Assembly (NCBI GenBank): GCA_030426085.1
Contig: JAUHYW010000055.1
Coordinates: 1 to 64,000, forward strand
Length of the DNA: 64,000 bases
Direction: 5' to 3'
Source: a bacterium
GTDB taxonomy: Bacteria > Myxococcota_A > Bradymonadia > UBA7976 > UBA1532
Shown here: one piece after another, positions 1-64,000 of the stretch
How positions within the stretch are numbered: the first letter of the stretch is position 1
Layout: each line of letters starts with the position of its first letter
Position numbers and translations under genes: made by a program
The notes under the pieces: generated by a model
Told to the model about the DNA's origin: nothing
What the model saw: the letters and a program-made list of their open reading frames with translations, nothing else
Database searches by the model: none

Positions 1-1
1 C

Positions 2-565
<564 letters not shown>

Positions 566-840
566 TCGCCCGCTTCGGGTGCCTGCATTCGAAACACGGA
601 CGCGCCCGGGGCGGTGCCCCGGAGGCGTCGGTCGGTCTGCGCCGCGGTCGATCAGAAGTCAGGCGCCCGCCGGCGGTGCAGAAGCTGAACGCGCCGCTGT
701 CGCTGAAGCTCGGGCTGAGGACGCCGGCTCGGGGCGAGTCATCGCGGTGGGGCGCCCCCGACCCCCGCTTGTCCCCCCCGCCGCGAACGCGTAGGCTGTC
801 GGCCGTTTTTCCCTGACCCCGTCACCACTTGGAGGCCCCC
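566..840. other. Intergenic region, no gene seen
   Basis: This is 275 bases between the surface-protein stop and the Hsp70-like gene. I see no credible small gene, tRNA or hairpin terminator. A GGAGG ribosome-binding site at 831-835 serves the downstream ATG at 841. Confidence 0.6.
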
Positions 841-2124
841 ATGCGCCCATCCGTGGGTATCGACTTCGGCACCACCAACAGCGCCGTCGCCGTCTGCGGC
901 GCCGACGGCCGGACCCGGCTGGCCGAGTTCCCGGTCGGCGAGACCTGGGCCCGGGTCTTCCGCTCGGTCCTGCACTTCGCCCCGCCGGAGGACGGCCGGC
1001 CGCCGGACGCGCTCGCCGGGCCGGCGGCGATCCATCGGCGGCTCGACGAGGGCGAGGGGCGGCTGATCCAGTCGCTCAAGTCGTTCCTGGCGAGCACGTC
1101 GTTCCAGGGCACCGACATCTACAACCGGCGCTACACCCTCGAGGACCTCGTCGGCTTCTTCCTCGTCGAGCTGCGGCGGCAGGCCGAGGCGAAGCTGGGG
1201 CCGCTGGGCGCGCGGGCGGTGGCCGGGCGGCCGGTGGCGTTCGCCGGGGCCGAGGACGACGGCGCCGAGGCGCTCGCCGAGGCCCGGTTGCGGGCGGCGC
1301 TGGGCCGGGCGGGCTTCGATGAGGTGGTCTTCACCTACGAGCCGGTCGCGGCGGCCTACGAGTACGAGGCGGGGGTCGACGGGGACGAGGTGGTGCTCAT
1401 CGCCGACTTCGGCGGGGGGACCAGCGACTTCTGCCTGCTGCGGGTGGGGCCGAACCACAGCCGCAGCCGGGCCGACGACATCCTGGCGACGAGCGGCGCG
1501 GCCATCGCGGGGGACGTCTTCGACAGCCGCATCGTGCGGGCGGTGGTCGCTCCGGCGTTCGGCGCGGGCACCCGCTACACGACGCTGACCCGCTCGATGG
1601 AGGTGCCGGCGTGGCTCTTCGGGCACCTGGAGAAGTGGCATCACCTGTCCTTCCTCAAGTCGCGGGAGACGATGGCCCTGCTGGTCGACATCGCCGCGGG
1701 CAGCGAGGCCCCCGGTCGCATCGGGGCGTTCCTGCACCTCATCCGCCACGATCTGGGCTTCGCGCTCTTCCAGGCGGTCGAGGCGGCCAAGATCGCGCTG
1801 TCCGCCGCCGATGAGGCCCGGGTGGTGCTGCGCGAGGGGCCGGTCGAGCTGGACGTGGCGGTGTCGCGGGGCGACTTCGAGTGGTGGATCGCCGAGGACG
1901 TGGAGCTGATCGGGGACGCGGTCGACCGGGCCCTGGCGGCGGCCGGCCTGCCGGCCTCGGCGGTGGACAAGGTCTTCATGACCGGGGGCACGTCGCTGGT
2001 GCCGGCGGTGCACGCCCGCTTCACCGAGCGCTTCGGCGTCGATCGGGTGGTGCTCGGCGACCGCTTCACCAGCGTGGCGGCGGGGCTGGCCCGGCGGGCG
2101 CACGATCTGTGGGGCCGGGGCTGA
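841..2124 (+). CDS. Hsp70 family ATPase without substrate-binding domain (YegD-like)
   Basis: This protein of 427 aa has the three nucleotide-binding signatures of the actin/Hsp70 fold: phosphate-1 GIDFGTTNS (residues 6-14), phosphate-2 (ADFGGGTSDF) and the adenosine motif (KVFMTGGTSLVP) near the C-terminus. It ends just after the ATPase domain, so it has no DnaK-type peptide-binding domain. Length and sequence resemble the YegD group of DnaK-like proteins, whose client and role are poorly known. No J-protein or GrpE gene lies nearby. ATG at 841 is preferred over an in-frame TTG at 829 because GGAGG sits 5 bases before it. It stands alone on the plus strand, cytoplasmic by sequence. Confidence 0.88.
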   Translation: MRPSVGIDFGTTNSAVAVCGADGRTRLAEFPVGETWARVFRSVLHFAPPEDGRPPDALAGPAAIHRRLDEGEGRLIQSLKSFLASTSFQGTDIYNRRYTLEDLVGFFLVELRRQAEAKLGPLGARAVAGRPVAFAGAEDDGAEALAEARLRAALGRAGFDEVVFTYEPVAAAYEYEAGVDGDEVVLIADFGGGTSDFCLLRVGPNHSRSRADDILATSGAAIAGDVFDSRIVRAVVAPAFGAGTRYTTLTRSMEVPAWLFGHLEKWHHLSFLKSRETMALLVDIAAGSEAPGRIGAFLHLIRHDLGFALFQAVEAAKIALSAADEARVVLREGPVELDVAVSRGDFEWWIAEDVELIGDAVDRALAAAGLPASAVDKVFMTGGTSLVPAVHARFTERFGVDRVVLGDRFTSVAAGLARRAHDLWGRG

Positions 2125-2202
2125 GCCCTCCGGCGCGCAGCGACTTGCGTTCGGCGGCGGGGCGGTGCTGTATTCGCCGCATCACGGTGACGGGAGGCGG
2201 CG

Positions 2203-3036
2203 ATGATCCGCTCGACGATGGTCCGCTCGGCGGCGGCGCTGGCGCTCGTGCTCGGCGCGGGCTTCGGCTGCGATGACGACGAGGGCGAGAGCGGCCCCCA
2301 GGTGACGGTCCCGGCCAGCCAGGGCCAGATCGGGGAGAGCTGCCGGGCGCGCAACGACTGCGCCGAGGGGCTGGCCTGCATCCGCGACATGTGTGTGGCC
2401 GACGAGTTCCCCATCAGCCCCACCGCCCTGGGCTGCGACGTGATCGAGTGCAACGCGGTGGCCGACTGCGTGCGGCTCGCGCCGGGCTGCGAGGACTTGC
2501 AGACGGCGTGCGGCGAGGGGCAGATGGCGGCCTGCGAGGTCTTCGAGCAGGACTGCAACTTCGTCTGCGAGGCCAATCGCTGCGAGAGCCGCTGCGCCGA
2601 CGACGCCGACTGCGGGGCCGGCTTCTGTCAGGGCGGGCAGTGCGTGCAGTGCATGGCCGACGAGGACTGCGGCGAGGGCTTCTTGTGCCGCCGGGGGCTG
2701 TGCCTCGAGCCGTGCGCCGACGACCTGGCCTGCCCCCTGTTCCACGCCTGCGTCGACGGGGAGTGCGCCCCGAGCGGCTGCCAGTCCGATCGGGAGTGCG
2801 TCGCCGCCCTGCGCCACGTCGAGGCCCGCTGCGTGGACGGCGCCTGCGCCGCCCCGTGCGTGACCGACGCCGACTGCGACGAGCGCGACGACTACGATTT
2901 CATGAAGTGCGTCGACGGCATCTGCCAGCACGCCGGCTGCGCGTCGGACGCCGAGTGCCGGGCCCGGCTCTTCGGCGAGGGGCCGGTCGAGGCCGACGTG
3001 CTCGACGTGGTCTGCCGCGACCGCCCCGAGCCGTGA
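2203..3036 (+). CDS. Cysteine-rich secreted lipoprotein
   Basis: 277 aa. The N-terminus is a lipoprotein signal peptide: positively charged start, hydrophobic stretch, then a lipobox-like GAGFGC followed by an acidic DDDEG, so export and lipid anchoring are expected. The mature part has dozens of Cys in a repeated pattern of the type CxxDxDCxxGxxCxxGxC, as in the disulfide-rich lipoproteins abundant in Myxococcota. No enzyme motif is visible and the function is unknown. The first ATG at 2203 is chosen over the ATG at 2218 because GGGAGG lies just upstream. The next gene starts 4 bases after its stop, so the two may be co-transcribed although the products look unrelated. Confidence 0.82.
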   Translation: MIRSTMVRSAAALALVLGAGFGCDDDEGESGPQVTVPASQGQIGESCRARNDCAEGLACIRDMCVADEFPISPTALGCDVIECNAVADCVRLAPGCEDLQTACGEGQMAACEVFEQDCNFVCEANRCESRCADDADCGAGFCQGGQCVQCMADEDCGEGFLCRRGLCLEPCADDLACPLFHACVDGECAPSGCQSDRECVAALRHVEARCVDGACAAPCVTDADCDERDDYDFMKCVDGICQHAGCASDAECRARLFGEGPVEADVLDVVCRDRPEP

Positions 3037-3040
3037 GCCG

Positions 3041-3523
3041 GTGACGGATTTTCGGATCCGGCGGGCGGGGCGCCGTGATCTCACCGGCATCGTCGCCCGC
3101 TGGTCGGAGTTGATGGCGGCCCATCAGGCGCTCGATCCGGTGCTCTACGCGACCGCCGAGCACGCCGAGGGCACCTATCGGGCGTTCGTGCGGCGCCACT
3201 TCGACAAGCCGGACAGCGTGATCCTGGTGGCGGTCGACGCGGCCGGCGGCGGGGTGCTGGGCTATCTGGTGGGCGGCGGCGGGCAGCGGGCGCCGATGTT
3301 CGTGGTGCGCCGGGTGGGCATGATCTTCGATCTGGCGGTGCAGCCCGACCAGCGGCGGGCGGGCATCGGGCGGGCGCTGGTCGACCGGGCGCTGGAGCAC
3401 TTCCGCGAGCGGGGCATGGCCTACGCTCAGGTCAACTTCGACCCCCACAACCCGGACGCGGCCGGCTTCTGGCCCCGCCTGGGCTTCGAAACGCTGCTGT
3501 GCGAGGCCTATCGCCCGCTGTGA
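3041..3523 (+). CDS. GNAT family N-acetyltransferase
   Basis: 160 aa with a GNAT fold. The acetyl-CoA pyrophosphate-binding motif A is clear (LAVQPDQRRAGIGRALVDRA, consensus Q/RxxGxG/A), and a C-terminal FWPRLGFE is the usual motif B. The start is a GTG 4 bases after the preceding stop. The substrate cannot be predicted; GNATs acetylate amines on small molecules or proteins. It is cytoplasmic, with no signal peptide. It may share a transcript with the upstream lipoprotein gene, while the 70-base gap downstream separates it from mtnB. Confidence 0.85.
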   Translation: MTDFRIRRAGRRDLTGIVARWSELMAAHQALDPVLYATAEHAEGTYRAFVRRHFDKPDSVILVAVDAAGGGVLGYLVGGGGQRAPMFVVRRVGMIFDLAVQPDQRRAGIGRALVDRALEHFRERGMAYAQVNFDPHNPDAAGFWPRLGFETLLCEAYRPL

Positions 3524-3593
3524 TGGCGCTTGTCGGCGATCGCCCGGCGATGCTAACGACGGTGTTCGCATCAGCTTTCTGGTTGGAGGCCCC

Positions 3594-4244
3594 GTGCGCG
3601 CGCCCGATCCCCGCTCCCTGGTCGCCGAGCTCTGCCGGCAGTTCTATCACCTGGGCTGGTGCACCGGCACCGGCGGCGGCATCAGCCTGCGCGACGGGCC
3701 CCGGGTCTACATGGCCCCCAGCGGGGTGCAGAAGGAGCGCATCCAGCCGGAGGACGTCTTCGTGCTCGACATGCACGGCGCGATCGTCGAGCGGCCGGAC
3801 GACGCCGCCCTGAAGCTCACCGCCTGCGCCCCGCTGTTCTTCAACGCCTACCGCCTGCGCGACGCGGGCGCGGTGCTGCACAGCCACAGCGTCGACGCGG
3901 TGCTGGCGACGATGGTCTCGGCCGAGGCGTTCCGGGTGGCGGGCATCGAGATGATCAAGGGCCTGCGGGGGCACGGCTACTACGACACGGTCGAGATCCC
4001 CATCATCGAGAATACGGCCCACGAGTGTGATCTGGCCGACGACATGGCGGCGGCGATCGAGGCCTGGCCCGACGCCGACGCGGTGCTGGTCCGGCGGCAC
4101 GGGGTGTATGTGTGGGGCCGCGACTGGCGGCAGGCGAAGACCCAGGCCGAGTGCCTGGATTATCTGTTCGGGCTGGCGGTGCGCATGCGGGGCATGGGCC
4201 TCGATCCGACGCGGGGGCCCGAGGTCGAGGGGGAGCAGCGATGA
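3594..4244 (+). CDS. mtnB: Methylthioribulose-1-phosphate dehydratase MtnB
   Basis: 216 aa, class II aldolase family. It dehydrates 5-methylthioribulose-1-phosphate to 2,3-diketo-5-methylthiopentyl-1-phosphate in the methionine salvage pathway. Family marks are GWCTGTGGGIS (21-31), YMAPSGVQKERIQPEDVFVLD (39-59), the zinc-binding HSH (His96, His98) and a third His in RRHG (169). The GTG start at 3594 follows GGAGG at 3585-3589 with good spacing. The stop overlaps the mtnD start (ATGA), so MtnB and MtnD are translationally coupled. The preceding enzyme, MtnA, is encoded far away at about 57 kb. MtnC or MtnW/MtnX, which act between MtnB and MtnD, are not in the window. Confidence 0.93.
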   Translation: MRAPDPRSLVAELCRQFYHLGWCTGTGGGISLRDGPRVYMAPSGVQKERIQPEDVFVLDMHGAIVERPDDAALKLTACAPLFFNAYRLRDAGAVLHSHSVDAVLATMVSAEAFRVAGIEMIKGLRGHGYYDTVEIPIIENTAHECDLADDMAAAIEAWPDADAVLVRRHGVYVWGRDWRQAKTQAECLDYLFGLAVRMRGMGLDPTRGPEVEGEQR

Positions 4245-4693
4245 GAGCGTGGTGGTTGGACGCAGGCGAGGGCGCGCGCATCGACGAAGAGACGCTGCGG
4301 TCGGAGGGCATCCCGGCCCGGGCGCTGCCGCTCGATCCCGAGGCCCATCAGCCCGATCTGGACGCGCTGAAGGCCGAGCGGGGCTACATCGAGCAGGACG
4401 TCATCGCCCTGAGCCCCGAGACCCCGAACCTCGACGCGCTGTGCGCGAAGTTCGCCGACGAGCACCACCACGACGACGACGAGGTGCGCTTCACCCTGGG
4501 CGGTGAGGGCATCTTCGACATCCGCTCGAAGGATGATCGCTGGATGCGGGTGGTGGTCGAGCCGGGTGATCTGATCGTGGTGCCCGCCGGGCGCCACCAC
4601 CGGTTCCTGCTCACCGAGAAGAAGGCCATCCGCTGCGTGCGGCTCTTCCGGGACACGGCGGGCTGGGTGCCCCACTATCGGGAGGCGGGCTGA
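4241..4693 (+). CDS. mtnD: Acireductone dioxygenase MtnD (ARD)
   Basis: 150 aa cupin. It oxidises the acireductone 1,2-dihydroxy-3-keto-5-methylthiopentene with O2, giving 2-keto-4-methylthiobutyrate (Fe form) or methylthiopropionate plus CO (Ni form). The metal ligands are visible: His75, His77 and Glu81 in EHHHDDDEVRF, and a His in GRHHRF (119-120). A longer in-frame extension upstream would lie inside mtnB; the ATG at 4241, overlapping the mtnB stop by ATGA, gives the usual family length. The peptide deformylase gene follows after one base, so mtnB-mtnD-def form an operon. Confidence 0.93.
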   Translation: MRAWWLDAGEGARIDEETLRSEGIPARALPLDPEAHQPDLDALKAERGYIEQDVIALSPETPNLDALCAKFADEHHHDDDEVRFTLGGEGIFDIRSKDDRWMRVVVEPGDLIVVPAGRHHRFLLTEKKAIRCVRLFRDTAGWVPHYREAG

Positions 4694-4694
4694 G

Positions 4695-5270
4695 GTGGCG
4701 GTGCTGCCGATCGTGAAGCTGGGTGATCCCGTCCTGCGCAAGAAGGCCCGTCAGGTGTCGCCCGAAGAGCTGGCGTCGCCCGAGATGCAGGGCTTCATCG
4801 ACGATCTGATCGAGACGATGCACGCGGCCAACGGCGCCGGGCTGGCCGCGCCGCAGGTGGGGCGCTCGGTGGCCATCGCGGCGGTGCACGTCGAGGACAA
4901 CCCCCGCTATCCGTACAAGCCGAAGGTGCCGCTGACGGTCTTCGTCAACCCGACGCTCACCCCGCTGAGCGAGGACGCCGCGCTGCTCTACGAGGGCTGC
5001 CTGTCGGTGCCCGATCTGCGGGGGCGGGTGCCGCGGCACATGCACGTCCGGGTGCAGGCGCTCGACCGCCACGGCGCGCCGCTCGACTTCGAGGTCAAGG
5101 GGCTGACCGCGGGCACCTACCAGCACGAGTTCGATCACCTCGAGGGGCTGGTCTTCGTCGATCGGGTGCAGGATCCGAGCACGTTCTCGACGTGGGCCAA
5201 CTTCGACCGGTTCCACAAGGCGGCCTTCGTCGAAGAGGCCCGGGCGCTGGTCAACCGCTACGGGAGCTGA
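4695..5270 (+). CDS. def: Peptide deformylase
   Basis: 191 aa. It removes the N-formyl group from nascent proteins. All three family motifs are present: GAGLAAPQVG (47-56), EGCLSVP with the metal ligand Cys102, and QHEFDH with His144, catalytic Glu145 and His148. The start is a GTG one base after the mtnD stop. Placement behind methionine-salvage genes rather than next to fmt is uncommon, though a link through methionine is easy to imagine. A second def copy elsewhere in the genome is possible. The sequence is complete with no missing residues. Confidence 0.95.
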   Translation: MAVLPIVKLGDPVLRKKARQVSPEELASPEMQGFIDDLIETMHAANGAGLAAPQVGRSVAIAAVHVEDNPRYPYKPKVPLTVFVNPTLTPLSEDAALLYEGCLSVPDLRGRVPRHMHVRVQALDRHGAPLDFEVKGLTAGTYQHEFDHLEGLVFVDRVQDPSTFSTWANFDRFHKAAFVEEARALVNRYGS

Positions 5271-5288
5271 CCGCGCCCGGGGCCCGGC

Positions 5289-7295
5289 TCACCAGCCCTC
5301 GCAGTCGGCGCTCATCGAGTGGTCGCAGCCGTCGCGGCCGATGTAGCGCTGGGTGCTGAACTCCTCGACCGGCAGCGGCTCGATGGGCGTACCCCCGAAC
5401 GCGGTGACGTAGTCGACCCAGCCTTGGGCGTACTCGGTGAAGGTGTCGAGGTACAGGCCCTCGGCGACGATCGCCCCGAAGGTGGCGTAGCCGTCCTGGC
5501 CGCCGGCGATGAAGTCGTTGGTGACCACGGTGTACATCGCGGCGGGGTCGATGGCGGCCCACTCGCCGGCCACCCGGGGGTTGATCTCGACGTTGCTGAT
5601 CCGGTCGCCGAACGCCGCCGAGGCGTCGACGTGGAAGCGCAGCCCCGAGGCGTAGGGGTACGAGCCGGTCGAGCCGTCGGCGTCGAGGGTGTTCGACAGG
5701 GCGTCTTCGAGCACGGCCACGATCTCCTCGCCGGTCATCTCGAGGGTCCACAGCGTGTTGCTGAACGGCAGCAGGGTGTAGGCATCGGCGATGGTGTGCT
5801 CGCCGGCCGCCACGTCGACCCGCACCCCGCCGGCGTTCTGGATGGCGATGTCGGCGGTGGGGGTGACGGTCAGGAACGCCTTGGCGACCTGGTTCGAGAT
5901 GTCCCCGCCCCGCTCGTAGGTCGCCGCCGGGTCGCACAGCGCCGAGCGCTGCTGGCCGGGCCACCGCTCGAGGCACAGATCCTCGGCGACGGTGCCGATG
6001 ACCTGCATCGACAGCTCGTCGACCTGACCCTGGAAGCCCTCGAGCGTGGCGACGGTCTCGGCGTCGGGCGCGACGGCGACGTAGGCCGGCATGGCGGTCA
6101 GCGCGCCGATCACCGCCTCGGCGTCGGCCCCGTCGAGCGGGCGGTCGCTCTCTTCGCCCTCACCGTCGACGAAGGTGTAGGTCAGCCCGGCGGGGTCGAC
6201 CGGCACCCGGGGGCTGCCGGCGCAGGCGGTGACCACGCCCTCGGCGTCGAAGTCCACGTGCAGCTCGCCCATCAGGTGGGCGTACTCCCAGGCCTGCACC
6301 ACGCACACCGGCTCGCCGTCGGCGTTGGTCACCTCGGTGGGATAGGGCCCGGCCGGGCTGCCGAGCAGGGCCACGTCGTCCCCCCCGAGCAGGCTGTGCG
6401 AGTCGCCGCCGACGATGACGTCGACCCCGGTCAGCGCCGCGGCGAGCTCGAGGTCGTTGGCGTAGGTGTAGTGGGTCAGCAGCACGATCTTGTCGACGCC
6501 CATGCCGGTCAGCTCGTCGATGTACCGCTGGCTGGTCTCGGTCTCGTCGAGCAGCGTCGTGCCCGGATCGGGGTTGGACGAGTTCATGGTCTTGCCGGCG
6601 ATGTCGACGCCGATGATGCCCACCCGCTGGCCGGCGACGTCTTCGATCACGTAGGGCGCCAGGTAGCCGTCGGCCAGCGGCGAGTCGGGGCCCGGCGAGA
6701 CGTTGGCCGCGAGCACCGGCGTGCCGCACGGGTCGTCGGCGAGGAAGTCGAGGAAGGTCGCCAGCCCGGTGTCGCCGTCGTCGAACTCGTGGTTGCCGAG
6801 CGCGAAGGCGTCGAAGCAGATGCGGTTCATCACCGCCGCGTCGGCCTCGCCGGCGAACAGGGTGTAGAAGAGCGTGCCGGTGATGGCATCGCCGGCGTGC
6901 AGCTTGAGCACGTTGTCGTGAGCCGCCTCGAGCTGGGCGAAGAGGGTGACGAGCATCGGGTAGCCGCCGTAGGGCACCTCGACCTCGCCGAGCGGCGCGC
7001 CGTCCTCGTCGGCGGTGGCGGTGAGGTCCAGGCCGCTGACGTCGAAGCCGAAGCGGTCGGGGACGACATGGGAGTGGTGGTCGTTGACGTGCAGGATGGT
7101 CAGCGAGAGCGGCTCGCCGGGGCCGGGGCCCATGTCGGGCTCGGGCTCGGGCGCCATGTCGGGCTCGGGCTCGGGCGCCATGTCGGCCTCGGCCTCGGCC
7201 ATGGCGTCGGGGGTCGGGGTCTCGGCCTCGTCGTCGTCGCAGCCGGCGGCGGCGATCAGGCCACAGCTCAGCAGGACCAGGGCGCTTCGGGACAT
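5289..7295 (-). CDS. Secreted 5'-nucleotidase / metallophosphatase lipoprotein
   Basis: 668 aa. The ATG at 7295 gives a clean lipoprotein signal (hydrophobic stretch ending in LIAAAGC); a longer open frame upstream lacks one. After the Cys comes an acidic linker with a tandem EPEPDMAP-type repeat. The N-terminal metallophosphatase domain shows the metal motifs ILHVNDHHSH, HAGDAITG, ALGNHEFD and GGDSHSLLG. The C-terminal 5'-nucleotidase domain includes GGDISNQVAK, NAGGVRVD and NDFIAGGQDGY, the last matching the nucleotide-stacking region. By family it hydrolyses nucleotides to nucleosides and phosphate at the cell surface, for scavenging. It converges on def. Confidence 0.9.
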   Translation of the reverse strand: MSRSALVLLSCGLIAAAGCDDDEAETPTPDAMAEAEADMAPEPEPDMAPEPEPDMGPGPGEPLSLTILHVNDHHSHVVPDRFGFDVSGLDLTATADEDGAPLGEVEVPYGGYPMLVTLFAQLEAAHDNVLKLHAGDAITGTLFYTLFAGEADAAVMNRICFDAFALGNHEFDDGDTGLATFLDFLADDPCGTPVLAANVSPGPDSPLADGYLAPYVIEDVAGQRVGIIGVDIAGKTMNSSNPDPGTTLLDETETSQRYIDELTGMGVDKIVLLTHYTYANDLELAAALTGVDVIVGGDSHSLLGGDDVALLGSPAGPYPTEVTNADGEPVCVVQAWEYAHLMGELHVDFDAEGVVTACAGSPRVPVDPAGLTYTFVDGEGEESDRPLDGADAEAVIGALTAMPAYVAVAPDAETVATLEGFQGQVDELSMQVIGTVAEDLCLERWPGQQRSALCDPAATYERGGDISNQVAKAFLTVTPTADIAIQNAGGVRVDVAAGEHTIADAYTLLPFSNTLWTLEMTGEEIVAVLEDALSNTLDADGSTGSYPYASGLRFHVDASAAFGDRISNVEINPRVAGEWAAIDPAAMYTVVTNDFIAGGQDGYATFGAIVAEGLYLDTFTEYAQGWVDYVTAFGGTPIEPLPVEEFSTQRYIGRDGCDHSMSADCEGW
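7131..7203. repeat. 24-bp tandem repeat inside the nucleotidase linker
   Basis: About three copies of a 24-bp unit (core gccatgtcgggctcgggctc on the plus strand) encode an acidic EPEPDMAP-type linker just after the lipidated Cys. The last copy has drifted. Such in-frame repeats can expand or contract and so change spacer length. Confidence 0.8.
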
Positions 7296-7421
7296 CGGAT
7301 ACCTCGGCAGGCGTCGGGGGTCGGTGGCGGGTGTCGCCGCCTGTCTACTGCCCGCTCCCGCGGCAATTGTCGAGCCCGGCGGCCCCCGGCCGCGGGACGT
7401 CACCCGGATCTTGCCGAGCGG

Positions 7422-8195
7422 TCACCGCGGCTGGATGTCGAGGCGGTGCTTCACCACCCGCACGTCGACCGGCGGGTCGCTCGGATCGAGCGCGTCCGGA
7501 TCGAGGCGTTCGAGGGTGGCGTCGGGCCCGATCACGATCAGCAGCGACACCGGGCCGGTGCGGTCGGGCAGCGCCTCGCCGACCGGGGCGTCGGCCCGCA
7601 GCGCGCCGCCGGGGGCCCCCTCGAAGTCGAGCTCGAGCGGGATGCGCCGGTCGCCGTCGACGACGAACGCCCGGGCGTCGACGATGGGCTGCACCGGGTT
7701 GGCCGGGCGCAGGATCCAGCGCAGGCGGGCGTCGGGGGTCACGACCCGGGCCGCCTCTTCGCTGCGGGTGGCCCGATCGCCCGAGGTGTCGACGAGCCGA
7801 TAGCTCGGCAGCGCGGGGCTCGACCCGCCGGGGCGCAGCACGATGAAGGCCAGGCCGGCGGCCAGCGCGAGGGGCGCGATGACGTAGACCGCCTTGCGCC
7901 AGCGGGCGGGGCGGATGATCCGGGCCAGCGGGCCGGCGACCTCATCGGCGCCGCCCGCGGAGGCGTGACCGGCGAGCGCGCCCAGGGCGCCGTCGAGCAG
8001 CGCGTCGTCGTCGGCGTCTTCGAATGGGCGGTAGCGCTCGAACCGCGCGGGGTCCTCCCGGGCGAGGGCCTCGGCCTCGGCCGCGCTCGCCCGGCCCTCG
8101 GCCAGCGCCTGCCACCGGGGGTCGGCCTCGCGGTCCGCGCGGGCGTGATCGGCCAGCGCCGAGGCGAGGGCGTCGTTCTCGTCGTCGTCTCTCAT
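7422..8195 (-). CDS. Anti-sigma-factor-like single-pass membrane protein
   Basis: 257 aa. About 100 acidic, Asp/Ala-rich cytoplasmic residues are followed by one transmembrane helix (about 102-120, AVYVIAPLALAAGLAFIVL) and a periplasmic part of about 137 residues rich in predicted beta strands. No zinc-binding HxxxCxxC of ZAS anti-sigma factors is present. The call rests on position, directly downstream of an ECF-type sigma gene, and on topology, so it is inference. GGAGG precedes the ATG at 8195. The 70-base gap to the sigma gene holds one copy of the shared 27-bp motif (8218-8244), so this gene probably has its own regulated promoter. Confidence 0.6.
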   Translation of the reverse strand: MRDDDENDALASALADHARADREADPRWQALAEGRASAAEAEALAREDPARFERYRPFEDADDDALLDGALGALAGHASAGGADEVAGPLARIIRPARWRKAVYVIAPLALAAGLAFIVLRPGGSSPALPSYRLVDTSGDRATRSEEAARVVTPDARLRWILRPANPVQPIVDARAFVVDGDRRIPLELDFEGAPGGALRADAPVGEALPDRTGPVSLLIVIGPDATLERLDPDALDPSDPPVDVRVVKHRLDIQPR

Positions 8196-8217
8196 GGGGC
8201 ACCTCCAACGCTCTCTG

Positions 8218-8244
8218 TCCGCGGCGGGCGCCGTCGATCTGACG
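8218..8244 (-). promoter_or_regulatory. Shared 27-bp motif, copy A (candidate ECF promoter)
   Basis: Read on the minus strand it is CGTCAGATCG, 7 bases, CCGCCGCGGA. It ends 22 bases before the anti-sigma-like ATG. It matches copy C at 25 of 27 positions and copy B at 22 of 27, with no gaps. The two 10-base blocks are invariant in all three copies while the 7-base spacer varies, as expected of a promoter or a bipartite operator. Confidence 0.7.
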
Positions 8245-8265
8245 GTCGACGCCGCGATCGGGCGC

Positions 8266-8919
8266 TCATCGGCCGATCTGGCCCGCCAGCCGCGTCAGCC
8301 GCCGCTTGAACCGGGCCCGCCAGGCGTAGACCGCGTCCCGGGTCATGCCCAGCTCCTCGGCGACGGCGTCGGCCGGGGCGCCGTCGAGGTACAGCCGCTC
8401 GAAGAGCAGCCAGCCCCGGGTGTCGAGCTCGGCCCGCAGCCGCTCGAGCAGCGCGTCGAGCTGGGCCCGGCTCTCGATGCGGGCGGTCGGCTCACCGGCC
8501 GGCGCCTGCCGCTCGAGCGCCGCGTCTTCGGTGGGATCATCGCTCCAGGGGGAGCGTTTCCCCGAGCGCAGGATCGAGGCCACCTGGTGCCGGGTGACCA
8601 TGCGCGCGAAGCCCCGCAGACCGCGGCCGGCCTCGGGGTTCCACCGGCGCAGGATGCGCCCGTCGTCGGCGAGCAGCGCCACGAAGACCTCCTGCACCAG
8701 ATCGAGGACCTCCTGGCGCACGTCCCGCCCCCGGCCCAGGCCCCGGCGGCGGTCGAGCGCGGCGGCGACCTCGCCGTGGATCGCCGGCCGGAGGTACACC
8801 ACCAGCGCCCGCATGGCGGCCCGGTCGCCGCTCAGCGCGTGGCGGATGTCGTCGGGGTGGGGGTCGTCGGGCAGCACGGCGCGCAGAATAGCAGACCGGC
8901 GGGCGGCGGGTGACCGCAT
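8266..8919 (-). CDS. ECF-type RNA polymerase sigma factor
   Basis: 217 aa from ATG 8919. The region-2 stretch includes VLDLVQEVFVALLADDGRILRRWNP and RGFARMVTRHQVASILR; the region-4 helix-turn-helix is at the C-terminus (LDGAPADAVAEELGMTRDAVYAWRARFKRRL). There is no region 1.1 or 3, so it is group IV. A GTG at 8877 (203 aa, starting LPDDPHPDDIRHAL) is an attractive alternative start: it removes a poorly family-like N-terminus and leaves 59 bases to the divergent CHAT gene, with a TATTCT-like box in between. It is followed by the membrane anti-sigma-like gene and faces the CHAT lipoprotein gene, suggesting all act in one envelope-stress circuit. Confidence 0.85.
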   Translation of the reverse strand: MRSPAARRSAILRAVLPDDPHPDDIRHALSGDRAAMRALVVYLRPAIHGEVAAALDRRRGLGRGRDVRQEVLDLVQEVFVALLADDGRILRRWNPEAGRGLRGFARMVTRHQVASILRSGKRSPWSDDPTEDAALERQAPAGEPTARIESRAQLDALLERLRAELDTRGWLLFERLYLDGAPADAVAEELGMTRDAVYAWRARFKRRLTRLAGQIGR

Positions 8920-8936
8920 GGGGTATACCGGAGCCC

Positions 8937-11561
8937 ATGCGCACCTGCCTGCTGCTCGCGCTGGCGCTCGCCGCCTGCCGCGCCCCGGACCCCCCGCCGC
9001 TGGACGCCGAGCTGCTCGGCTGCGGGGCCCGCTTCGACGACGGGCGCTGCGCGCGGCCGGCGGACGGGGCGCTGCGGGTGTTCGCGCCGGGGGACGGGCC
9101 CGATCCGACCGCGACGCTCGACGGGCGGCCGCTGAGCGTGAAGAGCGAGCGCGTGCCCGGCGGGGCGCTGGCGCGGCTCGCGGTGGATCGGGCGGGCGCG
9201 CTGCACATCGAGCGGGGCGGCGCGCGGGCCGTCTTCGACGTGATCCCGACCGAGCCGCCGGTCACCGGTGACCGGGCGGCGCTCGAAGCGGCCCTGGCCG
9301 ACGCGCCCGTCGCCCGCCGGGGCCCCCTCGCCTCCCGGCTGGCCCGGCTCGCGCTCCGGGCGGGCGACGCGGCGCGGATGCAGGCCCGCTTCGCCGAGGC
9401 CGAGGCGGCCCACCGGGCGGTCGGGCGGCGCTCGGCCATCCTGCGCGACCTCGAAGCCCGGGTCTTCGCCGCGCTGTACATCCACCCCCGCTACGCCGAG
9501 GCCCGGCGCCTGCTCGATCGGCACCGGGCGCTGGCCGACGACCGCCGGGCACGGGGCCTGGGGGCCTACTCGGCGGGGCTGCTGGCGTGGCAGACGGGCG
9601 ATCCGGCGGGGGCTGCGGCGGCGTTCGACCGGGCCCGGGGGCTGCTGGCGTCGCTGGGCGACGTGCGCGAGACGGTGGTGGCGGCCGAGATGGAGGCCGT
9701 CGTCCTGCGGGCGCTCGGCCGGGGCGAGCAGGCGTTGGCCCGGCTGGCGGCGCTGGGGGCGTCCCTGCCGGCCGACGCCACCTGTGATCGGGCCCGGCTC
9801 CAGCTCAACACCGGCTGGTTGCAGACGCTCGAGCGCAGCCGCCGGGGCGAAGGCGCCGACCCCCGCCCCGCCCTGCGCGCGGCCCACGCCGCCTTCGCCT
9901 CGGGGCCCTGCGCCGCCGAGGGCCCCCGGCGCACGGCGGCGCTGAACCTGGCCCTGGCCGCCCTCGACGCCGACGACCCTCCCGCCGCTCGCCGCTGGCT
10001 CGAGACGCTGCCCGCCGACGACGCCCTGGCCCGCTGGCGGCTGGACGTCGAGGGGCGGCTGGCGCTGGCGGCCGGCGATCGGGCCACCGCCGCCGCCCGC
10101 TTCACGCGGCTGGCCCGGCTGGCGGACGATCTCTCCCCCGAGGTGGCGTGGCGGGCGGCGGTCGGGCTGGGCGAAGCCCGGCTGGCGGGGGGCGACGCCG
10201 AGGGCGCGCTGGCCGCGTGGCGCCGGGCCGAGGCGCTGCTCGACGCCGAGGCGCTGCGGCTGCCGCTGGACCGCGATCGGGCCCGGTTCGTGATCGACCG
10301 CGACCGCAGCGCCCGGCGGCTGGTGGCGCTGCTGGTGCAGCTCGACCGCCCGGCCGAGGCCCTGTGCGCCGCCCGGCTGGCCCGGGGGCGGGCGCTGGCC
10401 GGGGTCGCGCTGCGCGATCGCATCACCGGGCTCGACGCCGAGGCCCGCGCCCGGTGGGAGGCCGCGCTGGCCCGGTGGCGCGCGGCCCGGCGGGATCACG
10501 AGGCGGCGGCGGCCGACGACTGGACCCTGGACGACGCGGCGCTGGCCCGGGCCCGCGCCGACCGGGCCGCGTCCGCCCGCGCCGTGCGCCGGGCGCTGAC
10601 CGAGGCGCTGGCGGTGGTCGAGCGGGCCGGCGACCGCCCGGGGTGCCCGTCGCTGCGGCCGCCCGAATCCGAAGAAGCCATCCTGGCCTGGTTCCCCGCC
10701 GAGCTGCCCGGGGGCGGGCCCCGTCTGATCGGCTTCGCGGCGACCGCCGCGGGGGTCCGGGCGGCGACGCTGCCCGCCGGGTCGGAGACGCCGACGGCGC
10801 TGCTGGCCCCCTTCGTGCCCGAGATCACCGCCCACCGCCGGCTGCGGCTCATCGTCGGCGGCGGCTTGGAGCGGCTCGATCTGCACGCCGCCCCGTGGGA
10901 GACGCCGACCGGTGAGGACGCCCCGCTGGGCGAGGCCCGGGACGTGGTGTGGGCCCTGGATCTGCCCCGGCGCCCGCCCCGCCCGGCGCCCATCCGGCGG
11001 GCGCCGGCCCTGATCGTGGCCGACCCCGAGCGCGATCTGCCCGCCGCCCGGACCGAGGCCGAGGCCGCCGGGCGGGTCCTGCGCAAGTCGGGGTGGACGG
11101 TGACCGCCCTGATCGGCGAGGCGGCGACCGGTGAGGCGGTCCGGACCGGGCTGGGCGCGGCCGAGCTGTTGCATTACGCGGGGCACGGCGAGGCCCGAAG
11201 CGACGACCCGTTCGCCGCGCGGCTGCCGCTGGCCGGGGGCGGCCGGCTGTCCATCGGCGATCTGCTGGCGCTGGACCGCGGCCCCCGCTGGGCGGTCCTG
11301 ACCGGCTGCCGCACGGGCTTCGTCGACCCCGGCGCGGCCGCCGGCGGCCTGACCCTGGCCCACGGCTTCCTGCTGGCCGGCGCCGAGGGGGTGCTGGCGA
11401 CGACGGCGGTGGTCGACGACGGGCTGGCGGGGTCGGTGGGGGCGACGGTGGCGCTGCACCTCGGCCCGGCGCCGGGGGCCGATCTGGCGCAGGCAGCCCG
11501 GGGCGCGCTGATGAAGCTCGATCTGCCGGGCCGGGCCGCGTTCCGGGTGTGGGTGCCGTGA
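8937..11561 (+). CDS. TPR-CHAT caspase-like protease lipoprotein
   Basis: 874 aa. MRTCLLLALALAAC is a lipoprotein signal with lipobox LALAAC, so the protein is predicted to act outside the cytoplasm. The middle (about 110-560) is helical and TPR-like, with Ala-rich repeats. The C-terminal CHAT domain carries the caspase-type dyad: His750 in HYAGHGE and Cys791 in LTGCRTG, both in canonical context. CHAT proteins are clan CD cysteine peptidases (separase/caspase relatives) often controlled by TPR domains. A lipidated CHAT protein beside a sigma factor and a subtilisin-like lipoprotein suggests a proteolytic system outside the inner membrane. It converges on the S8 gene with 9 bases between stops. 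Confidence 0.87.
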   Translation: MRTCLLLALALAACRAPDPPPLDAELLGCGARFDDGRCARPADGALRVFAPGDGPDPTATLDGRPLSVKSERVPGGALARLAVDRAGALHIERGGARAVFDVIPTEPPVTGDRAALEAALADAPVARRGPLASRLARLALRAGDAARMQARFAEAEAAHRAVGRRSAILRDLEARVFAALYIHPRYAEARRLLDRHRALADDRRARGLGAYSAGLLAWQTGDPAGAAAAFDRARGLLASLGDVRETVVAAEMEAVVLRALGRGEQALARLAALGASLPADATCDRARLQLNTGWLQTLERSRRGEGADPRPALRAAHAAFASGPCAAEGPRRTAALNLALAALDADDPPAARRWLETLPADDALARWRLDVEGRLALAAGDRATAAARFTRLARLADDLSPEVAWRAAVGLGEARLAGGDAEGALAAWRRAEALLDAEALRLPLDRDRARFVIDRDRSARRLVALLVQLDRPAEALCAARLARGRALAGVALRDRITGLDAEARARWEAALARWRAARRDHEAAAADDWTLDDAALARARADRAASARAVRRALTEALAVVERAGDRPGCPSLRPPESEEAILAWFPAELPGGGPRLIGFAATAAGVRAATLPAGSETPTALLAPFVPEITAHRRLRLIVGGGLERLDLHAAPWETPTGEDAPLGEARDVVWALDLPRRPPRPAPIRRAPALIVADPERDLPAARTEAEAAGRVLRKSGWTVTALIGEAATGEAVRTGLGAAELLHYAGHGEARSDDPFAARLPLAGGGRLSIGDLLALDRGPRWAVLTGCRTGFVDPGAAAGGLTLAHGFLLAGAEGVLATTAVVDDGLAGSVGATVALHLGPAPGADLAQAARGALMKLDLPGRAAFRVWVP

Positions 11562-11570
11562 GCGTGCGCC

Positions 11571-13352
11571 TCACCGCAGCGCGATGGGGTTGCCCTTCGA
11601 CAGCCGGCCGGTCTTGCCCTGCACGGTGAACGTGACCCAGGCCGACTTCACCCCCCCGGGCAGGCTCAGCCCCCCCACCTTGGCGCTCTGACCGCCGTAG
11701 AGCGTGCCCAGCCGGCCCGAGAGGTCGTAATGCTTGCGGCCGGCGCCGGTGTCGACGGTCAGGACCGGATCGGACAGCGCCGGCATGCGCCCGTCGATGG
11801 AGAGCACCAGCGTGCCGCTGCCGCGGTGCAGGCTGCACGAGGGGCAGCCGGGCCACTCCGGCTGAGGGGCGACGGCGGGCCACGGGGCGGCGGGCGGCTC
11901 GACGAAGGGGGGAGGGCAGGCCCCGGCGCCGCCGGCGCAGCCGTCGTCGTGCCCGCTCACCGGCGCGAAGGTGGGGCCGTCGCCCGGCGGCAGGTCGAGG
12001 CGGGCGCCGTCGAGGTCGGTCCGATCGAACGCCGGGGGCGCGCCGCACGCGAGGCCGGGCGCCACCCCGGCCACCGCGCCGCAGACCGCCAGCCGCCGCA
12101 CCGGGGCGCAGTGGGCCGGGCCGCACAGCTCGGCGTCGCCCAGCTCGGCGCTCAGGTCGACCCCGCCGGCGTAGACCGCGTCGGCCACCGCGCCCGGGTC
12201 GCGGCCGGGGTCGTGGTTCCACACCGCCGCCGCCGCGCCGCTGGCCGAGGCTGCCGCCGCCGAGGTGCCGCTGAAGACGTGCCACCCGCCGCGCTGCACC
12301 GCCGCGTGCTGAGCCGGCGCCACCAGCCGGGGCCGGCTGCCCGCCCGCCCGTTGACCAGCGGCCCGTCGGCCAGATCGACCCCGCCCACCGCCTCGACCA
12401 GCCCCCGGCCCACGGTGGCCGCCCCCGGGCCGCCGAAGCCCAGCCCGGCGCACGCCCCGCCGTCGGGCGCCGCGAGCCCGGCCCAGCCGGCGGGCAGCAG
12501 CGCGCCGGTCTCCCCCGCGCCGATGGGGTCGTTGCCCGCCGCGGCCACCACCAGCGCCCCGCCGCACACCGCGTACACCAGCGCCGCGTGGGCCGCCCGC
12601 ACCGGCCCGGCGACGCCCGAGGCCCCCGCCCCGAGCAGGCTCAGGTGGTTCGGGGGCAGCGCGCCGTCGTCCATCGGCGTCACCGGGGCCCAGCCCAGGC
12701 TCAGGTTGATGACCAGCGGGCCCCCGATCGCGGTCGCCTCGACGATCGCCGTCGCCAGCTCGCCGGGGCTGCCGAAGTGGCCCCCGCCGTGCCAGTCCAG
12801 CGTGCCGTCGCCCACCCGGGGCAGCGCGACCCGGGGCTCCACCGCGGCGCCGGGGGCCGCCCGCTCGACGAGGGCCGCCATCGCCGGGCCGTGCGGCGAG
12901 CGCGATCCGGCCGGGCCGGCGGTGTCGAGCACGGCGACGGTCGCCGGCCCGGGGGTGAAGCCCACCGGGTCGAGGCGGGCGGCGTGGGCCGCAGCCCAGA
13001 TCGGTCCGCTGTCGTCGTCGAGGGCCCCCTGCGGCGCGACCACCCCGCAGTCGGGGGCCGGGTCCACCAGCGTCGGCGCGCCTCGCAGGTCGGCCGGCGC
13101 GCCGCCGGTGTAGCGGCAGAAGCGGGCCAGCGGGCCGCCGTGCCCCGGGAAGAGCGCGGCGCCGGTCCAGCCGATGACGTCGGGGCACGGGCCGGGGTCG
13201 GTCTTGACCGCGATCCAGGTGGGCTCGGCGTCGTCGCAGGCGCCGGCGGGGGTGAGCAGGGCCGCCGGCGCCCGGCCGATGGAGGGCGCCGGGCCGTCGG
13301 CGCAGCCGAAGGCGAGCAGGGCGGGCAGGGCGAGCAGCAGCGGGCGGTTCAT
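11571..13352 (-). CDS. Subtilisin-like (S8) serine protease lipoprotein
   Basis: 593 aa. The signal peptide ends in the lipobox LAFGC. The S8 triad is visible: Asp143 (VAVLDTA), His154 (SPHGPAMAAL) and Ser364 (FSGTSAAAASASGAAAAVW), plus the oxyanion Asn in VVAAAGNDP. The domain is compact and Ala/Gly-rich. A C-terminal beta-rich segment of about 100 aa starts at GCPSCSLHRGSGTL and may be a targeting or interaction module. A copy of the shared 27-bp motif lies 41 bases upstream of the ATG, tying expression to the sigma/CHAT locus. By family it is an extracytoplasmic endopeptidase; its target and any link to CHAT maturation are not known. Confidence 0.88.
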   Translation of the reverse strand: MNRPLLLALPALLAFGCADGPAPSIGRAPAALLTPAGACDDAEPTWIAVKTDPGPCPDVIGWTGAALFPGHGGPLARFCRYTGGAPADLRGAPTLVDPAPDCGVVAPQGALDDDSGPIWAAAHAARLDPVGFTPGPATVAVLDTAGPAGSRSPHGPAMAALVERAAPGAAVEPRVALPRVGDGTLDWHGGGHFGSPGELATAIVEATAIGGPLVINLSLGWAPVTPMDDGALPPNHLSLLGAGASGVAGPVRAAHAALVYAVCGGALVVAAAGNDPIGAGETGALLPAGWAGLAAPDGGACAGLGFGGPGAATVGRGLVEAVGGVDLADGPLVNGRAGSRPRLVAPAQHAAVQRGGWHVFSGTSAAAASASGAAAAVWNHDPGRDPGAVADAVYAGGVDLSAELGDAELCGPAHCAPVRRLAVCGAVAGVAPGLACGAPPAFDRTDLDGARLDLPPGDGPTFAPVSGHDDGCAGGAGACPPPFVEPPAAPWPAVAPQPEWPGCPSCSLHRGSGTLVLSIDGRMPALSDPVLTVDTGAGRKHYDLSGRLGTLYGGQSAKVGGLSLPGGVKSAWVTFTVQGKTGRLSKGNPIALR

Positions 13353-13393
13353 CGGGACCTCCGAGAGCGGTGGACGGGGCGCTCACCCCTCAC

Positions 13394-13420
13394 TCCGCGG
13401 CGGCGTCGCTCGATCTGACG
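13394..13420 (-). promoter_or_regulatory. Shared 27-bp motif, copy B, upstream of the S8 protease
   Basis: Same two invariant blocks as copies A and C (CGTCAGATCG, 7 bases, CCGCCGCGGA on the minus strand), ending 41 bases before the protease ATG. An A+T-rich stretch, rare in this genome, lies directly upstream at 13424-13450, as in an UP element. Confidence 0.7.
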
Positions 13421-13463
13421 CACGTTATCGGAAAATTCCCAGAATGCTGGAATCGGTCGCCGC

Positions 13464-14183
13464 TCAGCCGCCCTCGCAGACGTCGATCCCGCAGGCCGGC
13501 ACGCCGGGGGGCGCGTCCTCGAGGGCGTCGAGCGGCAGCTCGTCGGGCAGCTCTTCGACGTGCAGGTCGCCGACGACGTCCTCGACCCACACCCACTCGC
13601 CGTCGGGGGTCACCAGCTCGACCGGCCAGATGCCGACCGGGATCGGCCCGATGACGACGCCGTCGCACGGCCCCTCGTCGGTGAACTCACCGGTCATGTG
13701 GCAGCTCTCGGGCCGGGTCATCACGAACAGGTCGGCGCAGTAGCCGGCGCAGTGCCCCGCGCCGGGGTCGTACTCATAGCCCTCGGGGCAGATGCACTCG
13801 CGCTCGCACGTCAGCGTGCCGATGATGTGATCCGGATCGCACCACTTGCGGCGGGTGTCGGTGTGACCCACCTTGCTGTACGCCGCCAGCCGGTGGGTGC
13901 CCGGGCCGAGCTTCTCGCACAGCGCGGCGGGGTCGTCGCGCAGCTCGGCCTCGAGGTCGGCGGCGGCGTGGGCGCAGCGGGTCGAGCAGTCGAGCTCCTT
14001 GCCGCTCTCGAAGCGGCTGTACGAGGCGATGGCGCCCAGGTCGTGGGCGGTGTCCCCCCCGTCCTTGGGGCAGGCGTTGGCGATCTCGCACCAGCAGTGC
14101 CCCCGGGCCTCGGCCGGGGTCGAGGCGAGCAGCAGGATGAGGCAGGCGAGGTACGGCAGGGCGACGAGCAGCGAGGGGCGCAT
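13464..14183 (-). CDS. Secreted Cys-rich protein, paralogue 2 (long form)
   Basis: 239 aa with a Sec signal peptide (MRPSLLVALPYLACLILLLASTPAEA). The mature first ~120 residues match the neighbouring upstream gene residue by residue: CxCE, ACPKD, ASYSRFE, CSTRC, CEKLGPGTH, AYSKVGHTDTRRKWCD, IGTLTCERECICPEGYEYD. A unique acidic tail of about 90 residues follows with further Cys (ends CGIDVCEGG). The start at 14183 is set by GGGAG and the signal peptide. It lies 72 bases downstream of its paralogue and is probably co-transcribed. I do not recognise the family; the spacing of 10 or more conserved Cys suggests a disulfide-stabilised extracellular domain. Confidence 0.75.
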   Translation of the reverse strand: MRPSLLVALPYLACLILLLASTPAEARGHCWCEIANACPKDGGDTAHDLGAIASYSRFESGKELDCSTRCAHAAADLEAELRDDPAALCEKLGPGTHRLAAYSKVGHTDTRRKWCDPDHIIGTLTCERECICPEGYEYDPGAGHCAGYCADLFVMTRPESCHMTGEFTDEGPCDGVVIGPIPVGIWPVELVTPDGEWVWVEDVVGDLHVEELPDELPLDALEDAPPGVPACGIDVCEGG

Positions 14184-14255
14184 GAGATGACTCCCGAGAG
14201 AAGAGATGGACGGAGCGGCGGACGGGGCGATGTCATGTGGCATGGGCGACACGGC

Positions 14256-14756
14256 TCACTCCCAGTGGGACTGCATCGCGCAGCCGAGGCTGAACGCGGC
14301 CACCGCCCGGCCCCCGCAGGTGCCGAGGCACAGCTTGGAGTCCTCGTCGTAGGTGTAGTCATAGGGGCACTCGCAGACCATCTCGCAGACGAGGGTGCCG
14401 ATGGTCTGGTCGCCGTCGCACCAGTTGTTGCGGGTGTCGCGGCGGCCGACCCGGCTGTAGGCCTCGACCTCGTGGCGCCCGACGCCGAGCTTGTCGCACC
14501 ACTGGTCCTTGGCCGCCCGGATCGACGCGGTCTCGGCGTAGGCCCGGTCGCCGCAGGCGTCCGAGCAGCGGGGCTGCTTGTGCCGCTCGAGCTCGCCGTA
14601 CGAGGCGACGCTGCCGAAGTCGACGAGGGTCTTGTGGCTCTTGTCCTTGGGGCAGCCGACGGACACCTCGCACAGGCAGGGCTTGGCGAGGGCGGGGGCG
14701 GCGAAGAGCAGCACGCCGGCGAGGCCGACGAACGCAGCGATGGCGCGGGGAGACAT
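14256..14756 (-). CDS. Secreted Cys-rich protein, paralogue 1 (short form)
   Basis: 166 aa. A Sec signal peptide (ending in PALA) precedes a domain shared with the next gene downstream: CLCEVSVGCPKD, DFGSVASYGELE, CSDAC, CDKLGVGRHEVEAYSRVG, DTRNNWCDGDQTIGTLVCEMVCECP. It lacks the acidic tail of paralogue 2, so a duplication with divergence of the 3' end is likely. Copy C of the 27-bp motif lies 65 bases upstream, linking it to the sigma/CHAT/S8 locus. No function is known; a secreted substrate, inhibitor or toxin-like effector are options that sequence alone cannot separate. The divergent cysM gene starts 210 bases away. Confidence 0.75.
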   Translation of the reverse strand: MSPRAIAAFVGLAGVLLFAAPALAKPCLCEVSVGCPKDKSHKTLVDFGSVASYGELERHKQPRCSDACGDRAYAETASIRAAKDQWCDKLGVGRHEVEAYSRVGRRDTRNNWCDGDQTIGTLVCEMVCECPYDYTYDEDSKLCLGTCGGRAVAAFSLGCAMQSHWE

Positions 14757-14821
14757 GGCATCCTCCGATGGCATATGGGTGCCTGATGTGCGAGCCGTCC
14801 TCGACTCGCTTCGGTCATGTC

Positions 14822-14848
14822 TCCGCGGCGGGCGCCCACGATCTGACG
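14822..14848 (-). promoter_or_regulatory. Shared 27-bp motif, copy C, upstream of the Cys-rich pair
   Basis: 25 of 27 positions equal copy A. It ends 65 bases before the short paralogue's ATG. The bases directly upstream on the minus strand (14849-14880) are A-rich (two AAAAA runs), again resembling an UP element. Confidence 0.7.
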
Positions 14849-14911
14849 GATTTTTTCGAAGACACCCGATTTTTCCGTCAGCGGCCGCCGGGCGGGGTCC
14901 GGCGGGGCCCG

Positions 14912-14941
14912 TTGTCGGCCACCGCCGGCTGCGGGTATCCT
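14912..14941 (+). promoter_or_regulatory. Candidate sigma-70 promoter for cysM
   Basis: TTGTCG at 14912-14917 and TATCCT at 14936-14941 are separated by 18 bases, and the GTG start is 25 bases further on. Match to consensus is moderate. It faces away from motif copy C, so the two genes are independently driven. Confidence 0.5.
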
Positions 14942-14966
14942 GCCCGGCGTCATTCGAGGAGTCGCC

Positions 14967-15857
14967 GTGAAGCCGGAGTACGCCGAGTTCGAGGGTCTGG
15001 TCGCCGACACGCCGATGAAGCGGCTGGTCAAGCTGGTCGGGCGGGACGACGTCGAGGTGTGGGCCAAGCTCGAGGGCACCAACCTGGGCGGCTCGGTCAA
15101 GGATCGCGCGGCCCTGGGCATGATCACCGCCGCCGAGCGGGCGGGGCACACCCGCGACCGGCGGCTGGTCGAGGCCACGAGCGGCAACACCGGCATCGCC
15201 CTGGCGATGATCGCCGCGCTCAAGGGCCTCCCGATCACGCTGGTGATGCCCGCCTCGGCGACCGTCGAGCGGCGGGCGTCGATGAAGGCCTACGGCGCCG
15301 AGCTGATCCTGGCCGACGACATCCTGCACGCCCGGGACGTCGCCCAGGAGCTGCACGACGCCGGCACCCACTTCCAGCTCGACCAGTTCAGCAACCCGGC
15401 CAACCCCGAGATGCACTTCCAGACCACCGGGCCCGAGATCTGGCGCGACACCGGGGGCCGGGTGACCCACTTCGTCAGCTCGATGGGCACCACCGGCACC
15501 ATCATGGGCACCTCGCGGTTCCTCAAGGCGAAGGGCGCGGGCGTCGAGATCGTGGGGGTGCACCCGGCCGACGGGGCGAAGATCCCCGGCATCCGCAAGT
15601 GGCCCGACCCGTACGTGCCCGAGATCTTCGAGCCCGAGCGGGTCGACCGCATCCTCTATGTCGACGCCGAGACCGCCGCCGACTACACCCGCCGCCTCGG
15701 CCGGGAGGAGGGCCTGTTCGTGGGGCTCTCGTCGGGCGGCTGCTGCGCCAAGGCCGTCGAGGTCGCCCGCGACGCCCCGGCGGGCAGCGTCATCGTCTTC
15801 ATCGTCTGCGATCGGGGGGACAAGTACCTCTCGATGGACGACCTGTTCCCCACCTGA
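14967..15857 (+). CDS. cysM: Cysteine synthase (O-acetylserine/O-phosphoserine sulfhydrylase type), CysM-like
   Basis: 296 aa PLP enzyme of the fold-II family. The Schiff-base Lys45 is in EGTNLGGSVKDRA; the substrate loop is EATSGNTGIALA and the phosphate-binding loop is SSMGTTGTIMG. Overall length and the short C-terminus fit CysM rather than CysK. It makes cysteine from an activated serine and sulfide or thiosulfate. The GTG start follows GAGGAG. DUF1244 follows after 17 bases and an alpha/beta hydrolase after that, so the three may form an operon. The Cys-rich secreted proteins on the other strand are neighbours, which may be coincidence. Confidence 0.9.
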   Translation: MKPEYAEFEGLVADTPMKRLVKLVGRDDVEVWAKLEGTNLGGSVKDRAALGMITAAERAGHTRDRRLVEATSGNTGIALAMIAALKGLPITLVMPASATVERRASMKAYGAELILADDILHARDVAQELHDAGTHFQLDQFSNPANPEMHFQTTGPEIWRDTGGRVTHFVSSMGTTGTIMGTSRFLKAKGAGVEIVGVHPADGAKIPGIRKWPDPYVPEIFEPERVDRILYVDAETAADYTRRLGREEGLFVGLSSGGCCAKAVEVARDAPAGSVIVFIVCDRGDKYLSMDDLFPT

Positions 15858-15874
15858 CCCCCCGGAGGCTCCCC

Positions 15875-16180
15875 ATGGACGACGCCACCCGCACCGCGGT
15901 CGAGGCCGCCGCCTTCCGCCGCCTCGTCGATCACCTGCGCGCCCGCACCGACGTGCAGAACATCGACCTGATGAACCTGGCCGGCTTCTGCCGCAACTGC
16001 CTGTCGAAGTGGTACCAGGCCGAGGCCAACGAGCGGGGCGTCGAGCTGGACAAGGCCGGCGCCCGGGAGCTCGTCTACGGCATGCCCTACGCCGAGTGGA
16101 AGGCGAACTACCAGACCGAGGCCACCCCCGAGCAGAAGGCGACGTTCGTCAAAGCCCACGAGGGCGGGCCGCAGAGCTGA
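15875..16180 (+). CDS. DUF1244 family protein
   Basis: 101 aa. It carries the strongly conserved DUF1244 core FRRLVDHLRARTDVQNIDLMNLAGFCRNCLSKWY followed by YGMPYAEWKANYQ. This is a small all-helical family found in proteobacteria; the conserved Cys-x2-Cys and Trp suggest ligand or metal binding, but no function is established. The ATG at 15875 follows GGAGG. It sits between cysM and an alpha/beta hydrolase on the same strand with 17- and 4-base gaps. Confidence 0.9.
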   Translation: MDDATRTAVEAAAFRRLVDHLRARTDVQNIDLMNLAGFCRNCLSKWYQAEANERGVELDKAGARELVYGMPYAEWKANYQTEATPEQKATFVKAHEGGPQS

Positions 16181-16184
16181 GCCG

Positions 16185-17258
16185 GTGGCCCTGGTCGATC
16201 TGGCCCGCCTCGGCTGGTGGCTGGGGCCCCGGGCCGACGCCCCGCCCCCGCCGGTGGAGCGCGAGGCGCTGACCATCGCCCCCGCCGCGCCCGGCGACCG
16301 CCCGTTCGAGGCGTGGGTCTTCACCCCCCGGGGCCGGGCCCCCGACGGCGCGCTGCTGCTCGTGCCCGGCCTGCACCCCGACGGCCCGGCCGACCCCCGC
16401 ATGGCCCGCTTCGCCGCGGTGCTGGCCCACGCCGGCCTGTGCGTGCTGGCCCCCTTCCTGCCCGATCTGACCCGCCTCGCGCTGGCCCCGACGCTGATGC
16501 CCGATGCCCGGCGGGCGTTCGCCGCCCTCGAAGAGCGGGCCGCGGCGCTGCCGGTGAAGCCGGGGGTGATGAGCATCTCGTTCGGCGCCCTGCCCGCCCT
16601 GCGGCTGGCGGGGCACCCCGACCTGCGCGACCGGATCGGCGGCGTGCTGACGTTCGGGGGCTACGCCCGGTGGCAGGTCGCCCTGCGCTTCGCGATGGCC
16701 GGCGGCGACGGGGTGCCCTTCGACCCGCTGAACCGGCCGGCGGTCTTCATGCAGCTCGTCGACGCCCTGCCGCCGCTGGCCGATCGGGCCCGGGTCGAGG
16801 CGGCGTGGCGCGGCTTCGTGCACGAGACCTGGGGCCGGCCCCAGATGAAGGCCGACGGGGCGTGGCAGCCGGTGGCCGAGCGGTGGGCGGCGACGGCGCA
16901 CCCCGACGACCGGGCGGTGGCCCGGCAAGGGCTGGGGGTCGACCCGGCGGGGCCGGCGGTGGCCGAGGCGGCGGTGGCTCGCATCCTCGCCGGGGGCGGG
17001 CGGGGCTGGCTCGACCCCCGCCCGGCGGTGCCCCGCATCACCGCGCCGCTGTACATCGTGCACGGGGCCGACGACGACGTGATCCCGGTGGGCGAGGCCC
17101 GGGCCCTCGCGGCCGAAGCCCGGCCCGATCAGGCGGTGCGGGTCATCGTGACCGGGGCCTACGGGCACACCGGGCGGGGGGGCAGCCTGCTGCGGGAGGC
17201 CCGGTCGATGATCGGGGTGCTGCGGGCGCTGCGGGCCATCGCGACCCACGAGCGATAA
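16185..17258 (+). CDS. Alpha/beta hydrolase
   Basis: 357 aa. The nucleophile elbow reads SISFG (Ser132, with the first Gly of GxSxG replaced by Ser), preceded by the oxyanion region LLLVPGLHPDGPADPR. A C-terminal segment, PLYIVHGADDDVIPVGEA, supplies the acidic residue, and YGHTGRG holds the probable catalytic His. The arrangement fits dienelactone hydrolase/acyl-esterase-like enzymes. No signal peptide is seen. The GTG start is 4 bases after the DUF1244 stop. The substrate is unknown. Confidence 0.78.
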   Translation: MALVDLARLGWWLGPRADAPPPPVEREALTIAPAAPGDRPFEAWVFTPRGRAPDGALLLVPGLHPDGPADPRMARFAAVLAHAGLCVLAPFLPDLTRLALAPTLMPDARRAFAALEERAAALPVKPGVMSISFGALPALRLAGHPDLRDRIGGVLTFGGYARWQVALRFAMAGGDGVPFDPLNRPAVFMQLVDALPPLADRARVEAAWRGFVHETWGRPQMKADGAWQPVAERWAATAHPDDRAVARQGLGVDPAGPAVAEAAVARILAGGGRGWLDPRPAVPRITAPLYIVHGADDDVIPVGEARALAAEARPDQAVRVIVTGAYGHTGRGGSLLREARSMIGVLRALRAIATHER

Positions 17259-17266
17259 AGGGCCCG

Positions 17267-18634
17267 TCACACCGGGCCGGTCTTGGCCAGCGCCTCGCCC
17301 CGGTCGAGCCGGTCTGTCTCGGCCGCGGCCCGAATGCCCTCGTCGATGGGCACCCCGGCCAGCATCACCGCGCCGACGACGAAGAAGGCGAGCACGAGCA
17401 GCATGGCGTTCTGCCGGCCCACCATGTCGCTGACCGGGCCGAAGCTCATGCCCAGGATGAGCCCGAAGCGGCTGAAGGTGCCCCAGAAGCCGAACATCTG
17501 CGCCGAGCGGGCGGCGGGCGAGAGCAGGCCGACCACCGCCCGGCTGCTGCTCTGGAGGCTGCCGATGCCGGCCCCGGCGACCAGCGAGACCCCGAAGAAC
17601 ACCTGCCGCGGCTCGAAGCCGGTCAGATCGGCGATGTCGAAGAGGAAGTAGATGCCGAGGATGCCGCCCATCCACCAGAACAGGGTCGCCATGACGGTGC
17701 GCTTGGGGCCGATGCGGCCCTCGAGCAGCCCGAAGAGCAGCGCCCCGAGCGCGGCGCTGAGCTGGATGATGATGAACATGACGGAGAGGTCGCCCACCGA
17801 CAGCTTCACCTCGCTGCGGGCGTAGATGCCCACGAACTTCATCACCACCTCGAGGCCGGCGAGGTAGACGGTGAACGCGAGGAAGAACTTGAGCAGCACC
17901 GGGTACTTGCGGGCGAGCTTGGCCGAGTCGGCCATCTCGGCGAGGCCGGTGCGCATCAGCTTGCCGAACGAGGCGCCCTCGAAGCCGGGGGCCGGGGTGC
18001 TGCGCTCGGCGACCAGGATGAACGTGGGCAGCGCGGCGATGGCGAAGAAGACCCCGATGAAGACCATCGCCTGCTGGTTCTGCTGCACGAACAGGGTCAG
18101 GTCGCTCTCGGGCTCGGCGGTGATGAGCACGAGCATCGCGACCATGCACAAGAGGCCGCCGAAGTAGCCCAGGCCCCAGCCGAGGCCCGAGATCTTCCCC
18201 ATCGTCTCTTTGGTCGCGAGGTCGGTGAGGAAGCTGCCGCAGAAGCTCTCCCCGATCATGAACGCGGCGTTGCTGACGGTGATGAGCGCGACGGCCAGCC
18301 ACAGGTCGCCCGGCTGCACGAAGAACAGCCCCAGGGTGGCTCCGGCGCAGGCCACGGTCGTCAGCGCGAGCCACTTCTTCTTGCCGCCGCCGTAGTCGCA
18401 GATGGCCCCGACGAACGGGCTGAGCAGCAGCGCGAGCACGGTCGAGGCGATGATGGCCACCGACCAGTAGGTGTCCCGGGCGTCGGATCCGGCGGGCACG
18501 ATGTAGTCGACGAAGAACGACGAGTAGATGACCGAGATGACGACCGTGGTGTAGCTGCTGTTGGCGAAGTCGTACATCGCCCAGCCGAAGATCTCGCGCT
18601 TGCGGACCGGCGGCGTGCCGTGCGCTGCGGCCAT
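17267..18634 (-). CDS. UMF1-type major facilitator transporter
   Basis: 455 aa with about 12 transmembrane helices. The N-terminal signature FGWAMYDFANSSYTTVVISVIYSSFF is typical of the UMF1/ATG22-like MFS group, as is the loop DYGGGKKKWLALTT. Related eukaryotic Atg22 exports amino acids from the vacuole; bacterial members are not well characterised, so the substrate is open. A GGAGGA site precedes the ATG at 18634. It converges on the hydrolase gene with only 8 bases between stops. Confidence 0.85.
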   Translation of the reverse strand: MAAAHGTPPVRKREIFGWAMYDFANSSYTTVVISVIYSSFFVDYIVPAGSDARDTYWSVAIIASTVLALLLSPFVGAICDYGGGKKKWLALTTVACAGATLGLFFVQPGDLWLAVALITVSNAAFMIGESFCGSFLTDLATKETMGKISGLGWGLGYFGGLLCMVAMLVLITAEPESDLTLFVQQNQQAMVFIGVFFAIAALPTFILVAERSTPAPGFEGASFGKLMRTGLAEMADSAKLARKYPVLLKFFLAFTVYLAGLEVVMKFVGIYARSEVKLSVGDLSVMFIIIQLSAALGALLFGLLEGRIGPKRTVMATLFWWMGGILGIYFLFDIADLTGFEPRQVFFGVSLVAGAGIGSLQSSSRAVVGLLSPAARSAQMFGFWGTFSRFGLILGMSFGPVSDMVGRQNAMLLVLAFFVVGAVMLAGVPIDEGIRAAAETDRLDRGEALAKTGPV

Positions 18635-18712
18635 GGGGTCCTCCTCCGCGGGGGTAGTGCCCGATGGTGGGCGATCGACGCGCCGGCGGCAAGCGCGCGC
18701 CGATCGCCCACA

Positions 18713-19222
18713 TCAGAAGCCGCGTGCCCGCCGGATCCGGGCGAGCAGCGCGCCGGTGGCGTCGTTCACCAGGGTCCACACCCGGCGGAAGCCGCCGGGG
18801 CCCCCGTAATAGGGGTCGGGCACCTCTTCGGGGCCGTCGTCGAGCGCGTCGAGCAGGCGGCTGACCCGGGCGACGTCGGCCGGGTCATCGACCCCGACCA
18901 GCACGTCGCAGCGGTTGCTCTCGTCCATCACCACGATGTGGTCGAAGCGGCGGTAGTCGGCCGTGGTGAACTGCCGGGCCCGCTGCCCCGAGATGTCGAT
19001 GCCGTGGCGCCGGGCCTCCTCGACGCTGCGGGGGTCGGGGGCCTCGCCGACGTGCCACCGGCCGGTGCCGGCGCTGTCGATCTCGAAGCGGTCGCCGAGC
19101 CCGGCGGCCTCGACGTGGGCCCGGAACGCGCCCTCGGCCAGCGGCGAGCGGCAGATGTTGCCCAGGCAGACGAAGAGGACGCCGACCCGGCGGTCGGCGG
19201 CGGTCTGATCCGATGTGCGCAT
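18713..19222 (-). CDS. Low-molecular-weight protein tyrosine phosphatase
   Basis: 169 aa. The P-loop CLGNICRS (Cys19-Ser26, V/C-x5-R type) and the general-acid loop DPYYG (Asp136) are both intact. Bacterial members dephosphorylate tyrosine kinases of polysaccharide assembly (Wzb type) or act on arginine phosphate. A GT2-TPR glycosyltransferase gene lies just upstream on the same strand (33-base gap), which fits a role around glycan synthesis, but no BY-kinase gene is seen here. GGAGGA precedes the ATG. Confidence 0.92.
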   Translation of the reverse strand: MRTSDQTAADRRVGVLFVCLGNICRSPLAEGAFRAHVEAAGLGDRFEIDSAGTGRWHVGEAPDPRSVEEARRHGIDISGQRARQFTTADYRRFDHIVVMDESNRCDVLVGVDDPADVARVSRLLDALDDGPEEVPDPYYGGPGGFRRVWTLVNDATGALLARIRRARGF

Positions 19223-19255
19223 GTCATCCTCCGGATGGATCGGGTGGGTCGCGGC

Positions 19256-20704
19256 TCATCGCCCCAGCTTCGCCGCCCGGGCGGCGTACTCCGGGTCGTC
19301 GACCAGCCGCGGGCAGCGGGCCCGGGCGGCGTCGAGCATGGCCCCGGCGGCGGCGGGGCCGTCCCGGGCCAGGGCGCGGTCGAGCGCGAAGAAGAACATG
19401 CCCAGCGGGGCGCTCGGGTGATCGAGCAGGGCGTCGAGCAGCCCCGGCAGCCGATCCCCGTCGCCCAGCTCGATGGCCAGCGCGCACGCCTGACTGAGCA
19501 GGCGGGCCCGGCCGGGGTCGTCCGGCGGGCCGCCGTCGAGCGCGGCGAGGTGGTGCCGGTGGCTCTCGGGGTAGCGCTGCAGATCCCAGCAGAGCACCGC
19601 CAGCAGCGCGTGCACCGCCCACCGGTTGTGGCCCGCCTCGACCGCGGCGTCGAACACCGCCCGCTCATCGAGGGCCAGCGCCCGCTCACCGGCGTCGACC
19701 GCGGCCGCCTTCTGCCCGGCGAGCGCCATCGCCCGGGCCGCGGCGAACCACAGGTCGGGGTGGTCGGGGCGCAGCGCCAGCACCGGCTGGAGCGCGCCCA
19801 GCATCTCGGTCGGCGGCGCCTCGTCGGCCAGCATCGCCCGCATCAGGTTCACGGTGGCCTCGACCAGCGGCCCCTGCCCGTCGGCGACCCCCTCGCGCAC
19901 GACCCGGGCGAGGTGGGTCCGGGCCTCGGCCAGCCGCCCGAGCAGCAGATACTCCCGGCCCAGATAGAACCGGTACTGCCGGTCGTCGGGGCGCTCGGCG
20001 ACCGTCCGCTCGATGAGCGGCAGCGAGCGCTCGGCCTTCTTGCGCTCGGCGTACAGCCCGGGGTCGTAGCCCAGGTGCACCACCCGGACCCCCTCGAAGA
20101 CCCGGGAGGCGACCTTGGGCGCCCCGTCGACCAGCGCCCCGAAGGCGTTGTGCACCCGGCCCCGGTAGCCCAGCCGACGGTCGTTGGGGAAGACCCGCAC
20201 GCTGTGGAAGGCGTTGAGCGGCGTGCCGTCGAGGCGCACGTTGAGCACCTCGAAGCTGAGCGCCTCGTAGGGGTACAGCGGCCCCGGCTTCAGCAGCGAG
20301 CGCAGGCCGGCGGCGTCGGGCGGGGCGTCACCCGACCCCCGCAGGCGCTCGTCGGCGTCCAGCACCAGGATCCAGCGGCCGGTCGCCCGGCGCAGGGTCT
20401 CGTTGCGGGCGGCGGAGAAGTCGTCCCGCCAGGGGAAGTGGCTGACGACGGCCCCCATGTCGCGGGCGATCTCGACGGTGCGGTCGACGCTGCCGGTGTC
20501 GACGACGATCAGCTCGTCGCACACCGGCTTCGCGCTGGCGAGGGCGTCCTCGAGGAACCGCTCTTCGTCGCGCACCATCATCGCCAGCGACAGCAGCGGG
20601 CGGTCGGCCGGGGCCCGGCTCTGCCTGCGGGCCCGGCTCTGTGTGCGGGCCCGGCTCTGTGTGCGGGCCCGGCTCTTCTTGCGGGTGCGGATCTTCTTGG
20701 GCAC
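19256..20704 (-). CDS. GT2 family glycosyltransferase with C-terminal TPR region
   Basis: 482 aa. A basic, repetitive tail (residues 1-31, RARTQS repeats) precedes a GT-A domain: LSLAMMVRDEERFLEDAL, ELIVVDTGSVDRTVEIA and the metal-binding DxD (Asp116-Ala-Asp118 in VLDADE). The part FPWRDDFSAARNETL is characteristic of the TPR-linked GT2 subgroup (SunS-like and beta-4-glucosyltransferase relatives). The C-terminal half is helical, TPR-like. Start is GTG at 20704 behind GAGGAGG. Acceptor and sugar are unknown. The arginine-rich tail would be positively charged and could hold nucleic acid, membrane or an acidic partner. Confidence 0.85.
   Translation of the reverse strand: MPKKIRTRKKSRARTQSRARTQSRARRQSRAPADRPLLSLAMMVRDEERFLEDALASAKPVCDELIVVDTGSVDRTVEIARDMGAVVSHFPWRDDFSAARNETLRRATGRWILVLDADERLRGSGDAPPDAAGLRSLLKPGPLYPYEALSFEVLNVRLDGTPLNAFHSVRVFPNDRRLGYRGRVHNAFGALVDGAPKVASRVFEGVRVVHLGYDPGLYAERKKAERSLPLIERTVAERPDDRQYRFYLGREYLLLGRLAEARTHLARVVREGVADGQGPLVEATVNLMRAMLADEAPPTEMLGALQPVLALRPDHPDLWFAAARAMALAGQKAAAVDAGERALALDERAVFDAAVEAGHNRWAVHALLAVLCWDLQRYPESHRHHLAALDGGPPDDPGRARLLSQACALAIELGDGDRLPGLLDALLDHPSAPLGMFFFALDRALARDGPAAAGAMLDAARARCPRLVDDPEYAARAAKLGR
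20620..20692. repeat. 18-bp tandem repeat in the glycosyltransferase 5' end
   Basis: About four copies of an 18-bp unit (gggcccggctctgtgtgc and variants) encode the RARTQS repeats of the N-terminal basic tail. The two middle copies are identical, pointing to recent slippage; the unit is a multiple of three, so copy changes would keep the frame. Confidence 0.85.
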
Positions 20705-20732
20705 CGGGGCCCTCCTCGGGGCCGGCGGGTGA

Positions 20733-21020
20733 TCAGGCGGTGCCGAACGCCGCCTTGAGCCGCTTGCGGATCGAGCCCTCGAGCTTGACCGGGTCGACCC
20801 CGGCCGCCTTGGCCATCATGCCCAGCTTGACCACGACGGTGGCCGCGGTGTCGGTGATGTCGATCGAGCCCGAGGCGGCCATGCCCTTGAGCTTGGCCGA
20901 GTTGCCCGACCACTTCGCCTTGACCCCGTACTTGGACATCATCTCTTCGAAGTCGGCGATGCGCTTGCGGGCCTCGGCGGCGCCGAGGGCGTGGGCTTCG
21001 GTGATCTTGATCTCGGCCAT
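20733..21020 (-). CDS. Polyhydroxyalkanoic acid system family protein
   Basis: 95 aa. The sequence fits the small PHA-granule-region family: ITEAHALGAAEARKRIADFEEMMSKYGVKAKWSGNSAKLKG, then a beta-rich second half (GSIDITDTAATVVVKLGMM) and a KLEGSIRKRLKA tail. Members sit near PHA synthesis genes in other bacteria, and their biochemical role is not settled. No PHA synthase is present in this window. The gene lies 28 bases upstream of the glycosyltransferase on the same strand. Confidence 0.8.
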   Translation of the reverse strand: MAEIKITEAHALGAAEARKRIADFEEMMSKYGVKAKWSGNSAKLKGMAASGSIDITDTAATVVVKLGMMAKAAGVDPVKLEGSIRKRLKAAFGTA

Positions 21021-21238
21021 CTGGGGGCAGCTCCGGGTGCGGGGTCGGTGATGTGATCCTCCGGGACGCGCCCCGTGCGCGACGTTTCGGAGGCGACCGC
21101 ATCATAAGCCGAACGCGCACCGCGGGGCGACACCCGTCCGGCGCCGTCGGCGGTGTGGATTTTCGCCCCCGGGAGTGGTAGTCACGGGCGGTCTCGTCCC
21201 CCCACGCGACGCACCCCCGCGCGAGAAGGAGGCGCCTC
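21021..21238. other. Intergenic region upstream of sdhCAB
   Basis: This 218-base divergent spacer must hold promoters for both the PHA-family gene and sdhC. I see no convincing -35/-10 pair. AAGGAGG at about 21228-21234 is the strong ribosome-binding site of sdhC. Confidence 0.5.
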
Positions 21239-21940
21239 ATGGCCACCGCGTTGAGCCTGCCGCAGACCACGATCGGCAAGAAGGCGATCATGGCTGCCTC
21301 GAGCATCGTCCTGATGGGATTCCTGGTCGGTCACCTCGGCGGAAACCTGCTGATCTTCGCCGAGAACCCGGAAGTCGCCGTCAACAGCTACTCCAACTGG
21401 CTGCGCGAGTTCGGCCACGGCTCGATGATCTGGATCGTGCGGGCCGTGCTGATCGCCGCGATCCTGGGCCACATCTGGGGCGCGTTCACCATCACCGCCC
21501 GCAACAAGGCCGCCCGCCCGGTGGGCTACCGCCGCAAGCAGAACCTGCGCAGCACCCTCGCCTCGCGCACGATGGTCTACGGCGGCCTGGGGCTGCTGGC
21601 GTACATCGTCTACCACCTGCTGCACCTGACCTGGCAGTACGGCATCCCCGGCGGGCGCAACCCGATGGCCGATCCGGCCTACCCGCTGATCGACACCAAC
21701 GTCTATCTGAACCTCATCGAGAGCTTCCAGAGCCCGGCCATCGCCGGGGTCTACGTGCTGGCCCAGGTCTTCGTGGGGCTGCACCTGTACCACGGGGCGT
21801 GGAGCTTCCTGCAGACGCTCGGCTTCAGCCACCCCCGCTACAACGAGATGCGCAAGCTGGCCGCGGCCGGGTTCGCCGGCCTCATCTCGGTGGGCTTCAT
21901 CCTCATCCCGCTCGGTGTCCAGTTCGGTCTGGTCAAGTAA
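21239..21940 (+). CDS. sdhC: Succinate dehydrogenase/fumarate reductase cytochrome b subunit
   Basis: 233 aa with five hydrophobic helices, the size and layout of the diheme cytochrome b558 subunit (single large anchor, no SdhD). Conserved heme-ligand regions are visible: [33 protein letters not shown] and [20 protein letters not shown]. It anchors SdhAB in the inner membrane and passes electrons to quinone. The three genes are in the order C-A-B as in Bacteroidetes, Epsilonproteobacteria and Myxococcota. A strong AAGGAGG precedes the ATG, and sdhA starts 11 bases downstream. Confidence 0.93.
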
Positions 21941-21951
21941 GGAGGCGAGTC

Positions 21952-23891
<1,940 letters not shown>

Positions 23892-23892
<1 letters not shown>

Positions 23893-24656
23893 TGAAGATC
23901 ACACTGCATGTCTGGCGGCAGAAGAGCGCGAAGGCCCGGGGTGACTTCGAGACCCACCGGCTCGACGACGTCAGCGAAGACAGCTCCTTCCTCGAGATGC
24001 TCGACCAGCTCAACGACAGCCTGATCGAGCAGGGGCGCGAGCCCGTCGCCTTCGACCACGACTGCCGCGAGGGCATCTGCGGCGCCTGCGGCATGGTCAT
24101 CAACGGCTTCGCCCACGGCCCGCGGGCGCTGACCACCGCCTGCCAGCTCCACATGCGCGAGTTCGGCGACGGGGACGAGATCTGGCTCGAGCCGTGGCGG
24201 GCGAAGGCCTTCCCGGTGGTCAAGGATCTGGCGGTCGACCGGGGCGCCTTCGACCGCATCATGGGCGCGGGGGGCTACGTCTCGGTCAACACCGGCAGCG
24301 CGCCCGACGCCAACGAGATCCCGATCCCGAAGAAGGTGGCCGACCTCGCCATGGACGCCGCGACCTGCATCGGCTGCGGGGCGTGCGTCGCCGCCTGCCC
24401 CAACGCCTCGGCGATGCTGTTCACCTCGGCCAAGGTGGCCCACCTCGGCATGCTGCCCCAGGGCCAGCCCGAGCGCTACGACCGGGTGCGCAAGATGGTC
24501 GCCCAGCACGACGCCGAGGGCTTCGGCGGCTGCACCAACCACGGGGAGTGCGAGGCGGCCTGCCCCAAGGGCATCAGCCTGGACTGGATCGCCCGCATGA
24601 ACCGGGACTTCCTCAAGGGCATGGTCGCCGAGCGGGACACGGTGCGCGTCCGCTGA
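23892..24656 (+). CDS. sdhB: Succinate dehydrogenase/fumarate reductase iron-sulfur subunit
   Basis: 254 aa. Cluster ligands are complete: 2Fe-2S in [10 protein letters not shown], and the ferredoxin-type motifs [15 protein letters not shown] and [15 protein letters not shown] for the other two clusters. It carries electrons from the flavin to the membrane anchor. The ATG overlaps the sdhA stop by two bases; a longer open frame upstream would overlap sdhA and is not needed. It is the last gene of sdhCAB, with 34 bases to the convergent neighbour. Confidence 0.95.
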
Positions 24657-24690
24657 ACCCGGCCCGCCTGTCCGGCCCGCCTGCCGCCCT

Positions 24691-25530
24691 CTACTCGCTC
24701 TTCTTCTTCGGCCACAGCATCGCCGGCACCCCGATCGTCGGGTTGAGGGCCAGCGCCCGCTTCGCCGCCGACCGGGCGTCGGCGACCTCCCCGATCTCGA
24801 GCGCGAACATCGCCCGCGCCCGCCACGCGAGGGCATCGTCCGGCGCCTCGACCGTGCGGGCCTTCGCCAGCGCGTGGGCCTTCTTCAGATAGCTCGCGGC
24901 GTTGAGCGCGAACAGCTTCGCCTCGAGCGACGCGTTCTCATCGGCCAGCAACCTCTCGGCGTGCTGCTCGGCGTCCAGCCAGTAGGCGTCGGTGTAGAGC
25001 GTGGGGATGCCGCCCTGCTTGCGCATCGTGGGCCAGACCCGCTGCTCGGTGACCCGCCACGCGCCCGCCCGCCGCTCGAGCCGGTAGCGATAGCGCATCT
25101 CGTCCCGGCCGGAGAACAGATCGTGGGCCACCAGGGTGGTGACGGTGGCCCGCTCGCCCTCGATCTCGACGTCCATGTCCCGGAAGAAGACCTGCTCCCG
25201 CCCGGTCGGCGGCTCGCTGTAGCGCACCGCGCGCACCGCGCGCAGCGTGGGCAGGTCGAGGCGGATGTCGTGGGCGTCGGGCGCGCCCCGCCGGCCCGAG
25301 ATCCAGACCGCGTCGGGGGCATAGATCGCCAGGGCGCGCTCCAGCTCGTGGCGCTCGACGCCCTCCCGCTCGGCGAGGCGCAGCATGCGGGCGATGCCGG
25401 CCTCGGCCCGCTGCGTGGCGGCGTCGGGCGCAGCCGGGGGAGAGACCTCGGCGCCGGCCGGCTTCGGATCGGCCCCCGCCGCCGCCGGCAGGGCCAGCGC
25501 CGCCAGAACCAGCAGGCGCCGGGCGATCAT
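24691..25530 (-). CDS. Secreted NTF2/SnoaL-like protein with C-terminal TPR-like region
   Basis: 279 aa. A Sec signal peptide (MIARRLLVLAALALPAAAGA) is followed by a region that looks like an NTF2/SnoaL-type cone fold (ALAIYAPDAVWIS, VTTLVAHDLFSGRDEMRYRYRLERRAGAWRVTEQRVW), then helices resembling a TPR pair (ALAWRARAMFALEIGEVADARSAAKRALALNP). No catalytic residues can be assigned. Its ATG overlaps the stop of the EboA-domain gene (ATGA), so the two are translationally coupled and likely work together. ATG 25530 is chosen because a signal peptide starts there. Confidence 0.65.
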   Translation of the reverse strand: MIARRLLVLAALALPAAAGADPKPAGAEVSPPAAPDAATQRAEAGIARMLRLAEREGVERHELERALAIYAPDAVWISGRRGAPDAHDIRLDLPTLRAVRAVRYSEPPTGREQVFFRDMDVEIEGERATVTTLVAHDLFSGRDEMRYRYRLERRAGAWRVTEQRVWPTMRKQGGIPTLYTDAYWLDAEQHAERLLADENASLEAKLFALNAASYLKKAHALAKARTVEAPDDALAWRARAMFALEIGEVADARSAAKRALALNPTIGVPAMLWPKKKSE

Positions 25531-26414
25531 CGGGCCGCCTCCCCGGTCGCCTCCTGCGCGGCGTGCAGCGCGGCCTTCACCGCGGGGTCCTGCTCCCGCT
25601 CGATGCGCCCGGCGATGAAGCTCGCCGCCCGGGGGTCGCGGGCGTTGGCCAGGGCCCGGGCCGCGGTGCGCCGCTCGTCGGGCAGCGGGTGCTCGAGCCG
25701 ACCGATGAGCCGGGCGACCAGCCCCGGGCGGGGGTGCAGCGCGGCGACGGTCCACACCGCGGCGGGCACCGCCCGGCCGGCGGCCTCCCGCTCGTCGGCG
25801 TAGTCGTACAGGCTCGACGCCAGCTCGGGGTCGGCCCGCTGCTCGAGGTCGAGGAAGCCGTCCACCGGCACGTTGCAGAACAGCGCCTTGAGCACCGCCG
25901 CCCGGTAGGCCTCGTCGCTCATGTGCTTCGCCGAGAACGGGTTGTCGCACCACGCCGCGGTCAGCAGCGGGTCGAGGTAGGTCCGCCCGGCGTCGAGCAC
26001 CAGCTCCAGACCCCGCGCGGGGTCGGCCTCGGCCACGAAGTTGAGCGCGTGCAGCGCGGCGACCCGGGTGTCGGTGTCGCCCAGATCGTAGAGCCCGAAG
26101 AGGGCGTCGTGCGGCGTCTCGCTGCGGTCGGCCACCGTCGCCAGCAGCCAGGTGCGGGCCGCCTCGTCGGTGCGCCAGGCGCCGACCCGCAGCGGGCCGC
26201 AGACCCCGGGCAGGGTCGCCCGGTCGCGCTCGGCGAAGCCGGCGATGAGCGGCTTGCGCCCGATGACCCGGCCCACCTCGGCCAGGGCGTGGCGGGCGGA
26301 CTCGAGGTCGTCGTCGGCGCGGGCGTCGAGCCAGGCCAGGGCATCGCCGGGGCCGAGGCGGGCCTCGAGGGCAGCGCGCAGGCCTTCGCGGCTCGCGGCG
26401 GGCGTCACGCTCAT
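25527..26414 (-). CDS. EboA domain-containing protein with HEAT-like C-terminus
   Basis: 295 aa. The central block NPFSAKHMSDEAYRAAVLKALFCNVPVDGFLDLEQRADPELASSLYDYADEREAAGRAVPAAVW aligns by eye with the EboA core (NPY..HF...WNQMVLKALF, LARML.DYA.ER.AAGR.V). EboA belongs to ebo/EDB clusters that help move prenylated or pigment precursors to the periplasm in cyanobacteria, algae and Pseudomonas. No other ebo gene is nearby. The last ~60 residues (ERRTAARALANARDPRAASFIAGRI) look like HEAT repeats. It is cytoplasmic by sequence and coupled to the secreted protein downstream. Confidence 0.72.
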   Translation of the reverse strand: MSVTPAASREGLRAALEARLGPGDALAWLDARADDDLESARHALAEVGRVIGRKPLIAGFAERDRATLPGVCGPLRVGAWRTDEAARTWLLATVADRSETPHDALFGLYDLGDTDTRVAALHALNFVAEADPARGLELVLDAGRTYLDPLLTAAWCDNPFSAKHMSDEAYRAAVLKALFCNVPVDGFLDLEQRADPELASSLYDYADEREAAGRAVPAAVWTVAALHPRPGLVARLIGRLEHPLPDERRTAARALANARDPRAASFIAGRIEREQDPAVKAALHAAQEATGEAAR

Positions 26415-26445
26415 CGTCGGATCTCCGTGGTCGGGGGTCGGGGCA

Positions 26446-27504
26446 TCACTTCAGGCGCTTCCAGCTCTGGCCGCCCATGTCGAGGCGGGGGCGGGTATTG
26501 GTGAGGATGTAGCGCGCCCGGCGGTTCTTGGGCTCGTCGGTGTCGTCGGGGGTCGCCACCGCCAGCCCGTGCTCGCCGAAGCCGGCGTAGTAGATGGGGA
26601 TGCCGACCCCGGTGCTCCAGAAGTAGCGGGCGATGGACTCGGCCCGCTTGCGGCTGAGCACGTCGTTGTCGGCGGCCTTGCCCACCGTGTCGGTGTAGCC
26701 GGCCACGTAGAGCTGGGCGTCGATCTCGGCCCGGGGGTCGCCGAGCTCCTTGCGGAACTTGTTCAGCTCGTCCTGCACCTGCATCACCACCCGGTCGAGC
26801 CGGGGGGCCTGATCGACCGGGATGTCGAACGACGCGGTGGGGAACTCGATGTCTTCGTGGGGGATCTCGACGTGGAAGTCGACCAGCCGCACCGACATCC
26901 AGTAGCCGACCCGGTCGTGCACCTTCAGCTCGATGCGCCGGATGCGGCCCTCGTCCGGCGGGTCGAAGCTCACCTCGGCCCGGCCGCGCACCCCCTCCAT
27001 CTGGATCGTGGTGTCGACGACCTGCTCCCCCTGCGTATCGAAGCCGGTCAGCTCGACCCGATCGAGCGGGTTGTTGCTCACCAGCACCAGCCGGCCCTGC
27101 TCGACGTCGATCTCGCGCTTGGGCACCTTCACGTCCAGCTTGGCCGCCGAGATGACCTTGAGGGTGACCTGCATGTTGACCGTGCTGCCCTTGACGGTGC
27201 CCAGCAGGTCGCCGGTCCAGGTCGAGGCGCCGTAGGGCACCTTCCACTTCACGGTGCGCGCGGTGTTGGCCCGCATGCGATCGAAGCGGAAGGTGGCCGT
27301 CTCGCCGGTGGCCGACTTGAGGGTCAGCACGGCGTTGCGCACCTCGACCTTGGGCTTGAGGGTCAGCGCGGCCTTCTCGCCGGGCTTCAACTGGTTGTGG
27401 ACGGTGTAATCCCACATGGAGGGCCCGGGGACCGACTCGGCGGCGGCCGGGGCGGCGAAGGCGAGGGGCAGGGCGAGCGCGATGAGCGCGAACAACCGGG
27501 GCAC
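26446..27504 (-). CDS. OmpA-like peptidoglycan-associated protein
   Basis: 352 aa, signal peptide ending in AAPAAA. The N-terminal ~220 residues are beta-rich and unassigned. The C-terminal OmpA-type domain is seen in AGYTDTVGKAADNDVLSRKRAESIARYFWSTG and GFGEHGLAVATPDDTDEPKNRRARYIL, containing the Asp and the NR-R residues that bind diaminopimelate. It should tether the envelope to peptidoglycan from the periplasm. The GTG start at 27504 is preferred because AGGAGG lies 7 bases before it and a signal peptide follows at once. Confidence 0.82.
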   Translation of the reverse strand: MPRLFALIALALPLAFAAPAAAESVPGPSMWDYTVHNQLKPGEKAALTLKPKVEVRNAVLTLKSATGETATFRFDRMRANTARTVKWKVPYGASTWTGDLLGTVKGSTVNMQVTLKVISAAKLDVKVPKREIDVEQGRLVLVSNNPLDRVELTGFDTQGEQVVDTTIQMEGVRGRAEVSFDPPDEGRIRRIELKVHDRVGYWMSVRLVDFHVEIPHEDIEFPTASFDIPVDQAPRLDRVVMQVQDELNKFRKELGDPRAEIDAQLYVAGYTDTVGKAADNDVLSRKRAESIARYFWSTGVGIPIYYAGFGEHGLAVATPDDTDEPKNRRARYILTNTRPRLDMGGQSWKRLK

Positions 27505-27567
27505 GGGGCATCCTCCTGGACGGGGGCAGAGTGGCACGCGATCGCCGATGACGGCAACCGCCGAGGC

Positions 27568-27599
27568 TTGACCTCCGCCGGGCCAGACAGTTCACTGTC
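27568..27599 (+). promoter_or_regulatory. Candidate promoter with overlapping palindromic operator
   Basis: TTGACC (27568-27573) and TTCACT (27591-27596) are 17 bases apart. A perfect inverted repeat GACAGT-TC-ACTGTC (27586-27599) covers the -10 region, the place where a repressor would block polymerase. The reductase ATG is 28 bases downstream of the palindrome. Confidence 0.5.
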
Positions 27600-27627
27600 G
27601 GCGCGATTCATCTCGGGGAGGAGACCG

Positions 27628-28425
27628 ATGAAAGCCAGCGCGATCTTCCGCGCCGACCTGCTCGCGGACAAGGTCGTCGTCGTCACCGGCGGCGGCTCGG
27701 GCCTGGGGCTGGCCATCGCCACCGAGTGCGCCGCCCTCGGGGCCCGGGTCGCGATCGGCGCCCGCAAGCTCGAGCGGCTCGAGCAGGCCGCCGCCGGCCT
27801 CGAGGCCGAGGGGGCCGAGGTCTTCCACGCGGCGCTCGACATCCGGGACGACGCGGCGGTCGAGGCCTGGGTCGAGGCGGTCGTCGAGCGCTTCGGCCGG
27901 ATCGACGTGCTGGTCAACAACGCCGGGGGGCAGTTCCCCTCGCCGGCGATGGCCATCAGGGCCAAGGGCTGGCGGGCGGTGATCGACACCAACCTCAACG
28001 GCACCTGGTACATGAGCCGGGCGGTCGGCGAGCGCATGGCGAAGGCCGGCGGGGGGCGCATCATCAACATCGTGGCCAACATGTGGCGCGGCTTCCCCGG
28101 CATGGCCCACACCGGCGCCGCCCGGGCGGGGGTGGTGAACCTGACCAAGACCCTGGCGCTGGAGTGGGCCAAGGAGGGCATCCTGGTCAACGCCGTGGCC
28201 CCCGGCGTCATCCGCAGCTCGGGCCTCGACACCTACCCCGACTACGTGCGCGAGTCGATCGAGACCGAGGTGCCCAAGCACATCCCGCTCAAGCGGCTGG
28301 GCAAGGAGGACGACGTCGCCTGGGCGGTGGCCTACCTCGCCGGCCCGGCGGGGGACTACATCACCGGCGAGACGATCTGCGTCGACGGCGGCCAGGCCCA
28401 CTGGGGCATGGTGTTCGCGATCTGA
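27628..28425 (+). CDS. SDR family oxidoreductase, peroxisomal trans-2-enoyl-CoA reductase-like
   Basis: 265 aa. The NAD(P)-binding motif is TGGGSGLG and the structural NNAG is present. Instead of the usual YxxxK the sequence reads AHTGAARAGVVNLTK; the same HSGAARAG form is typical of the PECR/enoyl-CoA reductase branch, so this is a family trait rather than loss of activity. Also PECR-like are LNGTWYMSRAVGERM, LALEWAKEGILVNAVAPGVI and GDYITGETICVDGG. It probably reduces 2-enoyl-CoA esters in fatty-acid metabolism. GGGGAGGAG precedes the ATG. A palindrome over the promoter suggests repression by a dimeric regulator. Confidence 0.85.
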   Translation: MKASAIFRADLLADKVVVVTGGGSGLGLAIATECAALGARVAIGARKLERLEQAAAGLEAEGAEVFHAALDIRDDAAVEAWVEAVVERFGRIDVLVNNAGGQFPSPAMAIRAKGWRAVIDTNLNGTWYMSRAVGERMAKAGGGRIINIVANMWRGFPGMAHTGAARAGVVNLTKTLALEWAKEGILVNAVAPGVIRSSGLDTYPDYVRESIETEVPKHIPLKRLGKEDDVAWAVAYLAGPAGDYITGETICVDGGQAHWGMVFAI

Positions 28426-28560
28426 GGCGGACGGAGCGGTGAGCCGCGGCTGAGGCCCTCCACGGGCTGCGGGCGCGGTCACCGGGCCCCGGGTGGCAGC
28501 GCGGCGGCGGCGGGCGCAGCGGGCTTGACTCGACGGGCGCCCGGGCGCTCCGCTCGATCC

Positions 28561-31500
28561 ATGAGATACACCGCGCTCCTGGTGACGCTGGCGCTCGTCG
28601 GCTGTGACGGCGGATCGTCCTTCCACGGCGAGCTGCCCGAGGGGCGGGACGCCGGTCGGGACGGGGGGCTGCCGCCCGACGCCGATGCCCCGCCCGACGC
28701 CGCCGCGCCGCTCGACGCCCGCCCCGATGTCCTGCCCGACGCCGCGCCCGACGCCCGCCCCGATTCGACCCCCCCGAACGACGCCGCCCCCGACGCCCTG
28801 CCCGACGCCGCGCCCTGCCCCCCGTTCGTGGCCCCGGGCCCGGCGGGGGACGGGCTGCCCGATCTGCGGCTGCGCAGCGCGCTGATCCTGGGCGCGCCGC
28901 CGGGCGACGTGGCCTTGTGGGCCGGCGATCTGGACGGCGACCCGGCGATGCCCGAGGTGGCGGTGATCCGGGGCGGGCGGCTGGAGGTCTTCGCCGCCGA
29001 CGGGCAGGCCCGGTGGCGCAGCGCGGTGCTCGACCTCGAGCGCGTCGTGGACCGGGCCGACCTCGACGGCGACGGGCGGCTGGAGCTGGTCGCGGTGGCC
29101 CGGCGGGCGGTCTTCGTGTTCGATGGCTTGACCGGCGCGGTGCGCTGGGCGCTGCCCGAGGCGCCGTTCGGGGGTGATCCGCCGGTCGCGATCCAGCAGG
29201 CGCGGCTGGTGGACCTCGACGGCGACGGGCTGGACGACCTCTACGTGACCGACAGCGGCTGCGGCGACGAGGGCACCGGCCGGGGGGTGGTCTTCGGCTT
29301 CGCCGACGGGCTCGACGGAGAGGTGATCGGGCGGGTCGAGGGGCCCCGGCTCAACGGGCGCTGCACGCAGTGGCACGGGTTCGCCGATCTGGACGGCGAC
29401 GGACGCCCCGAGGTGCTCGTCAGCGACGGCGACGGGCTCCACGGCTTCGACCCGCTCTCCGGCGAGCGGCGGTGGTGCGGCGGCTTCGAGGCCCCGCCCA
29501 ACGGCCCCCTGCCTCACCTCGCCGCGGGGCCCGACGGTCGCTTCGTCTTCCTGCCGGACGCGGTCGGCTTCGTGGCGCCGGTGGTCGGCGGCGGGTGCCC
29601 CGACCGACTGGCGCGGGCGTGGTCGGTGGCGCTGCCCGGGGTGGCGGTGGGCGGCAGCGGGGTCTCGGGCGGGGCGTTGATCACCAGCGCGTACGACGCC
29701 GACGCCGGGCGCTGGCGGGTGCTGCGGGTGGCCGAGGGCGCGGTCGAGGTGCTGCTGGACGACGCCCGCTTGCTGGGGCTGCTGAGCGAGGGGCGGGCGC
29801 TGGTGGCGCCGGGCGACGGGGCGGCGCCGCCGGTGTTCGGGGCGCTCCAGATCGTCGACCTGACGGTCGATCCGCCGGCGCCGCTGCTGCCGCTGCCCAT
29901 CCCCCGGGCCCGCCCGCTGCGGGCGCCGGCCGGGCTCGATCGCACGCCCGAGCTGGCCCCGCTGCTGACGCTGGAGGGTGATCCGATCGTGCTGCGCAGC
30001 GCGCCGGATGATCCGTCGACCGCCGATCGGGTGGAGCGCCTGAGCCCCGAGGGCCTGCTGCGCGGCGGCTTCGCGCTGGCCGGGGCGCCGGGCGCGATCC
30101 GGGCCCTGGGCGACGGGCTGGCGGTGGCCGAGGCCGGGGGCGCGGTGGCCGCGCTGGATGGGGATCTGACGCTGCGCTTCGCGGCCGAGGACAGGCGGGC
30201 GCCGGTCCGGGCGGCGGCCGGCGCGCCCCGGCTGGCGGTGGTGTCGGACGGGCAGCGGCCGCGGCCGGCGGCGGTGATCGGGGGGGTGGCGGCGCTGCTC
30301 GACCCCGATCGGCCGGAGGCGCCGGTGCGCTGGCAGACGGCGATCGGTACCCCCCGGCGGGGCGGATCGCCGATCGCGGCGGTGCGGTCCGCCGAGGGCC
30401 CCGACGGGGTCCTGGTGCGCGACGCCCGGGCCGGGGACGCGGCGTGGGCGGTGCTCGACGCGGGCGACGGGGCCCGCCGCTGGCGGCATCGGCTGGATCC
30501 GGCTCAGTTCCGGCCGGTGGGGCAGGCGGTGGTGGTCGATGGCCCGGACGGCGCGGCGCTGGTGGCCCGGGCCGATCTGATCCTGCGGCCCGAGGCGTGG
30601 GCCGCCGACGACCCGAGCTGCGCGGTGACGATTCTCGACGACCCCGATCCGATGGCCCCGGCCGATGCCTGCCCCGGCTTCGCGGTCAAGCCGCGCGAGG
30701 TGCGGGGCCTCGATCCGGCGACGGGCGCGTGCCGCTGGCGGCTGGTATTGCGCCCGGCGTATCTCTGCGGCGGGCCGAGCAATCAGGCGCTGTCGGCGGC
30801 GGACGGCGACGGCGACGGGCGGCCCGAGCTGTACCTCACCGAGACCAACGCCATCCGCCGTATCGGCCCCGAGACCGGCGCGCTGACGGCGACGGCCGAT
30901 CTGGGCTTCCACGACGCGGGCGCGCTGCGCGGCGGGGGCTGGATGCGCGGGGGCCCGGGGGGGCTGGTGCGGCTGGGCGGCAACGGACCGGTGGAGGCCT
31001 TCGACGCCGATCTGGGGCTGCGCTGGCGGGCGCCGAACCCGCCGGGGCTGCGGTTGCAGGCCTGGATCGGGCGGGATGGGGTGGTGCTGGGCGATCGGGT
31101 CTGGCTCTCGCCGGCGGCGGCCCATCCGCTGATGGCGTGGGATCTGGCCGACGGGGCCGAGGTGGTCCGCCTGGGGCTGGCCGAGGGGCAGGTCGCGCCG
31201 GGCGCGCCGTTCGCCCCCGACTTCGGTGACGTGCGGGGGCTGGTGCCGGCGCCCGACGTGGACGGGGCCGGCGCGCCGGGCCTGCTGGCGGTGGCCGACG
31301 ATGGGGTGCTGTACGGGCTGACCGCGGCGGGGGCGGCCTGGGTCCGGCCCCATGACGCGGCGCTGGGCGGGCCGGTGGCGGCGGCGCTCGAGCCCCGCGC
31401 GCCCCGCTCGCTGCTGGTGCCGGCGGCCGACGGGCGGGTCCTGGTCTACGGCCCGCCGGGCCCGGCGGCGCCCCCGGTCGCGTGGGATCTGCCGTGTCCG

Positions 31501-32127
31501 CCGGCGCCGTCGTGCGACGCGGCGGACGACATCGACCGCACCGAGTCGCTCGATCGCCTGTGCGCCGCCTGGGCGCCGGTGGCCGGCGTCGAGGGCTACG
31601 AGGTGCGGGTGCTGGGGCCCAACAGCGCCCGGATCACGCCCTGGCTCGCGGTCGCCGGGCCGCCGGCCGCGATCGACGCGGGGCTGGTGCCCGGGGTGCG
31701 CTACGCGGTCGAGGTCCGGGCGGTCGGGGTGATCGACGGCCGGGCGCAGCGGTCGGTGGGGCGGGTCACGGACGGGGTCGACGTGATCAACGACGCCCCG
31801 CCCGCGGTGGTCGTCGGGGCGCAGCCGGCGGCGCTGACCCTCGCCGAGCAGCCGGTGACGGTCTCGATCGCGGCCCGGGACGACGATCGGCTGGCCGGCT
31901 GGCGGCTGGAGGTCCGCGACGGGGGCGATCGCCTCGTGCGGCGGCTGGGCGGCGGCCCGCTGGTCGGGGCCGAGTTCGCGGCGGGGGTGCCGTGGAACCT
32001 GGAGGACGCCGACAAGCGCCCGGTGGCGCCGGGGGTGTACCGGGTGGTGGGCACGGTCGTCGATCGAGCGGGCAACCCGGGGGTGGCCGAGGCGGCGGTG
32101 GAGGTCTGCGACGGGGCCTGTCGGTAA
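28561..32127 (+). CDS. Giant VCBS/FG-GAP repeat lipoprotein
   Basis: 1188 aa. The signal peptide ends in the lipobox LALVGC. A linker of about 60 residues made of PDA/PDAR/PDAA units follows, then a beta-propeller-like body with VCBS/FG-GAP calcium repeats ([49 protein letters not shown]) and pyrroloquinoline-like Trp/Gly strands. Near the C-terminus a fibronectin-III-like segment ([20 protein letters not shown]) and another beta domain ([29 protein letters not shown]) end in a Cys-containing tail. It is expected on the outer surface, perhaps for adhesion; ligand unknown. A TTGACT lies 36 bases before the ATG, so the transcript may be leaderless. Confidence 0.8.
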
Positions 32128-32365
32128 CGGGTCACGGCGAGGGCGCGGCGCGGCGGTGACGGGGCCCGGCCCCGGTCACCGGGCCCGGGTGTCCGGCGAG
32201 GCTGGCACGGGGCGTGCTGAGAGGCCGGGCGGCACACGTCGCCGGGGCGGTTTTCGTCCCAGTTCCCCAACCCCCCGCCCCGGCGACGTCTCCTTCCCTG
32301 CCCGCCGCGACCGCCGGCCGCCGCCACGCATCCCCGACACGCAACCTCGAAGCCCTGGAGGGGAC
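32128..32365. other. Intergenic region with a perfect 15-bp inverted repeat
   Basis: The 238 bases before phhB hold a hairpin with arms at 32236-32250 (acgtcgccggggcgg) and 32275-32289 and a 24-base loop. No T-run follows the stem, so it is not a classical intrinsic terminator. No gene is seen here. Confidence 0.7.
32236..32289 (+). promoter_or_regulatory. Perfect inverted repeat (hairpin or operator) upstream of phhB
   Basis: Fifteen uninterrupted base pairs, mostly G-C, would make a very stable stem. It ends 76 bases before the phhB ATG. It could be an RNA attenuator/leader element, a factor-dependent terminator for the VCBS gene, or a protein-binding site. Confidence 0.6.
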
Positions 32366-32707
32366 ATGAGCGAGACGTGTGATCTGGCCGATCGGACCTG
32401 CGAGCCCTGCAAGGGCGGCGTGCCCCCGCTGACGCCCGACGAGATCGCGCCCCTGGCGGCCGAGCTGTCGGACGGCTGGTCGGTGGTGGACGATCACCAC
32501 CTGCGCAAGCCCTACGCCTTCGACGACTTCGCCGGGGCCCTGGCCTTCGTCAACGCGGTGGGCGGGCTCGCCGAGCGCGAGGGGCACCACCCCGACTTCG
32601 AGCTGGCCTGGGGCAAGGTGGTCATCACGATGTGGACCCACAAGATCGACGGGCTGGCCGAGGCCGACTTCGTGATGGCGGCCAAGATCGACCGCATCCG
32701 CACCTGA
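32366..32707 (+). CDS. phhB: Pterin-4a-carbinolamine dehydratase
   Basis: 113 aa. The family core [40 protein letters not shown] contains the catalytic His pair and the WTH motif. It regenerates dihydrobiopterin after aromatic amino-acid hydroxylation, or acts in Moco/pterin chemistry. The N-terminus has an extra Cys cluster ([14 protein letters not shown]), seen in a common bacterial subset. No phenylalanine hydroxylase gene is in the window. GGAGGGG precedes the ATG at 32366. Confidence 0.92.
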
Positions 32708-32746
32708 CGGCGCGGCAGATCGGCGCGGCAGATCGGCGCGGCCGCG
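32708..32746. repeat. 13-bp tandem repeat
   Basis: The unit cggcgcggcagat occurs twice head-to-tail at 32708-32733, directly after the phhB stop, and a third degenerate copy follows. It lies just upstream of the promoter of the glycosyltransferase gene. Confidence 0.7.
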
Positions 32747-32764
32747 GCAGAAGGTCGCGGCCGA

Positions 32765-32793
32765 TTGACCCTCTGTAGAGGCCGGTCTACCGT
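32765..32793 (+). promoter_or_regulatory. Candidate sigma-70 promoter, probably giving a leaderless mRNA
   Basis: TTGACC (32765-32770), 17 bases, TACCGT (32788-32793). The ATG at 32802 is 8 bases after the -10 box, so transcription would start at or next to the start codon. No Shine-Dalgarno sequence precedes the ATG, which agrees. Confidence 0.6.
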
Positions 32794-32801
32794 GCGGGAC
32801 C

Positions 32802-35800
32802 ATGGCCCGTCGCAAGAAGAAATCCGGCCGCCGCCGGCCGCCCCGCGTCGCCGGCTCCAAGGCGCCCCAGCGCGCAGCCGAGCCCCCCGAGCCGCGCCCG
32901 GCCGACGCGCCGGTCGATCCGCTCGCCGCCCGGCTCGGCGCTCTGCGGGCGCGGTTGCTGAAGGGTGACGTCGACGGCGCGCTGGCCGCGGTCGACGCCT
33001 GGCTCGCCGAGCTGGCCCGCCCGGCCCCCGCCGAGTCGCCGCCCGAGGCCGCGTCAGAGCCCGAGCCCGAGCCCGAGCCCGCGCCCGCGCCCGCCGATCC
33101 CATCGCCGCCGGCCTGCTCCAGCCGCTCGACGCCCCCGGCCCCCGCTTCTCGGTCCTGATGGCGGCCTACAACCGGGCCCACCTCATCGGCGAGGCCATC
33201 GAGAGCGTGCTGGTCCAGGGCTTCGCCGACTGGGAGCTGATCATCGTCGACGACGGCTCCACCGACGCCACCCCCGAGGTCGTCGGCCGCTTCGCCGCCG
33301 CCGAGCCCCGCATCCGATACGTGCGCAAGCCGCGCAACGAGGGCCGCTCGCCGACCCGCAGCCGGGCGGTGGCCGAGGCCCGGGGCGAGTACGTGCTGTG
33401 GATGGCCGACGACGACCTGCTGGCCCCCGATCTGCTGGCGACCTACGACGCGGCGCTGCGCGAGACGCCGCACGTCGACGTCATCTACGGCAAGCTCCAG
33501 CTCTTCGAGGGCGACCGGGACCTCGACGTCTACACCCCCAACGACTGGACCGGCCGCGAGCGGCGGCTGCTGGGCGCCGAGCTGCACGGCTCGTGCGTGC
33601 CCGACGGCGGCACGGCGACCCGGCGGGCGCTGTATGCCCGGGTCGGCGCCCCGATCTACGACCCCGAGTTCACCCGGGCCCAGGACTACGAGCTGTGGAC
33701 CCGCCTGCTGCCCCACGCCCGGGTGCGCATGCTCGACCGGGTGGTCTACCGCTATCGCAAGCACGACGGCGGCACCTCGTGGGGCCCGTTCGTCGACCTG
33801 AGCTACGACTCCAAGATCATCCGCCGGCACCTGTCGCGGCACCCGCTCGAGGACCTGTTCGTGGGCCTCGACTGGACCGATCCGCCCGGCGCCCGGCGGG
33901 CGGCGATGGCCCAGGTCGGGCGGCTGATGCTCGAGTACCAGGACCCGCACAACGCCGAGCGCTTCCTGGCCGCAGCGGCGGCGTCGGGGGTCGATCCGGA
34001 CCTCGTCGAGCAGCGGGTCCGGGGCCGGCTGATGGCGGGTGATCGGGCGGGCGCGGGGCGGATCGTCGACGGGTTCGTGGCCGACTGGCCGGGGCATCAC
34101 CCGCTCGCCGCGCGCCTGCGAGCGCAGATCGACGCCACCGCCGAGCTGGATCGGGTCGGCCGGGCGGCCATCGCCGCCGGGCGCCCCAGCGAGGCCGAGA
34201 AGCGGGCGGTGGCCCATCACAACCGCTACGGTCTGGGGCATGACGTCTGCCGGCTGCGGGCCGGAGCCCGGCTGGCGGGCGGCGATCGGCGGGAGGCCCT
34301 GTGGTTTCTGTGTCAGGCGGCCCGGATGGCGGTGGGCGACGCCGAGTCCACCGCGCAGGCCCGGGCGCTGGCCGAAGAGCTGGGCGTCGAGGGGCCGAAG
34401 GTCGACATCGAGGCCATGCGCCGCCGGCTGACCGAGGTGTTCGTCGAGCCGACGGCCGACCCCTGCCCCGGGGCGGGGCCGACCTCGATCAGCGCGGTGA
34501 TCGTGGCCCGCGGGGGCGACGTGCGCCGGGCCGTGCAGAGCGCCCTGGACCAGACCCGGGCGCCGCGGGAGATCCTGCTGGTGGGCGCCGAGAGCCCCGA
34601 TCCGCGGGTCCTGACGGTGGCCGCCGACGGTGATCCGCGGGCGGCGGGGCTCGCCGCGGCGACCGGAGACGCCGTCGCCTGGCTGACGACCGACGCCGGC
34701 TGGACCCCGCAGCACCTCGCCCGCCTCGGCGCGGCCCTCGACGGCGGGGCTCAGGCGGCGTGGGGCGACGGCCACCGCCTCGATCCGGAGACCGGCGAGA
34801 CGACCTGCCGCCCGCCGGCCGGGGTCGATCGGGCCCGGCTGCTGGCAGACGACCTCATGCCGCTGTGCGCGCTGATGCACCGCCGCGGGCGGGCCCCGCA
34901 TCCGGTCGAGGGGCCATACGCCGACTGGATCTACGCGCTCGATCTGGTCTGGGGCCTCGACCGGGAGGCCGATCTGGTGCGGGTCGGGGCGCCCACCTGG
35001 GTCGGGCCGCCGCCGGTCGAGGGGCCCGCGCCCGGCGACGCCGAGGGCCGCCGAGCGCTGGAGCGGGTCTTCGCCCGCCACCCGACGCCGCTGCTCTTCG
35101 CGCCCGCCGCCCGCGCCCGTCAGGCCGAGCGCCTGCGCCCGCTGGGCGTCGACTGGCCGCTGCGAGGGCGCACCGGGGTCGTGATCGTGGGCGGCGACGA
35201 CCCGGCGGTGTTCGCCGAGACCCTGACCGCGGTCGAGGCCGGCACCCGCTGCCCGCACGCGGTGGTCGTGGTCGCCGACGGCCCCTCGCCCGCGACCCGG
35301 GCGGCCCTGATCGCGCGCTGCGCCGGGCACACGCTGGTCACCACGCCCCGCCGGCTGGGCCCGGCCAAGGCGTTCAACCTGGGGCTGGCCCGGGCCGGCG
35401 GCGATCGGGTCGCGATCCTGCGGGCCGGGGTGACCCCGGCGGACGGCTGGCTGGGGCGCATGCGGTGGTGGCTGGCCGAGGGGCCCGAGGCGCTGGCCCT
35501 GGCCCTGCCGGCGGGCGCCGACGGCCCCGAGGCGCGGGTCGAGCGCCCCGATGATCGGGCCCTGCTGGTGACCCGGGCCGCCCTGGACGCGGTGGGCGGC
35601 GCCGATCTGGCCCTCGACCCGACCCTGGCCCTCGACGACTGGCTGCTGCGCCTGCGCCGGGCGGGCTTCGGCTGGCGGGCGACCGACGTGGCGTTCGAGG
35701 GCCTGCCCCAGCGCTACGCGACCCCGGCCGATCCCGGCGCCGCGCCCCGCTTCCGCGCCCGCTGGGGCGCCCTGCCGGTGGGCGATCGGCTGCCCGACCT

Positions 35801-36272
35801 GCCCCCGCCCACCGGCGCGCCGCTGTATCAACCCTACGGCGCCGAGGAGGGTGATCGCTTCGACGTGCCCCCGGTCGCAGTGCACGACGGCGAGGGCGGC
35901 TCCCGGGTCCTGATCCGACCCCCGTGGCGCGACGCCGACGCCCGCCGGGCGCTGCTCGACGCGCTGGCGCCGCTGCCGTCTTCGATCCGGGTCTGGCTGC
36001 GGGTCGCGCCGGGCGAGGGCCCCGCGGCCCGGGACGCCTTCGCCGCCGGGCCCGCGCTGGACGCCCCGCTGTGGATCATCGACGCCCCGCTGGCCCCCGA
36101 CCGGGAGGGCGGCTTGATCGTGGCGGCCGACGCGGTCTACGTCGACGACCGCTGGCCCGACGCCGCCGACCGCGTGCGGCAGGCCTACGACTGCGCCCGC
36201 CCGCCCCTGCGCACCCCCGACGCGCTGCGCCGCTGGGCCGCGTCCGCCGACGCCTCGATGGAGCGCGCATGA
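32802..36272 (+). CDS. Multi-module GT2 glycosyltransferase
   Basis: 1156 aa. A basic Lys/Arg start and a Pro/Glu linker precede a complete GT-A domain: SVLMAAYNRAHLIGEAIESVL (117-137), ELIIVDDGSTDATPEVV with DDG 150-152, and the metal motif DDD 203-205. A helical region follows. Two more GT-A-like modules begin near residue 560 (SAVIVARGGDVRRAVQSALDQTRAPREILLVG) and 790 (GVVIVGGDDPAVFAETLTAVEAG, LGPAKAFNLGLARAGGD), both without a DxD, so they may be inactive. It probably glycosylates a protein or envelope glycan. The stop overlaps the next gene (ATGA), so its product is likely a partner. Confidence 0.8.
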   Translation: MARRKKKSGRRRPPRVAGSKAPQRAAEPPEPRPADAPVDPLAARLGALRARLLKGDVDGALAAVDAWLAELARPAPAESPPEAASEPEPEPEPAPAPADPIAAGLLQPLDAPGPRFSVLMAAYNRAHLIGEAIESVLVQGFADWELIIVDDGSTDATPEVVGRFAAAEPRIRYVRKPRNEGRSPTRSRAVAEARGEYVLWMADDDLLAPDLLATYDAALRETPHVDVIYGKLQLFEGDRDLDVYTPNDWTGRERRLLGAELHGSCVPDGGTATRRALYARVGAPIYDPEFTRAQDYELWTRLLPHARVRMLDRVVYRYRKHDGGTSWGPFVDLSYDSKIIRRHLSRHPLEDLFVGLDWTDPPGARRAAMAQVGRLMLEYQDPHNAERFLAAAAASGVDPDLVEQRVRGRLMAGDRAGAGRIVDGFVADWPGHHPLAARLRAQIDATAELDRVGRAAIAAGRPSEAEKRAVAHHNRYGLGHDVCRLRAGARLAGGDRREALWFLCQAARMAVGDAESTAQARALAEELGVEGPKVDIEAMRRRLTEVFVEPTADPCPGAGPTSISAVIVARGGDVRRAVQSALDQTRAPREILLVGAESPDPRVLTVAADGDPRAAGLAAATGDAVAWLTTDAGWTPQHLARLGAALDGGAQAAWGDGHRLDPETGETTCRPPAGVDRARLLADDLMPLCALMHRRGRAPHPVEGPYADWIYALDLVWGLDREADLVRVGAPTWVGPPPVEGPAPGDAEGRRALERVFARHPTPLLFAPAARARQAERLRPLGVDWPLRGRTGVVIVGGDDPAVFAETLTAVEAGTRCPHAVVVVADGPSPATRAALIARCAGHTLVTTPRRLGPAKAFNLGLARAGGDRVAILRAGVTPADGWLGRMRWWLAEGPEALALALPAGADGPEARVERPDDRALLVTRAALDAVGGADLALDPTLALDDWLLRLRRAGFGWRATDVAFEGLPQRYATPADPGAAPRFRARWGALPVGDRLPDLPPPTGAPLYQPYGAEEGDRFDVPPVAVHDGEGGSRVLIRPPWRDADARRALLDALAPLPSSIRVWLRVAPGEGPAARDAFAAGPALDAPLWIIDAPLAPDREGGLIVAADAVYVDDRWPDAADRVRQAYDCARPPLRTPDALRRWAASADASMERA

Positions 36273-38629
36273 GCATCAGCCCCGCCGCCCGCCGCCTCGC
36301 CGACGCCGAGGCCCGCGCCGCGCTCGCCGCCCGCAAGGCGGCCGTCGTCGACGCGCTCGACCGCATCCAGAAGGCGTTCGACCCCCCGCTGAGCAACGGC
36401 GAGCTGGCGCTGGGCCTCGAGCTCCAGGTGTTCGAGATCGGCCGCTTCCGCAGCCCGGCCCCCCGGTTGCGGGCGGCGCTGCCCGACAGCTTCTCGATGG
36501 CGCTGATCGAGGGGCTGGTCGAGGGGCGGCTGCTGCCGGCGGTGCTCGACGACCCCCGGGCGAGCAAGCGGGTGTTGCAGCTCTGCACCCCCGAAGAGGC
36601 GGCCCGGCTGGGTATGGAGTGGGAGATCCGCAACCTCGCCGGGGGCCCGATCCCCGAGCGGCGGGGCACCTGGGACGAGGACGACGCCTGGGATCTCTTC
36701 GGCGACGGGCGCCCGGTGGCGCTGCCGGTGGGTCCGGGGGTGAGCGGCGAGGCGGTCGCGCGTCCGCCGCTGTCGATCGGCCCGGCCGACGACCCGCTCG
36801 TGATCTCGCCGCTGGGCCTGGGCGCGATGCGGCTGTCGACCGCTGGCCGCCCCGACGCGGCGCAGGCCCGGGCGACGCTGCACGCCGCGCTCGACGGGGG
36901 CATCACCTTCATCGACACCGCCGACGTCTACGCGCTCGACGAGGGCGACCTGCACCACAACGAGCGCCTGATCGCGGCGGTGCTCGCCGAGCGCGACGCC
37001 GAAGAGCGCGACCGGGTCGTGGTGGCCACCAAGGTCGGCCTGATCCGGCGGGGCGCCCGCTGGCTGCCGTGCGGCGATCCGGACCACATCACCGCGGCGG
37101 TCGAAGAGGCGCTGAAGGCCCTCGGGCGCGAGCGGCTCGATCTGGTCCAGCTCCACGCCGTCGACCGCAACGTGCCCATCGAGCGCAGCGTCGAGGCGCT
37201 CGACGCGCTGCGGCTGCGGGGCCTGATCCGCCACGTCGGGCTGTGCAACGTCGACGTCGATCAGATCACCGCCGCCCGCCGGGTGGCCCCGATCGTCAGC
37301 GTGCAGAACGCCTGGAGCCCGCTGGACAAGGCGGCCTTCACCAAGGGCGTCGTCGAGGCGTGCCGCGGGTGGGGCATCGCCCGCATCGCCCACTCGCCGC
37401 TCGGCGGGCACAAGCGCGGTGGCCGGCTGGGCAAGGACGCGGTGCTGAAGGGCGTCGCCGACGCGCGCGGCGCGACGCCCGAGGCGGTGGCCCTGGCCCA
37501 GCTCATGGACGCCGGCTTCGTGCCCATCCCCGGCGCGTCGCGGCCCGAGACGGCGGCGGCGAGCGCGGCGGCGATGGCGCTGCACCTCGAGCCGGCCGAT
37601 CACGATCGCCTCGACGCCCGCTTCCCGCCGGTCGCCGCCGAGCGCCCCCCGGTCTTCGCCGGCGGCGCGGCCCCCGAGATCGTGATCGTCATGGGGCCCC
37701 CGGCGGCGGGCAAGAGCAGCCGGGTCGAGCCGCTGGTGGCGATGGGCTATCACCGCCTCAACCGGGACGAGATCGGGGGCAAGCTCGACGACCTCATCCC
37801 CCACATCGACGCCGGCCACAGCGCGGGGCACCGGCGGTTCGTGCTCGACAACACCTACCCCGACCGGGCCTCGCGGGCGGCGGTGCTGGCCAAGGGCGCC
37901 GAGCTGGGCCTGCCGGTGCGCTGCCTGTGGATCGACGCCTCAGTCGAGCAGGCCCGGTTCAACGCCGCCCGGCGCATCTTCGGCCGCTACGGGCGCATGC
38001 TCGACCCGGCCGAGCTGGCGGCGGCGGGCAAGACCGACGTCAACACCTTCCCCCCGGTGGCCATCGCCGCGTGGTTCCGCCGCTTCGAGGCCCCGTCCAC
38101 CGAGGAGGGCTTCACCGCCGTGGTGCGGGCCCCGTACGTGCGCACGCTGGGTCCCGACTACCGCCACCGGGCCCTGATCCTGGATTACGACGGCACCCTG
38201 CGTCAGACCCGCAGCGGCGCGCCCTTCCCCCGGGCGCCGGCCGACGTGCTGGCCCTGCCCGGCCGGGCCGAGGTGCTCGCCCGGTTCCGCGAGGCCGGCT
38301 GGCGGCTGCTGGGGGTCTCGAACCAGGGCGGGGTCGCGGCGAATATGCTGACCTACGAGATGGCGCTGGCCGGCATCGGCGAGACCCAGAAGCAGCTCGG
38401 GCTGCGCATCGACACCCGCTTCTGCCCCCACCCCGCCCGGCCGATCAAGTGCTGGTGCCGCAAGCCGCTGCCCGGGTTCGCGGTGGAGTTCATCGAGCGT
38501 CACCGGCTCGACCCGGCCCGCTGCATCTACGTCGGCGACATGCGCTCCGACGCGCAGTTCGCGGCGGGGGCCGGCTTTTGCTACTTCGACGCCGATCCCT
38601 TCTTCGCCGACCCCCCGCCGGTGGACTGA
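36269..38629 (+). CDS. Three-enzyme fusion: aldo/keto reductase + PNKP-type kinase + HAD phosphatase
   Basis: 786 aa. Residues 1-165 are unassigned. Residues ~170-450 are a full aldo/keto reductase with the Asp216-Tyr221-Lys255-His296 tetrad (FIDTADVY, VATKVG, VQLHAVD). Residues ~470-620 form a P-loop kinase: GPPAAGKS (476-483), YHRLNRDEIGG, VLDNTYPDRASRA and the C-terminal FRRFEAPSTEEGFTAVV, close to the kinase of polynucleotide kinase-phosphatases. Residues ~634-786 are a HAD phosphatase of the HisB/GmhB/PNKP branch: LDYDGTL (Asp639, Asp641), SNQGG, a zinc loop CPHPAR...CWC (Cys719, His721, Cys728, Cys730) and GDMRSD. All catalytic motifs look intact. ATGA-overlapped with the glycosyltransferase. 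Substrate unknown: polynucleotide ends or a sugar. Confidence 0.82.
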   Translation: MSISPAARRLADAEARAALAARKAAVVDALDRIQKAFDPPLSNGELALGLELQVFEIGRFRSPAPRLRAALPDSFSMALIEGLVEGRLLPAVLDDPRASKRVLQLCTPEEAARLGMEWEIRNLAGGPIPERRGTWDEDDAWDLFGDGRPVALPVGPGVSGEAVARPPLSIGPADDPLVISPLGLGAMRLSTAGRPDAAQARATLHAALDGGITFIDTADVYALDEGDLHHNERLIAAVLAERDAEERDRVVVATKVGLIRRGARWLPCGDPDHITAAVEEALKALGRERLDLVQLHAVDRNVPIERSVEALDALRLRGLIRHVGLCNVDVDQITAARRVAPIVSVQNAWSPLDKAAFTKGVVEACRGWGIARIAHSPLGGHKRGGRLGKDAVLKGVADARGATPEAVALAQLMDAGFVPIPGASRPETAAASAAAMALHLEPADHDRLDARFPPVAAERPPVFAGGAAPEIVIVMGPPAAGKSSRVEPLVAMGYHRLNRDEIGGKLDDLIPHIDAGHSAGHRRFVLDNTYPDRASRAAVLAKGAELGLPVRCLWIDASVEQARFNAARRIFGRYGRMLDPAELAAAGKTDVNTFPPVAIAAWFRRFEAPSTEEGFTAVVRAPYVRTLGPDYRHRALILDYDGTLRQTRSGAPFPRAPADVLALPGRAEVLARFREAGWRLLGVSNQGGVAANMLTYEMALAGIGETQKQLGLRIDTRFCPHPARPIKCWCRKPLPGFAVEFIERHRLDPARCIYVGDMRSDAQFAAGAGFCYFDADPFFADPPPVD

Positions 38630-38898
38630 CGGGCCTCGAACGCCGCCTGGAGGGCGTCCACCGTCGGCGGATCGTCGAGCACGGTGCGACACGCGATCTG
38701 CTTGTGCTCGTCGGTGATCTCTTCGTGGCGGGCGACCATCTCGGCGTCGACGAACGCGACGCAGTCGGCCTCGCGGCCGTTCTCGCAGATCTCGGCGGCC
38801 AGGGCGCTGCACGGCGCGGTGAAGCCGCCCCCCCGCAGCGCGAACACGGCGATCAGCGCGGCGAGCGCGAGCAGCGCGACGAGGACGATGCGCTTCAT
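38581..38898 (-). CDS. Small secreted or membrane-anchored protein
   Basis: 105 aa. One hydrophobic segment (IVLVALLALAALIAVFAL) at the N-terminus serves as anchor or signal, followed by a region with three or four Cys (PCSALAAEICENG, DCVAFVD, IACRTVLDDPP) and a charged tail. The last 49 bases overlap the 3' end of the convergent fusion gene, encoding a low-complexity STGGGSAKKGSASK tail. GGAGG lies before the ATG at 38898. I do not recognise the family. Confidence 0.6.
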   Translation of the reverse strand: MKRIVLVALLALAALIAVFALRGGGFTAPCSALAAEICENGREADCVAFVDAEMVARHEEITDEHKQIACRTVLDDPPTVDALQAAFEARQSTGGGSAKKGSASK

Positions 38899-38993
38899 GG
38901 CGGGGCCTCCGGCGGGGGACGACAGGGGGCGGATGCTGGCAAACCGCGGCGGTCGCCGTCAAACCCCCCGCGCGCCCCGCCCCCGAGGCGGGC

Positions 38994-41144
38994 TCAGGGG
39001 TAGGTCTGGCCGATGAGCGGGTCGTACTCCCACGGCGCCGGCATGCCCGTGCGGGCCGAGAGGTCGTAGCGCAGCCAGCGCTTGCCCGCGGTGTCCCGGA
39101 TCGGGACGTTGGCCCCCACGTCGCCGTAGACCGGCTGGCCGTTGACGTAGCCCGTCGGGGTGTCGGTGGTGATGTAGTAGACGTGCCCGTTGACGCCCAC
39201 GTAGCCCAGATTGTCGTAGCGCGAGCCCAGCAGCATCGTGCGCGGGCGCTCGTCGTAGAAGCTCCCGTCGGGCAGGGTCTTGGTGGAGCCGAGGGCGATG
39301 TAGCGGTAGCGCCAGGTGTTCGCCTGGGGGTCGTAGTAGATCATGCCCACGTTCCGCGAGGTGTTCATGAAGGCGATGCTCAGCGTGCGATCGGGCTTCT
39401 GAGCCGACCACGCGGTGAGGCGGAACGAGTAGTCGCCGACGAAGGCCTTCACGCTCAGGCCGCCGCTCAACGCGGTGACGTCCCGCCGATCCCAGACCCC
39501 GGGGTTGGAGAGCCAGGTGACCACGTTGATGTGGTCGTTCTGGTCGACGTAGACGAGGTGCTGGTTGCCCGAGCTGTTGACGGCCGTCAGGCTGTTGTGG
39601 CGCCAGGCTGCGGTGTTGGTGTTGGCGGTGACGAGCACCGGGCCGGTCCAGTTGCCGTTGCTGTGGTAGAGGTGCATCAGATCGCCGTCGGTCTCGAACC
39701 AGGCGAGGTGCTGCACCGGGCCCCCGCCGCTGCCGGTGCTCTGCCACGCGGTCAGGCTGCCGATCGCGTAGGGCGTGATCGCCGCGACCTGCTCCACCGC
39801 CCACTGGTTGTCGTAGTAGAGGTGCACGAACGCGTGGGCCCCGCCGTTGCTGACGGCCACCCCGATGTGCTGGATGCCGTTGCTGCTGCGCCAGCCGGCG
39901 ACGTCGAGCGGCGTCTGGTTGGCCCCGAGGTGATGGGTCAGGTCCTCGTAGGTCCACGAGGCGCTGCTGCCCCCGTAGGCGTGGATCAGCCGGGCGTCGT
40001 CCGAGACGTAGACCGCATGCCCCAGCTCGGGGTCGTCGTTCTTCCACGAGGCGCCCCGGCTGACGATGCCCATCCGGGGGAGCTGCGACCCGAGCAGCGT
40101 GGCGTCCCGCTGCAGGAAGGGGTAGTTGAGGGTCGCGCCGCTCGACACGCTCGTATGCTTGCGGCCCATCATGAGCGTATTGCCGGTCTCGTCCTCGGGG
40201 TAGAAGATCCAGTGGCGAAAGGGCGCGCTGAGGAAGACGGGCACCGCGAGCGACTCCACCTGGGGCGAGTCGACGGCGATCATGTCCTGCATGGCCCCGA
40301 TGCGGCGCATCGCGTTGTGGGCGTTGGTGCCGGTCGCATAGCACTCATTCGAGACGTCGTCGTCCCACCAGCACGTCGGGTCGCCCCCCGGCTGGGACTC
40401 GTAGCGCCCGCGATTGATCCCGATGACGAAGCCGTCGTCGTTGATCCAGGCGGCCCCCGACATGCCCCCGATCGAGTGCATCGTGCTGTGGCGGCAGGCA
40501 TCCCCGTAGTCGCAGTCGACCCAGGTCCAGTCGCCGCCCGCGATCTCACCGCAGGTGCTCATCAGCTCGCCGGCCCCGGGGAAGGTGCCCGACATGCAGA
40601 CATCGACGTCGAGGCTCTGCTTCCAGCCGCGGATCCGCAGGTAGCCGAGCAGCTCCCCGGGCAGCATGTCGTTGCTGGCTCCGTCCTGCACGTCGTTGCC
40701 CGTCGAGGAGTACCGCACGACGCCGAGCCGGAGCACCTTGGCGTCGATGCCGGTGCCCGGCCAGCCTCCGGCCACGCTCGCCACCACTTCGGTGACCGTC
40801 GCGTCGAACGGCTCGACGTGGGGCACCATGAACGGGAAGCCGCTCGTCGGCACCCAGGTCAACGCGCCGGGCCAGTCCTGAAACCGGATCGTCTCGTCGA
40901 CGTCGAAGCTGTCGTCGCAGTGCTCGGCGGTCAGGAACAGATCGGGCCCGATCAGCGCCCCCGAGCAGCTCCGGTCGAGCGCCTGACCGACCGCCGAGGA
41001 GTAGGCGATGAGGTGGTTCTGGACGCTGGACGGCTGTACGTCGTCCAGCGCGGTGAGGTCGAAGGTCTGCGCCAGCGCGGTGGCGGGCGGCGCCATCGCG
41101 AACGCGGCGATGCCGAGGGGGAGGAGCCATTGAGATCGTTTCAC
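38994..41144 (-). CDS. Secreted trypsin-like serine protease with C-terminal lectin-like propeller
   Basis: 716 aa. Signal peptide ends in ATALA. The chymotrypsin-fold domain (about 40-300) shows His75 (LFLTAEHC), Asp134 (GTGIDAKVLRLG) and Ser229 (IGGMSGAAW), with paired Cys. Residues ~330-650 contain repeated blades, e.g. IQHIGVAVSNGGAHAFVHLYYDNQWAVEQV and VQHLAWFETDGDLMHLYHSNGNWTGPVLV, of the PLL-like/tectonin beta-propeller type that often binds glycans. It is exported and likely attacks surface or extracellular targets docked through the propeller. The C-terminus ends in ordinary sequence without a MYXO-CTERM tail. Confidence 0.82.
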   Translation of the reverse strand: MKRSQWLLPLGIAAFAMAPPATALAQTFDLTALDDVQPSSVQNHLIAYSSAVGQALDRSCSGALIGPDLFLTAEHCDDSFDVDETIRFQDWPGALTWVPTSGFPFMVPHVEPFDATVTEVVASVAGGWPGTGIDAKVLRLGVVRYSSTGNDVQDGASNDMLPGELLGYLRIRGWKQSLDVDVCMSGTFPGAGELMSTCGEIAGGDWTWVDCDYGDACRHSTMHSIGGMSGAAWINDDGFVIGINRGRYESQPGGDPTCWWDDDVSNECYATGTNAHNAMRRIGAMQDMIAVDSPQVESLAVPVFLSAPFRHWIFYPEDETGNTLMMGRKHTSVSSGATLNYPFLQRDATLLGSQLPRMGIVSRGASWKNDDPELGHAVYVSDDARLIHAYGGSSASWTYEDLTHHLGANQTPLDVAGWRSSNGIQHIGVAVSNGGAHAFVHLYYDNQWAVEQVAAITPYAIGSLTAWQSTGSGGGPVQHLAWFETDGDLMHLYHSNGNWTGPVLVTANTNTAAWRHNSLTAVNSSGNQHLVYVDQNDHINVVTWLSNPGVWDRRDVTALSGGLSVKAFVGDYSFRLTAWSAQKPDRTLSIAFMNTSRNVGMIYYDPQANTWRYRYIALGSTKTLPDGSFYDERPRTMLLGSRYDNLGYVGVNGHVYYITTDTPTGYVNGQPVYGDVGANVPIRDTAGKRWLRYDLSARTGMPAPWEYDPLIGQTYP

Positions 41145-41420
41145 GTCGTTACCCTTGTCGTCGGGCGAGCTGCGCGCGGCGGCTCACCGAGGCCCTGAGT
41201 GGCTGCCCATGGTGCGCGCCCGAGACCGCGGCTGCGCGGGTCTTCTCGATGCGTCCTCACCCTGGGTCGTAGGCCTGATAGCACAACCCCTGAGGGCGGG
41301 CAACGGGCAATCCACCCCCCGGCCGGCGCGCCCCGGGCGACGATCGCGCGGTGTCGGTGGTCAAGCGCGCCGCGATCGGGCACCCTCTGTCCGAACCGCC
41401 ACCGCCACCACGGAGCGCAG
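41145..41420. other. Divergent intergenic region
   Basis: These 276 bases separate the minus-strand protease from the plus-strand aminotransferase. The protease side holds the promoter listed separately. On the aminotransferase side I see no clear box; cgatcgcgcg (41341) and cgccgcgatcg (41369) are partly self-complementary. No small gene is seen. Confidence 0.5.
41275..41303 (-). promoter_or_regulatory. Candidate sigma-70 promoter of the secreted protease
   Basis: On the minus strand TTGCCC (41298-41303), 17 bases, TATCAG (41275-41280). It would give a leader of about 120 bases to the ATG at 41144. Confidence 0.45.
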
Positions 41421-42713
41421 ATGCACCCCATCGCCGCCGAACTCGACCGCCACCTCACCGATCCGGTCCGGACCATGCTCTCGGAGAAGGGCCGGGCGAT
41501 CTTCTTCCCGAGCAAGGGCATCCTCGGCCAGGCCGCCGAGGCGAAGGGCCGGCGCATCAACGCCACCATCGGCATCGCGCTCGAAGAGGACGGCTCGCCG
41601 ATGCACCTCGCCGGCCTCGACGGAGTCGCCGGCCTCGGCCCGCGGGACGCGTTCACCTACGCCCCGAGCTACGGCAAGCCCGAGCTGCGCGACACCTGGC
41701 AGGCCATGATCCGGCAGAAGAACCCCAGCCTGGGCGACACCCGCCTGTCGCGGCCGGTGGTCACCAACGCGCTGACCCACGCGCTGAGCGTCTGCGGCTA
41801 TCTCTTCCTCGACCCCGGCGACCGCCTGATCGTGCCCGACCTGTTCTGGGGCAACTACAAGCTCATCTTCGCCCACGGCCACGGCGCCGAGCTGGCGACG
41901 TTCTCCACCTTCGCCGACGGCGGCTTCGACGTGGGCGCCCTGAAGGCGGCGCTGGCCGAGGGGAAGCCGGGGAAGCGGGTGGTGCTGCTCAACTTCCCCA
42001 ACAACCCCACCGGCTACTCCCCGACCCCGGCCGAGGGGGCGGCCATCCGCGACGCGCTGGTCGAGAGCTGCGCGGCGGGCAACGACGTGGTCGTGCTCAT
42101 CGACGACGCCTACTTCGGGCTGGTCTACGAGGACGGGGTGATGACCGAGTCGGTCTTCACCCTGCTCGCCGGGGCCCACGAGCGGCTCCTGGCGGTGAAG
42201 ATCGACGGCGCCACCAAGGAGGACTACGTCTGGGGCTTCCGGGTCGGCTTCATCACCTACGCCATCGCCGGGGGCACCGAGGCGCTGTACAGCGCGCTGG
42301 CGGACAAGACCGCCGGCGCGGTGCGGGGCAGCATCTCCAACGCCTCGCACCTGGGCCAGTCGCTGATGCTGCGCACCTATCGCGACCCGCAGTACGGCGC
42401 GTGGAAGGCCGAGAAGTACGAGACGCTCGCGAAGCGCTACCGGGCCGTGCGGCGCATCCTCGCCGAGAACCCGGCCTACGCCGAGCGCTTCGAGGCGCTG
42501 CCGTTCAACTCGGGCTACTTCATGTGCGTGCGGCCGAAGGGCGTCGAGCCCGAGGCGGTGCGGCAGCGGCTGCTCGCGGCCTACGACACCGGGGTCATCG
42601 CCACCGGTGATCTGATCCGGCTCGCGTTCTCCTCGGCCCCGGGCAGCCTGCTCGACGACTTGTTCGCCAACCTCTACGCCGCCTGCGGGGACGTGGCGGG
42701 CAAGGGCGCCTGA
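41421..42713 (+). CDS. PLP-dependent aminotransferase, class I/II
   Basis: 430 aa fold-type I enzyme. Marks are LNFPNNPTGYSP, VVLIDDAYFGLVYED and the PLP-binding Lys in AVKIDGATKEDYVWGFRVGF. The unusual opening (LSEKGRAIFFPSKGILGQAAEAKG) and the context DGATKEDYVWGFR set it apart from typical aspartate aminotransferases, but I cannot name the substrate. No signal peptide. ATG 41421 is chosen because the conserved sequence begins directly. The gene stands alone, convergent with the polysaccharide export gene. Confidence 0.82.
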   Translation: MHPIAAELDRHLTDPVRTMLSEKGRAIFFPSKGILGQAAEAKGRRINATIGIALEEDGSPMHLAGLDGVAGLGPRDAFTYAPSYGKPELRDTWQAMIRQKNPSLGDTRLSRPVVTNALTHALSVCGYLFLDPGDRLIVPDLFWGNYKLIFAHGHGAELATFSTFADGGFDVGALKAALAEGKPGKRVVLLNFPNNPTGYSPTPAEGAAIRDALVESCAAGNDVVVLIDDAYFGLVYEDGVMTESVFTLLAGAHERLLAVKIDGATKEDYVWGFRVGFITYAIAGGTEALYSALADKTAGAVRGSISNASHLGQSLMLRTYRDPQYGAWKAEKYETLAKRYRAVRRILAENPAYAERFEALPFNSGYFMCVRPKGVEPEAVRQRLLAAYDTGVIATGDLIRLAFSSAPGSLLDDLFANLYAACGDVAGKGA

Positions 42714-42729
42714 GCCGGCCCGGCGGGCG

Positions 42730-43323
42730 TCACAGCCACGACTCGGGCACGAAGACGATGTCGCACGGGCGCAGGCTCACGTTGGGGGCCCGGCCGCTGC
42801 TGATGTCTTCGAACGGCACCTCGTACTGCTGCTCCTGCCCGTCGACGACCCGGGTCAGGCGCAGGCGGTTGGCCGCCGCCAGCGTCTTCAGCCCGCCGGC
42901 GAGGGTGACCGCCTGCACGATGGTCATCTGGTCGTCGTAGGTGAAGGTGCCCGGCCGGGCCACCTCGCCCAGCACGAAGACCTTCTTGGAGTTGGATTCC
43001 TTGACGAAGACGCTCACCTGGGGGTCGCGCAGGTAGCCGTCCTTGAGCCGCTCGGTGAGGGTGGCGGCCAGCGCGTTGGGCGTCTGCCCGGCGGCCGCGA
43101 CCGGGCCGACGAGCGGGAAGGTGAAGCCGCCGTCGGGGCCGAGCCGGTACAAGCCGGTCAGGTCCTTCTCCTCGTAGACCCGCACCTCGACGACGTCCCC
43201 CGGCCCCAGCCCGGCGCTCTGGCAGGCGCGGGCGGCCTCGGGCAGCGGGGGGAAGGCCGGGGTCTGGGGCCCGCCGCACCCGGCGAGGGCGGCGAGCGCG
43301 GCGAAGAGGATCCGGATCGGCAT
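42730..43323 (-). CDS. Short OPX polysaccharide export lipoprotein
   Basis: 197 aa. Lipobox LAALAGC. A polysaccharide export sequence (PES) domain (LGPGDVVEVRVYEEKDLTGLYRLGPDGGFTFPLVG, LKDGYLRDPQVSVFV) is followed by one SLBB domain (KKVFVLGEVARPGTFTYDDQMTIVQAVTLAGGL). It lacks the C-terminal helix that forms the outer-membrane pore in Wza. OPX proteins of this short type work with a separate outer-membrane beta-barrel, and such a barrel is encoded 10 bases upstream. It belongs to the periplasmic/outer-membrane part of a polysaccharide exporter; the rest of the machine is elsewhere. Confidence 0.85.
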   Translation of the reverse strand: MPIRILFAALAALAGCGGPQTPAFPPLPEAARACQSAGLGPGDVVEVRVYEEKDLTGLYRLGPDGGFTFPLVGPVAAAGQTPNALAATLTERLKDGYLRDPQVSVFVKESNSKKVFVLGEVARPGTFTYDDQMTIVQAVTLAGGLKTLAAANRLRLTRVVDGQEQQYEVPFEDISSGRAPNVSLRPCDIVFVPESWL

Positions 43324-43333
43324 TGGGCTCCCG

Positions 43334-44719
43334 TCAGTAGGACAACCGCAGCAGGACCGAGACGATGTGCCGAGTGTACTCGACCCGGTCGATCTGAGCG
43401 TCGGAGCCGGGGTCGGGGCACGGCAGACGGCTGAGGTCGAGGCGATAGCAGAAGTCCGAGCGGTTGTCCTCCAGCTTCCACCGCCCCACCAAGGCCAGCC
43501 AGCCGGTCGCGTGCCAGCCCAGCTCGACGTCGGCCAGCAGCGTCGTCTCCTGGCGGTCGAGCACCACGAACGCCGGGCGACCCCCCTCGGCGTAGTCGAC
43601 CAGGTCGACGCCGAACTTCCCCTTCAGCTCGAGGCGGCCGGGCAGCGCCAGCGTGCCCTCGAGGGCGAAGCGGTCGATGACGTAGTAGTTGGCGAAGCTG
43701 TCGTCGTCCAGCCGGCGGACGTAGCTCAGCCGCAGCGTCAGCCGGGGCTCGAGGCGGTACTCCAGCGCGGTGTCGGCGATGAGGCCCTGGTAGCTCTGCC
43801 CGGCCGAGTTGAACGAGTGGGCGAAGCCGGCGCGGAGGGTCGCCGAGAGCCGGTGGGTCAAGAGCCCCTTGAGGCCGACCGAGATGCGCAGCGGCGTCAG
43901 ATCCTTGTCCGGCGAGTCGAGGCTGTCGGTGGCCGTGCGCTGGATGCCCTGGGGGTAGTTGACGATCCACAGCTTCACGTCGAAGAGCGCGGCCGTCTTG
44001 GGGTAGAAGTTCCACCGGGTGTGCAGCCGGATCTTGTGGGTGTCCTTCTGAGCCACCGCGCTGCCGAGCGGCTCGACCAGATCCAGGTAGCGCAGCGCGG
44101 CGAAGCGGTAGCCCAGCCGCATCTCGAGCGCCCGGCTGTCGGGGTCGTCCCCCGGGCGAAAGCGCAGGTCGGGGCCGGCTTCGATCTCGAGCCGACGGAA
44201 GGCCTCGTCGAAGAGCAGCTCGTTGGCCGGCTCGTCGGTGTAGCGCCCCTCGGCTTCGAGGCCCAGCGAGAAGCTCGACCGGGGCCCGAAGGCCAGCTTC
44301 AGCGCGCCATCGATCGCCTCGAGCCCGCTGCGGGCGTCGATCTGCCGAGCCCGGTGATCGGCGCCCCGCCGCCCGACCGGCTCGAGGTCGCCGACCGGCC
44401 ACAGCTCGCGCCAGACGCCGTCGAGCGACAGCGAGATGCCCAGCCGGGTCGGCGAGCGGTTGGCCAGCTTCAGCCCGGCGGCGGCCCCGAGCGCCCACAC
44501 CGGATCGGGTGGGCCGGTCAGCTCCTGCGCCGAGTCGCGGAAGAAGTTGCTGTCGTAGGACCCGCCCAGCTCCAGCGAGGGGTGGAAGATCAGGCGGCTG
44601 CTGCGCACCCCCGGCCCCTCGCTCCGGGCCACCCCCACGGCGCCGAGCAGCCCGACGACGCACACCGCCGCCACCCAGCCCGCGCCCGGGCGCAGGCGGC
44701 GCAGGCCGCGGGCGAGCAT
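43334..44719 (-). CDS. Outer-membrane beta-barrel protein, probable polysaccharide porin
   Basis: 461 aa from ATG 44719; an in-frame TTG at 44737 would add six residues. A signal peptide (WVAAVCVVGLLGAVGVARS) precedes a long series of amphipathic beta strands with alternating aromatic residues, ending in a final strand with a C-terminal aromatic (SVLLRLSY), the usual insertion signal for barrel proteins. It is encoded immediately before the short OPX gene, which matches the WzpX/Wza-like arrangement known from Myxococcus polysaccharide exporters. The function is inferred from context and topology. Confidence 0.72.
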   Translation of the reverse strand: MLARGLRRLRPGAGWVAAVCVVGLLGAVGVARSEGPGVRSSRLIFHPSLELGGSYDSNFFRDSAQELTGPPDPVWALGAAAGLKLANRSPTRLGISLSLDGVWRELWPVGDLEPVGRRGADHRARQIDARSGLEAIDGALKLAFGPRSSFSLGLEAEGRYTDEPANELLFDEAFRRLEIEAGPDLRFRPGDDPDSRALEMRLGYRFAALRYLDLVEPLGSAVAQKDTHKIRLHTRWNFYPKTAALFDVKLWIVNYPQGIQRTATDSLDSPDKDLTPLRISVGLKGLLTHRLSATLRAGFAHSFNSAGQSYQGLIADTALEYRLEPRLTLRLSYVRRLDDDSFANYYVIDRFALEGTLALPGRLELKGKFGVDLVDYAEGGRPAFVVLDRQETTLLADVELGWHATGWLALVGRWKLEDNRSDFCYRLDLSRLPCPDPGSDAQIDRVEYTRHIVSVLLRLSY

Positions 44720-44752
44720 TCGAGGGGGGGTCTTCAACGGGCTGTCTGCGAC

Positions 44753-45325
44753 CTACTGGCTTCCGCTGACGGCGGGGGGTCGAGCGGTGCTGACCGGCAG
44801 GAACGCCGGCTGCGCCTCCGCCCGCGAGGGGTCGTCGCGCCGCAGCGCCGGGTCGACCTCGAGCTGCAATCGGGTGTCGCCGGTGTACTGGCTCGTCTCG
44901 CCGACGCAGCCTTCGACCTGCACCCGGAAGCTCTCCACCCGGGCGCGGGCGATGCCGATCTGGGCGAACGCGTGCTCGACCAGCGGGCGGTCCGATCGGG
45001 CCGCCGCTTCATCCAGGCTCTCCCGGGCCTGCCGGGCCACGCCGAGCAGGCCCTCGAGCGCCGCCAGCTTGCCGGTCACGCAGTTGACCTGCACGATGTC
45101 CTTCGCCTCGCGGGCCGCCTCGAGCCGCCCGGTGGCCTGATCGATCGTGGACTGCATCACCGCCAGCGACTGCGCGGCCTGCTCGACCCGGGTGCCGAGG
45201 GGGATGGGGGTCGTCGCGGCCGCGAGGCCGACGTCCACCAGCGGGGGCGGCTCGGCCGGCGCCTGCCCCCAGGCGGGGGCGGCGAGCAGCGCGAGGGCGA
45301 GCAGCAGCGGTCGGCGGGGTGTCAT
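44753..45325 (-). CDS. Periplasmic coiled-coil protein of the export cluster
   Basis: 190 aa. Signal peptide (MTPRRPLLLALALLAAPAWG), then about 110 helical residues with heptad-like spacing (RVEQAAQSLAVMQSTIDQATGRLEAAREAKDIV) and two Cys (VNCVTGK, VEGCVGE) that could pair. No known domain. It is the first gene of the three-gene run ending with the OPX gene (33 bases to the barrel), so a structural or assembly role in polysaccharide export is likely. Confidence 0.65.
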   Translation of the reverse strand: MTPRRPLLLALALLAAPAWGQAPAEPPPLVDVGLAAATTPIPLGTRVEQAAQSLAVMQSTIDQATGRLEAAREAKDIVQVNCVTGKLAALEGLLGVARQARESLDEAAARSDRPLVEHAFAQIGIARARVESFRVQVEGCVGETSQYTGDTRLQLEVDPALRRDDPSRAEAQPAFLPVSTARPPAVSGSQ

Positions 45326-45349
45326 CAGCGGTTCCCTCTGAACAGTCGA

Positions 45350-45379
45350 GGTTTAGCAGCAGCCGAGCCCCCGGGTCAA
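45350..45379 (-). promoter_or_regulatory. Candidate sigma-70 promoter of the polysaccharide export operon
   Basis: On the minus strand TTGACC (45374-45379), 18 bases, TAAACC (45350-45355). It would give a leader of about 20 bases before the ATG at 45325. Confidence 0.5.
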
Positions 45380-45423
45380 AACCGTGACCGGCGCGCTCGG
45401 CGCCGACCGGGCGCCGACGGACG

Positions 45424-46797
45424 TCAACCGGACGGCGCGAAGACGAAGGGGAACGACACGGTGACCGTGCCCCCCTGCGGCTTGGGGAAGCGCCACCGCT
45501 TCATGCGGTTGACGATGCACTTGCCCACCTCGTCGTCCCGGGTGGAGTCCTCCACGATCCGCACGTCGCTCACCCGACCGCTCTCGAGGATGGTGAACTG
45601 GACCTTCACCTTGCCGGCCAGCTTCGGGTTGCGCTTGAGCTGCTTCTCGTAGCAGCTCTTCACCGCGCCCTTGCGCCGGCCGACCACCTTCGAGACGGCG
45701 GCCATGTCCAGCGCGCCGGTGCCGAAGCTCTCCGAGGGCGACTTGACCGCCACCGAGCCCCGCACCGCCACCTCGGCGCCCTTCTTCTCGGTCTCGACCG
45801 CCTCGCGGGGCCGGGCTTGCAGCGCGCCGTCGTCGATGCCGGCCACGCTGCCGGTCTCGGCCCCCACCTGCCGTCCGTCGGCGGTGCCGCCCATCGTCAG
45901 GCCCTTGGTGCCGTCGAACGCCTCGGCCATGGCCACGTCGGTCGCGCCGTCCTTGAGGGTGTCGACGAACTGCGCCGGGCCGTCGCCCCCGAGCGTGCCG
46001 ATCGCGCCGAGGATCGTCTTCTCCTTCACCGCCTTCTGCATGCGCCGCATGTCCTCGGCGTTGCGCTTGGCGATCTCCTCCGGCGTCTTGGGCTCGGGCT
46101 TCTTCTCCGGCTCGGGCTTGGGCTTCGGCTTCGGCTTCGGCTCGGGGGCCTTCTCCTTCTCCTTCTCTTCTTCGATACGCTCCTCGGGCTCCTCCTCCTC
46201 GGGCGGCGGCGGCTCGGAGACGAGCAGGCTCACGAAGCGGTCGTCGAGCGCGTCGATGCCCCGGGGGGGCTCGGGGTAGTCCTGGCTGACGATGAAGGTG
46301 ATCGAGAAGACCTGCACCACGAAGCTGCCGAGCAGCGCGGTGATGAACGGCCAGTCGAAGAAGCGGCCCCAGCCTGCTCGCAGAGAGGCGGGCAGCCGGG
46401 TCGCGGTCGGCGCGGGGGGCGGCACGACGAACTGGAAGAGCACGGTGACGTCGTCGATGACGATCTTGCCCCGCCCGTTCTCGGGCAGCGCCACCACGTA
46501 GCCGTCCCCGAGCTTGCGGGCCAGCTTCTGCTCGCGCAGCGCCCGGAAGTCGAGCACCGCGCCGTCGACGGAGAGCTTGCCGTTGAGCCCCGAGCGGAAG
46601 TGCAGCCGGTAGGCGCCGTCCCGCACGTCGAAGAGCAGCAGGGAGCGGGGCACCCCGGCCGCCGGCAGGACGAAAGTATTGCGGGGGGACTGGCCGAGGG
46701 TCACCCGGTCGCGCTTGCGCAGCAGGCGCTCCTCGACGATGCGACCGTTCTGGATGATCCCGACCCGCAGGATCTTGCGGTCCCGGCCTTGGGCCAT
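45424..46797 (-). CDS. FHA/TonB-like energy transducer with AgmX/PglI C-terminal domain (GltG-like)
   Basis: 457 aa. A cytoplasmic FHA-like beta domain (about 10-130) is followed by one transmembrane helix (~146-172, WPFITALLGSFVVQVFSITFIV), a Glu/Lys/Pro spacer ([21 protein letters not shown]) and a periplasmic TonB-like C-terminal domain of the AgmX/PglI type (VVGRRKGAVKSCYEKQLKRNPKLAGKVKVQFTI, RMKRWRFPKP). In Myxococcus, PglI (GltG) and AgmX (GltJ) transmit force from the AglRQS motor. The motor genes are directly upstream, but an intrinsic terminator in between indicates a separate promoter. Confidence 0.82.
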   Translation of the reverse strand: MAQGRDRKILRVGIIQNGRIVEERLLRKRDRVTLGQSPRNTFVLPAAGVPRSLLLFDVRDGAYRLHFRSGLNGKLSVDGAVLDFRALREQKLARKLGDGYVVALPENGRGKIVIDDVTVLFQFVVPPPAPTATRLPASLRAGWGRFFDWPFITALLGSFVVQVFSITFIVSQDYPEPPRGIDALDDRFVSLLVSEPPPPEEEEPEERIEEEKEKEKAPEPKPKPKPKPEPEKKPEPKTPEEIAKRNAEDMRRMQKAVKEKTILGAIGTLGGDGPAQFVDTLKDGATDVAMAEAFDGTKGLTMGGTADGRQVGAETGSVAGIDDGALQARPREAVETEKKGAEVAVRGSVAVKSPSESFGTGALDMAAVSKVVGRRKGAVKSCYEKQLKRNPKLAGKVKVQFTILESGRVSDVRIVEDSTRDDEVGKCIVNRMKRWRFPKPQGGTVTVSFPFVFAPSG

Positions 46798-46944
46798 TCG
46801 ACGGCGTCCTTTCGTCTCACACCCGCCGCGGGCTCCCGCGGGCTCGAAGCTTAGCAGATCCCGGGGGATCTCCGGGCCCCCGGTACGACCGGCAGACGGT
46901 CAGATGTCATGCCGCTCGGGTTCTGATCGACCCCCCGCGGGCCC

Positions 46945-46981
46945 ACAAAAACAAACGCCCCGCCGGGAGACCGGCAGGGCG
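46945..46981 (-). terminator. Intrinsic terminator after the ExbB-ExbD-ExbD operon
   Basis: On the minus strand an 11-bp stem (arms 46971-46981 and 46956-46966, one G-U pair, TCTC loop) is followed by TTTGTTTTT. This is the clearest rho-independent terminator in the window and separates the motor operon from the GltG-like gene. Confidence 0.85.
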
Positions 46982-47006
46982 CAGCAACGGACCGCACGAC
47001 CTGGAA

Positions 47007-47618
47007 TCAGGTCCCGCGCTGACCGCCCTTGAGGACCGCGAACTTGTACTTGCTGAACTCGGCCTGACCGGCGGTGTAGAGCACCTCGGTCACCAGCCGG
47101 TACGGCGTCTCGCCGTGGGCGATGACCGTCAGCAGACCGTCGAAGCGCGAACCGGCGAGGCGGGAGACCTCCTTCTGCCGGGACGCCTCTTCGTTGAGGG
47201 CCTCGAAGAGCGGCTGGATCTGCAACGCCGTCTCGTCACCGCCGAGCTTCTTGGTCTTGTCGACCTCGCCGTCGGCGCTGAGGGTCGCCACCATCTCGTC
47301 GTTCACCACGATGCCCTTGGCGGTGATGGTCACCGTGGCCGAGGGCTCGGGGTTGATGTCGGTGGTCGACGGCGGCAGCTTCAGGTCGTCGCTCGAGTCG
47401 ACCCGCAGGGGGTCGATCGAGTAGTTCATCAGCAGGAAGACCAGGATGATGGTCATCGCGTCCATCAGGGAGTTGATGGTGACCGTCGCCTCGCCTTCCG
47501 GCAGACGGCGGGACTTGCGCTCCTGCCGGTGGGCCTGCGCCTGCTGCGCCACCCACTCGGAGATGATCTCCTCGCGCGACATCTCGTGATCGGACTGCGA
47601 CTTGTTGAGCTTGACCAT
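47007..47618 (-). CDS. ExbD/TolR-family motor protein with the conserved Asp
   Basis: 203 aa. A charged N-terminus of about 45 residues leads to one transmembrane helix (INSLMDAMTIILVFLLMNYSI). The Asp in LMDAMT is at the site of the proton-carrying Asp of ExbD/TolR. A periplasmic domain follows (ATVTITAKGIVVNDEMVATLS...VIAHGETPYRLVTEVLYTAG). With the ExbB protein it forms a proton-driven motor, here most like AglQ/AglS of the Myxococcus Agl-Glt system. Last gene of the motor operon, 12 bases after the other ExbD gene. Confidence 0.87.
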   Translation of the reverse strand: MVKLNKSQSDHEMSREEIISEWVAQQAQAHRQERKSRRLPEGEATVTINSLMDAMTIILVFLLMNYSIDPLRVDSSDDLKLPPSTTDINPEPSATVTITAKGIVVNDEMVATLSADGEVDKTKKLGGDETALQIQPLFEALNEEASRQKEVSRLAGSRFDGLLTVIAHGETPYRLVTEVLYTAGQAEFSKYKFAVLKGGQRGT

Positions 47619-47630
47619 CGGTGCGCCCGC

Positions 47631-48245
47631 CTACTGCTTGGCCACGGCGAAGACGACGTCGGGCCACAGCAGCTCCTGCTTGTTGGCCTCCATCTTCGGG
47701 CTCGCGGCGGTGAACGACTCGGCGTCCTGGTACGTGTCGGCTTCCAGCCGGAAGCGCATCGCGTCCATCACCTTGATCACGAACTTGAAGGGGATCTTCG
47801 CGTCCGCGGTGAGGTTCACGATGGTCTCGTCGGCGTGGTTGTCCTTGAGCACCACCAACTTGTTGTACAGGTCGGTGTAGTTGTAGACGTCGCCGTTCTT
47901 GGGGATGAAGACCCCGGGCTGGGGCGGCATGCCCGCCGCCGCGTCACCGGCGGGCGGAGCCGCCGGCGTCTCGCCGAGCTCGGTGTTGATGTCGGCCCCG
48001 GTCGCGGTGAGCCGGAAGCCGTCTTCGGCGATGGCCACCGTCAACCCGAGGGGCTTCTCCTCGTCGGGGTCCGGCTCGGCCTGGCCCATACCGAAGCGGG
48101 GCGCGTTGACGTTGATGACGCCGATCTTCACCAGCGACATGCCGACGAGCACCATCGGAATGAGGCACACCACCAAGTTCATGATCGGGACCAGGTTGAG
48201 GTCTTCGATCTCGGTGGAGATGGTCTTCTTCTTGCTGCGGGCCAT
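47631..48245 (-). CDS. ExbD/TolR-family protein lacking the proton-path Asp
   Basis: 204 aa. The N-terminal helix reads DLNLVPIMNLVVCLIPMVL. Aligned with ExbD (DINVTPFIDVMLVLLIIFMV) the proton-carrying Asp is replaced by Asn. The periplasmic domain is larger than usual, with a Pro/Ala insertion (GETPAAPPAGDAAAGMPPQPG). Together with the Asp-bearing paralogue downstream it suggests a heteromeric ExbD pair in which only one subunit takes part in proton transfer. GGAGG precedes the ATG. It lies between the ExbB and second ExbD genes. Confidence 0.87.
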   Translation of the reverse strand: MARSKKKTISTEIEDLNLVPIMNLVVCLIPMVLVGMSLVKIGVINVNAPRFGMGQAEPDPDEEKPLGLTVAIAEDGFRLTATGADINTELGETPAAPPAGDAAAGMPPQPGVFIPKNGDVYNYTDLYNKLVVLKDNHADETIVNLTADAKIPFKFVIKVMDAMRFRLEADTYQDAESFTAASPKMEANKQELLWPDVVFAVAKQ

Positions 48246-48346
48246 CCCTGCGTTCCTCCGGATGAGCGGGTACCAGCTTCAACCGCCCCGCGGTGTGCGG
48301 GGGCGGCCGGCGCGTCATGCGCCGGCCTCCTGGACAACGTCCAGCG

Positions 48347-49000
48347 TCAGCGGTTCTCGCCCGCCCCGCCGTGCAGCCGGGAGATGAGCAGGTTCTCGAG
48401 CTTCACCGAGTACTGGTCGATCTCGTCGATGATCTTCTTGGTCACCGAGGCGAGGAAGACCTGAGCCATCAGGCAGGGGATGGCGACCATCAGCCCGAAC
48501 GCCGTGGTGTTCATGGCGATCGAGATACCGTTGGCCAGCATGGCCTGCCGCTTGTCGGGCGGGATCGACGGGTCGGCGAGAGCCTCGAACGCCGCGATCA
48601 GCCCGAGGATCGTCCCGAGCAGGCCGAGCAGGGTCGCGATGTTCGCGATCTGCTGCAGCACCGTGGTCCGCTTGGTGACGATGGGCACCACCTCGAGGGT
48701 GGCCTCCTCGACCGCGTTCTGGATCTCCTCGGGACCCTTGTTGGCCCGGGTCAGCCCGGCCTTGATGACCTTGGGCAGAGCCGCCGACGGCGCCGCATTG
48801 CACAGCTTGATCGCGCGGTCGATGTTGTTGGCCAGGACCAGCTTCTGGATCTGGGCCATGAACGCCTGAGCGTTGATGTTGTACTTGAAGTACAAGAAGA
48901 TGAACCGCTCGATCATCACCCCGAGGCCGATGACGCTCATGAACAGGATGGGGTGCATCCAGGCACCACCATCAGAGTAGAACTTCGCTACCGCACCCAT
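48347..49000 (-). CDS. ExbB/TolQ/MotA-family motor protein (AglR-like)
   Basis: 217 aa from ATG 49000; a longer open frame has no homology in its extra part. Three transmembrane helices: HPILFMSVIGLGVMIERFIFLYF, then the conserved pair LLGLLGTILGLIAAFEALA and ISIAMNTTAFGLMVAIPCLMAQVFLA, with the ExbB-type GLLGT-x-GLI and NTTAFGL motifs. It forms the pentameric stator of a PMF-driven motor. Two exbD-type genes follow at 101 and 12 bases. The AglRQS order (one TolQ, two TolR) and nearby Glt-like genes support an Agl-type motor. Confidence 0.88.
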   Translation of the reverse strand: MGAVAKFYSDGGAWMHPILFMSVIGLGVMIERFIFLYFKYNINAQAFMAQIQKLVLANNIDRAIKLCNAAPSAALPKVIKAGLTRANKGPEEIQNAVEEATLEVVPIVTKRTTVLQQIANIATLLGLLGTILGLIAAFEALADPSIPPDKRQAMLANGISIAMNTTAFGLMVAIPCLMAQVFLASVTKKIIDEIDQYSVKLENLLISRLHGGAGENR

Positions 49001-49233
49001 TCGTCGTTTCCTCCCTTGGGGGTGAAGAGCTGACGCGCTCCGCGCTGCGGCCTCTCGATCAGCCGTTTCGCCTGTCGCGAATTGGGGGGCTGGCGACCTG
49101 CAACCCCTCGACAATTCTGCGTTTTCCGGACTGAACCCCGGTTAATCAGCCCGAAGTCTATATCACTGCTCCAAAACGGTGGTCCACTCTTTTCTCGCCG
49201 GGGGCAGGATTTTGCACCGCCTCGCGCCGTCGA
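49001..49233. other. Promoter region of the motor operon
   Basis: These 233 bases are visibly richer in A+T than the rest of the window. They separate the Glt-like genes from the ExbB operon and contain the promoter listed next. No gene is seen. Confidence 0.6.
49157..49186 (-). promoter_or_regulatory. Candidate sigma-70 promoter of the motor operon
   Basis: On the minus strand TGGACC (49181-49186), 18 bases, TATAGA (49157-49162). It lies 157 bases before the exbB-type ATG, leaving room for a long leader. Confidence 0.5.
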
Positions 49234-49530
49234 TCAAAAAGGGGCCTTCTCTACGCTCTCGATGATCAGGGGAATGAAGCTCCGCGCGGGCTCCAGACCT
49301 TTGAAGTTCAGCTCGCTGCGCTGGAGGATGTAGAACGCCTCCGGCTTCTGCACCTCGCCCTCGACGGTGACCGCGTCGATCTCGATGACCCGGGGCTGCC
49401 CCTTGGGGGCCTGCGCAGGCGTCGGATCGGCGTCCGCGGGCGCCGCCGCCGGGGGCACCTGCGCGGTGGCCGGGCCGCCGACGAGGCCGGCGAGGGCCAG
49501 CAGGGCAGCGCATGTGCGGGCGGCGGTCAT
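49234..49530 (-). CDS. Small periplasmic protein (GltF-position)
   Basis: 98 aa. A signal peptide (MTAARTCAALLALAGLVGGPATA) and a Pro/Ala linker are followed by VIEIDAVTVEGEVQKPEAFYILQRSELNFKGLEPARSFIPLIIESVEKAPF. The gene overlaps the stop of the TPR lipoprotein (ATGA) and ends the Glt-like operon. Its place between a GltE-like TPR lipoprotein and an AglRQS motor corresponds to small periplasmic GltF in Myxococcus; homology is not certain from sequence alone. Confidence 0.68.
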   Translation of the reverse strand: MTAARTCAALLALAGLVGGPATAQVPPAAAPADADPTPAQAPKGQPRVIEIDAVTVEGEVQKPEAFYILQRSELNFKGLEPARSFIPLIIESVEKAPF

Positions 49531-50864
49531 TTCTCGTCCTCGAACGGATCGCCCTCAGCGTCCGCGGGCTCTGGCGCGTCGGCGGCGCTCGGGTCGATCG
49601 CCGACGGCGAGGCCGCGGGCGGCGGAGGCGTCACCGGGGGCGGCGCCTTGGGCGCGGTCCGCTGCTGGGCGGCCCGCTTCTGCTCGACCTCGATGCGCTT
49701 GCGCGCCTCGGCGATGTAGTCGTCGACCGGATCGTCCTCCGGTCGCGCCCCGGCAGTCTGCTTGTAGCGTTCGAAAAAGGCAAGCGAGCGCTCCAGACGC
49801 CTCGCGGGGGGCACCCCGGGCAGCTCGCCGTCGAGGTAGAGGATGCCCAGGTTGTAGAGCACCGCCGGGTCGCGGGGGGCCTGCTGCAGCGCGGCTTGCA
49901 GCGCCGCGTCGGCCTCGCCGAACCGCTGCTGGCCCTTGAGCGCGTTGCCCAGGTTGACCCGGGCGGCGAGCATGTCGGGCCACCGCTCGAGCGCCTTTAG
50001 GAACTGCGCCTCGGCCCCAGCGAAGTCGCCGGCGGCGTGGTAGACGAGCCCCAGGTTGTTGTGCACCTCGGCGCTGCCGCCCCCCGGCAGCCGGCTGGCC
50101 TCTTCGAGGGTGACCCGGGCCTTGAGGTCCTCGCCGAGCGCCTGGTGGGCCAGGGCCTTGCGGTACAGGATCTCGGGGTCGTCGCGGTCGATGGCCCGGG
50201 CGTTCTGCAGGATCGCCACCGCCAGCTCGTGGCGCCCGCCCTCGTGGTAGGCCCAGGCGAGGTTGACCATGGCCTGCACGTTCTTCTCGTCGTCCCGCAG
50301 CACCTGCTTGCTGTCGGCCTCGACGGCGTCGATCTCCCGGCCGGCGTCGAGCCGCAGCCGGTTGAGGGCGTTGCGCAGGGCCGGGCTGTCGGGCTGCTTC
50401 GCGAGCTGGGCCCGAGCCACCTGGAGCGCGCCGTCGGCGTCCCCTTCGCGCAGCTCGAGCCGGCCGAGGGCCACGACCGCCGGGCCGAAGTCGGCGCGGG
50501 CCCCGAGCGCGTCGGCGTAGCGTCGGCGGGCGTCGGCGTAGCGCCCGGCCCACTCGGCGAGCACGCCCAGATCGTAATGGGCCTCGGCCAGCCCGGGGTC
50601 GGCGGCGAGCGCCTGCCGGAACCGGGCCTCGGCGGCGGCGACGTCCCCCCGGGCGGCGGCCTGGCGACCGTCGACGAGCAGCCGCCCGGGGTCGATGGCC
50701 GGGGGCGGCGGCGGCGCGGGGCGGGCCGGGGTGGGCGCCGGCGCCGCGGGGGCCGCGGCCGGGGTCGGGGTCGGCTCGGGCGCCGGGGTCGGCGGGGCGC
50801 CGCAGCCGAAGAGCAGGGCCGCGCCCAGCGCGAGCGGTCGGACGGGGGCCGGGCGACGCCTCAT
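49527..50864 (-). CDS. TPR lipoprotein (GltE/AglT-like)
   Basis: 445 aa. Lipobox ALLFGC, then a long Pro/Ala/Thr-rich linker and about eight TPR units (AEARFRQALAADPGLAEAHYDLGVLAEWAG, QAMVNLAWAYHEGGRHELAVAILQNARAI, AEVHNNLGLVYHAAGDFAGAEAQFLKALERWP). The C-terminus is low-complexity and acidic. It overlaps both neighbours by ATGA, so the three genes are translationally coupled. Position and domain type match the outer-membrane TPR lipoprotein GltE (AglT) of the Myxococcus gliding complex. Confidence 0.78.
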   Translation of the reverse strand: MRRRPAPVRPLALGAALLFGCGAPPTPAPEPTPTPAAAPAAPAPTPARPAPPPPPAIDPGRLLVDGRQAAARGDVAAAEARFRQALAADPGLAEAHYDLGVLAEWAGRYADARRRYADALGARADFGPAVVALGRLELREGDADGALQVARAQLAKQPDSPALRNALNRLRLDAGREIDAVEADSKQVLRDDEKNVQAMVNLAWAYHEGGRHELAVAILQNARAIDRDDPEILYRKALAHQALGEDLKARVTLEEASRLPGGGSAEVHNNLGLVYHAAGDFAGAEAQFLKALERWPDMLAARVNLGNALKGQQRFGEADAALQAALQQAPRDPAVLYNLGILYLDGELPGVPPARRLERSLAFFERYKQTAGARPEDDPVDDYIAEARKRIEVEQKRAAQQRTAPKAPPPVTPPPPAASPSAIDPSAADAPEPADAEGDPFEDEK

Positions 50865-53800
50865 TTCTCGGCCTCGGGGTCGATCGGGGCCGGCGCAGCG
50901 GGCGTCGGCGCAGCGGGCGGCGGCGGTGGGCTCGGGGCGCCCTCGGAGGCCGACGGGGCCAGCAGCCGGGGCGGGGTGAGCTGGCGGGTGGCGGCGACCC
51001 GCTTCTCCTCCTTGAACAGCGGGTAGTCCGACGGCTTGTACTTGTTGAGCGCCTGGAGGATGCGCCGGGTCCAGATGTTGGTCACCCGGAACTCGCGGGC
51101 CTTGTCGTAGGCCTGCTCGTAGCGCTTGACCGCCTCGTCCTCGATGGGCAGCGCGATGTCTTCGAGGGTCGTGCGGTAGACGTCCTGCTCGTCGGCAGAG
51201 AGCGTCTCGGGGATGGGCGCCTCGTACAGCCGCTCGGCGAAGATCTGATAGATGTGGCCCAGCCGGAAGAACGCGGCGAGGTTCCACTCGAACGCCTTGT
51301 AGGGCAGCACCTCGGCGTAGGCCGCGTTGAGCGCCTTGATGCGGGCCTGCATGTCTTCGAGGGTCCGCTTCTGCCGGGCCAGCGTGCCCTTCAGCTCGAG
51401 CGCCCGATAAGCCTCGAAGTCGTCTTCGACCAGTTCGAAGCGGGCCTCGGCCGGGTAGCGGGCCTCATAGGTGCCCGGCTGCATGCCCCGGGCGTCGAAC
51501 GCCTCGATGACCCGCTGCCAGCCGGCCCGGGCCTGCCGGGTGCGGCCGCTCTTCTCGTGCAGGCGGGCGATGGCGGCGAGGCCCTCGACGACCCGAGCGT
51601 CCTGAGCCTCGTCGTCGCCGTAGCGCCGCACGAAGGTGTCGTAGATCCGGATCTGATCCCGGGGGCGCTCGAGCTTCTCGTAGACCCGGGCCGCCCGGTA
51701 GAAGGTCTCGGCGGTGTCCTCCCGGTCGGGGAACAGCTCGGCGTAGCGCTGGTAGGCCTCGGCCGCCTCGGCGTATTGCCGGGTCTGCTCGAGCAGGCGG
51801 GCGGCCTGATACAGCGAGTCGGCCCGCTTGTCGAAGTCGGGGAAGCGCTCGACGAGGGCGAGGTGGGTCGAGATCGCCTTGTCGAAGTCGTAGAACCGCT
51901 CGGCGTTGATGCCCACCCTGAAGAGGGCGTTCTCGGCGAACTCGCTGTCCCCGTGCTCCCGCACGATGCGCTCGTAGGTCCGGGTGGCCGACTCGAAGCG
52001 GCGGGTCTTCTCGAACGCGACCGCGGCGTTGTTGAGGGCGGCGGCGGCGAAGCGGTTGCCCGGGTTCTCCTCGACGAGCCGGATGTACTCGGCGGCGGCC
52101 TCTTCGTACCGCTCGGCGCCGAAGAGCTGCTCGGCCTCCTTGAAGAGCGCGCCGACCTTGAGGGTGCGGATCTCGTCGTCGAACTCGCGGCCGAGGCCGG
52201 CCTCGGCGATGATCTCGGCCCACTCGGCCATCTTCTTCCAGTCGTTGGCCCGGCGGAACGTCTCGATGATGTTGTTGGCGGCGTACTTCGCCACCTCGCT
52301 CTCGGGGAACCGCTGGATGAGCCACGAGAACCACTTCCGGGCCTCGTCGAAGTGCTGGTAGTCGAACCAGATCTCGCCGGCTTTGTAGGCCACGACCGGC
52401 AGCCGGTCGGGCTTGTCGGGGTGGCTCAGGCCCCGGTCGATGTAGGTCTCGCGGGCGGCGATGAGGGCCGCCACCGGGTCGGGGATCGGCTCGGGTACGA
52501 CCTCGATCGGCCCGGCGGGGCCGTCGGCGGCCTGGGCGTCGGCGGGCGCCTCGGGATCCTCCGACTCGTCGGACACCTCCGGCGCGGCGCCGGTCAGCGA
52601 GGGCTTGGGCGCCAGCCGGCCCTGCTCGATCAGGTCGTCGACCGCCTTCTCGTGGCTGACGATCGCCGAGAAGCCGGCCAGCTCGCGGTACTTCTCCCCG
52701 TCGGGGTCGTCGCGCACCGCGGCGTAGCGGTCGGCGGCCTCGACGAAGCGGCCGGCGTAGTACAGGCACTCGGCGAAGAAGAAGGCCAGCTCGTAAGCGT
52801 TCTCCGAGTCGGGGTACTGCTCGAGATAGTTGTCGTAGGCCACCGCCGCCAGCCGGTACTCCCGCTGGGCGTCGGCCCCGGCCGCGGCGTCGCCGTCCTC
52901 GGCCTGCGCCCGCAGGTCCTGGGCCCGGGCGTGGTGCCACGTCGCGGCGGTGATCAGGGCGCTCTCGAGCAGCCCGGTCGCGGCGTCGAGGGCCTCGGGG
53001 TCGTCGCGGTTGGCCTCGCGCCAGCGGCTGCCGGCCCCGTACAGCGAGGCGAGCCGGTCCCGCTCGCCGAACGCGTCGTCCACCCGCTGCAAGCGCTCGT
53101 AGGCCGCGATGAGCTGCTCGTGCAGCGCGGGGTTGCCCGGGTCGAGGGGGAAGCTCTCGAACAGGTGGCGGATGATGGCGATGGCGTCTTCATAGCGGGT
53201 GTTGTCGAAGAAGACCCCCGCCACCGAGCGCAGGACCTCCACGTCGTAGGGCCGCTGGCCGTCGGCGTAGCGCAGCACCCGGTCGACGCCGGCCCCGGCG
53301 TCGGGCTCGCCGTCGCCGTTCCAGTCGTCCTCTTGCAGCGAGACGGCGAGGTACTGGATCGCCTCGGCCCGCAGGTCGGATCCGGCGGTGCCGGTCTTGC
53401 GGGCCTTGTCGTCGCTGAACTCCACGATCTCGCGGAAGCGCTCGATGGCCTCGGGGTACTCGTCGAGTCGGTAGTGGGTCCAGGCGAGCTTGTACAGCGC
53501 CTTGTCGTAATAGGGGCTGTCGGGGTAGCCGAGCACCTTGCGGTAGGCGGCCATGGCCTCGGCGAGCGCGCCGGCCTCGAAGTGGTATTCGCCGATGCGG
53601 GTCCAGGTCTCGGCGGCGAAGCGGCTGTCGGGGAAGCGCTGCACGAGGGCGTCGAAGGCCCGGAAGGCGGCCTCCTCCTGGCCGGTCTCCATGCGGCAGT
53701 AGCCCAATAGATACAGCGCGCCGTCGGCGTTGCGGTCATCGGGCCAGCGGTCGAGGAGCTGTTCGAAGAGGGCGATGGTGCGCCCGTACTCCTGGAGCGG

Positions 53801-54364
53801 CTCGGGCGGGGCCGGGCCGTCTCCGGCGGCGGCGAGGGCCGCGTCGTAGCGCTCGAGCGCGGTGACGTAGGCGTCGTTGGACTTCTCGAAGTGCAGCTCG
53901 GCCAGCCGGAAGAGCGTGTCGGGGGTGAACCGGGGGTCGTCGGGGAACCGGGCGAGGAAGGCCTCGAACTGCTCGATGGCCTCGGACCGGCGGGCGCGCT
54001 CCTCGGCGGCGAGCCGGGCGACGTTGCTCTCGTAGCGCTGGTCGACGAGCCGGGTCCGGCGGGCCTTGCGGTGGGCCGCGAGGCGCTCGAGGTCGCGGTG
54101 GTACTCGGCGGCGGCGGCCCGGTACTGCTCCAGCTCGGCGGCGAGGCGCCGGGCCTCGGGCGGCCAGCCGGCCCGGGGGTCGGGCGGCGCCTCGGGCTCG
54201 GCGGCGTCTTCGGTGGGATCGGCCTCGGTCGGAGCCGGGGCCTCGGTGGGCGCAGCGGCTTCGGGGGCGGCGGGCGGCCCGGCGGCGGGCTCACCCTCCG
54301 CGGGCGCCCCGAGGGCCGGGCCGGACAGGATCCAGAGCGCGGCGATCAGGCGCGCCGGCGTCAC
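50861..54364 (-). CDS. Giant periplasmic TPR protein (GltD/AgmU-like)
   Basis: 1167 aa. GTG start at 54364, overlapping the upstream stop (GTGA), followed by a signal peptide (LIAALWILSGPALGA), an Ala/Glu/Pro linker and more than a dozen TPR-like units with YDKALYKLAWTHYRLDEYPEAIERFREIV and FAAAALNNAAVAFEKTRRFESATRTYERIV as good examples. No enzyme motif. Size, repeats and placement before a TPR lipoprotein match AgmU (GltD), which spans the periplasm in the Agl-Glt machine. A scaffold role is inferred. Confidence 0.78.
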   Translation of the reverse strand: MTPARLIAALWILSGPALGAPAEGEPAAGPPAAPEAAAPTEAPAPTEADPTEDAAEPEAPPDPRAGWPPEARRLAAELEQYRAAAAEYHRDLERLAAHRKARRTRLVDQRYESNVARLAAEERARRSEAIEQFEAFLARFPDDPRFTPDTLFRLAELHFEKSNDAYVTALERYDAALAAAGDGPAPPEPLQEYGRTIALFEQLLDRWPDDRNADGALYLLGYCRMETGQEEAAFRAFDALVQRFPDSRFAAETWTRIGEYHFEAGALAEAMAAYRKVLGYPDSPYYDKALYKLAWTHYRLDEYPEAIERFREIVEFSDDKARKTGTAGSDLRAEAIQYLAVSLQEDDWNGDGEPDAGAGVDRVLRYADGQRPYDVEVLRSVAGVFFDNTRYEDAIAIIRHLFESFPLDPGNPALHEQLIAAYERLQRVDDAFGERDRLASLYGAGSRWREANRDDPEALDAATGLLESALITAATWHHARAQDLRAQAEDGDAAAGADAQREYRLAAVAYDNYLEQYPDSENAYELAFFFAECLYYAGRFVEAADRYAAVRDDPDGEKYRELAGFSAIVSHEKAVDDLIEQGRLAPKPSLTGAAPEVSDESEDPEAPADAQAADGPAGPIEVVPEPIPDPVAALIAARETYIDRGLSHPDKPDRLPVVAYKAGEIWFDYQHFDEARKWFSWLIQRFPESEVAKYAANNIIETFRRANDWKKMAEWAEIIAEAGLGREFDDEIRTLKVGALFKEAEQLFGAERYEEAAAEYIRLVEENPGNRFAAAALNNAAVAFEKTRRFESATRTYERIVREHGDSEFAENALFRVGINAERFYDFDKAISTHLALVERFPDFDKRADSLYQAARLLEQTRQYAEAAEAYQRYAELFPDREDTAETFYRAARVYEKLERPRDQIRIYDTFVRRYGDDEAQDARVVEGLAAIARLHEKSGRTRQARAGWQRVIEAFDARGMQPGTYEARYPAEARFELVEDDFEAYRALELKGTLARQKRTLEDMQARIKALNAAYAEVLPYKAFEWNLAAFFRLGHIYQIFAERLYEAPIPETLSADEQDVYRTTLEDIALPIEDEAVKRYEQAYDKAREFRVTNIWTRRILQALNKYKPSDYPLFKEEKRVAATRQLTPPRLLAPSASEGAPSPPPPPAAPTPAAPAPIDPEAEK

Positions 54365-54981
54365 CCGCCGGTCTCCGGCCCGAGGTCGTCGATGGTGTCT
54401 TCGAAGCGGATGTCGGGGCGGTCTTCCAGGCTGCGGGTCGCCCCGCCCTTCTCGTAGCCGACCACCTCGACCCGGATGCGCTTGCCCTCGCCGACGTTGA
54501 AGGTGTGCGAGGAGCGCAGGGTGAAGACGTAGCTGCGCAGGTAGCTGAAGACGCCGAAGCCCCGGCCGCGGTAGACCATCAGGGCGTCGAGGGTGTGATC
54601 GCCGGGCACGATCGCGTCCCGATGCACGGTGATGGCCGCCTCGCCGTCGAGGTCGCCCTCGGCGCTGGTCCGCTCGAAGATCGGGGTCCCGTCGAGCCGG
54701 TAGACGACCTTCTCGAGCGCGAAGCTCGACCCCATCTCGTTGCGGTGCACGATCTGCACGTCGGCCCCGGCGATGGCGCTGGACCGTACCGCGGCGTCGA
54801 GCGCGGTCAGCCGGGCCCGGGTGCGGAAGACGTCGTCCTTGAGCGCCTCGACCCGGGCCTCGAGCTCGCCGATGGTGCGGCGGTAGTCGGCCGGATCGGC
54901 GGCCGGCTGGGCGCACGCCACCGCCGCGATCAGCCAGACCACGAGCGAGATGAGACAGGCGGCACCGAGACGGGCGTGCAT
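54361..54981 (-). CDS. Periplasmic protein with N-terminal coiled coil, first gene of the Glt-like operon
   Basis: 206 aa. Signal peptide (AACLISLVVWLIAAVACAQP), a coiled coil of about 40 residues (YRRTIGELEARVEALKDDVFRTRARLTALDAAV) and a beta-rich domain (VYRLDGTPIFERTSAEGDLDGEAAITVH, VYRGRGFGVFSYLRSYVFTL). No known domain. ATG 54981 gives the signal peptide. Its stop overlaps the giant TPR gene, so it is part of the same complex by inference. The -10 box is only 6 bases before the ATG (leaderless). Confidence 0.7.
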   Translation of the reverse strand: MHARLGAACLISLVVWLIAAVACAQPAADPADYRRTIGELEARVEALKDDVFRTRARLTALDAAVRSSAIAGADVQIVHRNEMGSSFALEKVVYRLDGTPIFERTSAEGDLDGEAAITVHRDAIVPGDHTLDALMVYRGRGFGVFSYLRSYVFTLRSSHTFNVGEGKRIRVEVVGYEKGGATRSLEDRPDIRFEDTIDDLGPETGG

Positions 54982-54987
54982 GGCCGG

Positions 54988-55017
54988 GGCATAGCACGGG
55001 CCTGGGAACGGCGTCAA
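54988..55017 (-). promoter_or_regulatory. Candidate promoter of the Glt-like operon, leaderless
   Basis: On the minus strand TTGACG (55012-55017), 18 bases, TATGCC (54988-54993), then six bases to the ATG at 54981. There is no Shine-Dalgarno site. Confidence 0.6.
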
Positions 55018-55083
55018 TATCGCCAGGGGGCGCGAGAACGCCACTTACTCAATGAATACAGGGACTTGCAGACTCGATGCCGG

Positions 55084-56103
55084 CTACCAGTCGTCGACTT
55101 CGCCCCACCGGCCGGCCCGGGTGAGGTGGTCGGCGATCGCCTTGTGCAGCGCGTCGAGGCCGTCGCCGGTGACCGCCGAGATGGGCAGGATGTCTTCGCC
55201 GAGCTCGGCCTCGAGGTCGTCGAGCTGGGCGCGCACATCGGGCCGATCGCACTGGGAGAGCACCACGAGGTAGGGGCGTTCGAGCAGCGTCGGGTCGTAG
55301 CGCTCGAGCTCGCGGCGCAGCGCCCGGAGGTCACCGGCGGGCGCGCGCTCGGGGTCGTAGTCCTGGGTGATCAGGAAGACGAACAAGGCGGTGCGCTCGA
55401 TGTGGCGCAAGAACTGGTGGCCGAGCCCGGCGCCGTCGGCGGCCCCTTCGATGAGGCCGGGCATGTCGGCGACGACGTAGCTGCGGTCGGTGTCGACCGA
55501 GACGACGCCGAGGTTGGGCACCAGCGTGGTGAAGGGGTAGCCGGCGATCTTGGGCTTCGCCCGGCTGATCCGGCTGATGAGCGTCGACTTGCCGGCGTTG
55601 GGGAAACCGACGAGGCCCACGTCGGCGAGCAGCTTCAGCTCGAGCCGCACGTCGCGCTCGGCGCCGGGGCGGCCGGGCTGGGCGAAGTCGGGCGTGCGGC
55701 GGGAGGGGGTGGCGAACGAGGCGTTGCCCCGGCCGCCGATGCCGCCCCGGGCGAGCACGAGGCGCTGGTCGGGCTCGATGAGATCGACGATGAGCGCGTC
55801 GGTCTCGGCGTCGTAGGCCTGAGTGCCCACCGGGACCCGCAGCACGATCGACTCGCCGTCGGCGCCGGTCATGTTCTGGCGGTCGCCCGGGCGCCCGTTG
55901 GGCGCGTGGTAGCGCCGCTTGTAGCGCAGGTCGAGCAGGGTGGCGAGGTTGGGGTCGGCGTGCAGGATCACGTCGCCCCCGCGGCCGCCGTCGCCGCCGT
56001 CGGGCCCGCCTCGGGGCACGTACTTCTCGCGGCGATAGCTGACCGCACCCGCCCCGCCGTTGCCCGAGCGGACGTGAATGCGGGCTTCGTCGATGAACTT
56101 CAC
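55084..56103 (-). CDS. obgE: Obg/CgtA ribosome-assembly GTPase
   Basis: 339 aa. The Gly-rich Obg fold (RSGNGGAGAVSYRREKYVPRGGPDGGDGGRGGDV) is complete, followed by the GTPase domain: P-loop GFPNAGKS (166-173), switch II ADMPGLIEGA and NKxD-equivalent SQCDRPD, which reads QCD in place of NKD, a change often tolerated in Obg but worth checking. There is no C-terminal OCT domain. GTG start behind GGGAG. It ends the classical rplU-rpmA-obg operon and acts in 50S maturation. Confidence 0.95.
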   Translation of the reverse strand: MKFIDEARIHVRSGNGGAGAVSYRREKYVPRGGPDGGDGGRGGDVILHADPNLATLLDLRYKRRYHAPNGRPGDRQNMTGADGESIVLRVPVGTQAYDAETDALIVDLIEPDQRLVLARGGIGGRGNASFATPSRRTPDFAQPGRPGAERDVRLELKLLADVGLVGFPNAGKSTLISRISRAKPKIAGYPFTTLVPNLGVVSVDTDRSYVVADMPGLIEGAADGAGLGHQFLRHIERTALFVFLITQDYDPERAPAGDLRALRRELERYDPTLLERPYLVVLSQCDRPDVRAQLDDLEAELGEDILPISAVTGDGLDALHKAIADHLTRAGRWGEVDDW

Positions 56104-56170
56104 CGGAGATCTCCCGATGAACCGCGCGGAGGGCGGACGGGCGCGGCCGGGGCCTGCCCGGCCAGCCGGT

Positions 56171-56434
56171 TCAGCCGGCGGCCTCGGCGTAGACCGAGAC
56201 CTTCTTCTTGTCGCGGCCCTTGCGCTCGAACTTGACGTAGCCGTCGGTCAGCGCGAACAGGGTGTAGTCCCGCCCCAGCCCGACGTTCTCGCCGGGGTGG
56301 AAGTGGGTGCCGCACTGGCGGACGATGATGTTGCCCGCCCGGACCTCCTGCCCGTCGAAGCGCTTGACGCCCCGCCGCTTGGCGTTGGAGTCGCGGCCGT
56401 TGCGGGTGCTGCCCTGGCCTTTCTTGTGAGCCAT
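56171..56434 (-). CDS. rpmA: 50S ribosomal protein L27
   Basis: 87 aa. The sequence [28 protein letters not shown] and [29 protein letters not shown] is diagnostic. The flexible N-terminus reaches the peptidyl-transferase centre. No N-terminal cleavage extension of the Firmicutes type. Second gene of rplU-rpmA-obgE, 47 bases after rplU. Confidence 0.97.
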
Positions 56435-56481
56435 CTCGGGTTCTCCTGGGTCGACGTCGGGGGCGCCCTGCGCCCGCCGAA

Positions 56482-56796
56482 TCAGGCGCTGATGCCGGTG
56501 ATCTTCAGCTCGGTGAAGGCCTGCCGGTGCCCCTGCTTCTTGTGGTAGCCCTTCCGGCGCTTCTTCTTGAAGACGATGATCTTCTTGCCCCGGCCCTGGC
56601 GCACGATCTGCGCGTCGACCGCCGCGCCCTCGACGAGGGGGCGGCCGATGCGGGTCTCGCCCTCGCCGCCGCCGACGAGCAGCACGTGGTCGAGGCGGAC
56701 GGTGTCGCCCTGCTCGCCGTCGAGCTTCTCGACCCGGAGGGTCTGGCCTTCGCTGACGCGGTACTGCTTACCGCCGGTCTTGATGATCGCGTACAT
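56482..56796 (-). CDS. rplU: 50S ribosomal protein L21
   Basis: 104 aa. [31 protein letters not shown] and the C-terminal [25 protein letters not shown] are typical. First gene of the operon behind a strong promoter with a leader of about 75 bases, which contains a short self-complementary segment (cgattcgccatcgcggcgaaatc on the coding strand). Confidence 0.97.
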
Positions 56797-56879
56797 GGAA
56801 TCTTCCGTCCGTCGGGATTTCGCCGCGATGGCGAATCGCGTGACTCGTCCGCCGGCGCACGACCGGCGACGGGCGGCGA

Positions 56880-56908
56880 AGGTTAGGGCGAGTCGTCGGC
56901 CTTGTCAA
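56880..56908 (-). promoter_or_regulatory. Near-consensus sigma-70 promoter of rplU-rpmA-obgE
   Basis: On the minus strand TTGACA (56903-56908), 17 bases, TAACCT (56880-56885). The -35 box is perfect. It lies in the 130-base gap between mtnA and rplU and gives a leader of about 75 bases. Confidence 0.8.
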
Positions 56909-56926
56909 CCACGTCGCCCGATCGAA

Positions 56927-57991
56927 TCAGGATCGGCGCTCTCCGGGCCCGACATCGGCGAGCTGGGCGGCGATCGCCGGCCCGTACGGGGCCCGCATGA
57001 CGCCCCGCTCGGTGACGATGGCGTCGATCAACGCGGCGGGGGTGACGTCGAACGCCGGGTTGAGCACCGGCACCCCCTCGGGCACCAGCCGGGTGGGGCC
57101 GACGTGGGTCACCTCGCGGTCGGGGCGGCGCTCGATGCGGATGGCGGCCCCGTCGGCCGAGGCGGGGTCGATGCTGCTCGTGGGGCCGACGAAGTAGAAC
57201 GGGATGCCGTGGTGCTTGCACAGCACCGCCAGGGCGTAGGTCCCGATCTTGTTGGCGGCGTCGCCGTTGGCCACGACCCGGTCGAAGCCGACGACCACCG
57301 CGTCGATGCCGCCCTCGGCCATCAGCCAGCCGGCCATGTTGTCGGTGATCACCGTCACCGGCACCCCGGCCCGGTCCAGCTCCCAGGCGGTCAGCCGGGC
57401 CCCCTGCAAGAAGGGGCGGGTCTCGTCGGCGTAGCACCGGGCCAGCGTGCCGTCGCGCCACGCGCGCCGGATCACCGCCACCGCGGTGCCGTCCCCGCCG
57501 GTGGCCAGCGCGCCGGCGTTGCAGTGGGTCAGGACCCGGGCCCCCTCGGGCAGCAGCGCCGCGCCGTGGCGCCCCATGGCGGTGCACATCACCGCGTCCT
57601 CGGCCTGGATCGCCCGGGCCTCGGCGTCGAGCGCAGCCCGGGCCTCGGCGACGGGGCCGTCGGCGACGGCGGCGAGCCGGGCCTTCATCCGGTCGAGGGC
57701 CCAGAAGAGGTTGACCGCGGTGGGCCGGGTGGCAGCGAGGCCGGCGAAGGCCGGAGCGAGGGCGTCCTCCAGCGGGCCGTCGGCGGCCCGGGCGGCCAGC
57801 ACCACCCCGTAAGCGGCGGTGATGCCGATGGCCGGCGCGCCGCGCACCACCATCTCGGTGATCGCCTCGGCGGTGGACTGCCAGTCGGCGCAGTGCAGGT
57901 AGGTCTCCTCGACCGGCAGCTTGCGCTGGTCGAGCAGGATCAGGACGTCGCCCCGCCAGTCGATGGTGGCGAATCCGGTGGTCGGCTTCAC
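56927..57991 (-). CDS. mtnA: S-methyl-5-thioribose-1-phosphate isomerase MtnA
   Basis: 354 aa. Family motifs [14 protein letters not shown], the catalytic Cys in [12 protein letters not shown] and the Asp in [19 protein letters not shown] identify MtnA rather than eIF2B-like homologues. It converts methylthioribose-1-phosphate to methylthioribulose-1-phosphate, the substrate of MtnB encoded at 3.6 kb. GTG start at 57991. It follows the zinc-ribbon/TPR gene by 19 bases and may be read from the same transcript. Confidence 0.93.
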
Positions 57992-58010
57992 GGGCTGCTC
58001 CGAGAGTGGG

Positions 58011-60260
58011 TCAGCGCAGGCCCTCGAGCTTGCGCTTGATGATCGCCGCCTTGCTGCCCCGGGGGTGCACGTTGAGGTAGGCCTGATAGGCCTGCTTCGC
58101 CTGGGTGGTCATGCCGGCCCGCTCGTAGGCCGTCGCCTGGCCGTACATCGCGTCGGCGTAGCGCGAGCTCTGGCGCAGCGCCCGGTCGAACTGGCGGATG
58201 GCCTTGCGGTAGTTGCGGGCGTCCAGCTCGCACCAGCCGAGGCTGGCCCACGGCTCGGGGCTGCCCGGCCGGGCCTTGGACGCGGCGAGGAAGTACGATC
58301 GCGCCTGACGGGCCTTGCCCCGCTCGAGCAGCGCGTTGCCCCGATCCATCAGCGAGTCGAACGAGCCGCTGGGCGTCTCGCTCCGGGGCTTGGGCTTCGG
58401 CTTGGGCTTGGGCTCGGGTTCCGGCTCGGGATCGGGCTTCGCCGGCGCGGCGTCGGGCTCGGGCGGGCCGGCGTCGGGGTCGGGCGCGTCGGCCGGGGGC
58501 AGGCTCGCCAGCAGGCGGCGCCCCGGCTCGTGCCCCGGGTTGACCGCCAGCAGCGCCTCGACCGCGCCCCGGGCCTCGGCGGTGCGCCCGGCCATCTTCA
58601 GCGCCACCGCGTGCAGCCACGCCGCCCGGGGTCGGGCCTTGGCCTCGGCCGAGAGCATGCCGAGCTGATCGGCGGCCGCGTCGGCGTCGCCCCCGTGCAG
58701 CCCCAGCGCGGCCTCGATCAAGGCCACATCGGCGGCCACCTCGGGCTTGCTCCGGATCTGGTCGATGTAGTTGCGGGCGAGGTCGACCTCGCCGTTGATG
58801 CGGTGGAAGTCGGCCAGGGTCAGCGGCAGCCCGGCGGCGTCCTGACCCAGCGTGCGGGCCACGGCCAGCGCCCGGTCGGCGACGCCGGACTGGATGCGGG
58901 CCCCGGCGGCGTCCCCGTCGACCAGGGCGTACTCGGCCCGGGCCAGCGCCACCCGGGCCCGGCCGATGTGGGCCTGCCCGGCCAGCGCCGGATCGGCGGG
59001 CGGGGTGCCCAGCGCGCTCAGGGCCTCGTCGTAGGCCTGCATCGCCTCGGCCAGCCCGATCTCGGTGTCGCGGGCGTAGGCCGCCCGGCCCCGGGCCAGG
59101 ATGTCGTCGACCCGGGGGCCGGCGGGCTCGGCCACCGGCGGGGGCGGCGCCTGCGCGTCGCGTCGGGGGGCGATGTAGTTGTCGTAGACGAAGTAGCCCA
59201 CCCCGGCCAGCGCCAGCATGGTCATCACGCCCATCAAGAAGCCACGCCCGGTGCCGCCGTCGCCCGACTGGTGGGCGTAGGCCGGCGGCGCCTCGCTCTC
59301 GAAGGTCATCCCCAGCTCGCCGGGGGGGTGCCCCGGGCCGCGGGGGTGGCCGCCCGGCCCCGGCGGTGGGCGGCGGCGGGGGCCGACCATCGAGTCCCGG
59401 CGGCGGGGCACCGCGGCGTCGGCCACCCGCAGGTTGGGCACGCTGTCCCGATGGGCCGGCAGCCGGTTGGCGCTGGCCCGGGCCGGCGGCCGGCCGACGA
59501 AGCTGTCCCGCCCGGCGACCCGGGCCCCGCTGGGGCGTCGGGGCGGGCTGGGCAGGCGGGCGTGCATCGAGCTGCGGTCCGACAGCCGCCGCGGCGGGGG
59601 CTGCACCACCGGCGGCGGACCCGAGGCGGGCCGGGTGCGCGCGCTGCGGGCCGGCAGCGGCGGCGGGCGCAGGACCTCGTCCTCGGCCGAGATGATCGCG
59701 GGTCCCGCCGACAGCTCGTCCCGCCGCTCGTCGGCGATCGACGACTCGATCTCGAGCGGGTCGAACATGCTGCTGGCCACGATATCGCTCTTGGCGTCGA
59801 GCCCGGCGAGGCGCACGTCGCTGACGTCGAGCAGATCCTCCCGCCGGGTGGGCGGCGGCGGGGCGTCGTCCCCCTCGCGGGGCGGCACCTCGAGCAGCGG
59901 CCCGGCGTCGTCGAAGAGGCTCGCCAGCTCGATGATCGAGCCGATGGGCTTCCAGTTGTCGCCGGTCTTCGAGATCTGATCCTCGCGGCCGACCCGCCGC
60001 TCGACGATCCACTGACGCAGGGTGGCGAAGTCGTCGAACGACAGCTCCTCACCGCTGCGGCGGCGGACCCGCCACGCGCCGAGCTTGGGGGTCTCGATCT
60101 CCATCGAGCCCAGCGGCCCGTCGGAGAACGGATCCTCGTCCTCGCCCTGCACCTGGAAGATGTGCCCGCAGTGGGTGCACTTGACGGTCAGCCCCGACTC
60201 GCCGATGCGGTTCTCGTCGAGGTCGTAGTCGGTGCCGCACTTCTCGCAACTGACGTTCAT
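58011..60260 (-). CDS. MJ0042-type zinc-ribbon / GYF-like / TM / TPR protein
   Basis: 749 aa. The first 40 residues are an MJ0042 zinc ribbon ([33 protein letters not shown]). Next is a GYF_2-like module ([45 protein letters not shown]), a long Arg/Pro-rich disordered stretch, one transmembrane helix (~340-360, [23 protein letters not shown]) and a periplasmic TPR region that continues to the end, with a Pro/Lys-rich insertion. Its start overlaps the stop of a paralogue (ATGA). The layout resembles GltJ/AgmX-type platform proteins, whose zinc ribbon binds a Ras-like GTPase, but TonB features are missing. Confidence 0.8.
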
Positions 60261-61516
60261 CGGCCCGGCTCGGCCCGCATCTGGCGCCGGTACTCGGCCA
60301 GCGCCCGGCGGGCCTCTGCGTCACGGTTGTTCTTGTGCAGCGCCAGCGCGAGGTAGCGCTGGATGCGCGGATCGGCGTCCCCCCCGCGGGCGACGCCCCG
60401 GAGCTGGTTGATCGCCGCGTCGTAGTGGCCGGCCTCGTAGGCCCCGATGGCCCGGGCCAGCGCCGCCGAGGGGGGCGGCGGGGCCGAGGCGGTCGGCTCG
60501 ATGTCGGGGGGCAGGCTCATCCAGCCGAGGGCGACCCCGGCCAGCACCAGCCCGATCACCGCCAGGAACGCCGCGGCGACGGCGCCGAGCACCAGCCCGA
60601 TGCCCATCGTCGACGGACCCGGCTCGCGGGCGGGGCCCTCGGCCCGGGCGACGGTGCGCCGCTCGCCGACGATGCCCCCGTGGCGGGCGCTGGCCCGGCT
60701 GATGTCGAGGCTGAGGCTGTCGTCGACCGGCTTGCGCCTGCCGAGGCGCCCGGCCAGCTCGGGGAAGGCGTCGACCTCCATGAAGACGCCGTCGCCCCGG
60801 GCCACCCGGACCCCGCTGATGTCGGGCTTGCCCTCGAGCCAGGCGACGACCGCGTCGACGGTCATCAGCTCGTAGACCACGCCCCGCTCGTTGCGCACCT
60901 TCCACCCGACGGGGGCCGGCGCGTCGAGGCCGAGCTCGAGCGGCGCCTGACGCATCGCCTCGTCGACGTAGCGCTGGTCGACCACCCGGGTCGACTCCTC
61001 CTCGCCGTCGTCGTCGCCCAGATCGGGCGGGCCGGCGAGGTTGAGCGAGAGGCTGTCCCGCAGCGCCTCGGGCGGGATGCGGACCATCAGGTTGCCCCGG
61101 GTCGCCTCATCGTCGTCGTCGAAGGCGGCGAAGCCCCCGTCGAGCGAGCCCAGCCCCACCTGCTCGTCGTCGCCCCGACCGAAGCGGAAGCCGTCGTCGC
61201 CCCGCCCGCCGAAGAACGGCGCCGCGTCGTCGACCGCGCCCCCGCCGAGCAGGTTGGCCAGATCGAGCTTCTGATCCTCTTCGCCGGTGGGGATGCGCCC
61301 CAGGCCACCGTCGTCCCCGTCGTCGACGGTGTCCCCGCCGAGGCCCAGGGGGGAGCCGGGGTCGAACTCGCCCAGCCCGCCGACCCGCTCGAAGGCCCGG
61401 TAGGCGTCCTCCTCGACGGTCGGCTCGGGCTGCCCGGGCAGCACCCGGCCGCACGAGACGCACGGGCGGCCGGCCGCGTCGCTGGAGTTGCGCGCGCCAC
61501 AATGAGGACATCGCAT
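60257..61516 (-). CDS. Zinc-ribbon / GYF-like / TM / TPR protein, paralogue of the next gene
   Basis: 419 aa. Zinc ribbon CPHCGARNSSDAAGRPCVSCGRV at the N-terminus, then an Asp/Gly-rich linker, a GYF_2-like module (WKVRNERGVVYELMTVDAVVAWLEGKPDISGVRVARGDGVFMEVDAFPELAGRLG), a transmembrane helix (GIGLVLGAVAAAFLAVIGLVLAGVAL) and a short TPR segment near the C-terminus. Start options are ATG 61516 or 61522; 61516 is preferred. ATGA overlap couples it to the larger paralogue downstream. Function unknown; both look like inner-membrane scaffolds connecting cytoplasm and periplasm. Confidence 0.78.
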   Translation of the reverse strand: MRCPHCGARNSSDAAGRPCVSCGRVLPGQPEPTVEEDAYRAFERVGGLGEFDPGSPLGLGGDTVDDGDDGGLGRIPTGEEDQKLDLANLLGGGAVDDAAPFFGGRGDDGFRFGRGDDEQVGLGSLDGGFAAFDDDDEATRGNLMVRIPPEALRDSLSLNLAGPPDLGDDDGEEESTRVVDQRYVDEAMRQAPLELGLDAPAPVGWKVRNERGVVYELMTVDAVVAWLEGKPDISGVRVARGDGVFMEVDAFPELAGRLGRRKPVDDSLSLDISRASARHGGIVGERRTVARAEGPAREPGPSTMGIGLVLGAVAAAFLAVIGLVLAGVALGWMSLPPDIEPTASAPPPPSAALARAIGAYEAGHYDAAINQLRGVARGGDADPRIQRYLALALHKNNRDAEARRALAEYRRQMRAEPGR

Positions 61517-61567
61517 GGGCATCACCGGGCAGGGTGCCACAGGCCGGGCCGATGGCCAAGTCGGCCG

Positions 61568-62041
61568 TCAGCGCAGCATCAGCCGGCGATCGAGCGCCCC
61601 GAAGTGATCCGCCCCCTGCGCCAGCGCCGGCTCCACCGCCTCCTCGAAGGCGTACAGCTCCGACCGCGCCCCGGCCGCCTCGAGGTGGGTCAGCAGGTCG
61701 ACGAGCCCCCCGCCGGCCACGAGCGCCACGGCGTCGACCCGGGGGGCGAGCGCGGCGGCGGTCAGCGCCAGCCCCACGTCCCAGGCGCCGCCCCCGGGGC
61801 GCCCGTCGCGCACCCGCACCTCGAAGCCGACCCCGTGCAGGGCCTCGACGAACGGGCCCACGTCGGCCCCGCCCTCCCGCACCACGAAGGCGATGGCCCG
61901 CACGACCGGTCGGCCGTCGGCGACGAAGTCCAGCAGGCGGCGGTAGTCGAGCCGCTCGTCGTACAGCGCGCGGGCGGCGCCGTAGACGTAGGCGGTGTCG
62001 ACCAGCACCGCCAGCCGCTGTGAAGACATCCGGCTGCTCAT
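61568..62041 (-). CDS. NYN-domain protein with a degenerate active site
   Basis: 157 aa. The NYN/PIN-like fold is suggested by LAVLVDTAYVYGAARALY at the start and VDAVALVAGGGLVDLLTHLEAAGARSELYAF further on. The first catalytic Asp (LVDT) is present, but the usual SGDSDF is replaced by AGGGLVD, so a metal-binding Asp is lost and nuclease activity is doubtful. The ATG at 62041 is taken; another ATG at 62029 is possible. It precedes the zinc-ribbon genes on the same strand by 51 bases. Confidence 0.68.
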   Translation of the reverse strand: MSSRMSSQRLAVLVDTAYVYGAARALYDERLDYRRLLDFVADGRPVVRAIAFVVREGGADVGPFVEALHGVGFEVRVRDGRPGGGAWDVGLALTAAALAPRVDAVALVAGGGLVDLLTHLEAAGARSELYAFEEAVEPALAQGADHFGALDRRLMLR

Positions 62042-62113
62042 GACCGACCGAATCGCACGCCGGCCGGCTCGGCGCAATGCCGACGGGGCTGCTGCGCCGA
62101 CGCGGGATGGGGC

Positions 62114-62119
62114 TATGAT
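62114..62119 (+). promoter_or_regulatory. Candidate -10 box of the Nramp-related gene
   Basis: TATGAT, five of six consensus bases, lies 26 bases before the ATG at 62146. No good -35 box is visible at the expected distance. GAGGAGG follows at about 62132-62138 as the ribosome-binding site. Confidence 0.45.
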
Positions 62120-62145
62120 GGCCGCGCACGGCGAGGAGGCCCCCG

Positions 62146-63438
62146 ATGGCGAACCGCGGACGGTGGAAGGCGCTCGGCCCGGGGCTCTTGATGGCCGGCG
62201 CGGCGATCGGGGTCAGCCACCTGGTGCAGTCGACCCGGGCCGGCGCGGTCTACGGCTTCGGGCTGGTGGGGCTGGTGCTGCTGGCCAACCTCGCCAAGTA
62301 CCCCGCCTTCCGCTTCGGGCCGGCCTACGCCGCGGCCACCGGCACCTCGCTGCTCGAGGGCTACCGCCGGCAGGGGCGGTGGGCCTTGGGGCTGTACCTG
62401 CTGGTGACCCTGGGCACGATGTTCACCGTGCAGGCGGCGGTGGCGGTCGTCTGCGCCGGGCTGGCCAAGGTGCTCTTCGGCCTCGAGGGCGACGCCCCGA
62501 CCATCGCGGTGGGGCTCATCGCGGCCTGCGCGGTGATCCTGGCGATCGGCCGCTTCCGCCTGCTCGACGCGATCAACAAGGTCGTCATCGTCGCCCTGAC
62601 CGTGGCCACCCTCGCCGCCACCGCCCTGGCCCTGCCCCGCATCGACTTCGGCGCGATGCCCTGGTGGCCCGCCGGCTCCATCGGCGCGGCCGACGTCTTC
62701 TTCTTCGCCGCGCTCGTCGGCTGGATGCCCTCGGCCATCGACATCTCGGTGTGGAACTCGCTGTGGACCCTCGCCCGCCGGGAGGCCACCGGCCACACCC
62801 CGACCCGGGACGAGTCGCTCTTCGACTTCAACCTCGGCTACTGGGGCACCGCCCTGCTGGCGCTGTGCTTCCTGATCCTGGGCGCGGGGCTGATGTACGG
62901 CCGGGGGGTCGACATCCAGCCCACCGCCGGCGGCTTCGCGGCCCAGATCATCGGGCTGTACACCGCGACCCTCGGCGAGTGGTCCCGGCCGCTCATCGGG
63001 GGCTGCGCGTTCCTGGTGATGCTCTCGACGACCCTGGCCGTGGTCGACGGCTTCCCCCGGGCGCTGGCGGTGCTCACCCTGCGCGCCCGCCGCCCCGAGC
63101 TGCCGTGGGGCGGCGAGGAGAGCGGCCGCACCGACCCCGACCGGGACACCGTCGGCGGATTCCGGGCGGCCTATTGGATCAGCCTCGCGGTGCTCGCCGG
63201 GGGGGCGGCGGTGGTGCTGTTCACCCTGATGACCTCGCTGGCGGCGATGGTCGATCTGGCCACGACGCTGAGCTTCCTGACCGCGCCGCTGCTCGCCGGG
63301 CTCAACCACCGGGCGATGTTCGACGAGGCGGTGCCCGCCGACCACCGGCCCTCGCCGCTGCTGCGGGCGGCGAGCCTCGGGGGCATCGCCTTCCTGGGCA
63401 GCTTCGCGGCGGGCTACGTGTGGCTGCGCTTCTTCTGA
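62146..63438 (+). CDS. Divergent Nramp-family transporter (no canonical metal-binding motif)
   Basis: 430 aa with about 11 transmembrane helices. The start GPGLLMAGAAIGVSHLVQSTRAGAVYGF aligns with Nramp TM1 ([23 protein letters not shown]), but DPGN is replaced by GVSH. In TM6 the MPH metal site reads GWMPSAIDISVW. Metal ligands of canonical MntH are therefore missing, as in the Nramp-related Mg or non-metal groups. Later helices carry ordinary Nramp-like loops. It is convergent with the last gene of the window. The substrate cannot be inferred. Confidence 0.8.
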   Translation: MANRGRWKALGPGLLMAGAAIGVSHLVQSTRAGAVYGFGLVGLVLLANLAKYPAFRFGPAYAAATGTSLLEGYRRQGRWALGLYLLVTLGTMFTVQAAVAVVCAGLAKVLFGLEGDAPTIAVGLIAACAVILAIGRFRLLDAINKVVIVALTVATLAATALALPRIDFGAMPWWPAGSIGAADVFFFAALVGWMPSAIDISVWNSLWTLARREATGHTPTRDESLFDFNLGYWGTALLALCFLILGAGLMYGRGVDIQPTAGGFAAQIIGLYTATLGEWSRPLIGGCAFLVMLSTTLAVVDGFPRALAVLTLRARRPELPWGGEESGRTDPDRDTVGGFRAAYWISLAVLAGGAAVVLFTLMTSLAAMVDLATTLSFLTAPLLAGLNHRAMFDEAVPADHRPSPLLRAASLGGIAFLGSFAAGYVWLRFF

Positions 63439-63457
63439 AGGGCGACCCGAGGGGCGC

Positions 63458-64000
63458 TCAGCCGCCGAAGTACCAGGTCGTCTCGACCCCGAGGCTGAAG
63501 GTCTGGAACCACACCTCGCCGTCGGCCGTCGTCGGCACCACCCACCAACGTACGCCGGGGGCCAGCCCCCAGATCACCGACTCGCCGCGCCACAGGTCGA
63601 ACTCGTAGATCACGCCGAGCTCGTGGATCGAGCCGCCGACCAGCCCCTCGTACTTGTCGGCGCCGACGGTGTTGCGGGGCACGATCTCGCCCCCGCCGAC
63701 CCCGGTGCCGAGCAGGAAGACCAGCTCGGGGCGGCTGTCGAACGGGCGCCAGGTGAGCTGGAGCACGAAGCCGCCGAAGCCGACGGCGTAGCGGTCGTTG
63801 GCCCCCGGCCCGTAGCCCCCGAGGAACTCGAGCCCCAGAGTCAGGCCGGGCACGGCCTCCTCGCCGAAGCGCAGGAAGCCGCCCCCGCCGAGCCACGAGC
63901 CGGCGGTGCGGCCGGTGTCGTCGTTGGCGGTGCCCGTCAGGAAGCCGCCCCCGAGCCCCACGAAACCGCCCCGGGTGGGGCGCTCTTCGGCCGCGGCGTG
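63458..64000 (-). CDS. Beta-rich secreted or outer-membrane protein (5' end beyond window)
   Basis: The frame is open to the right edge, so the N-terminus and any signal peptide are not seen. The visible 180 residues are Gly/aromatic-rich strands (WLGGGGFLRFGEE, LGLEFLGGYGPGANDRYAVGFGGFVLQLTWRPF, HELGVIYEFDLWRGESVIWGLAPGVRWW) that end in an aromatic-Gly C-terminus (TTWYFGG), as in small outer-membrane barrels. No family recognised. Confidence 0.6.
   Translation of the reverse strand, partial: HAAAEERPTRGGFVGLGGGFLTGTANDDTGRTAGSWLGGGGFLRFGEEAVPGLTLGLEFLGGYGPGANDRYAVGFGGFVLQLTWRPFDSRPELVFLLGTGVGGGEIVPRNTVGADKYEGLVGGSIHELGVIYEFDLWRGESVIWGLAPGVRWWVVPTTADGEVWFQTFSLGVETTWYFGG

What the first reader, a model, noticed from the sequence alone, without database searches (positions are those of the whole stretch)
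7422..13352. ECF sigma, membrane anti-sigma-like protein, lipidated CHAT peptidase and lipidated subtilase in one locus
A CHAT (caspase-like) peptidase with intact His750/Cys791 and a complete S8 subtilase both carry lipoprotein signals and lie beside a sigma factor with a membrane partner. CHAT-TPR proteins are known from bacterial conflict and death systems, mostly in the cytoplasm; here both peptidases would act outside the inner membrane. A proteolytic cascade triggered by envelope damage or by an attacker is a testable idea; it is inference.
Basis: partly seen in the sequence, partly recalled or inferred. Interest (0 to 1): 0.75.

Follow-up and report, generated by a model that had tools for sequence, protein, structure and literature searches.

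The report
Caspase-subtilase envelope signalling gene module
The window holds one copy of a conserved four-gene signalling unit in which a caspase-like protease and a subtilisin-like protease, both exported out of the cytoplasm, sit beside a gene-switch protein (sigma factor) and its membrane-bound inhibitor; such a unit could let a bacterium turn an event outside its inner membrane into a change of gene expression by cutting proteins.

Summary
ECF sigma (8269-8919-), single-pass anti-sigma (7425-8195-), exported TPR-CHAT peptidase (8937-11558+) and exported S8 subtilase (11574-13352-) recur together, in at least 15 gene orders, in Myxococcota and Acidobacteriota. Of 80 CHAT loci collected, 36 have all four parts. 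Active sites are almost invariant (CHAT His 81/81, Cys 80/81; S8 triad 45/45). Two loci fuse anti-sigma, membrane helix and CHAT in one protein, and one ORF joins S8, a membrane helix and sigma. These place the proteases outside the inner membrane and tie them to the sigma switch. Best reading: a protease-gated sigma factor, with CHAT and S8 acting upstream to clip the anti-sigma. Who cuts whom, the signal and the target genes are inferred. Closest known: DdvS/DdvA of Myxococcus (a membrane anti-sigma carrying TPR-CHAT), the CRISPR CASP/Craspase system, and the actinobacterial ECF54 gene context. The window's version differs from DdvA by having separate anti-sigma and lipoprotein CHAT, plus a subtilase: a new variant of a known kind.

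The parts
7425..8195 (-). Single-pass anti-sigma factor, 257 aa (stop to 7422): inner helical domain 1-80, membrane helix 100-119, outer beta-sandwich 130-255
   Evidence: AF2 model pLDDT 82.5; homologues with zf-HC2/HxxxCxxC; profile matches RslA and ChrR weakly; next to sigma in 15 of 16 sigma-seeded loci
7839..7898 (-). Membrane helix of the anti-sigma (residues 100-119)
   Evidence: model and hydropathy; position conserved in alignments A2/A6
8269..8919 (-). ECF sigma factor, up to 217 aa (stop to 8266; start ATG 8919 or GTG 8877)
   Evidence: TIGR02937 54 bits; profile matches solved ECF sigmas, best E 8e-15
8878..8936 (.). Short divergent intergenic region (18-60 bp) between sigma and CHAT; GGAG ribosome site before CHAT
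   Evidence: sequence read directly
8937..11558 (+). Exported lipoprotein TPR-CHAT peptidase, 874 aa: signal 1-13, lipid Cys14, Ig-like domain about 20-105, TPR helices about 113-565, pseudo-caspase part about 580-673, catalytic CHAT about 690-874
   Evidence: PF12770 74 bits; AF2 model pLDDT 84, pTM 0.76; best structural matches DdvA, Csx29, separase
11184..11186 (+). CHAT catalytic His750
   Evidence: H in 81 of 81 relatives
11307..11309 (+). CHAT catalytic Cys791
   Evidence: C in 80 of 81 relatives
11574..13352 (-). Exported S8 subtilase, 593 aa, predicted lipoprotein (Cys17); catalytic Asp143 (12924-12926), His154 (12891-12893), Asn274, Ser364 (12261-12263)
   Evidence: PF00082 32 bits; triad and oxyanion Asn in 45 of 45 relatives; profile matches mycosins and subtilisins
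11574..11867 (-). Subtilase C-terminal part with family-specific PQPxxxxCxxC motif (residues 496-506) and beta domain
   Evidence: PQP Gln and both Cys in 43 of 43 relatives; invariant columns in A4

Best explanation
The locus is one copy of an envelope-spanning signalling module in which proteolysis outside the inner membrane controls an ECF sigma factor. The anti-sigma protein holds the sigma factor at the inner membrane and shows a beta-sandwich domain to the outside. The TPR-CHAT lipoprotein senses a state or ligand outside the membrane through its Ig-like and TPR parts, and its caspase-like centre is switched on. CHAT, alone or by way of the subtilase, then cuts the outer domain of the anti-sigma (a site-1 cut). 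An M50 (RseP-type) protease finishes the cut within the membrane and the sigma factor goes to RNA polymerase. Shown here: the four parts, their intact active sites, their topology, their conserved linkage, and fusions that join CHAT to the anti-sigma and S8 to the sigma across the membrane. Inferred: the order of the cuts, the signal, the site-2 step and the target genes.
For: Linkage: 21 of 46 CHAT-seeded loci have sigma, anti-sigma and S8 within five genes and 39 have at least one. A scan with the sigma alone found 16 real relatives in Myxococcota and Acidobacteriota; 15 have the anti-sigma, 13 CHAT and 8 S8 nearby, with two of the three CHAT-less loci cut off by contig ends. A search with the anti-sigma alone gave 24 loci outside the window's family; 23 have sigma and 18 have CHAT. 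Pooled: 80 CHAT loci, 36 complete, 15 gene orders, so selection keeps the set together while the order drifts. Topology: L108 (1159 aa) and L127/L202 (1195 aa) are single ORFs with inner anti-sigma part, one membrane helix, outer domains and CHAT, lying between sigma and S8. L178 has signal peptide, S8, linker, membrane helix, Arg/Lys and sigma in one frame. Intact active sites. Co-variation of distances across 36 modules: partial correlations S8-CHAT 0.70, CHAT-anti-sigma 0.43, anti-sigma-sigma 0.36, others near zero, a chain S8-CHAT-anti-sigma-sigma. The genome has M50 proteases. Precedents where a protease cuts a sigma inhibitor: Csx29-Csx30-CASP-sigma (PMC10028731), CalpL-CalpT-CalpS (PMC11417357).
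Against: No cleavage was observed or modelled. The window's own anti-sigma has lost the zinc ligands that mark the family. The chain of correlations weakens when only the CHAT C-terminus is used (0.51, 0.25, 0.43), and CHAT, the longest protein, has the least noisy distances. S8 is missing from many otherwise complete loci (21 of 80 have sigma, anti-sigma and CHAT only), so it cannot be essential for the switch in all of them. Some sigma/anti-sigma pairs lie without CHAT beside other genes. The L178 fusion rests on one MAG contig and a lost stop codon cannot be excluded.
Confidence: 0.6

Rival explanations
1. CHAT and S8 are outputs. The sigma/anti-sigma pair senses the signal by itself, and the freed sigma turns on the two exported proteases, which digest or remodel envelope or outside proteins.
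For: Sigma/anti-sigma pairs exist without CHAT. Upstream of the S8 gene in the window, L047, L061, L063 and L071 there is a shared A/T-run, about 10-20 bp, then GTCAG[AG] box (5 of 40 S8 against 13 of 820 other genes, P about 0.001, motif chosen after looking). The short divergent sigma/CHAT region allows shared control.
Against: CHAT is fused to the anti-sigma in two loci, which an output would not need. The same box also precedes unrelated genes. Outputs normally scatter over the genome, whereas here single proteases stay in the locus through 15 rearrangements.
Confidence: 0.22
2. CHAT acts as a ligand-binding or scaffold part of the anti-sigma complex and releases sigma by a change of shape, not by cutting; the subtilase is a separate helper.
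For: CHAT is a physical part of the anti-sigma in L108, L127 and in the DdvA relatives L207/L208.
Against: The His/Cys pair is kept in 80-81 of 81 relatives and DdvA keeps both residues too; a scaffold would be free to lose them.
Confidence: 0.1
3. A conflict or cell-death system: the proteases are effectors against an attacker or the own cell, and the sigma factor only times their production.
For: DdvS, the sigma partner of the related DdvA, controls a CBASS-CRISPR defence island (PMC12288465). CHAT proteases occur in CRISPR systems.
Against: No defence family in the four proteins or the neighbours tested; flanks look like housekeeping genes; many parallel copies per genome fit separate sensors better than a death switch.
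Confidence: 0.08

Closest known systems
DdvS/DdvA of Myxococcus xanthus (PDB 8rot, 8rw5; described in PMC4374960 and PMC12288465; the 2018 and 2024 primary papers were not held)
   Same: ECF sigma next to a transmembrane anti-sigma linked to a TPR-CHAT protein with His and Cys kept; best structural match of the window's CHAT. The fused proteins L108 and L127 have the same overall plan.
   Different: In the window the anti-sigma and CHAT are separate, CHAT is a lipoprotein with its own Ig-like domain, the anti-sigma has an outer beta-sandwich, and an S8 subtilase is added. DdvA-like loci L207/L208 have ZAS-helix-TPR-CHAT and no S8, and their sigmas score 29-38 bits against about 130-250 for most module sigmas.
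CASP/Craspase, type III-E CRISPR (Csx29, Csx30, CASP-sigma; PMC10028731)
   Same: TPR-CHAT protease, sigma inhibitor and ECF sigma in one locus; shown that CHAT cuts the inhibitor
   Different: Csx29 works in the cytoplasm, is switched on by Cas7-11 and target RNA, and has no subtilase; here CHAT is exported and no CRISPR gene was recognised nearby
ECF54 group of Actinobacteria (review PMC8999054, section 3.3)
   Same: CHAT and subtilase proteins conserved beside an ECF sigma
   Different: Described as lacking an anti-sigma and as having a carboxypeptidase; here a membrane anti-sigma is conserved
CalpL/CalpT/CalpS (type III CRISPR; PMC11417357)
   Same: Protease cuts an anti-sigma to release an ECF sigma
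   Different: Lon-type protease in the cytoplasm, switched on by cyclic oligoadenylate
Regulated intramembrane proteolysis of anti-sigma factors (RseA/DegS/RseP, RsiW; established knowledge, named in PMC10028731)
   Same: Single-pass anti-sigma with an outer domain that could take a site-1 cut; M50 proteases in the genome
   Different: No DegS- or PrsW-type site-1 protease seen in the locus; CHAT and S8 would take that place

Membership tests
CHAT peptidase family (PF12770) | CHAT fold with His-Cys dyad | tested here: met
   74 bits; His 81/81, Cys 80/81 in relatives; model matches Csx29 and separase
Subtilase family S8 (PF00082) | Asp-His-Ser triad and oxyanion Asn in the family fold | tested here: met
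   32 bits; residues in 45/45 relatives
ECF sigma factors | Sigma regions 2 and 4 only | tested here: met
   TIGR02937 above cut-off; weak regions 2 and 4 in Pfam; solved ECF sigmas
ZAS-type membrane anti-sigma | HxxxCxxC zinc-binding helix bundle inside, membrane helix | tested here: inconclusive
   Zinc ligands present in relatives (L076, L080, L090, L095; zf-HC2 in 3 of 22) but absent in the window protein; helices and membrane helix present
DdvA-type anti-sigma | Anti-sigma and TPR-CHAT in one transmembrane protein | tested here: not met
   Two separate genes in the window; met in relatives L108 and L127
DdvA-type anti-sigma | CHAT outside the inner membrane, sigma gene adjacent | tested here: met
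   Lipobox and controls; sigma starts 18-60 bp from CHAT
CASP/Craspase (type III-E CRISPR) | Cas7-11 effector and CRISPR in the locus | tested here: not met
   No such gene recognised among the 64-kb gene calls and no PADLOC match in the module proteins
CASP/Craspase (type III-E CRISPR) | CHAT cuts the sigma inhibitor | not testable with these tools
   needs purified proteins
ECF54 | CHAT and subtilase in the sigma's gene context | tested here: met
   36 of 80 loci complete
ECF54 | No anti-sigma in context | tested here: not met
   Anti-sigma next to sigma in 15 of 16 sigma-seeded loci
ECF54 | Membership of the ECF54 sequence clade | not tested
   No ECF54 reference sequences or model at hand

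The most novel reading that the evidence does not exclude
A two-protease cascade outside the inner membrane that ends in gene expression: the CHAT lipoprotein switches on the subtilase (or the reverse), the subtilase makes the site-1 cut in the anti-sigma, and in one branch the sigma factor itself is membrane-anchored, even fused to the subtilase, and must be cut free. It would be a bacterial caspase-to-subtilase relay that reports events in the periplasm.
Probability: 0.3. Interest if true: 0.85.

Novelty: new variant of a known kind. Interest (0 to 1): 0.68.

Why it matters
Caspase-like CHAT proteases are known in bacteria mainly as cytoplasmic arms of CRISPR defence. A widespread, multi-copy family that puts them outside the inner membrane, pairs them with subtilases and ties both to sigma factors would make periplasmic protease relays a general way of sensing in large-genome bacteria. 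It turns the open question of what DdvA-like anti-sigmas sense into a testable one, since the window's version splits sensor protease, inhibitor and sigma into separate proteins that can be mutated one by one.

Tried and rejected
The cysteine-rich neighbour (13467-14183) as a module part: rejected, no relative in the other loci. A defence role from PADLOC: no match in window proteins, only a weak BovA hit for the L108 fusion. Plasmid records: no CHAT relative. RNA families in 5000-16500: none. Anti-sigma fold search: only generic Ig-like sandwiches with low query coverage, so no function read from it. Sigma promoter search: an A/T-run plus GTCAGA box before several S8 genes is a lead only, as it was chosen after looking and also precedes other genes. 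8rot was first guessed to be the SAVED-CHAT protein; the record names it DdvA. The simple gene caller hid the S8 in L046; the genome search shows it (G000:C4:15302).

Full report
WHAT IS THERE. The window encodes, from right to left, an S8 subtilase on the minus strand (11574-13352), a TPR-CHAT protein on the plus strand (8937-11558), then on the minus strand an ECF sigma factor (8269-8919) and a single-pass protein (7425-8195). CHAT scores 74 bits against PF12770 and S8 32 bits against PF00082, both above cut-off; the sigma scores 54 bits against TIGR02937. CHAT and S8 begin with MRTCLLLALALAAC and MNRPLLLALPALLAFGC. CHAT and sigma are divergent with 18 or 60 bp between their starts, depending on the sigma start.

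IS IT MORE THAN CHANCE. The own genome (10.1 Mb, 178 contigs) has 23 CHAT hits, 13 S8 genes and 59 sigma hits. Six of 13 S8 genes lie within 5 kb of a CHAT gene where 0.29 are expected (P about 2e-7); for sigma it is 11 of 59 against 1.3 expected (P about 7e-8). In 46 CHAT-family loci of seven genomes of the window's family, 21 have sigma, anti-sigma and S8 within five genes and 39 have at least one.

TWO INDEPENDENT SEEDS. A scan of GTDB species genomes with the sigma alignment alone gave 16 real relatives (L099-L114), from records named Myxococcales, Polyangiaceae, Nannocystaceae, Deltaproteobacteria, Thermoanaerobaculum and Acidobacteria; 15 have the anti-sigma, 13 CHAT, 8 S8 nearby. Two of these loci (L099, L114) are genomes already in the first set. 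A search of 284 genomes of the phylum with the anti-sigma alignment hit 25 genomes; of 24 loci outside the window's family, 23 have sigma and 18 CHAT. Pooled and made non-redundant, 80 CHAT loci comprise 36 complete modules in 15 arrangements, 21 with sigma and anti-sigma but no S8, and 12 without any partner. The pooled numbers are biased toward sigma by the seeds; the CHAT-seeded count is the fair one for sigma, and the seeded sets are the fair ones for CHAT and S8.

THE PARTS WORK AS ENZYMES, BY SEQUENCE. Across all relatives the CHAT His is kept in 81 of 81 and the Cys in 80 of 81; the S8 Asp, His, Asn and Ser in 45 of 45; a C-terminal PQPxxxxCxxC motif of the subtilase in 43 of 43. No Pfam or NCBIfam model covered that C-terminal part.

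WHERE THEY SIT. A strict lipobox test passes 35 of 76 CHAT and 17 of 44 S8 with complete N-termini, and most others have a plain hydrophobic N-terminus; sigma and anti-sigma pass in 0 of 77 and 0 of 80. The better evidence is natural fusion. L108:10615-14091 and the ORF in L127 (same place as L202), both from one Thermoanaerobaculia genome and 31% identical, read: anti-sigma helices, one membrane helix, outer domain, TPR, CHAT. Since the sigma-binding part must be inside, CHAT is outside. L178 (ORF 10291-14454, minus) reads: signal, cysteine-rich repeats, S8 with triad, PQP motif, Asp/Thr-rich linker, membrane helix, Arg-Lys, ECF sigma. Sigma inside and protease outside is the same topology. 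A GTG near the junction could be a separate sigma start, and an error in the MAG could have removed a stop, so this fusion is likely but not sure.

THE ANTI-SIGMA. The window protein alone matches nothing in Pfam. Relatives in the same position carry HxxxCxxC and zf-HC2, and the profile meets RslA and ChrR weakly in the right region. The model has helices 1-80, a membrane helix 100-119 and a beta sandwich 130-255 with most of it at pLDDT above 90; fold search gives only generic Ig-like sandwiches. I therefore accept it as an anti-sigma that has lost its zinc ligands.

CHAIN OF CO-VARIATION. Pairwise distances in 36 complete modules correlate: CHAT-S8 0.83, CHAT-anti-sigma 0.72, anti-sigma-sigma 0.65, all with Mantel P about 5e-4. 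Partial correlations leave S8-CHAT 0.70, CHAT-anti-sigma 0.43 and anti-sigma-sigma 0.36, with the rest near zero. This suggests a chain S8-CHAT-anti-sigma-sigma. It is weaker with CHAT's last 230 residues only (0.51, 0.25, 0.43), and shared descent of whole modules explains the raw correlations, so I use it as support, not proof.

HOW IT PROBABLY WORKS. In known systems proteases free ECF sigmas by cutting their inhibitors: Csx29 cuts Csx30 (PMC10028731), CalpL cuts CalpT (PMC11417357), DegS cuts RseA (cited in the former). Here the inhibitor spans the membrane and the proteases are outside, so the natural reading is a site-1 cut by CHAT or S8 followed by an M50 protease, of which the genome has several hits. 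The Ig-like and TPR parts of CHAT are the likely sensor. Not shown: any cut, the signal, the targets.

WHAT IS KNOWN. The nearest solved structure to the CHAT model is DdvA of Myxococcus xanthus, named a transmembrane anti-sigma factor (8rw5, 8rot), with the same His and Cys. DdvS becomes active when DdvA is inactivated, by an unknown signal (PMC4374960), and controls a CBASS-CRISPR island (PMC12288465). DdvA relatives in genome G134 (L207, L208) are two-gene systems: sigma plus ZAS-helix-TPR-CHAT, no S8 in the flanks. A review notes CHAT and subtilase beside actinobacterial ECF54 sigmas, without anti-sigma (PMC8999054). So the pieces have been seen, but I found no description of this split, lipidated, subtilase-containing module. 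The literature at hand is open-access only, and the primary DdvA and ECF classification papers were not held.

VERDICT. A real, conserved, multi-copy signalling module; a new variant of the CHAT-controlled sigma theme. Interest 0.68.

Noticed in passing
L044:9181, L076:13348, L079:13523 (-), L080:638, L085:12909, L092:11780, L094:5745 (-), L095:3700 (-) and others: About 17 of 77 module ECF sigmas carry a short hydrophobic N-terminal segment right before region 2, with normal coding signal; L079 has no other start in the first 45 codons and L094 a strong ribosome site. They look like membrane-anchored sigma factors that would need to be cut free.
   Followed up: partly
L178:10291-14454 (-): One open frame holds signal peptide, S8 subtilase, Asp/Thr-rich linker, membrane helix and ECF sigma.
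   Followed up: partly
L108:10615-14091 and L127:1486-5070: Two anti-sigma::membrane helix::TPR-CHAT fusion proteins in one Thermoanaerobaculia genome, each between a sigma and an S8 gene.
   Followed up: yes
window 13467-14183 (-) and about 14256-14760 (-): Tandem pair of related secreted cysteine-rich proteins downstream of the subtilase; no Pfam match for the first, no relatives in module loci.
   Followed up: partly
window about 13400-13440 (-), also upstream of S8 in L047, L061, L063, L071: A/T run, 10-20 bp, GTCAG[AG] box about 50-60 bp before the S8 start; also before some lipoprotein genes. Possible promoter, sigma unknown.
   Followed up: partly
L172:9177-10735, L195:9660-11101: The same sigma/anti-sigma pair without CHAT, next to efflux-transporter-like genes; the pair may be plugged into other sensors.
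   Followed up: no
G134 loci L207:795-3716 (-) and L208:1878-4724 (-): DdvA-like ZAS-helix-TPR-CHAT proteins overlapping their sigma gene, without S8.
   Followed up: partly
window genome (G000): At least 22 CHAT genes above cut-off in one 10-Mb genome, several with no module partner.
   Followed up: no

Follow-up and report, generated by a model that had tools for sequence, protein, structure and literature searches.

What is the function of a single polypeptide that joins an aldo/keto reductase (AKR) to a kinase and a phosphatase of the HAD type, and does such an enzyme act on the ends of nucleic acid strands or on a small molecule? The question is raised by a gene in a 64,000-nucleotide stretch of bacterial DNA (the window). 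This gene is a single ORF of 786 codons on the forward strand, with its ATG at 36269, its stop codon at 38629 and no internal stop codons. It comprises four parts and is preceded by a glycosyltransferase gene:

32802 to 36272, forward strand: family-2 glycosyltransferase gene lying upstream (1156 aa), its stop codon overlapping the ATG of the fusion gene
36269 to 38629, forward strand: fusion gene (786 aa), N-terminal domain, AKR, kinase and HAD phosphatase
36269 to 36703, forward strand: N-terminal domain (aa 1–145), no assigned function, mostly helical in a low-confidence model
36794 to 37624, forward strand: AKR13-like aldo/keto reductase domain (aa 176–452), tetrad D216, Y221, K255 and H296
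37667 to 38152, forward strand: P-loop kinase domain of the polynucleotide kinase-phosphatase (PNKP) type (aa 467–628), with K482, D500, R536, R569 and an EGF tail
38153 to 38629, forward strand: HAD-IIIA phosphatase domain (aa 629–786, stop codon included), zinc loop C719-H721-C728-C730

The original prediction had described a three-part fusion of AKR, kinase and HAD phosphatase with all catalytic residues retained. Both points were confirmed when the full-length protein was searched against Pfam, which identified Aldo_ket_red (183.6 bits, aa 181–450), AAA_33 (34.9 bits, aa 472–569, above cut-off), HAD Hydrolase (28.2 bits, above cut-off) and PNK3P (23.7 bits, marginally above the gathering score of 22), and when the residues of each part were inspected. 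No prior report of an AKR–kinase–HAD fusion was found in the open-licence PMC literature.

As the source assembly consists of 178 contigs and is presumed to be a metagenome-assembled genome, we considered whether separate genes had been joined by an error in sequencing or assembly. The ORF is uninterrupted, however, a full-length orthologue with 85 % identity was found in another assembly, and 33 ORFs, drawn from 29 genomes, had the same parts in the same order within a single frame, with the identity of aligned relatives ranging from 85 % down to 35 %. An artefact is extremely improbable because the fusion is conserved in this way. A total of 377 genomes of the phylum were searched and the kinase was found in 35 among the matches listed; the reductase and kinase shared one open frame in 29 of these, the AKR was truly absent from the kinase locus in three and contig ends cut the locus in three. 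Counted by ORF, and within this one phylum, 33 of the 40 homologous kinase ORFs carried the AKR in frame, which disposed of the possibility that homologues are never fused to it.

An additional conserved domain is made up of the approximately 145 N-terminal residues, and it preceded the AKR in all 15 ORFs in which it was detected. It had no match in Pfam up to an E value of 5, and neither this domain nor the kinase–HAD part matched PHROGs at an E value of 0.001. An XRE-type helix–turn–helix was considered and rejected (hhalign against HTH_3, probability 0.7–0.8 %; no Pfam match). Structures predicted with the window protein and its sister-genome homologue (L017) as input had a mean pLDDT of 42.5 for the whole protein and 47.9 for the N-terminal domain, values too low to justify a search by fold. 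The original prediction had overlooked this domain, and could not have revealed that roughly half of the family members have a broken HAD active site.

The kinase belongs by sequence to the PNKP type, as originally predicted, possessing a P-loop, an NRD general base, a DNT motif and the C-terminal EGF tail. When its profile was compared with solved chains, the five best matches were mammalian PNKP sequences (94.6–95 bits), followed by two fungal P-loop kinases (approx. 48 bits). The kinase lysine and aspartate were conserved in 40 of 40 aligned rows, and the aspartate of the NRD motif (D500) aligned with D396 of PNKP, whose substitution in D396N abolishes kinase activity according to a passage of PMC13066744. 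The best stretch against TIGR01663, the bifunctional PNKP equivalog, was confined to the kinase half (aa 467–623), its 78.1 bits lying far below the cut-off of 502.8, and the median net charge of the kinase was only about +2 to +3. Eukaryotic PNKP has the phosphatase before the kinase and lacks an AKR, whereas in the window protein the kinase comes first. The order had been likened to that of T4 Pnkp; this holds for a kinase followed by a HAD phosphatase in one chain, an arrangement also seen in the PNK-HAD proteins of jumbo phages, but among solved chains the kinase sequence is nearest to mammalian PNKP, and T4 Pnkp matched around the P-loop only. A phage Pnkp labelled T4-type matched Pfam HAD_PNKP whilst the window protein did not, and the T4 and jumbo-phage proteins lack both the AKR and the N-terminal domain.

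The HAD domain of the window protein retains its catalytic residues (D639, D641, K732 and D757) and matched TIGR01656 and TIGR01662 (histidinol-phosphatase domain and HAD-IIIA, respectively) over aa 634–770, scoring 60.3 bits on TIGR01662 (cut-off 44.6). The predicted HisB/GmhB-like zinc loop is present, and its four ligands (CHCC) were found in 36 of 38 aligned rows; the phosphatase of eukaryotic PNKP is not known to have a zinc loop. More specific models fell below their cut-offs, namely TIGR01664 for DNA 3′-phosphatases (22.1 versus 107.65 bits), PRK08942 for GmhB (63.6 versus 178) and TIGR01261 for HisB (25.1 versus 140). The family profile scored higher against GmhB (85 bits) than against PNKP phosphatases (62–65 bits). 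On PNK3P, one phage homologue (L134) reached 35.2 bits. The domain thus shares the HAD-IIIA core and the zinc loop with the GmhB and HisB-N phosphatases, but differs in being fused to a kinase and an AKR and in that the catalytic set, intact in 20 of the 38 rows, was broken in 18, all of which retained the zinc ligands. A single change on the kinase tree suffices to account for the loss, so that these 18 rows cannot be counted as independent losses.

Membership of the AKR superfamily was clear from the Aldo_ket_red (PF00248) score and the D-Y-K-H tetrad, which was intact in 34 of 34 aligned rows. The best matches among solved chains were AKR13B2, perakine reductase and pyridoxine 4-dehydrogenase, which share the fold and tetrad but are stand-alone small-molecule reductases, whereas the AKR of the window is fused.

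No recurrent partner that would explain the fusion was seen across 43 bacterial loci; the commonest neighbour family occurred in seven, the next in four and three, and the remainder were common to pairs of loci. The longest member of the commonest family resembles a protein kinase, as judged by appearance rather than by annotation search. The upstream glycosyltransferase is present in the sister genome and is probably not part of the system, since the comparison revealed it in none of the remaining 41 loci. The 11 gene families taken from phage flanks had no match near the bacterial genes (single-seed search, E value 1e-3), and ten neighbour proteins of the AKR-less kinase–HAD genes (L072, L073 and L083) gave no indication of a link with nucleic acids, four of them having no Pfam match. 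The bacterial Pnkp1–Rnl–Hen1 RNA repair complex (PMC4411300) presumably does the same kind of job; beside the window gene, no ligase or methyltransferase partner was recognized among the flanking genes scanned, and an AKR is fused instead.

Stand-alone kinase–HAD proteins (about 311 aa) that share the domain order and the zinc loop were found in phages at 37 non-redundant loci, and no AKR was detected beside the phage genes; a search of plasmids matched three records, each over the HAD part only. Some of the phage loci lie near genes for RlaP, RNA ligases, PARP, ADP-ribosylglycohydrolase and NAD salvage. Genes for RlaP, a PF09414 ligase or a T4-type Pnkp were classed as RNA-repair genes, and at least one was located within 9 kb at 13 of the 37 loci, as was an NAD-salvage gene at 13 of 37. 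In 20 phage records with control windows, an RNA-repair gene was near the kinase in nine (two in controls), RlaP alone in eight (none in controls) and an NAD-salvage gene in five (one in controls), a comparison biased towards enrichment as the families were chosen for recurring in phages. PF09414 was matched in 18 of the 20 records, by a model that also matches long ORFs which may be DNA ligases, but in just three was the match no more than 10 kb from the kinase gene; adjacency to RNA ligases was dropped as a main argument given the mostly large distances within records. A cluster of 415-aa phage proteins, considered as Rnl1-like ligases, had no Pfam match and was left out of the ligase count.

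Taken together, we tentatively favour (probability about 0.4) a nucleic acid end-healing enzyme whose kinase–phosphatase half is supplemented by a reductase acting on a strand-end aldehyde. The end-healing role of the kinase–phosphatase half is moderately supported: among solved chains the kinase is nearest to PNKP, its D500 aligns with D396, the HAD domain passes PNK3P and some phage homologues have RNA-repair neighbours. The kinase would phosphorylate the 5′-OH of a strand end and the HAD domain would remove the 3′-phosphate, whilst the reductase, using NAD(P)H, would convert an aldehyde end, most economically the 5′-aldehyde formed when DNA or RNA is oxidized at C5′, to the 5′-OH needed by the neighbouring kinase, one polypeptide thereby rendering the break ligatable; the N-terminal domain may be a docking or binding part. 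Breaks caused by C5′ oxidation have a 3′-phosphate opposite the 5′-aldehyde. Among the termini left when hydroxyl radicals cleave RNA, the 5′-aldehyde is the major one, and borohydride converts it to 5′-OH (PMC4227780). This chemistry, with the phage homologues, makes the originally suggested reduction of an aldehyde end better grounded. The pattern of conservation also favours end healing, since the key residues of the AKR and the kinase, successive enzymes on one end in this scheme, are intact in all aligned rows, whereas the HAD active site, which would serve the other end, can be lost. Several observations count against it: we know of no activity for any family member, the HAD domain is nearer to GmhB, the nearest characterized AKRs act on small molecules, no AKR was found adjacent to the phage genes and none of the phage-side families near the bacterial fusions, and the kinase charge is low. 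In addition, the HAD loss may be one event, the phage control is biased and PF09414 is mostly distant.

The main rival is a role in sugar or NAD-precursor metabolism, the sugar variant of which the original prediction had also raised. In this case a sugar-like, nucleoside or pyridine aldehyde would be reduced to the alcohol by the AKR and then phosphorylated by the kinase, with the HAD domain trimming a phosphate. This is quite possible, and the affinities of the HAD and AKR domains just mentioned are consistent with it, as is the glycosyltransferase gene that immediately precedes the fusion in the window's genus. Salvage of pyridine nucleotides is suggested as one form of it because several phage homologues adjoin genes for nicotinate phosphoribosyltransferase (overlapping the start of the kinase gene in L125), PRPP synthetase, NadE and CinA/PncC, in keeping with the NAD-salvage counts given above. 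However, the kinase with its tail is far closer to PNKP than to other solved kinases, the phage loci also hold RlaP, RNA ligases and PARP, no NAD-salvage gene was found beside bacterial fusions in a single-seed search, and a review of jumbo phages attributes RNA-repair and counter-defence functions to PNK-HAD proteins and NAD synthesis (PMC7824862). It is rather improbable that the enzyme heals ends with the AKR as a redox sensor or NADPH-binding regulator that tunes the kinase, as has been proposed for the AKR of Kv-beta, instead of reducing a strand end. The two domains are direct neighbours in all 33 shared ORFs and there was a weak match to the Kv_beta model (28.1 bits against a cut-off of 365.4), but the invariant tetrad suggests selection for turnover, with the caveat that Kv-beta likewise retains its catalytic residues.

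Within the end-healing reading, direct reversal of C5′-oxidized DNA or RNA breaks by the one polypeptide, from aldehyde to 5′-OH to 5′-phosphate with the 3′-phosphate cleared by the HAD domain, is somewhat unlikely. Enzymatic reduction of a 5′-aldehyde would be new repair chemistry, as a review section on such ends mentions no repair other than long-patch excision.

Reductive chemistry would be tied to the repair of strand breaks by an oxidoreductase that forms one chain with an end-healing kinase. Should aldehydes at strand ends prove to be the substrate of the reductase, the enzyme would offer a direct answer to how cells might restore oxidized 5′ ends without excision, and a reagent for turning such ends ligatable. 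Even with a small substrate, this is an uncharacterized enzyme family, its fusion recurring within one phylum (29 genomes) and its kinase–HAD half in phages.

The gene at 36269-38629 (+) was a single open reading frame of 786 codons in an assembly of 10.1 Mb (178 contigs), which its gene content suggests is a myxobacterial (Myxococcota) metagenome-assembled genome; matches to TIGR01663 in this genome were confined to the gene. Profile searches assigned the following domains.

Residues about 176-450, +, aldo/keto reductase (AKR) domain
Residues 467-623, +, PNKP-type kinase domain
Residues 633-770, +, HAD-IIIA phosphatase domain

Residues 1-145 formed an additional domain, absent from the original prediction, that was conserved across families (38–82 % identity to the window's copy) and had no Pfam match up to E 5. 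The ATG of the fusion gene overlapped the stop codon of a family-2 glycosyltransferase gene (overlap 36269-36272), an arrangement repeated in the sister genome (L017:6001-6004); the glycosyltransferase gene was not found at the remaining loci compared. A short convergent gene (38581-38898, -; 105 aa), with a relative in L017 too, overlapped the final 49 bases of the fusion gene, and in one relative (genome G053) a 110-aa gene (L022:1250-1582, -), which we take to resemble DUF952, overlapped and preceded the fusion.

The same architecture was present in the sister genome at 85 % identity and was found twice in one other family. The kinase-HAD alignment was searched against 377 genomes of the phylum, sampled from a larger group. 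At least 129 of these matched at E 1e-10, with the HAD alone, a generic family, covered in most of the matches listed. Among the matches listed, the kinase was covered at 40 places in 35 genomes, all of which were fetched, and the AKR lay in the same uninterrupted frame in 33 of these 40 kinase ORFs (29 genomes). Four of the remaining seven kinase ORFs were truncated by a contig end (L021, L074, L081 and L084), and three of the genomes concerned carried an N-terminal plus AKR half at another contig end (L022, L105 and L106); at L072, L073 and L083 an AKR was neither in frame nor nearby. The N-terminal domain occurred in 15 ORFs from 14 of the 377 genomes and led into an AKR in every case, with 12 of these ORFs also taking in kinase and HAD without a break in frame and the other three reaching a contig end. 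Given the shared frame and this constant order, the three-part fusion of the original prediction stands and is extended, and the same in-frame recurrence among the matches listed argues against both a frameshift or misassembly and homologues that are never fused. No earlier report of the fusion was found among the open-licence papers searched.

Two forms of the protein were distinguished. The first had a full HAD and mostly carried the N-terminal domain (the exceptions being L079 and L082), and the second lacked that domain and had a HAD whose active site was broken and often shortened. The table of HAD residues covered 38 kinase ORFs, two of the 40 (L093 and L094) falling outside the alignment. 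Of these 38 rows, 20 had an intact D-D-N-K-D set and 18 a broken one, column placement in the degenerate HADs being alignment-dependent. The zinc ligands (C-H-C-C) were kept in all 18 broken rows, e.g. L023:4102-5907, L089–L092 and L095–L104, and were lost in two rows that kept the catalytic set (L077 and L086). Because all four ligands persisted where the catalytic set was broken, the zinc knuckle seems, from these alignments, to have a structural or binding role of its own. Every one of the 34 AKR rows had the D-Y-K-H tetrad. In the kinase, the lysine and the general-base aspartate were the same in all 40 rows; the DNT aspartate deviated in one row (L073). In a quick tree built from 77 kinase rows, the 40 bacterial ones fell together on one side of a branch with 97 % SH-aLRT support. 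The broken-HAD group, unsupported as a clade, needed one change on this tree; loss of the HAD active site may have happened once, and the 18 broken rows are not independent.

Against solved structures, the kinase family profile matched mammalian PNKP best (five sequences, 94.6–95 bits), followed by a pair of fungal P-loop kinases at about 48 bits; it scored about 25 bits against the kinase of a bacterial Pnkp whose entry is labelled metallophosphoesterase, and 21–22 bits against T4 Pnkp and Pnkp1, where the likeness was limited to the P-loop region. The aspartate of the NRD motif, D500, aligned with PNKP D396, which is reported to be required for PNKP kinase activity (PMC13066744). The HAD profile matched GmhB best (85 bits), compared with 62–65 bits for the PNKP phosphatase, and the AKR profile matched AKR13B2, perakine reductase and pyridoxine 4-dehydrogenase.

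In phages, the kinase-HAD half occurred as a stand-alone gene, without AKR or N-terminal domain. Matches were found in three of 50,697 phage records (595, 462 and 17 kb), covering 95, 94 and 57 % of the kinase-HAD query at 44, 28 and 28 % identity, respectively, and scans of virus contigs yielded many more. The comparison set comprised 58 loci, leaving out HAD-only L168–L171 and earlier copies L124–L133. The gene was called in 51 of the 58, and 37 of the called genes were non-redundant at 95 %; 15 of these 37 lay in records of at least 200 kb, and the others came from shorter, perhaps fragmentary contigs. At E 1e-10, the AKR and N-terminal models had no match among the genes of the 58 loci.

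Recurrent neighbours of the phage genes were RlaP, PF09414 RNA ligase and T4-type Pnkp on the RNA side, PARP and ADP-ribosylglycohydrolase on the ADP-ribose side, and, for NAD salvage, NAPRTase, PRPP synthetase, NadE, CinA, an isochorismatase-like protein scoring under its cut-off and a NUDIX protein interpreted as an NMN adenylyltransferase. Of the 37 non-redundant loci, 13 had RNA-repair families within 9 kb, 13 had NAD families, nine had ADP-ribose families and 26 had at least one of the three. Locus and control windows, the latter half a record away, were compared in 20 records, the locus centre being used in three where the kinase-HAD gene was uncalled. The counts were 9 vs 2 (RNA-repair), 5 vs 1 (NAD), 3 vs 1 (ADP-ribose), 13 vs 4 (any family) and 8 vs 0 (RlaP alone), a comparison biased towards enrichment because the families were picked for recurrence. 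PF09414 matched in 18 of the 20 records, within 10 kb in only three, and some of its matches, falling in long ORFs, may be DNA ligases. A NAPRTase gene overlapped the start of the kinase-HAD gene at L125:3829-5927, and NadE (L134:6013-9589), CinA/PncC (L128:4346-5921) and PARP with WGR (L129:4995-8559) adjoined it elsewhere. In some phages (L145, L148, L160, L184 and L193) the PNKP-like kinase-HAD had a T4-type Pnkp no more than 9 kb away, which suggests that their jobs are not redundant. In a review of jumbo phages, PNK-HAD proteins and NAD synthesis are presented as functions in RNA repair and counter-defence (PMC7824862).

The original interpretation was partly supported. The C-terminal half is best read as an end-healing kinase and HAD, as that interpretation had it in part. 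Hydroxyl-radical attack at C5′ is reported to give a 5′-aldehyde as the main RNA terminus, which borohydride converts to 5′-OH (PMC4227780). The AKR would reduce such a strand end as an enzymatic counterpart of borohydride, and its product, 5′-OH, would be exactly the group on which the kinase acts. Breaks from C5′ oxidation also leave a 3′-phosphate, which the HAD would take as its substrate at the same break. We infer the 5′-aldehyde substrate only tentatively, since the bacterial neighbourhoods of the fusion gave it no support, the characterized kin of the AKR act on small molecules, and a reductase is missing from the phage proteins and from three of the bacterial relatives. An enzyme acting on small molecules instead of strand ends stays alive as an explanation because of the NAD-salvage neighbours of the phage genes. 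Under strand-end repair, successive action on the 5′ end would account for the reductase and kinase staying joined and active and for the HAD sometimes being lost.
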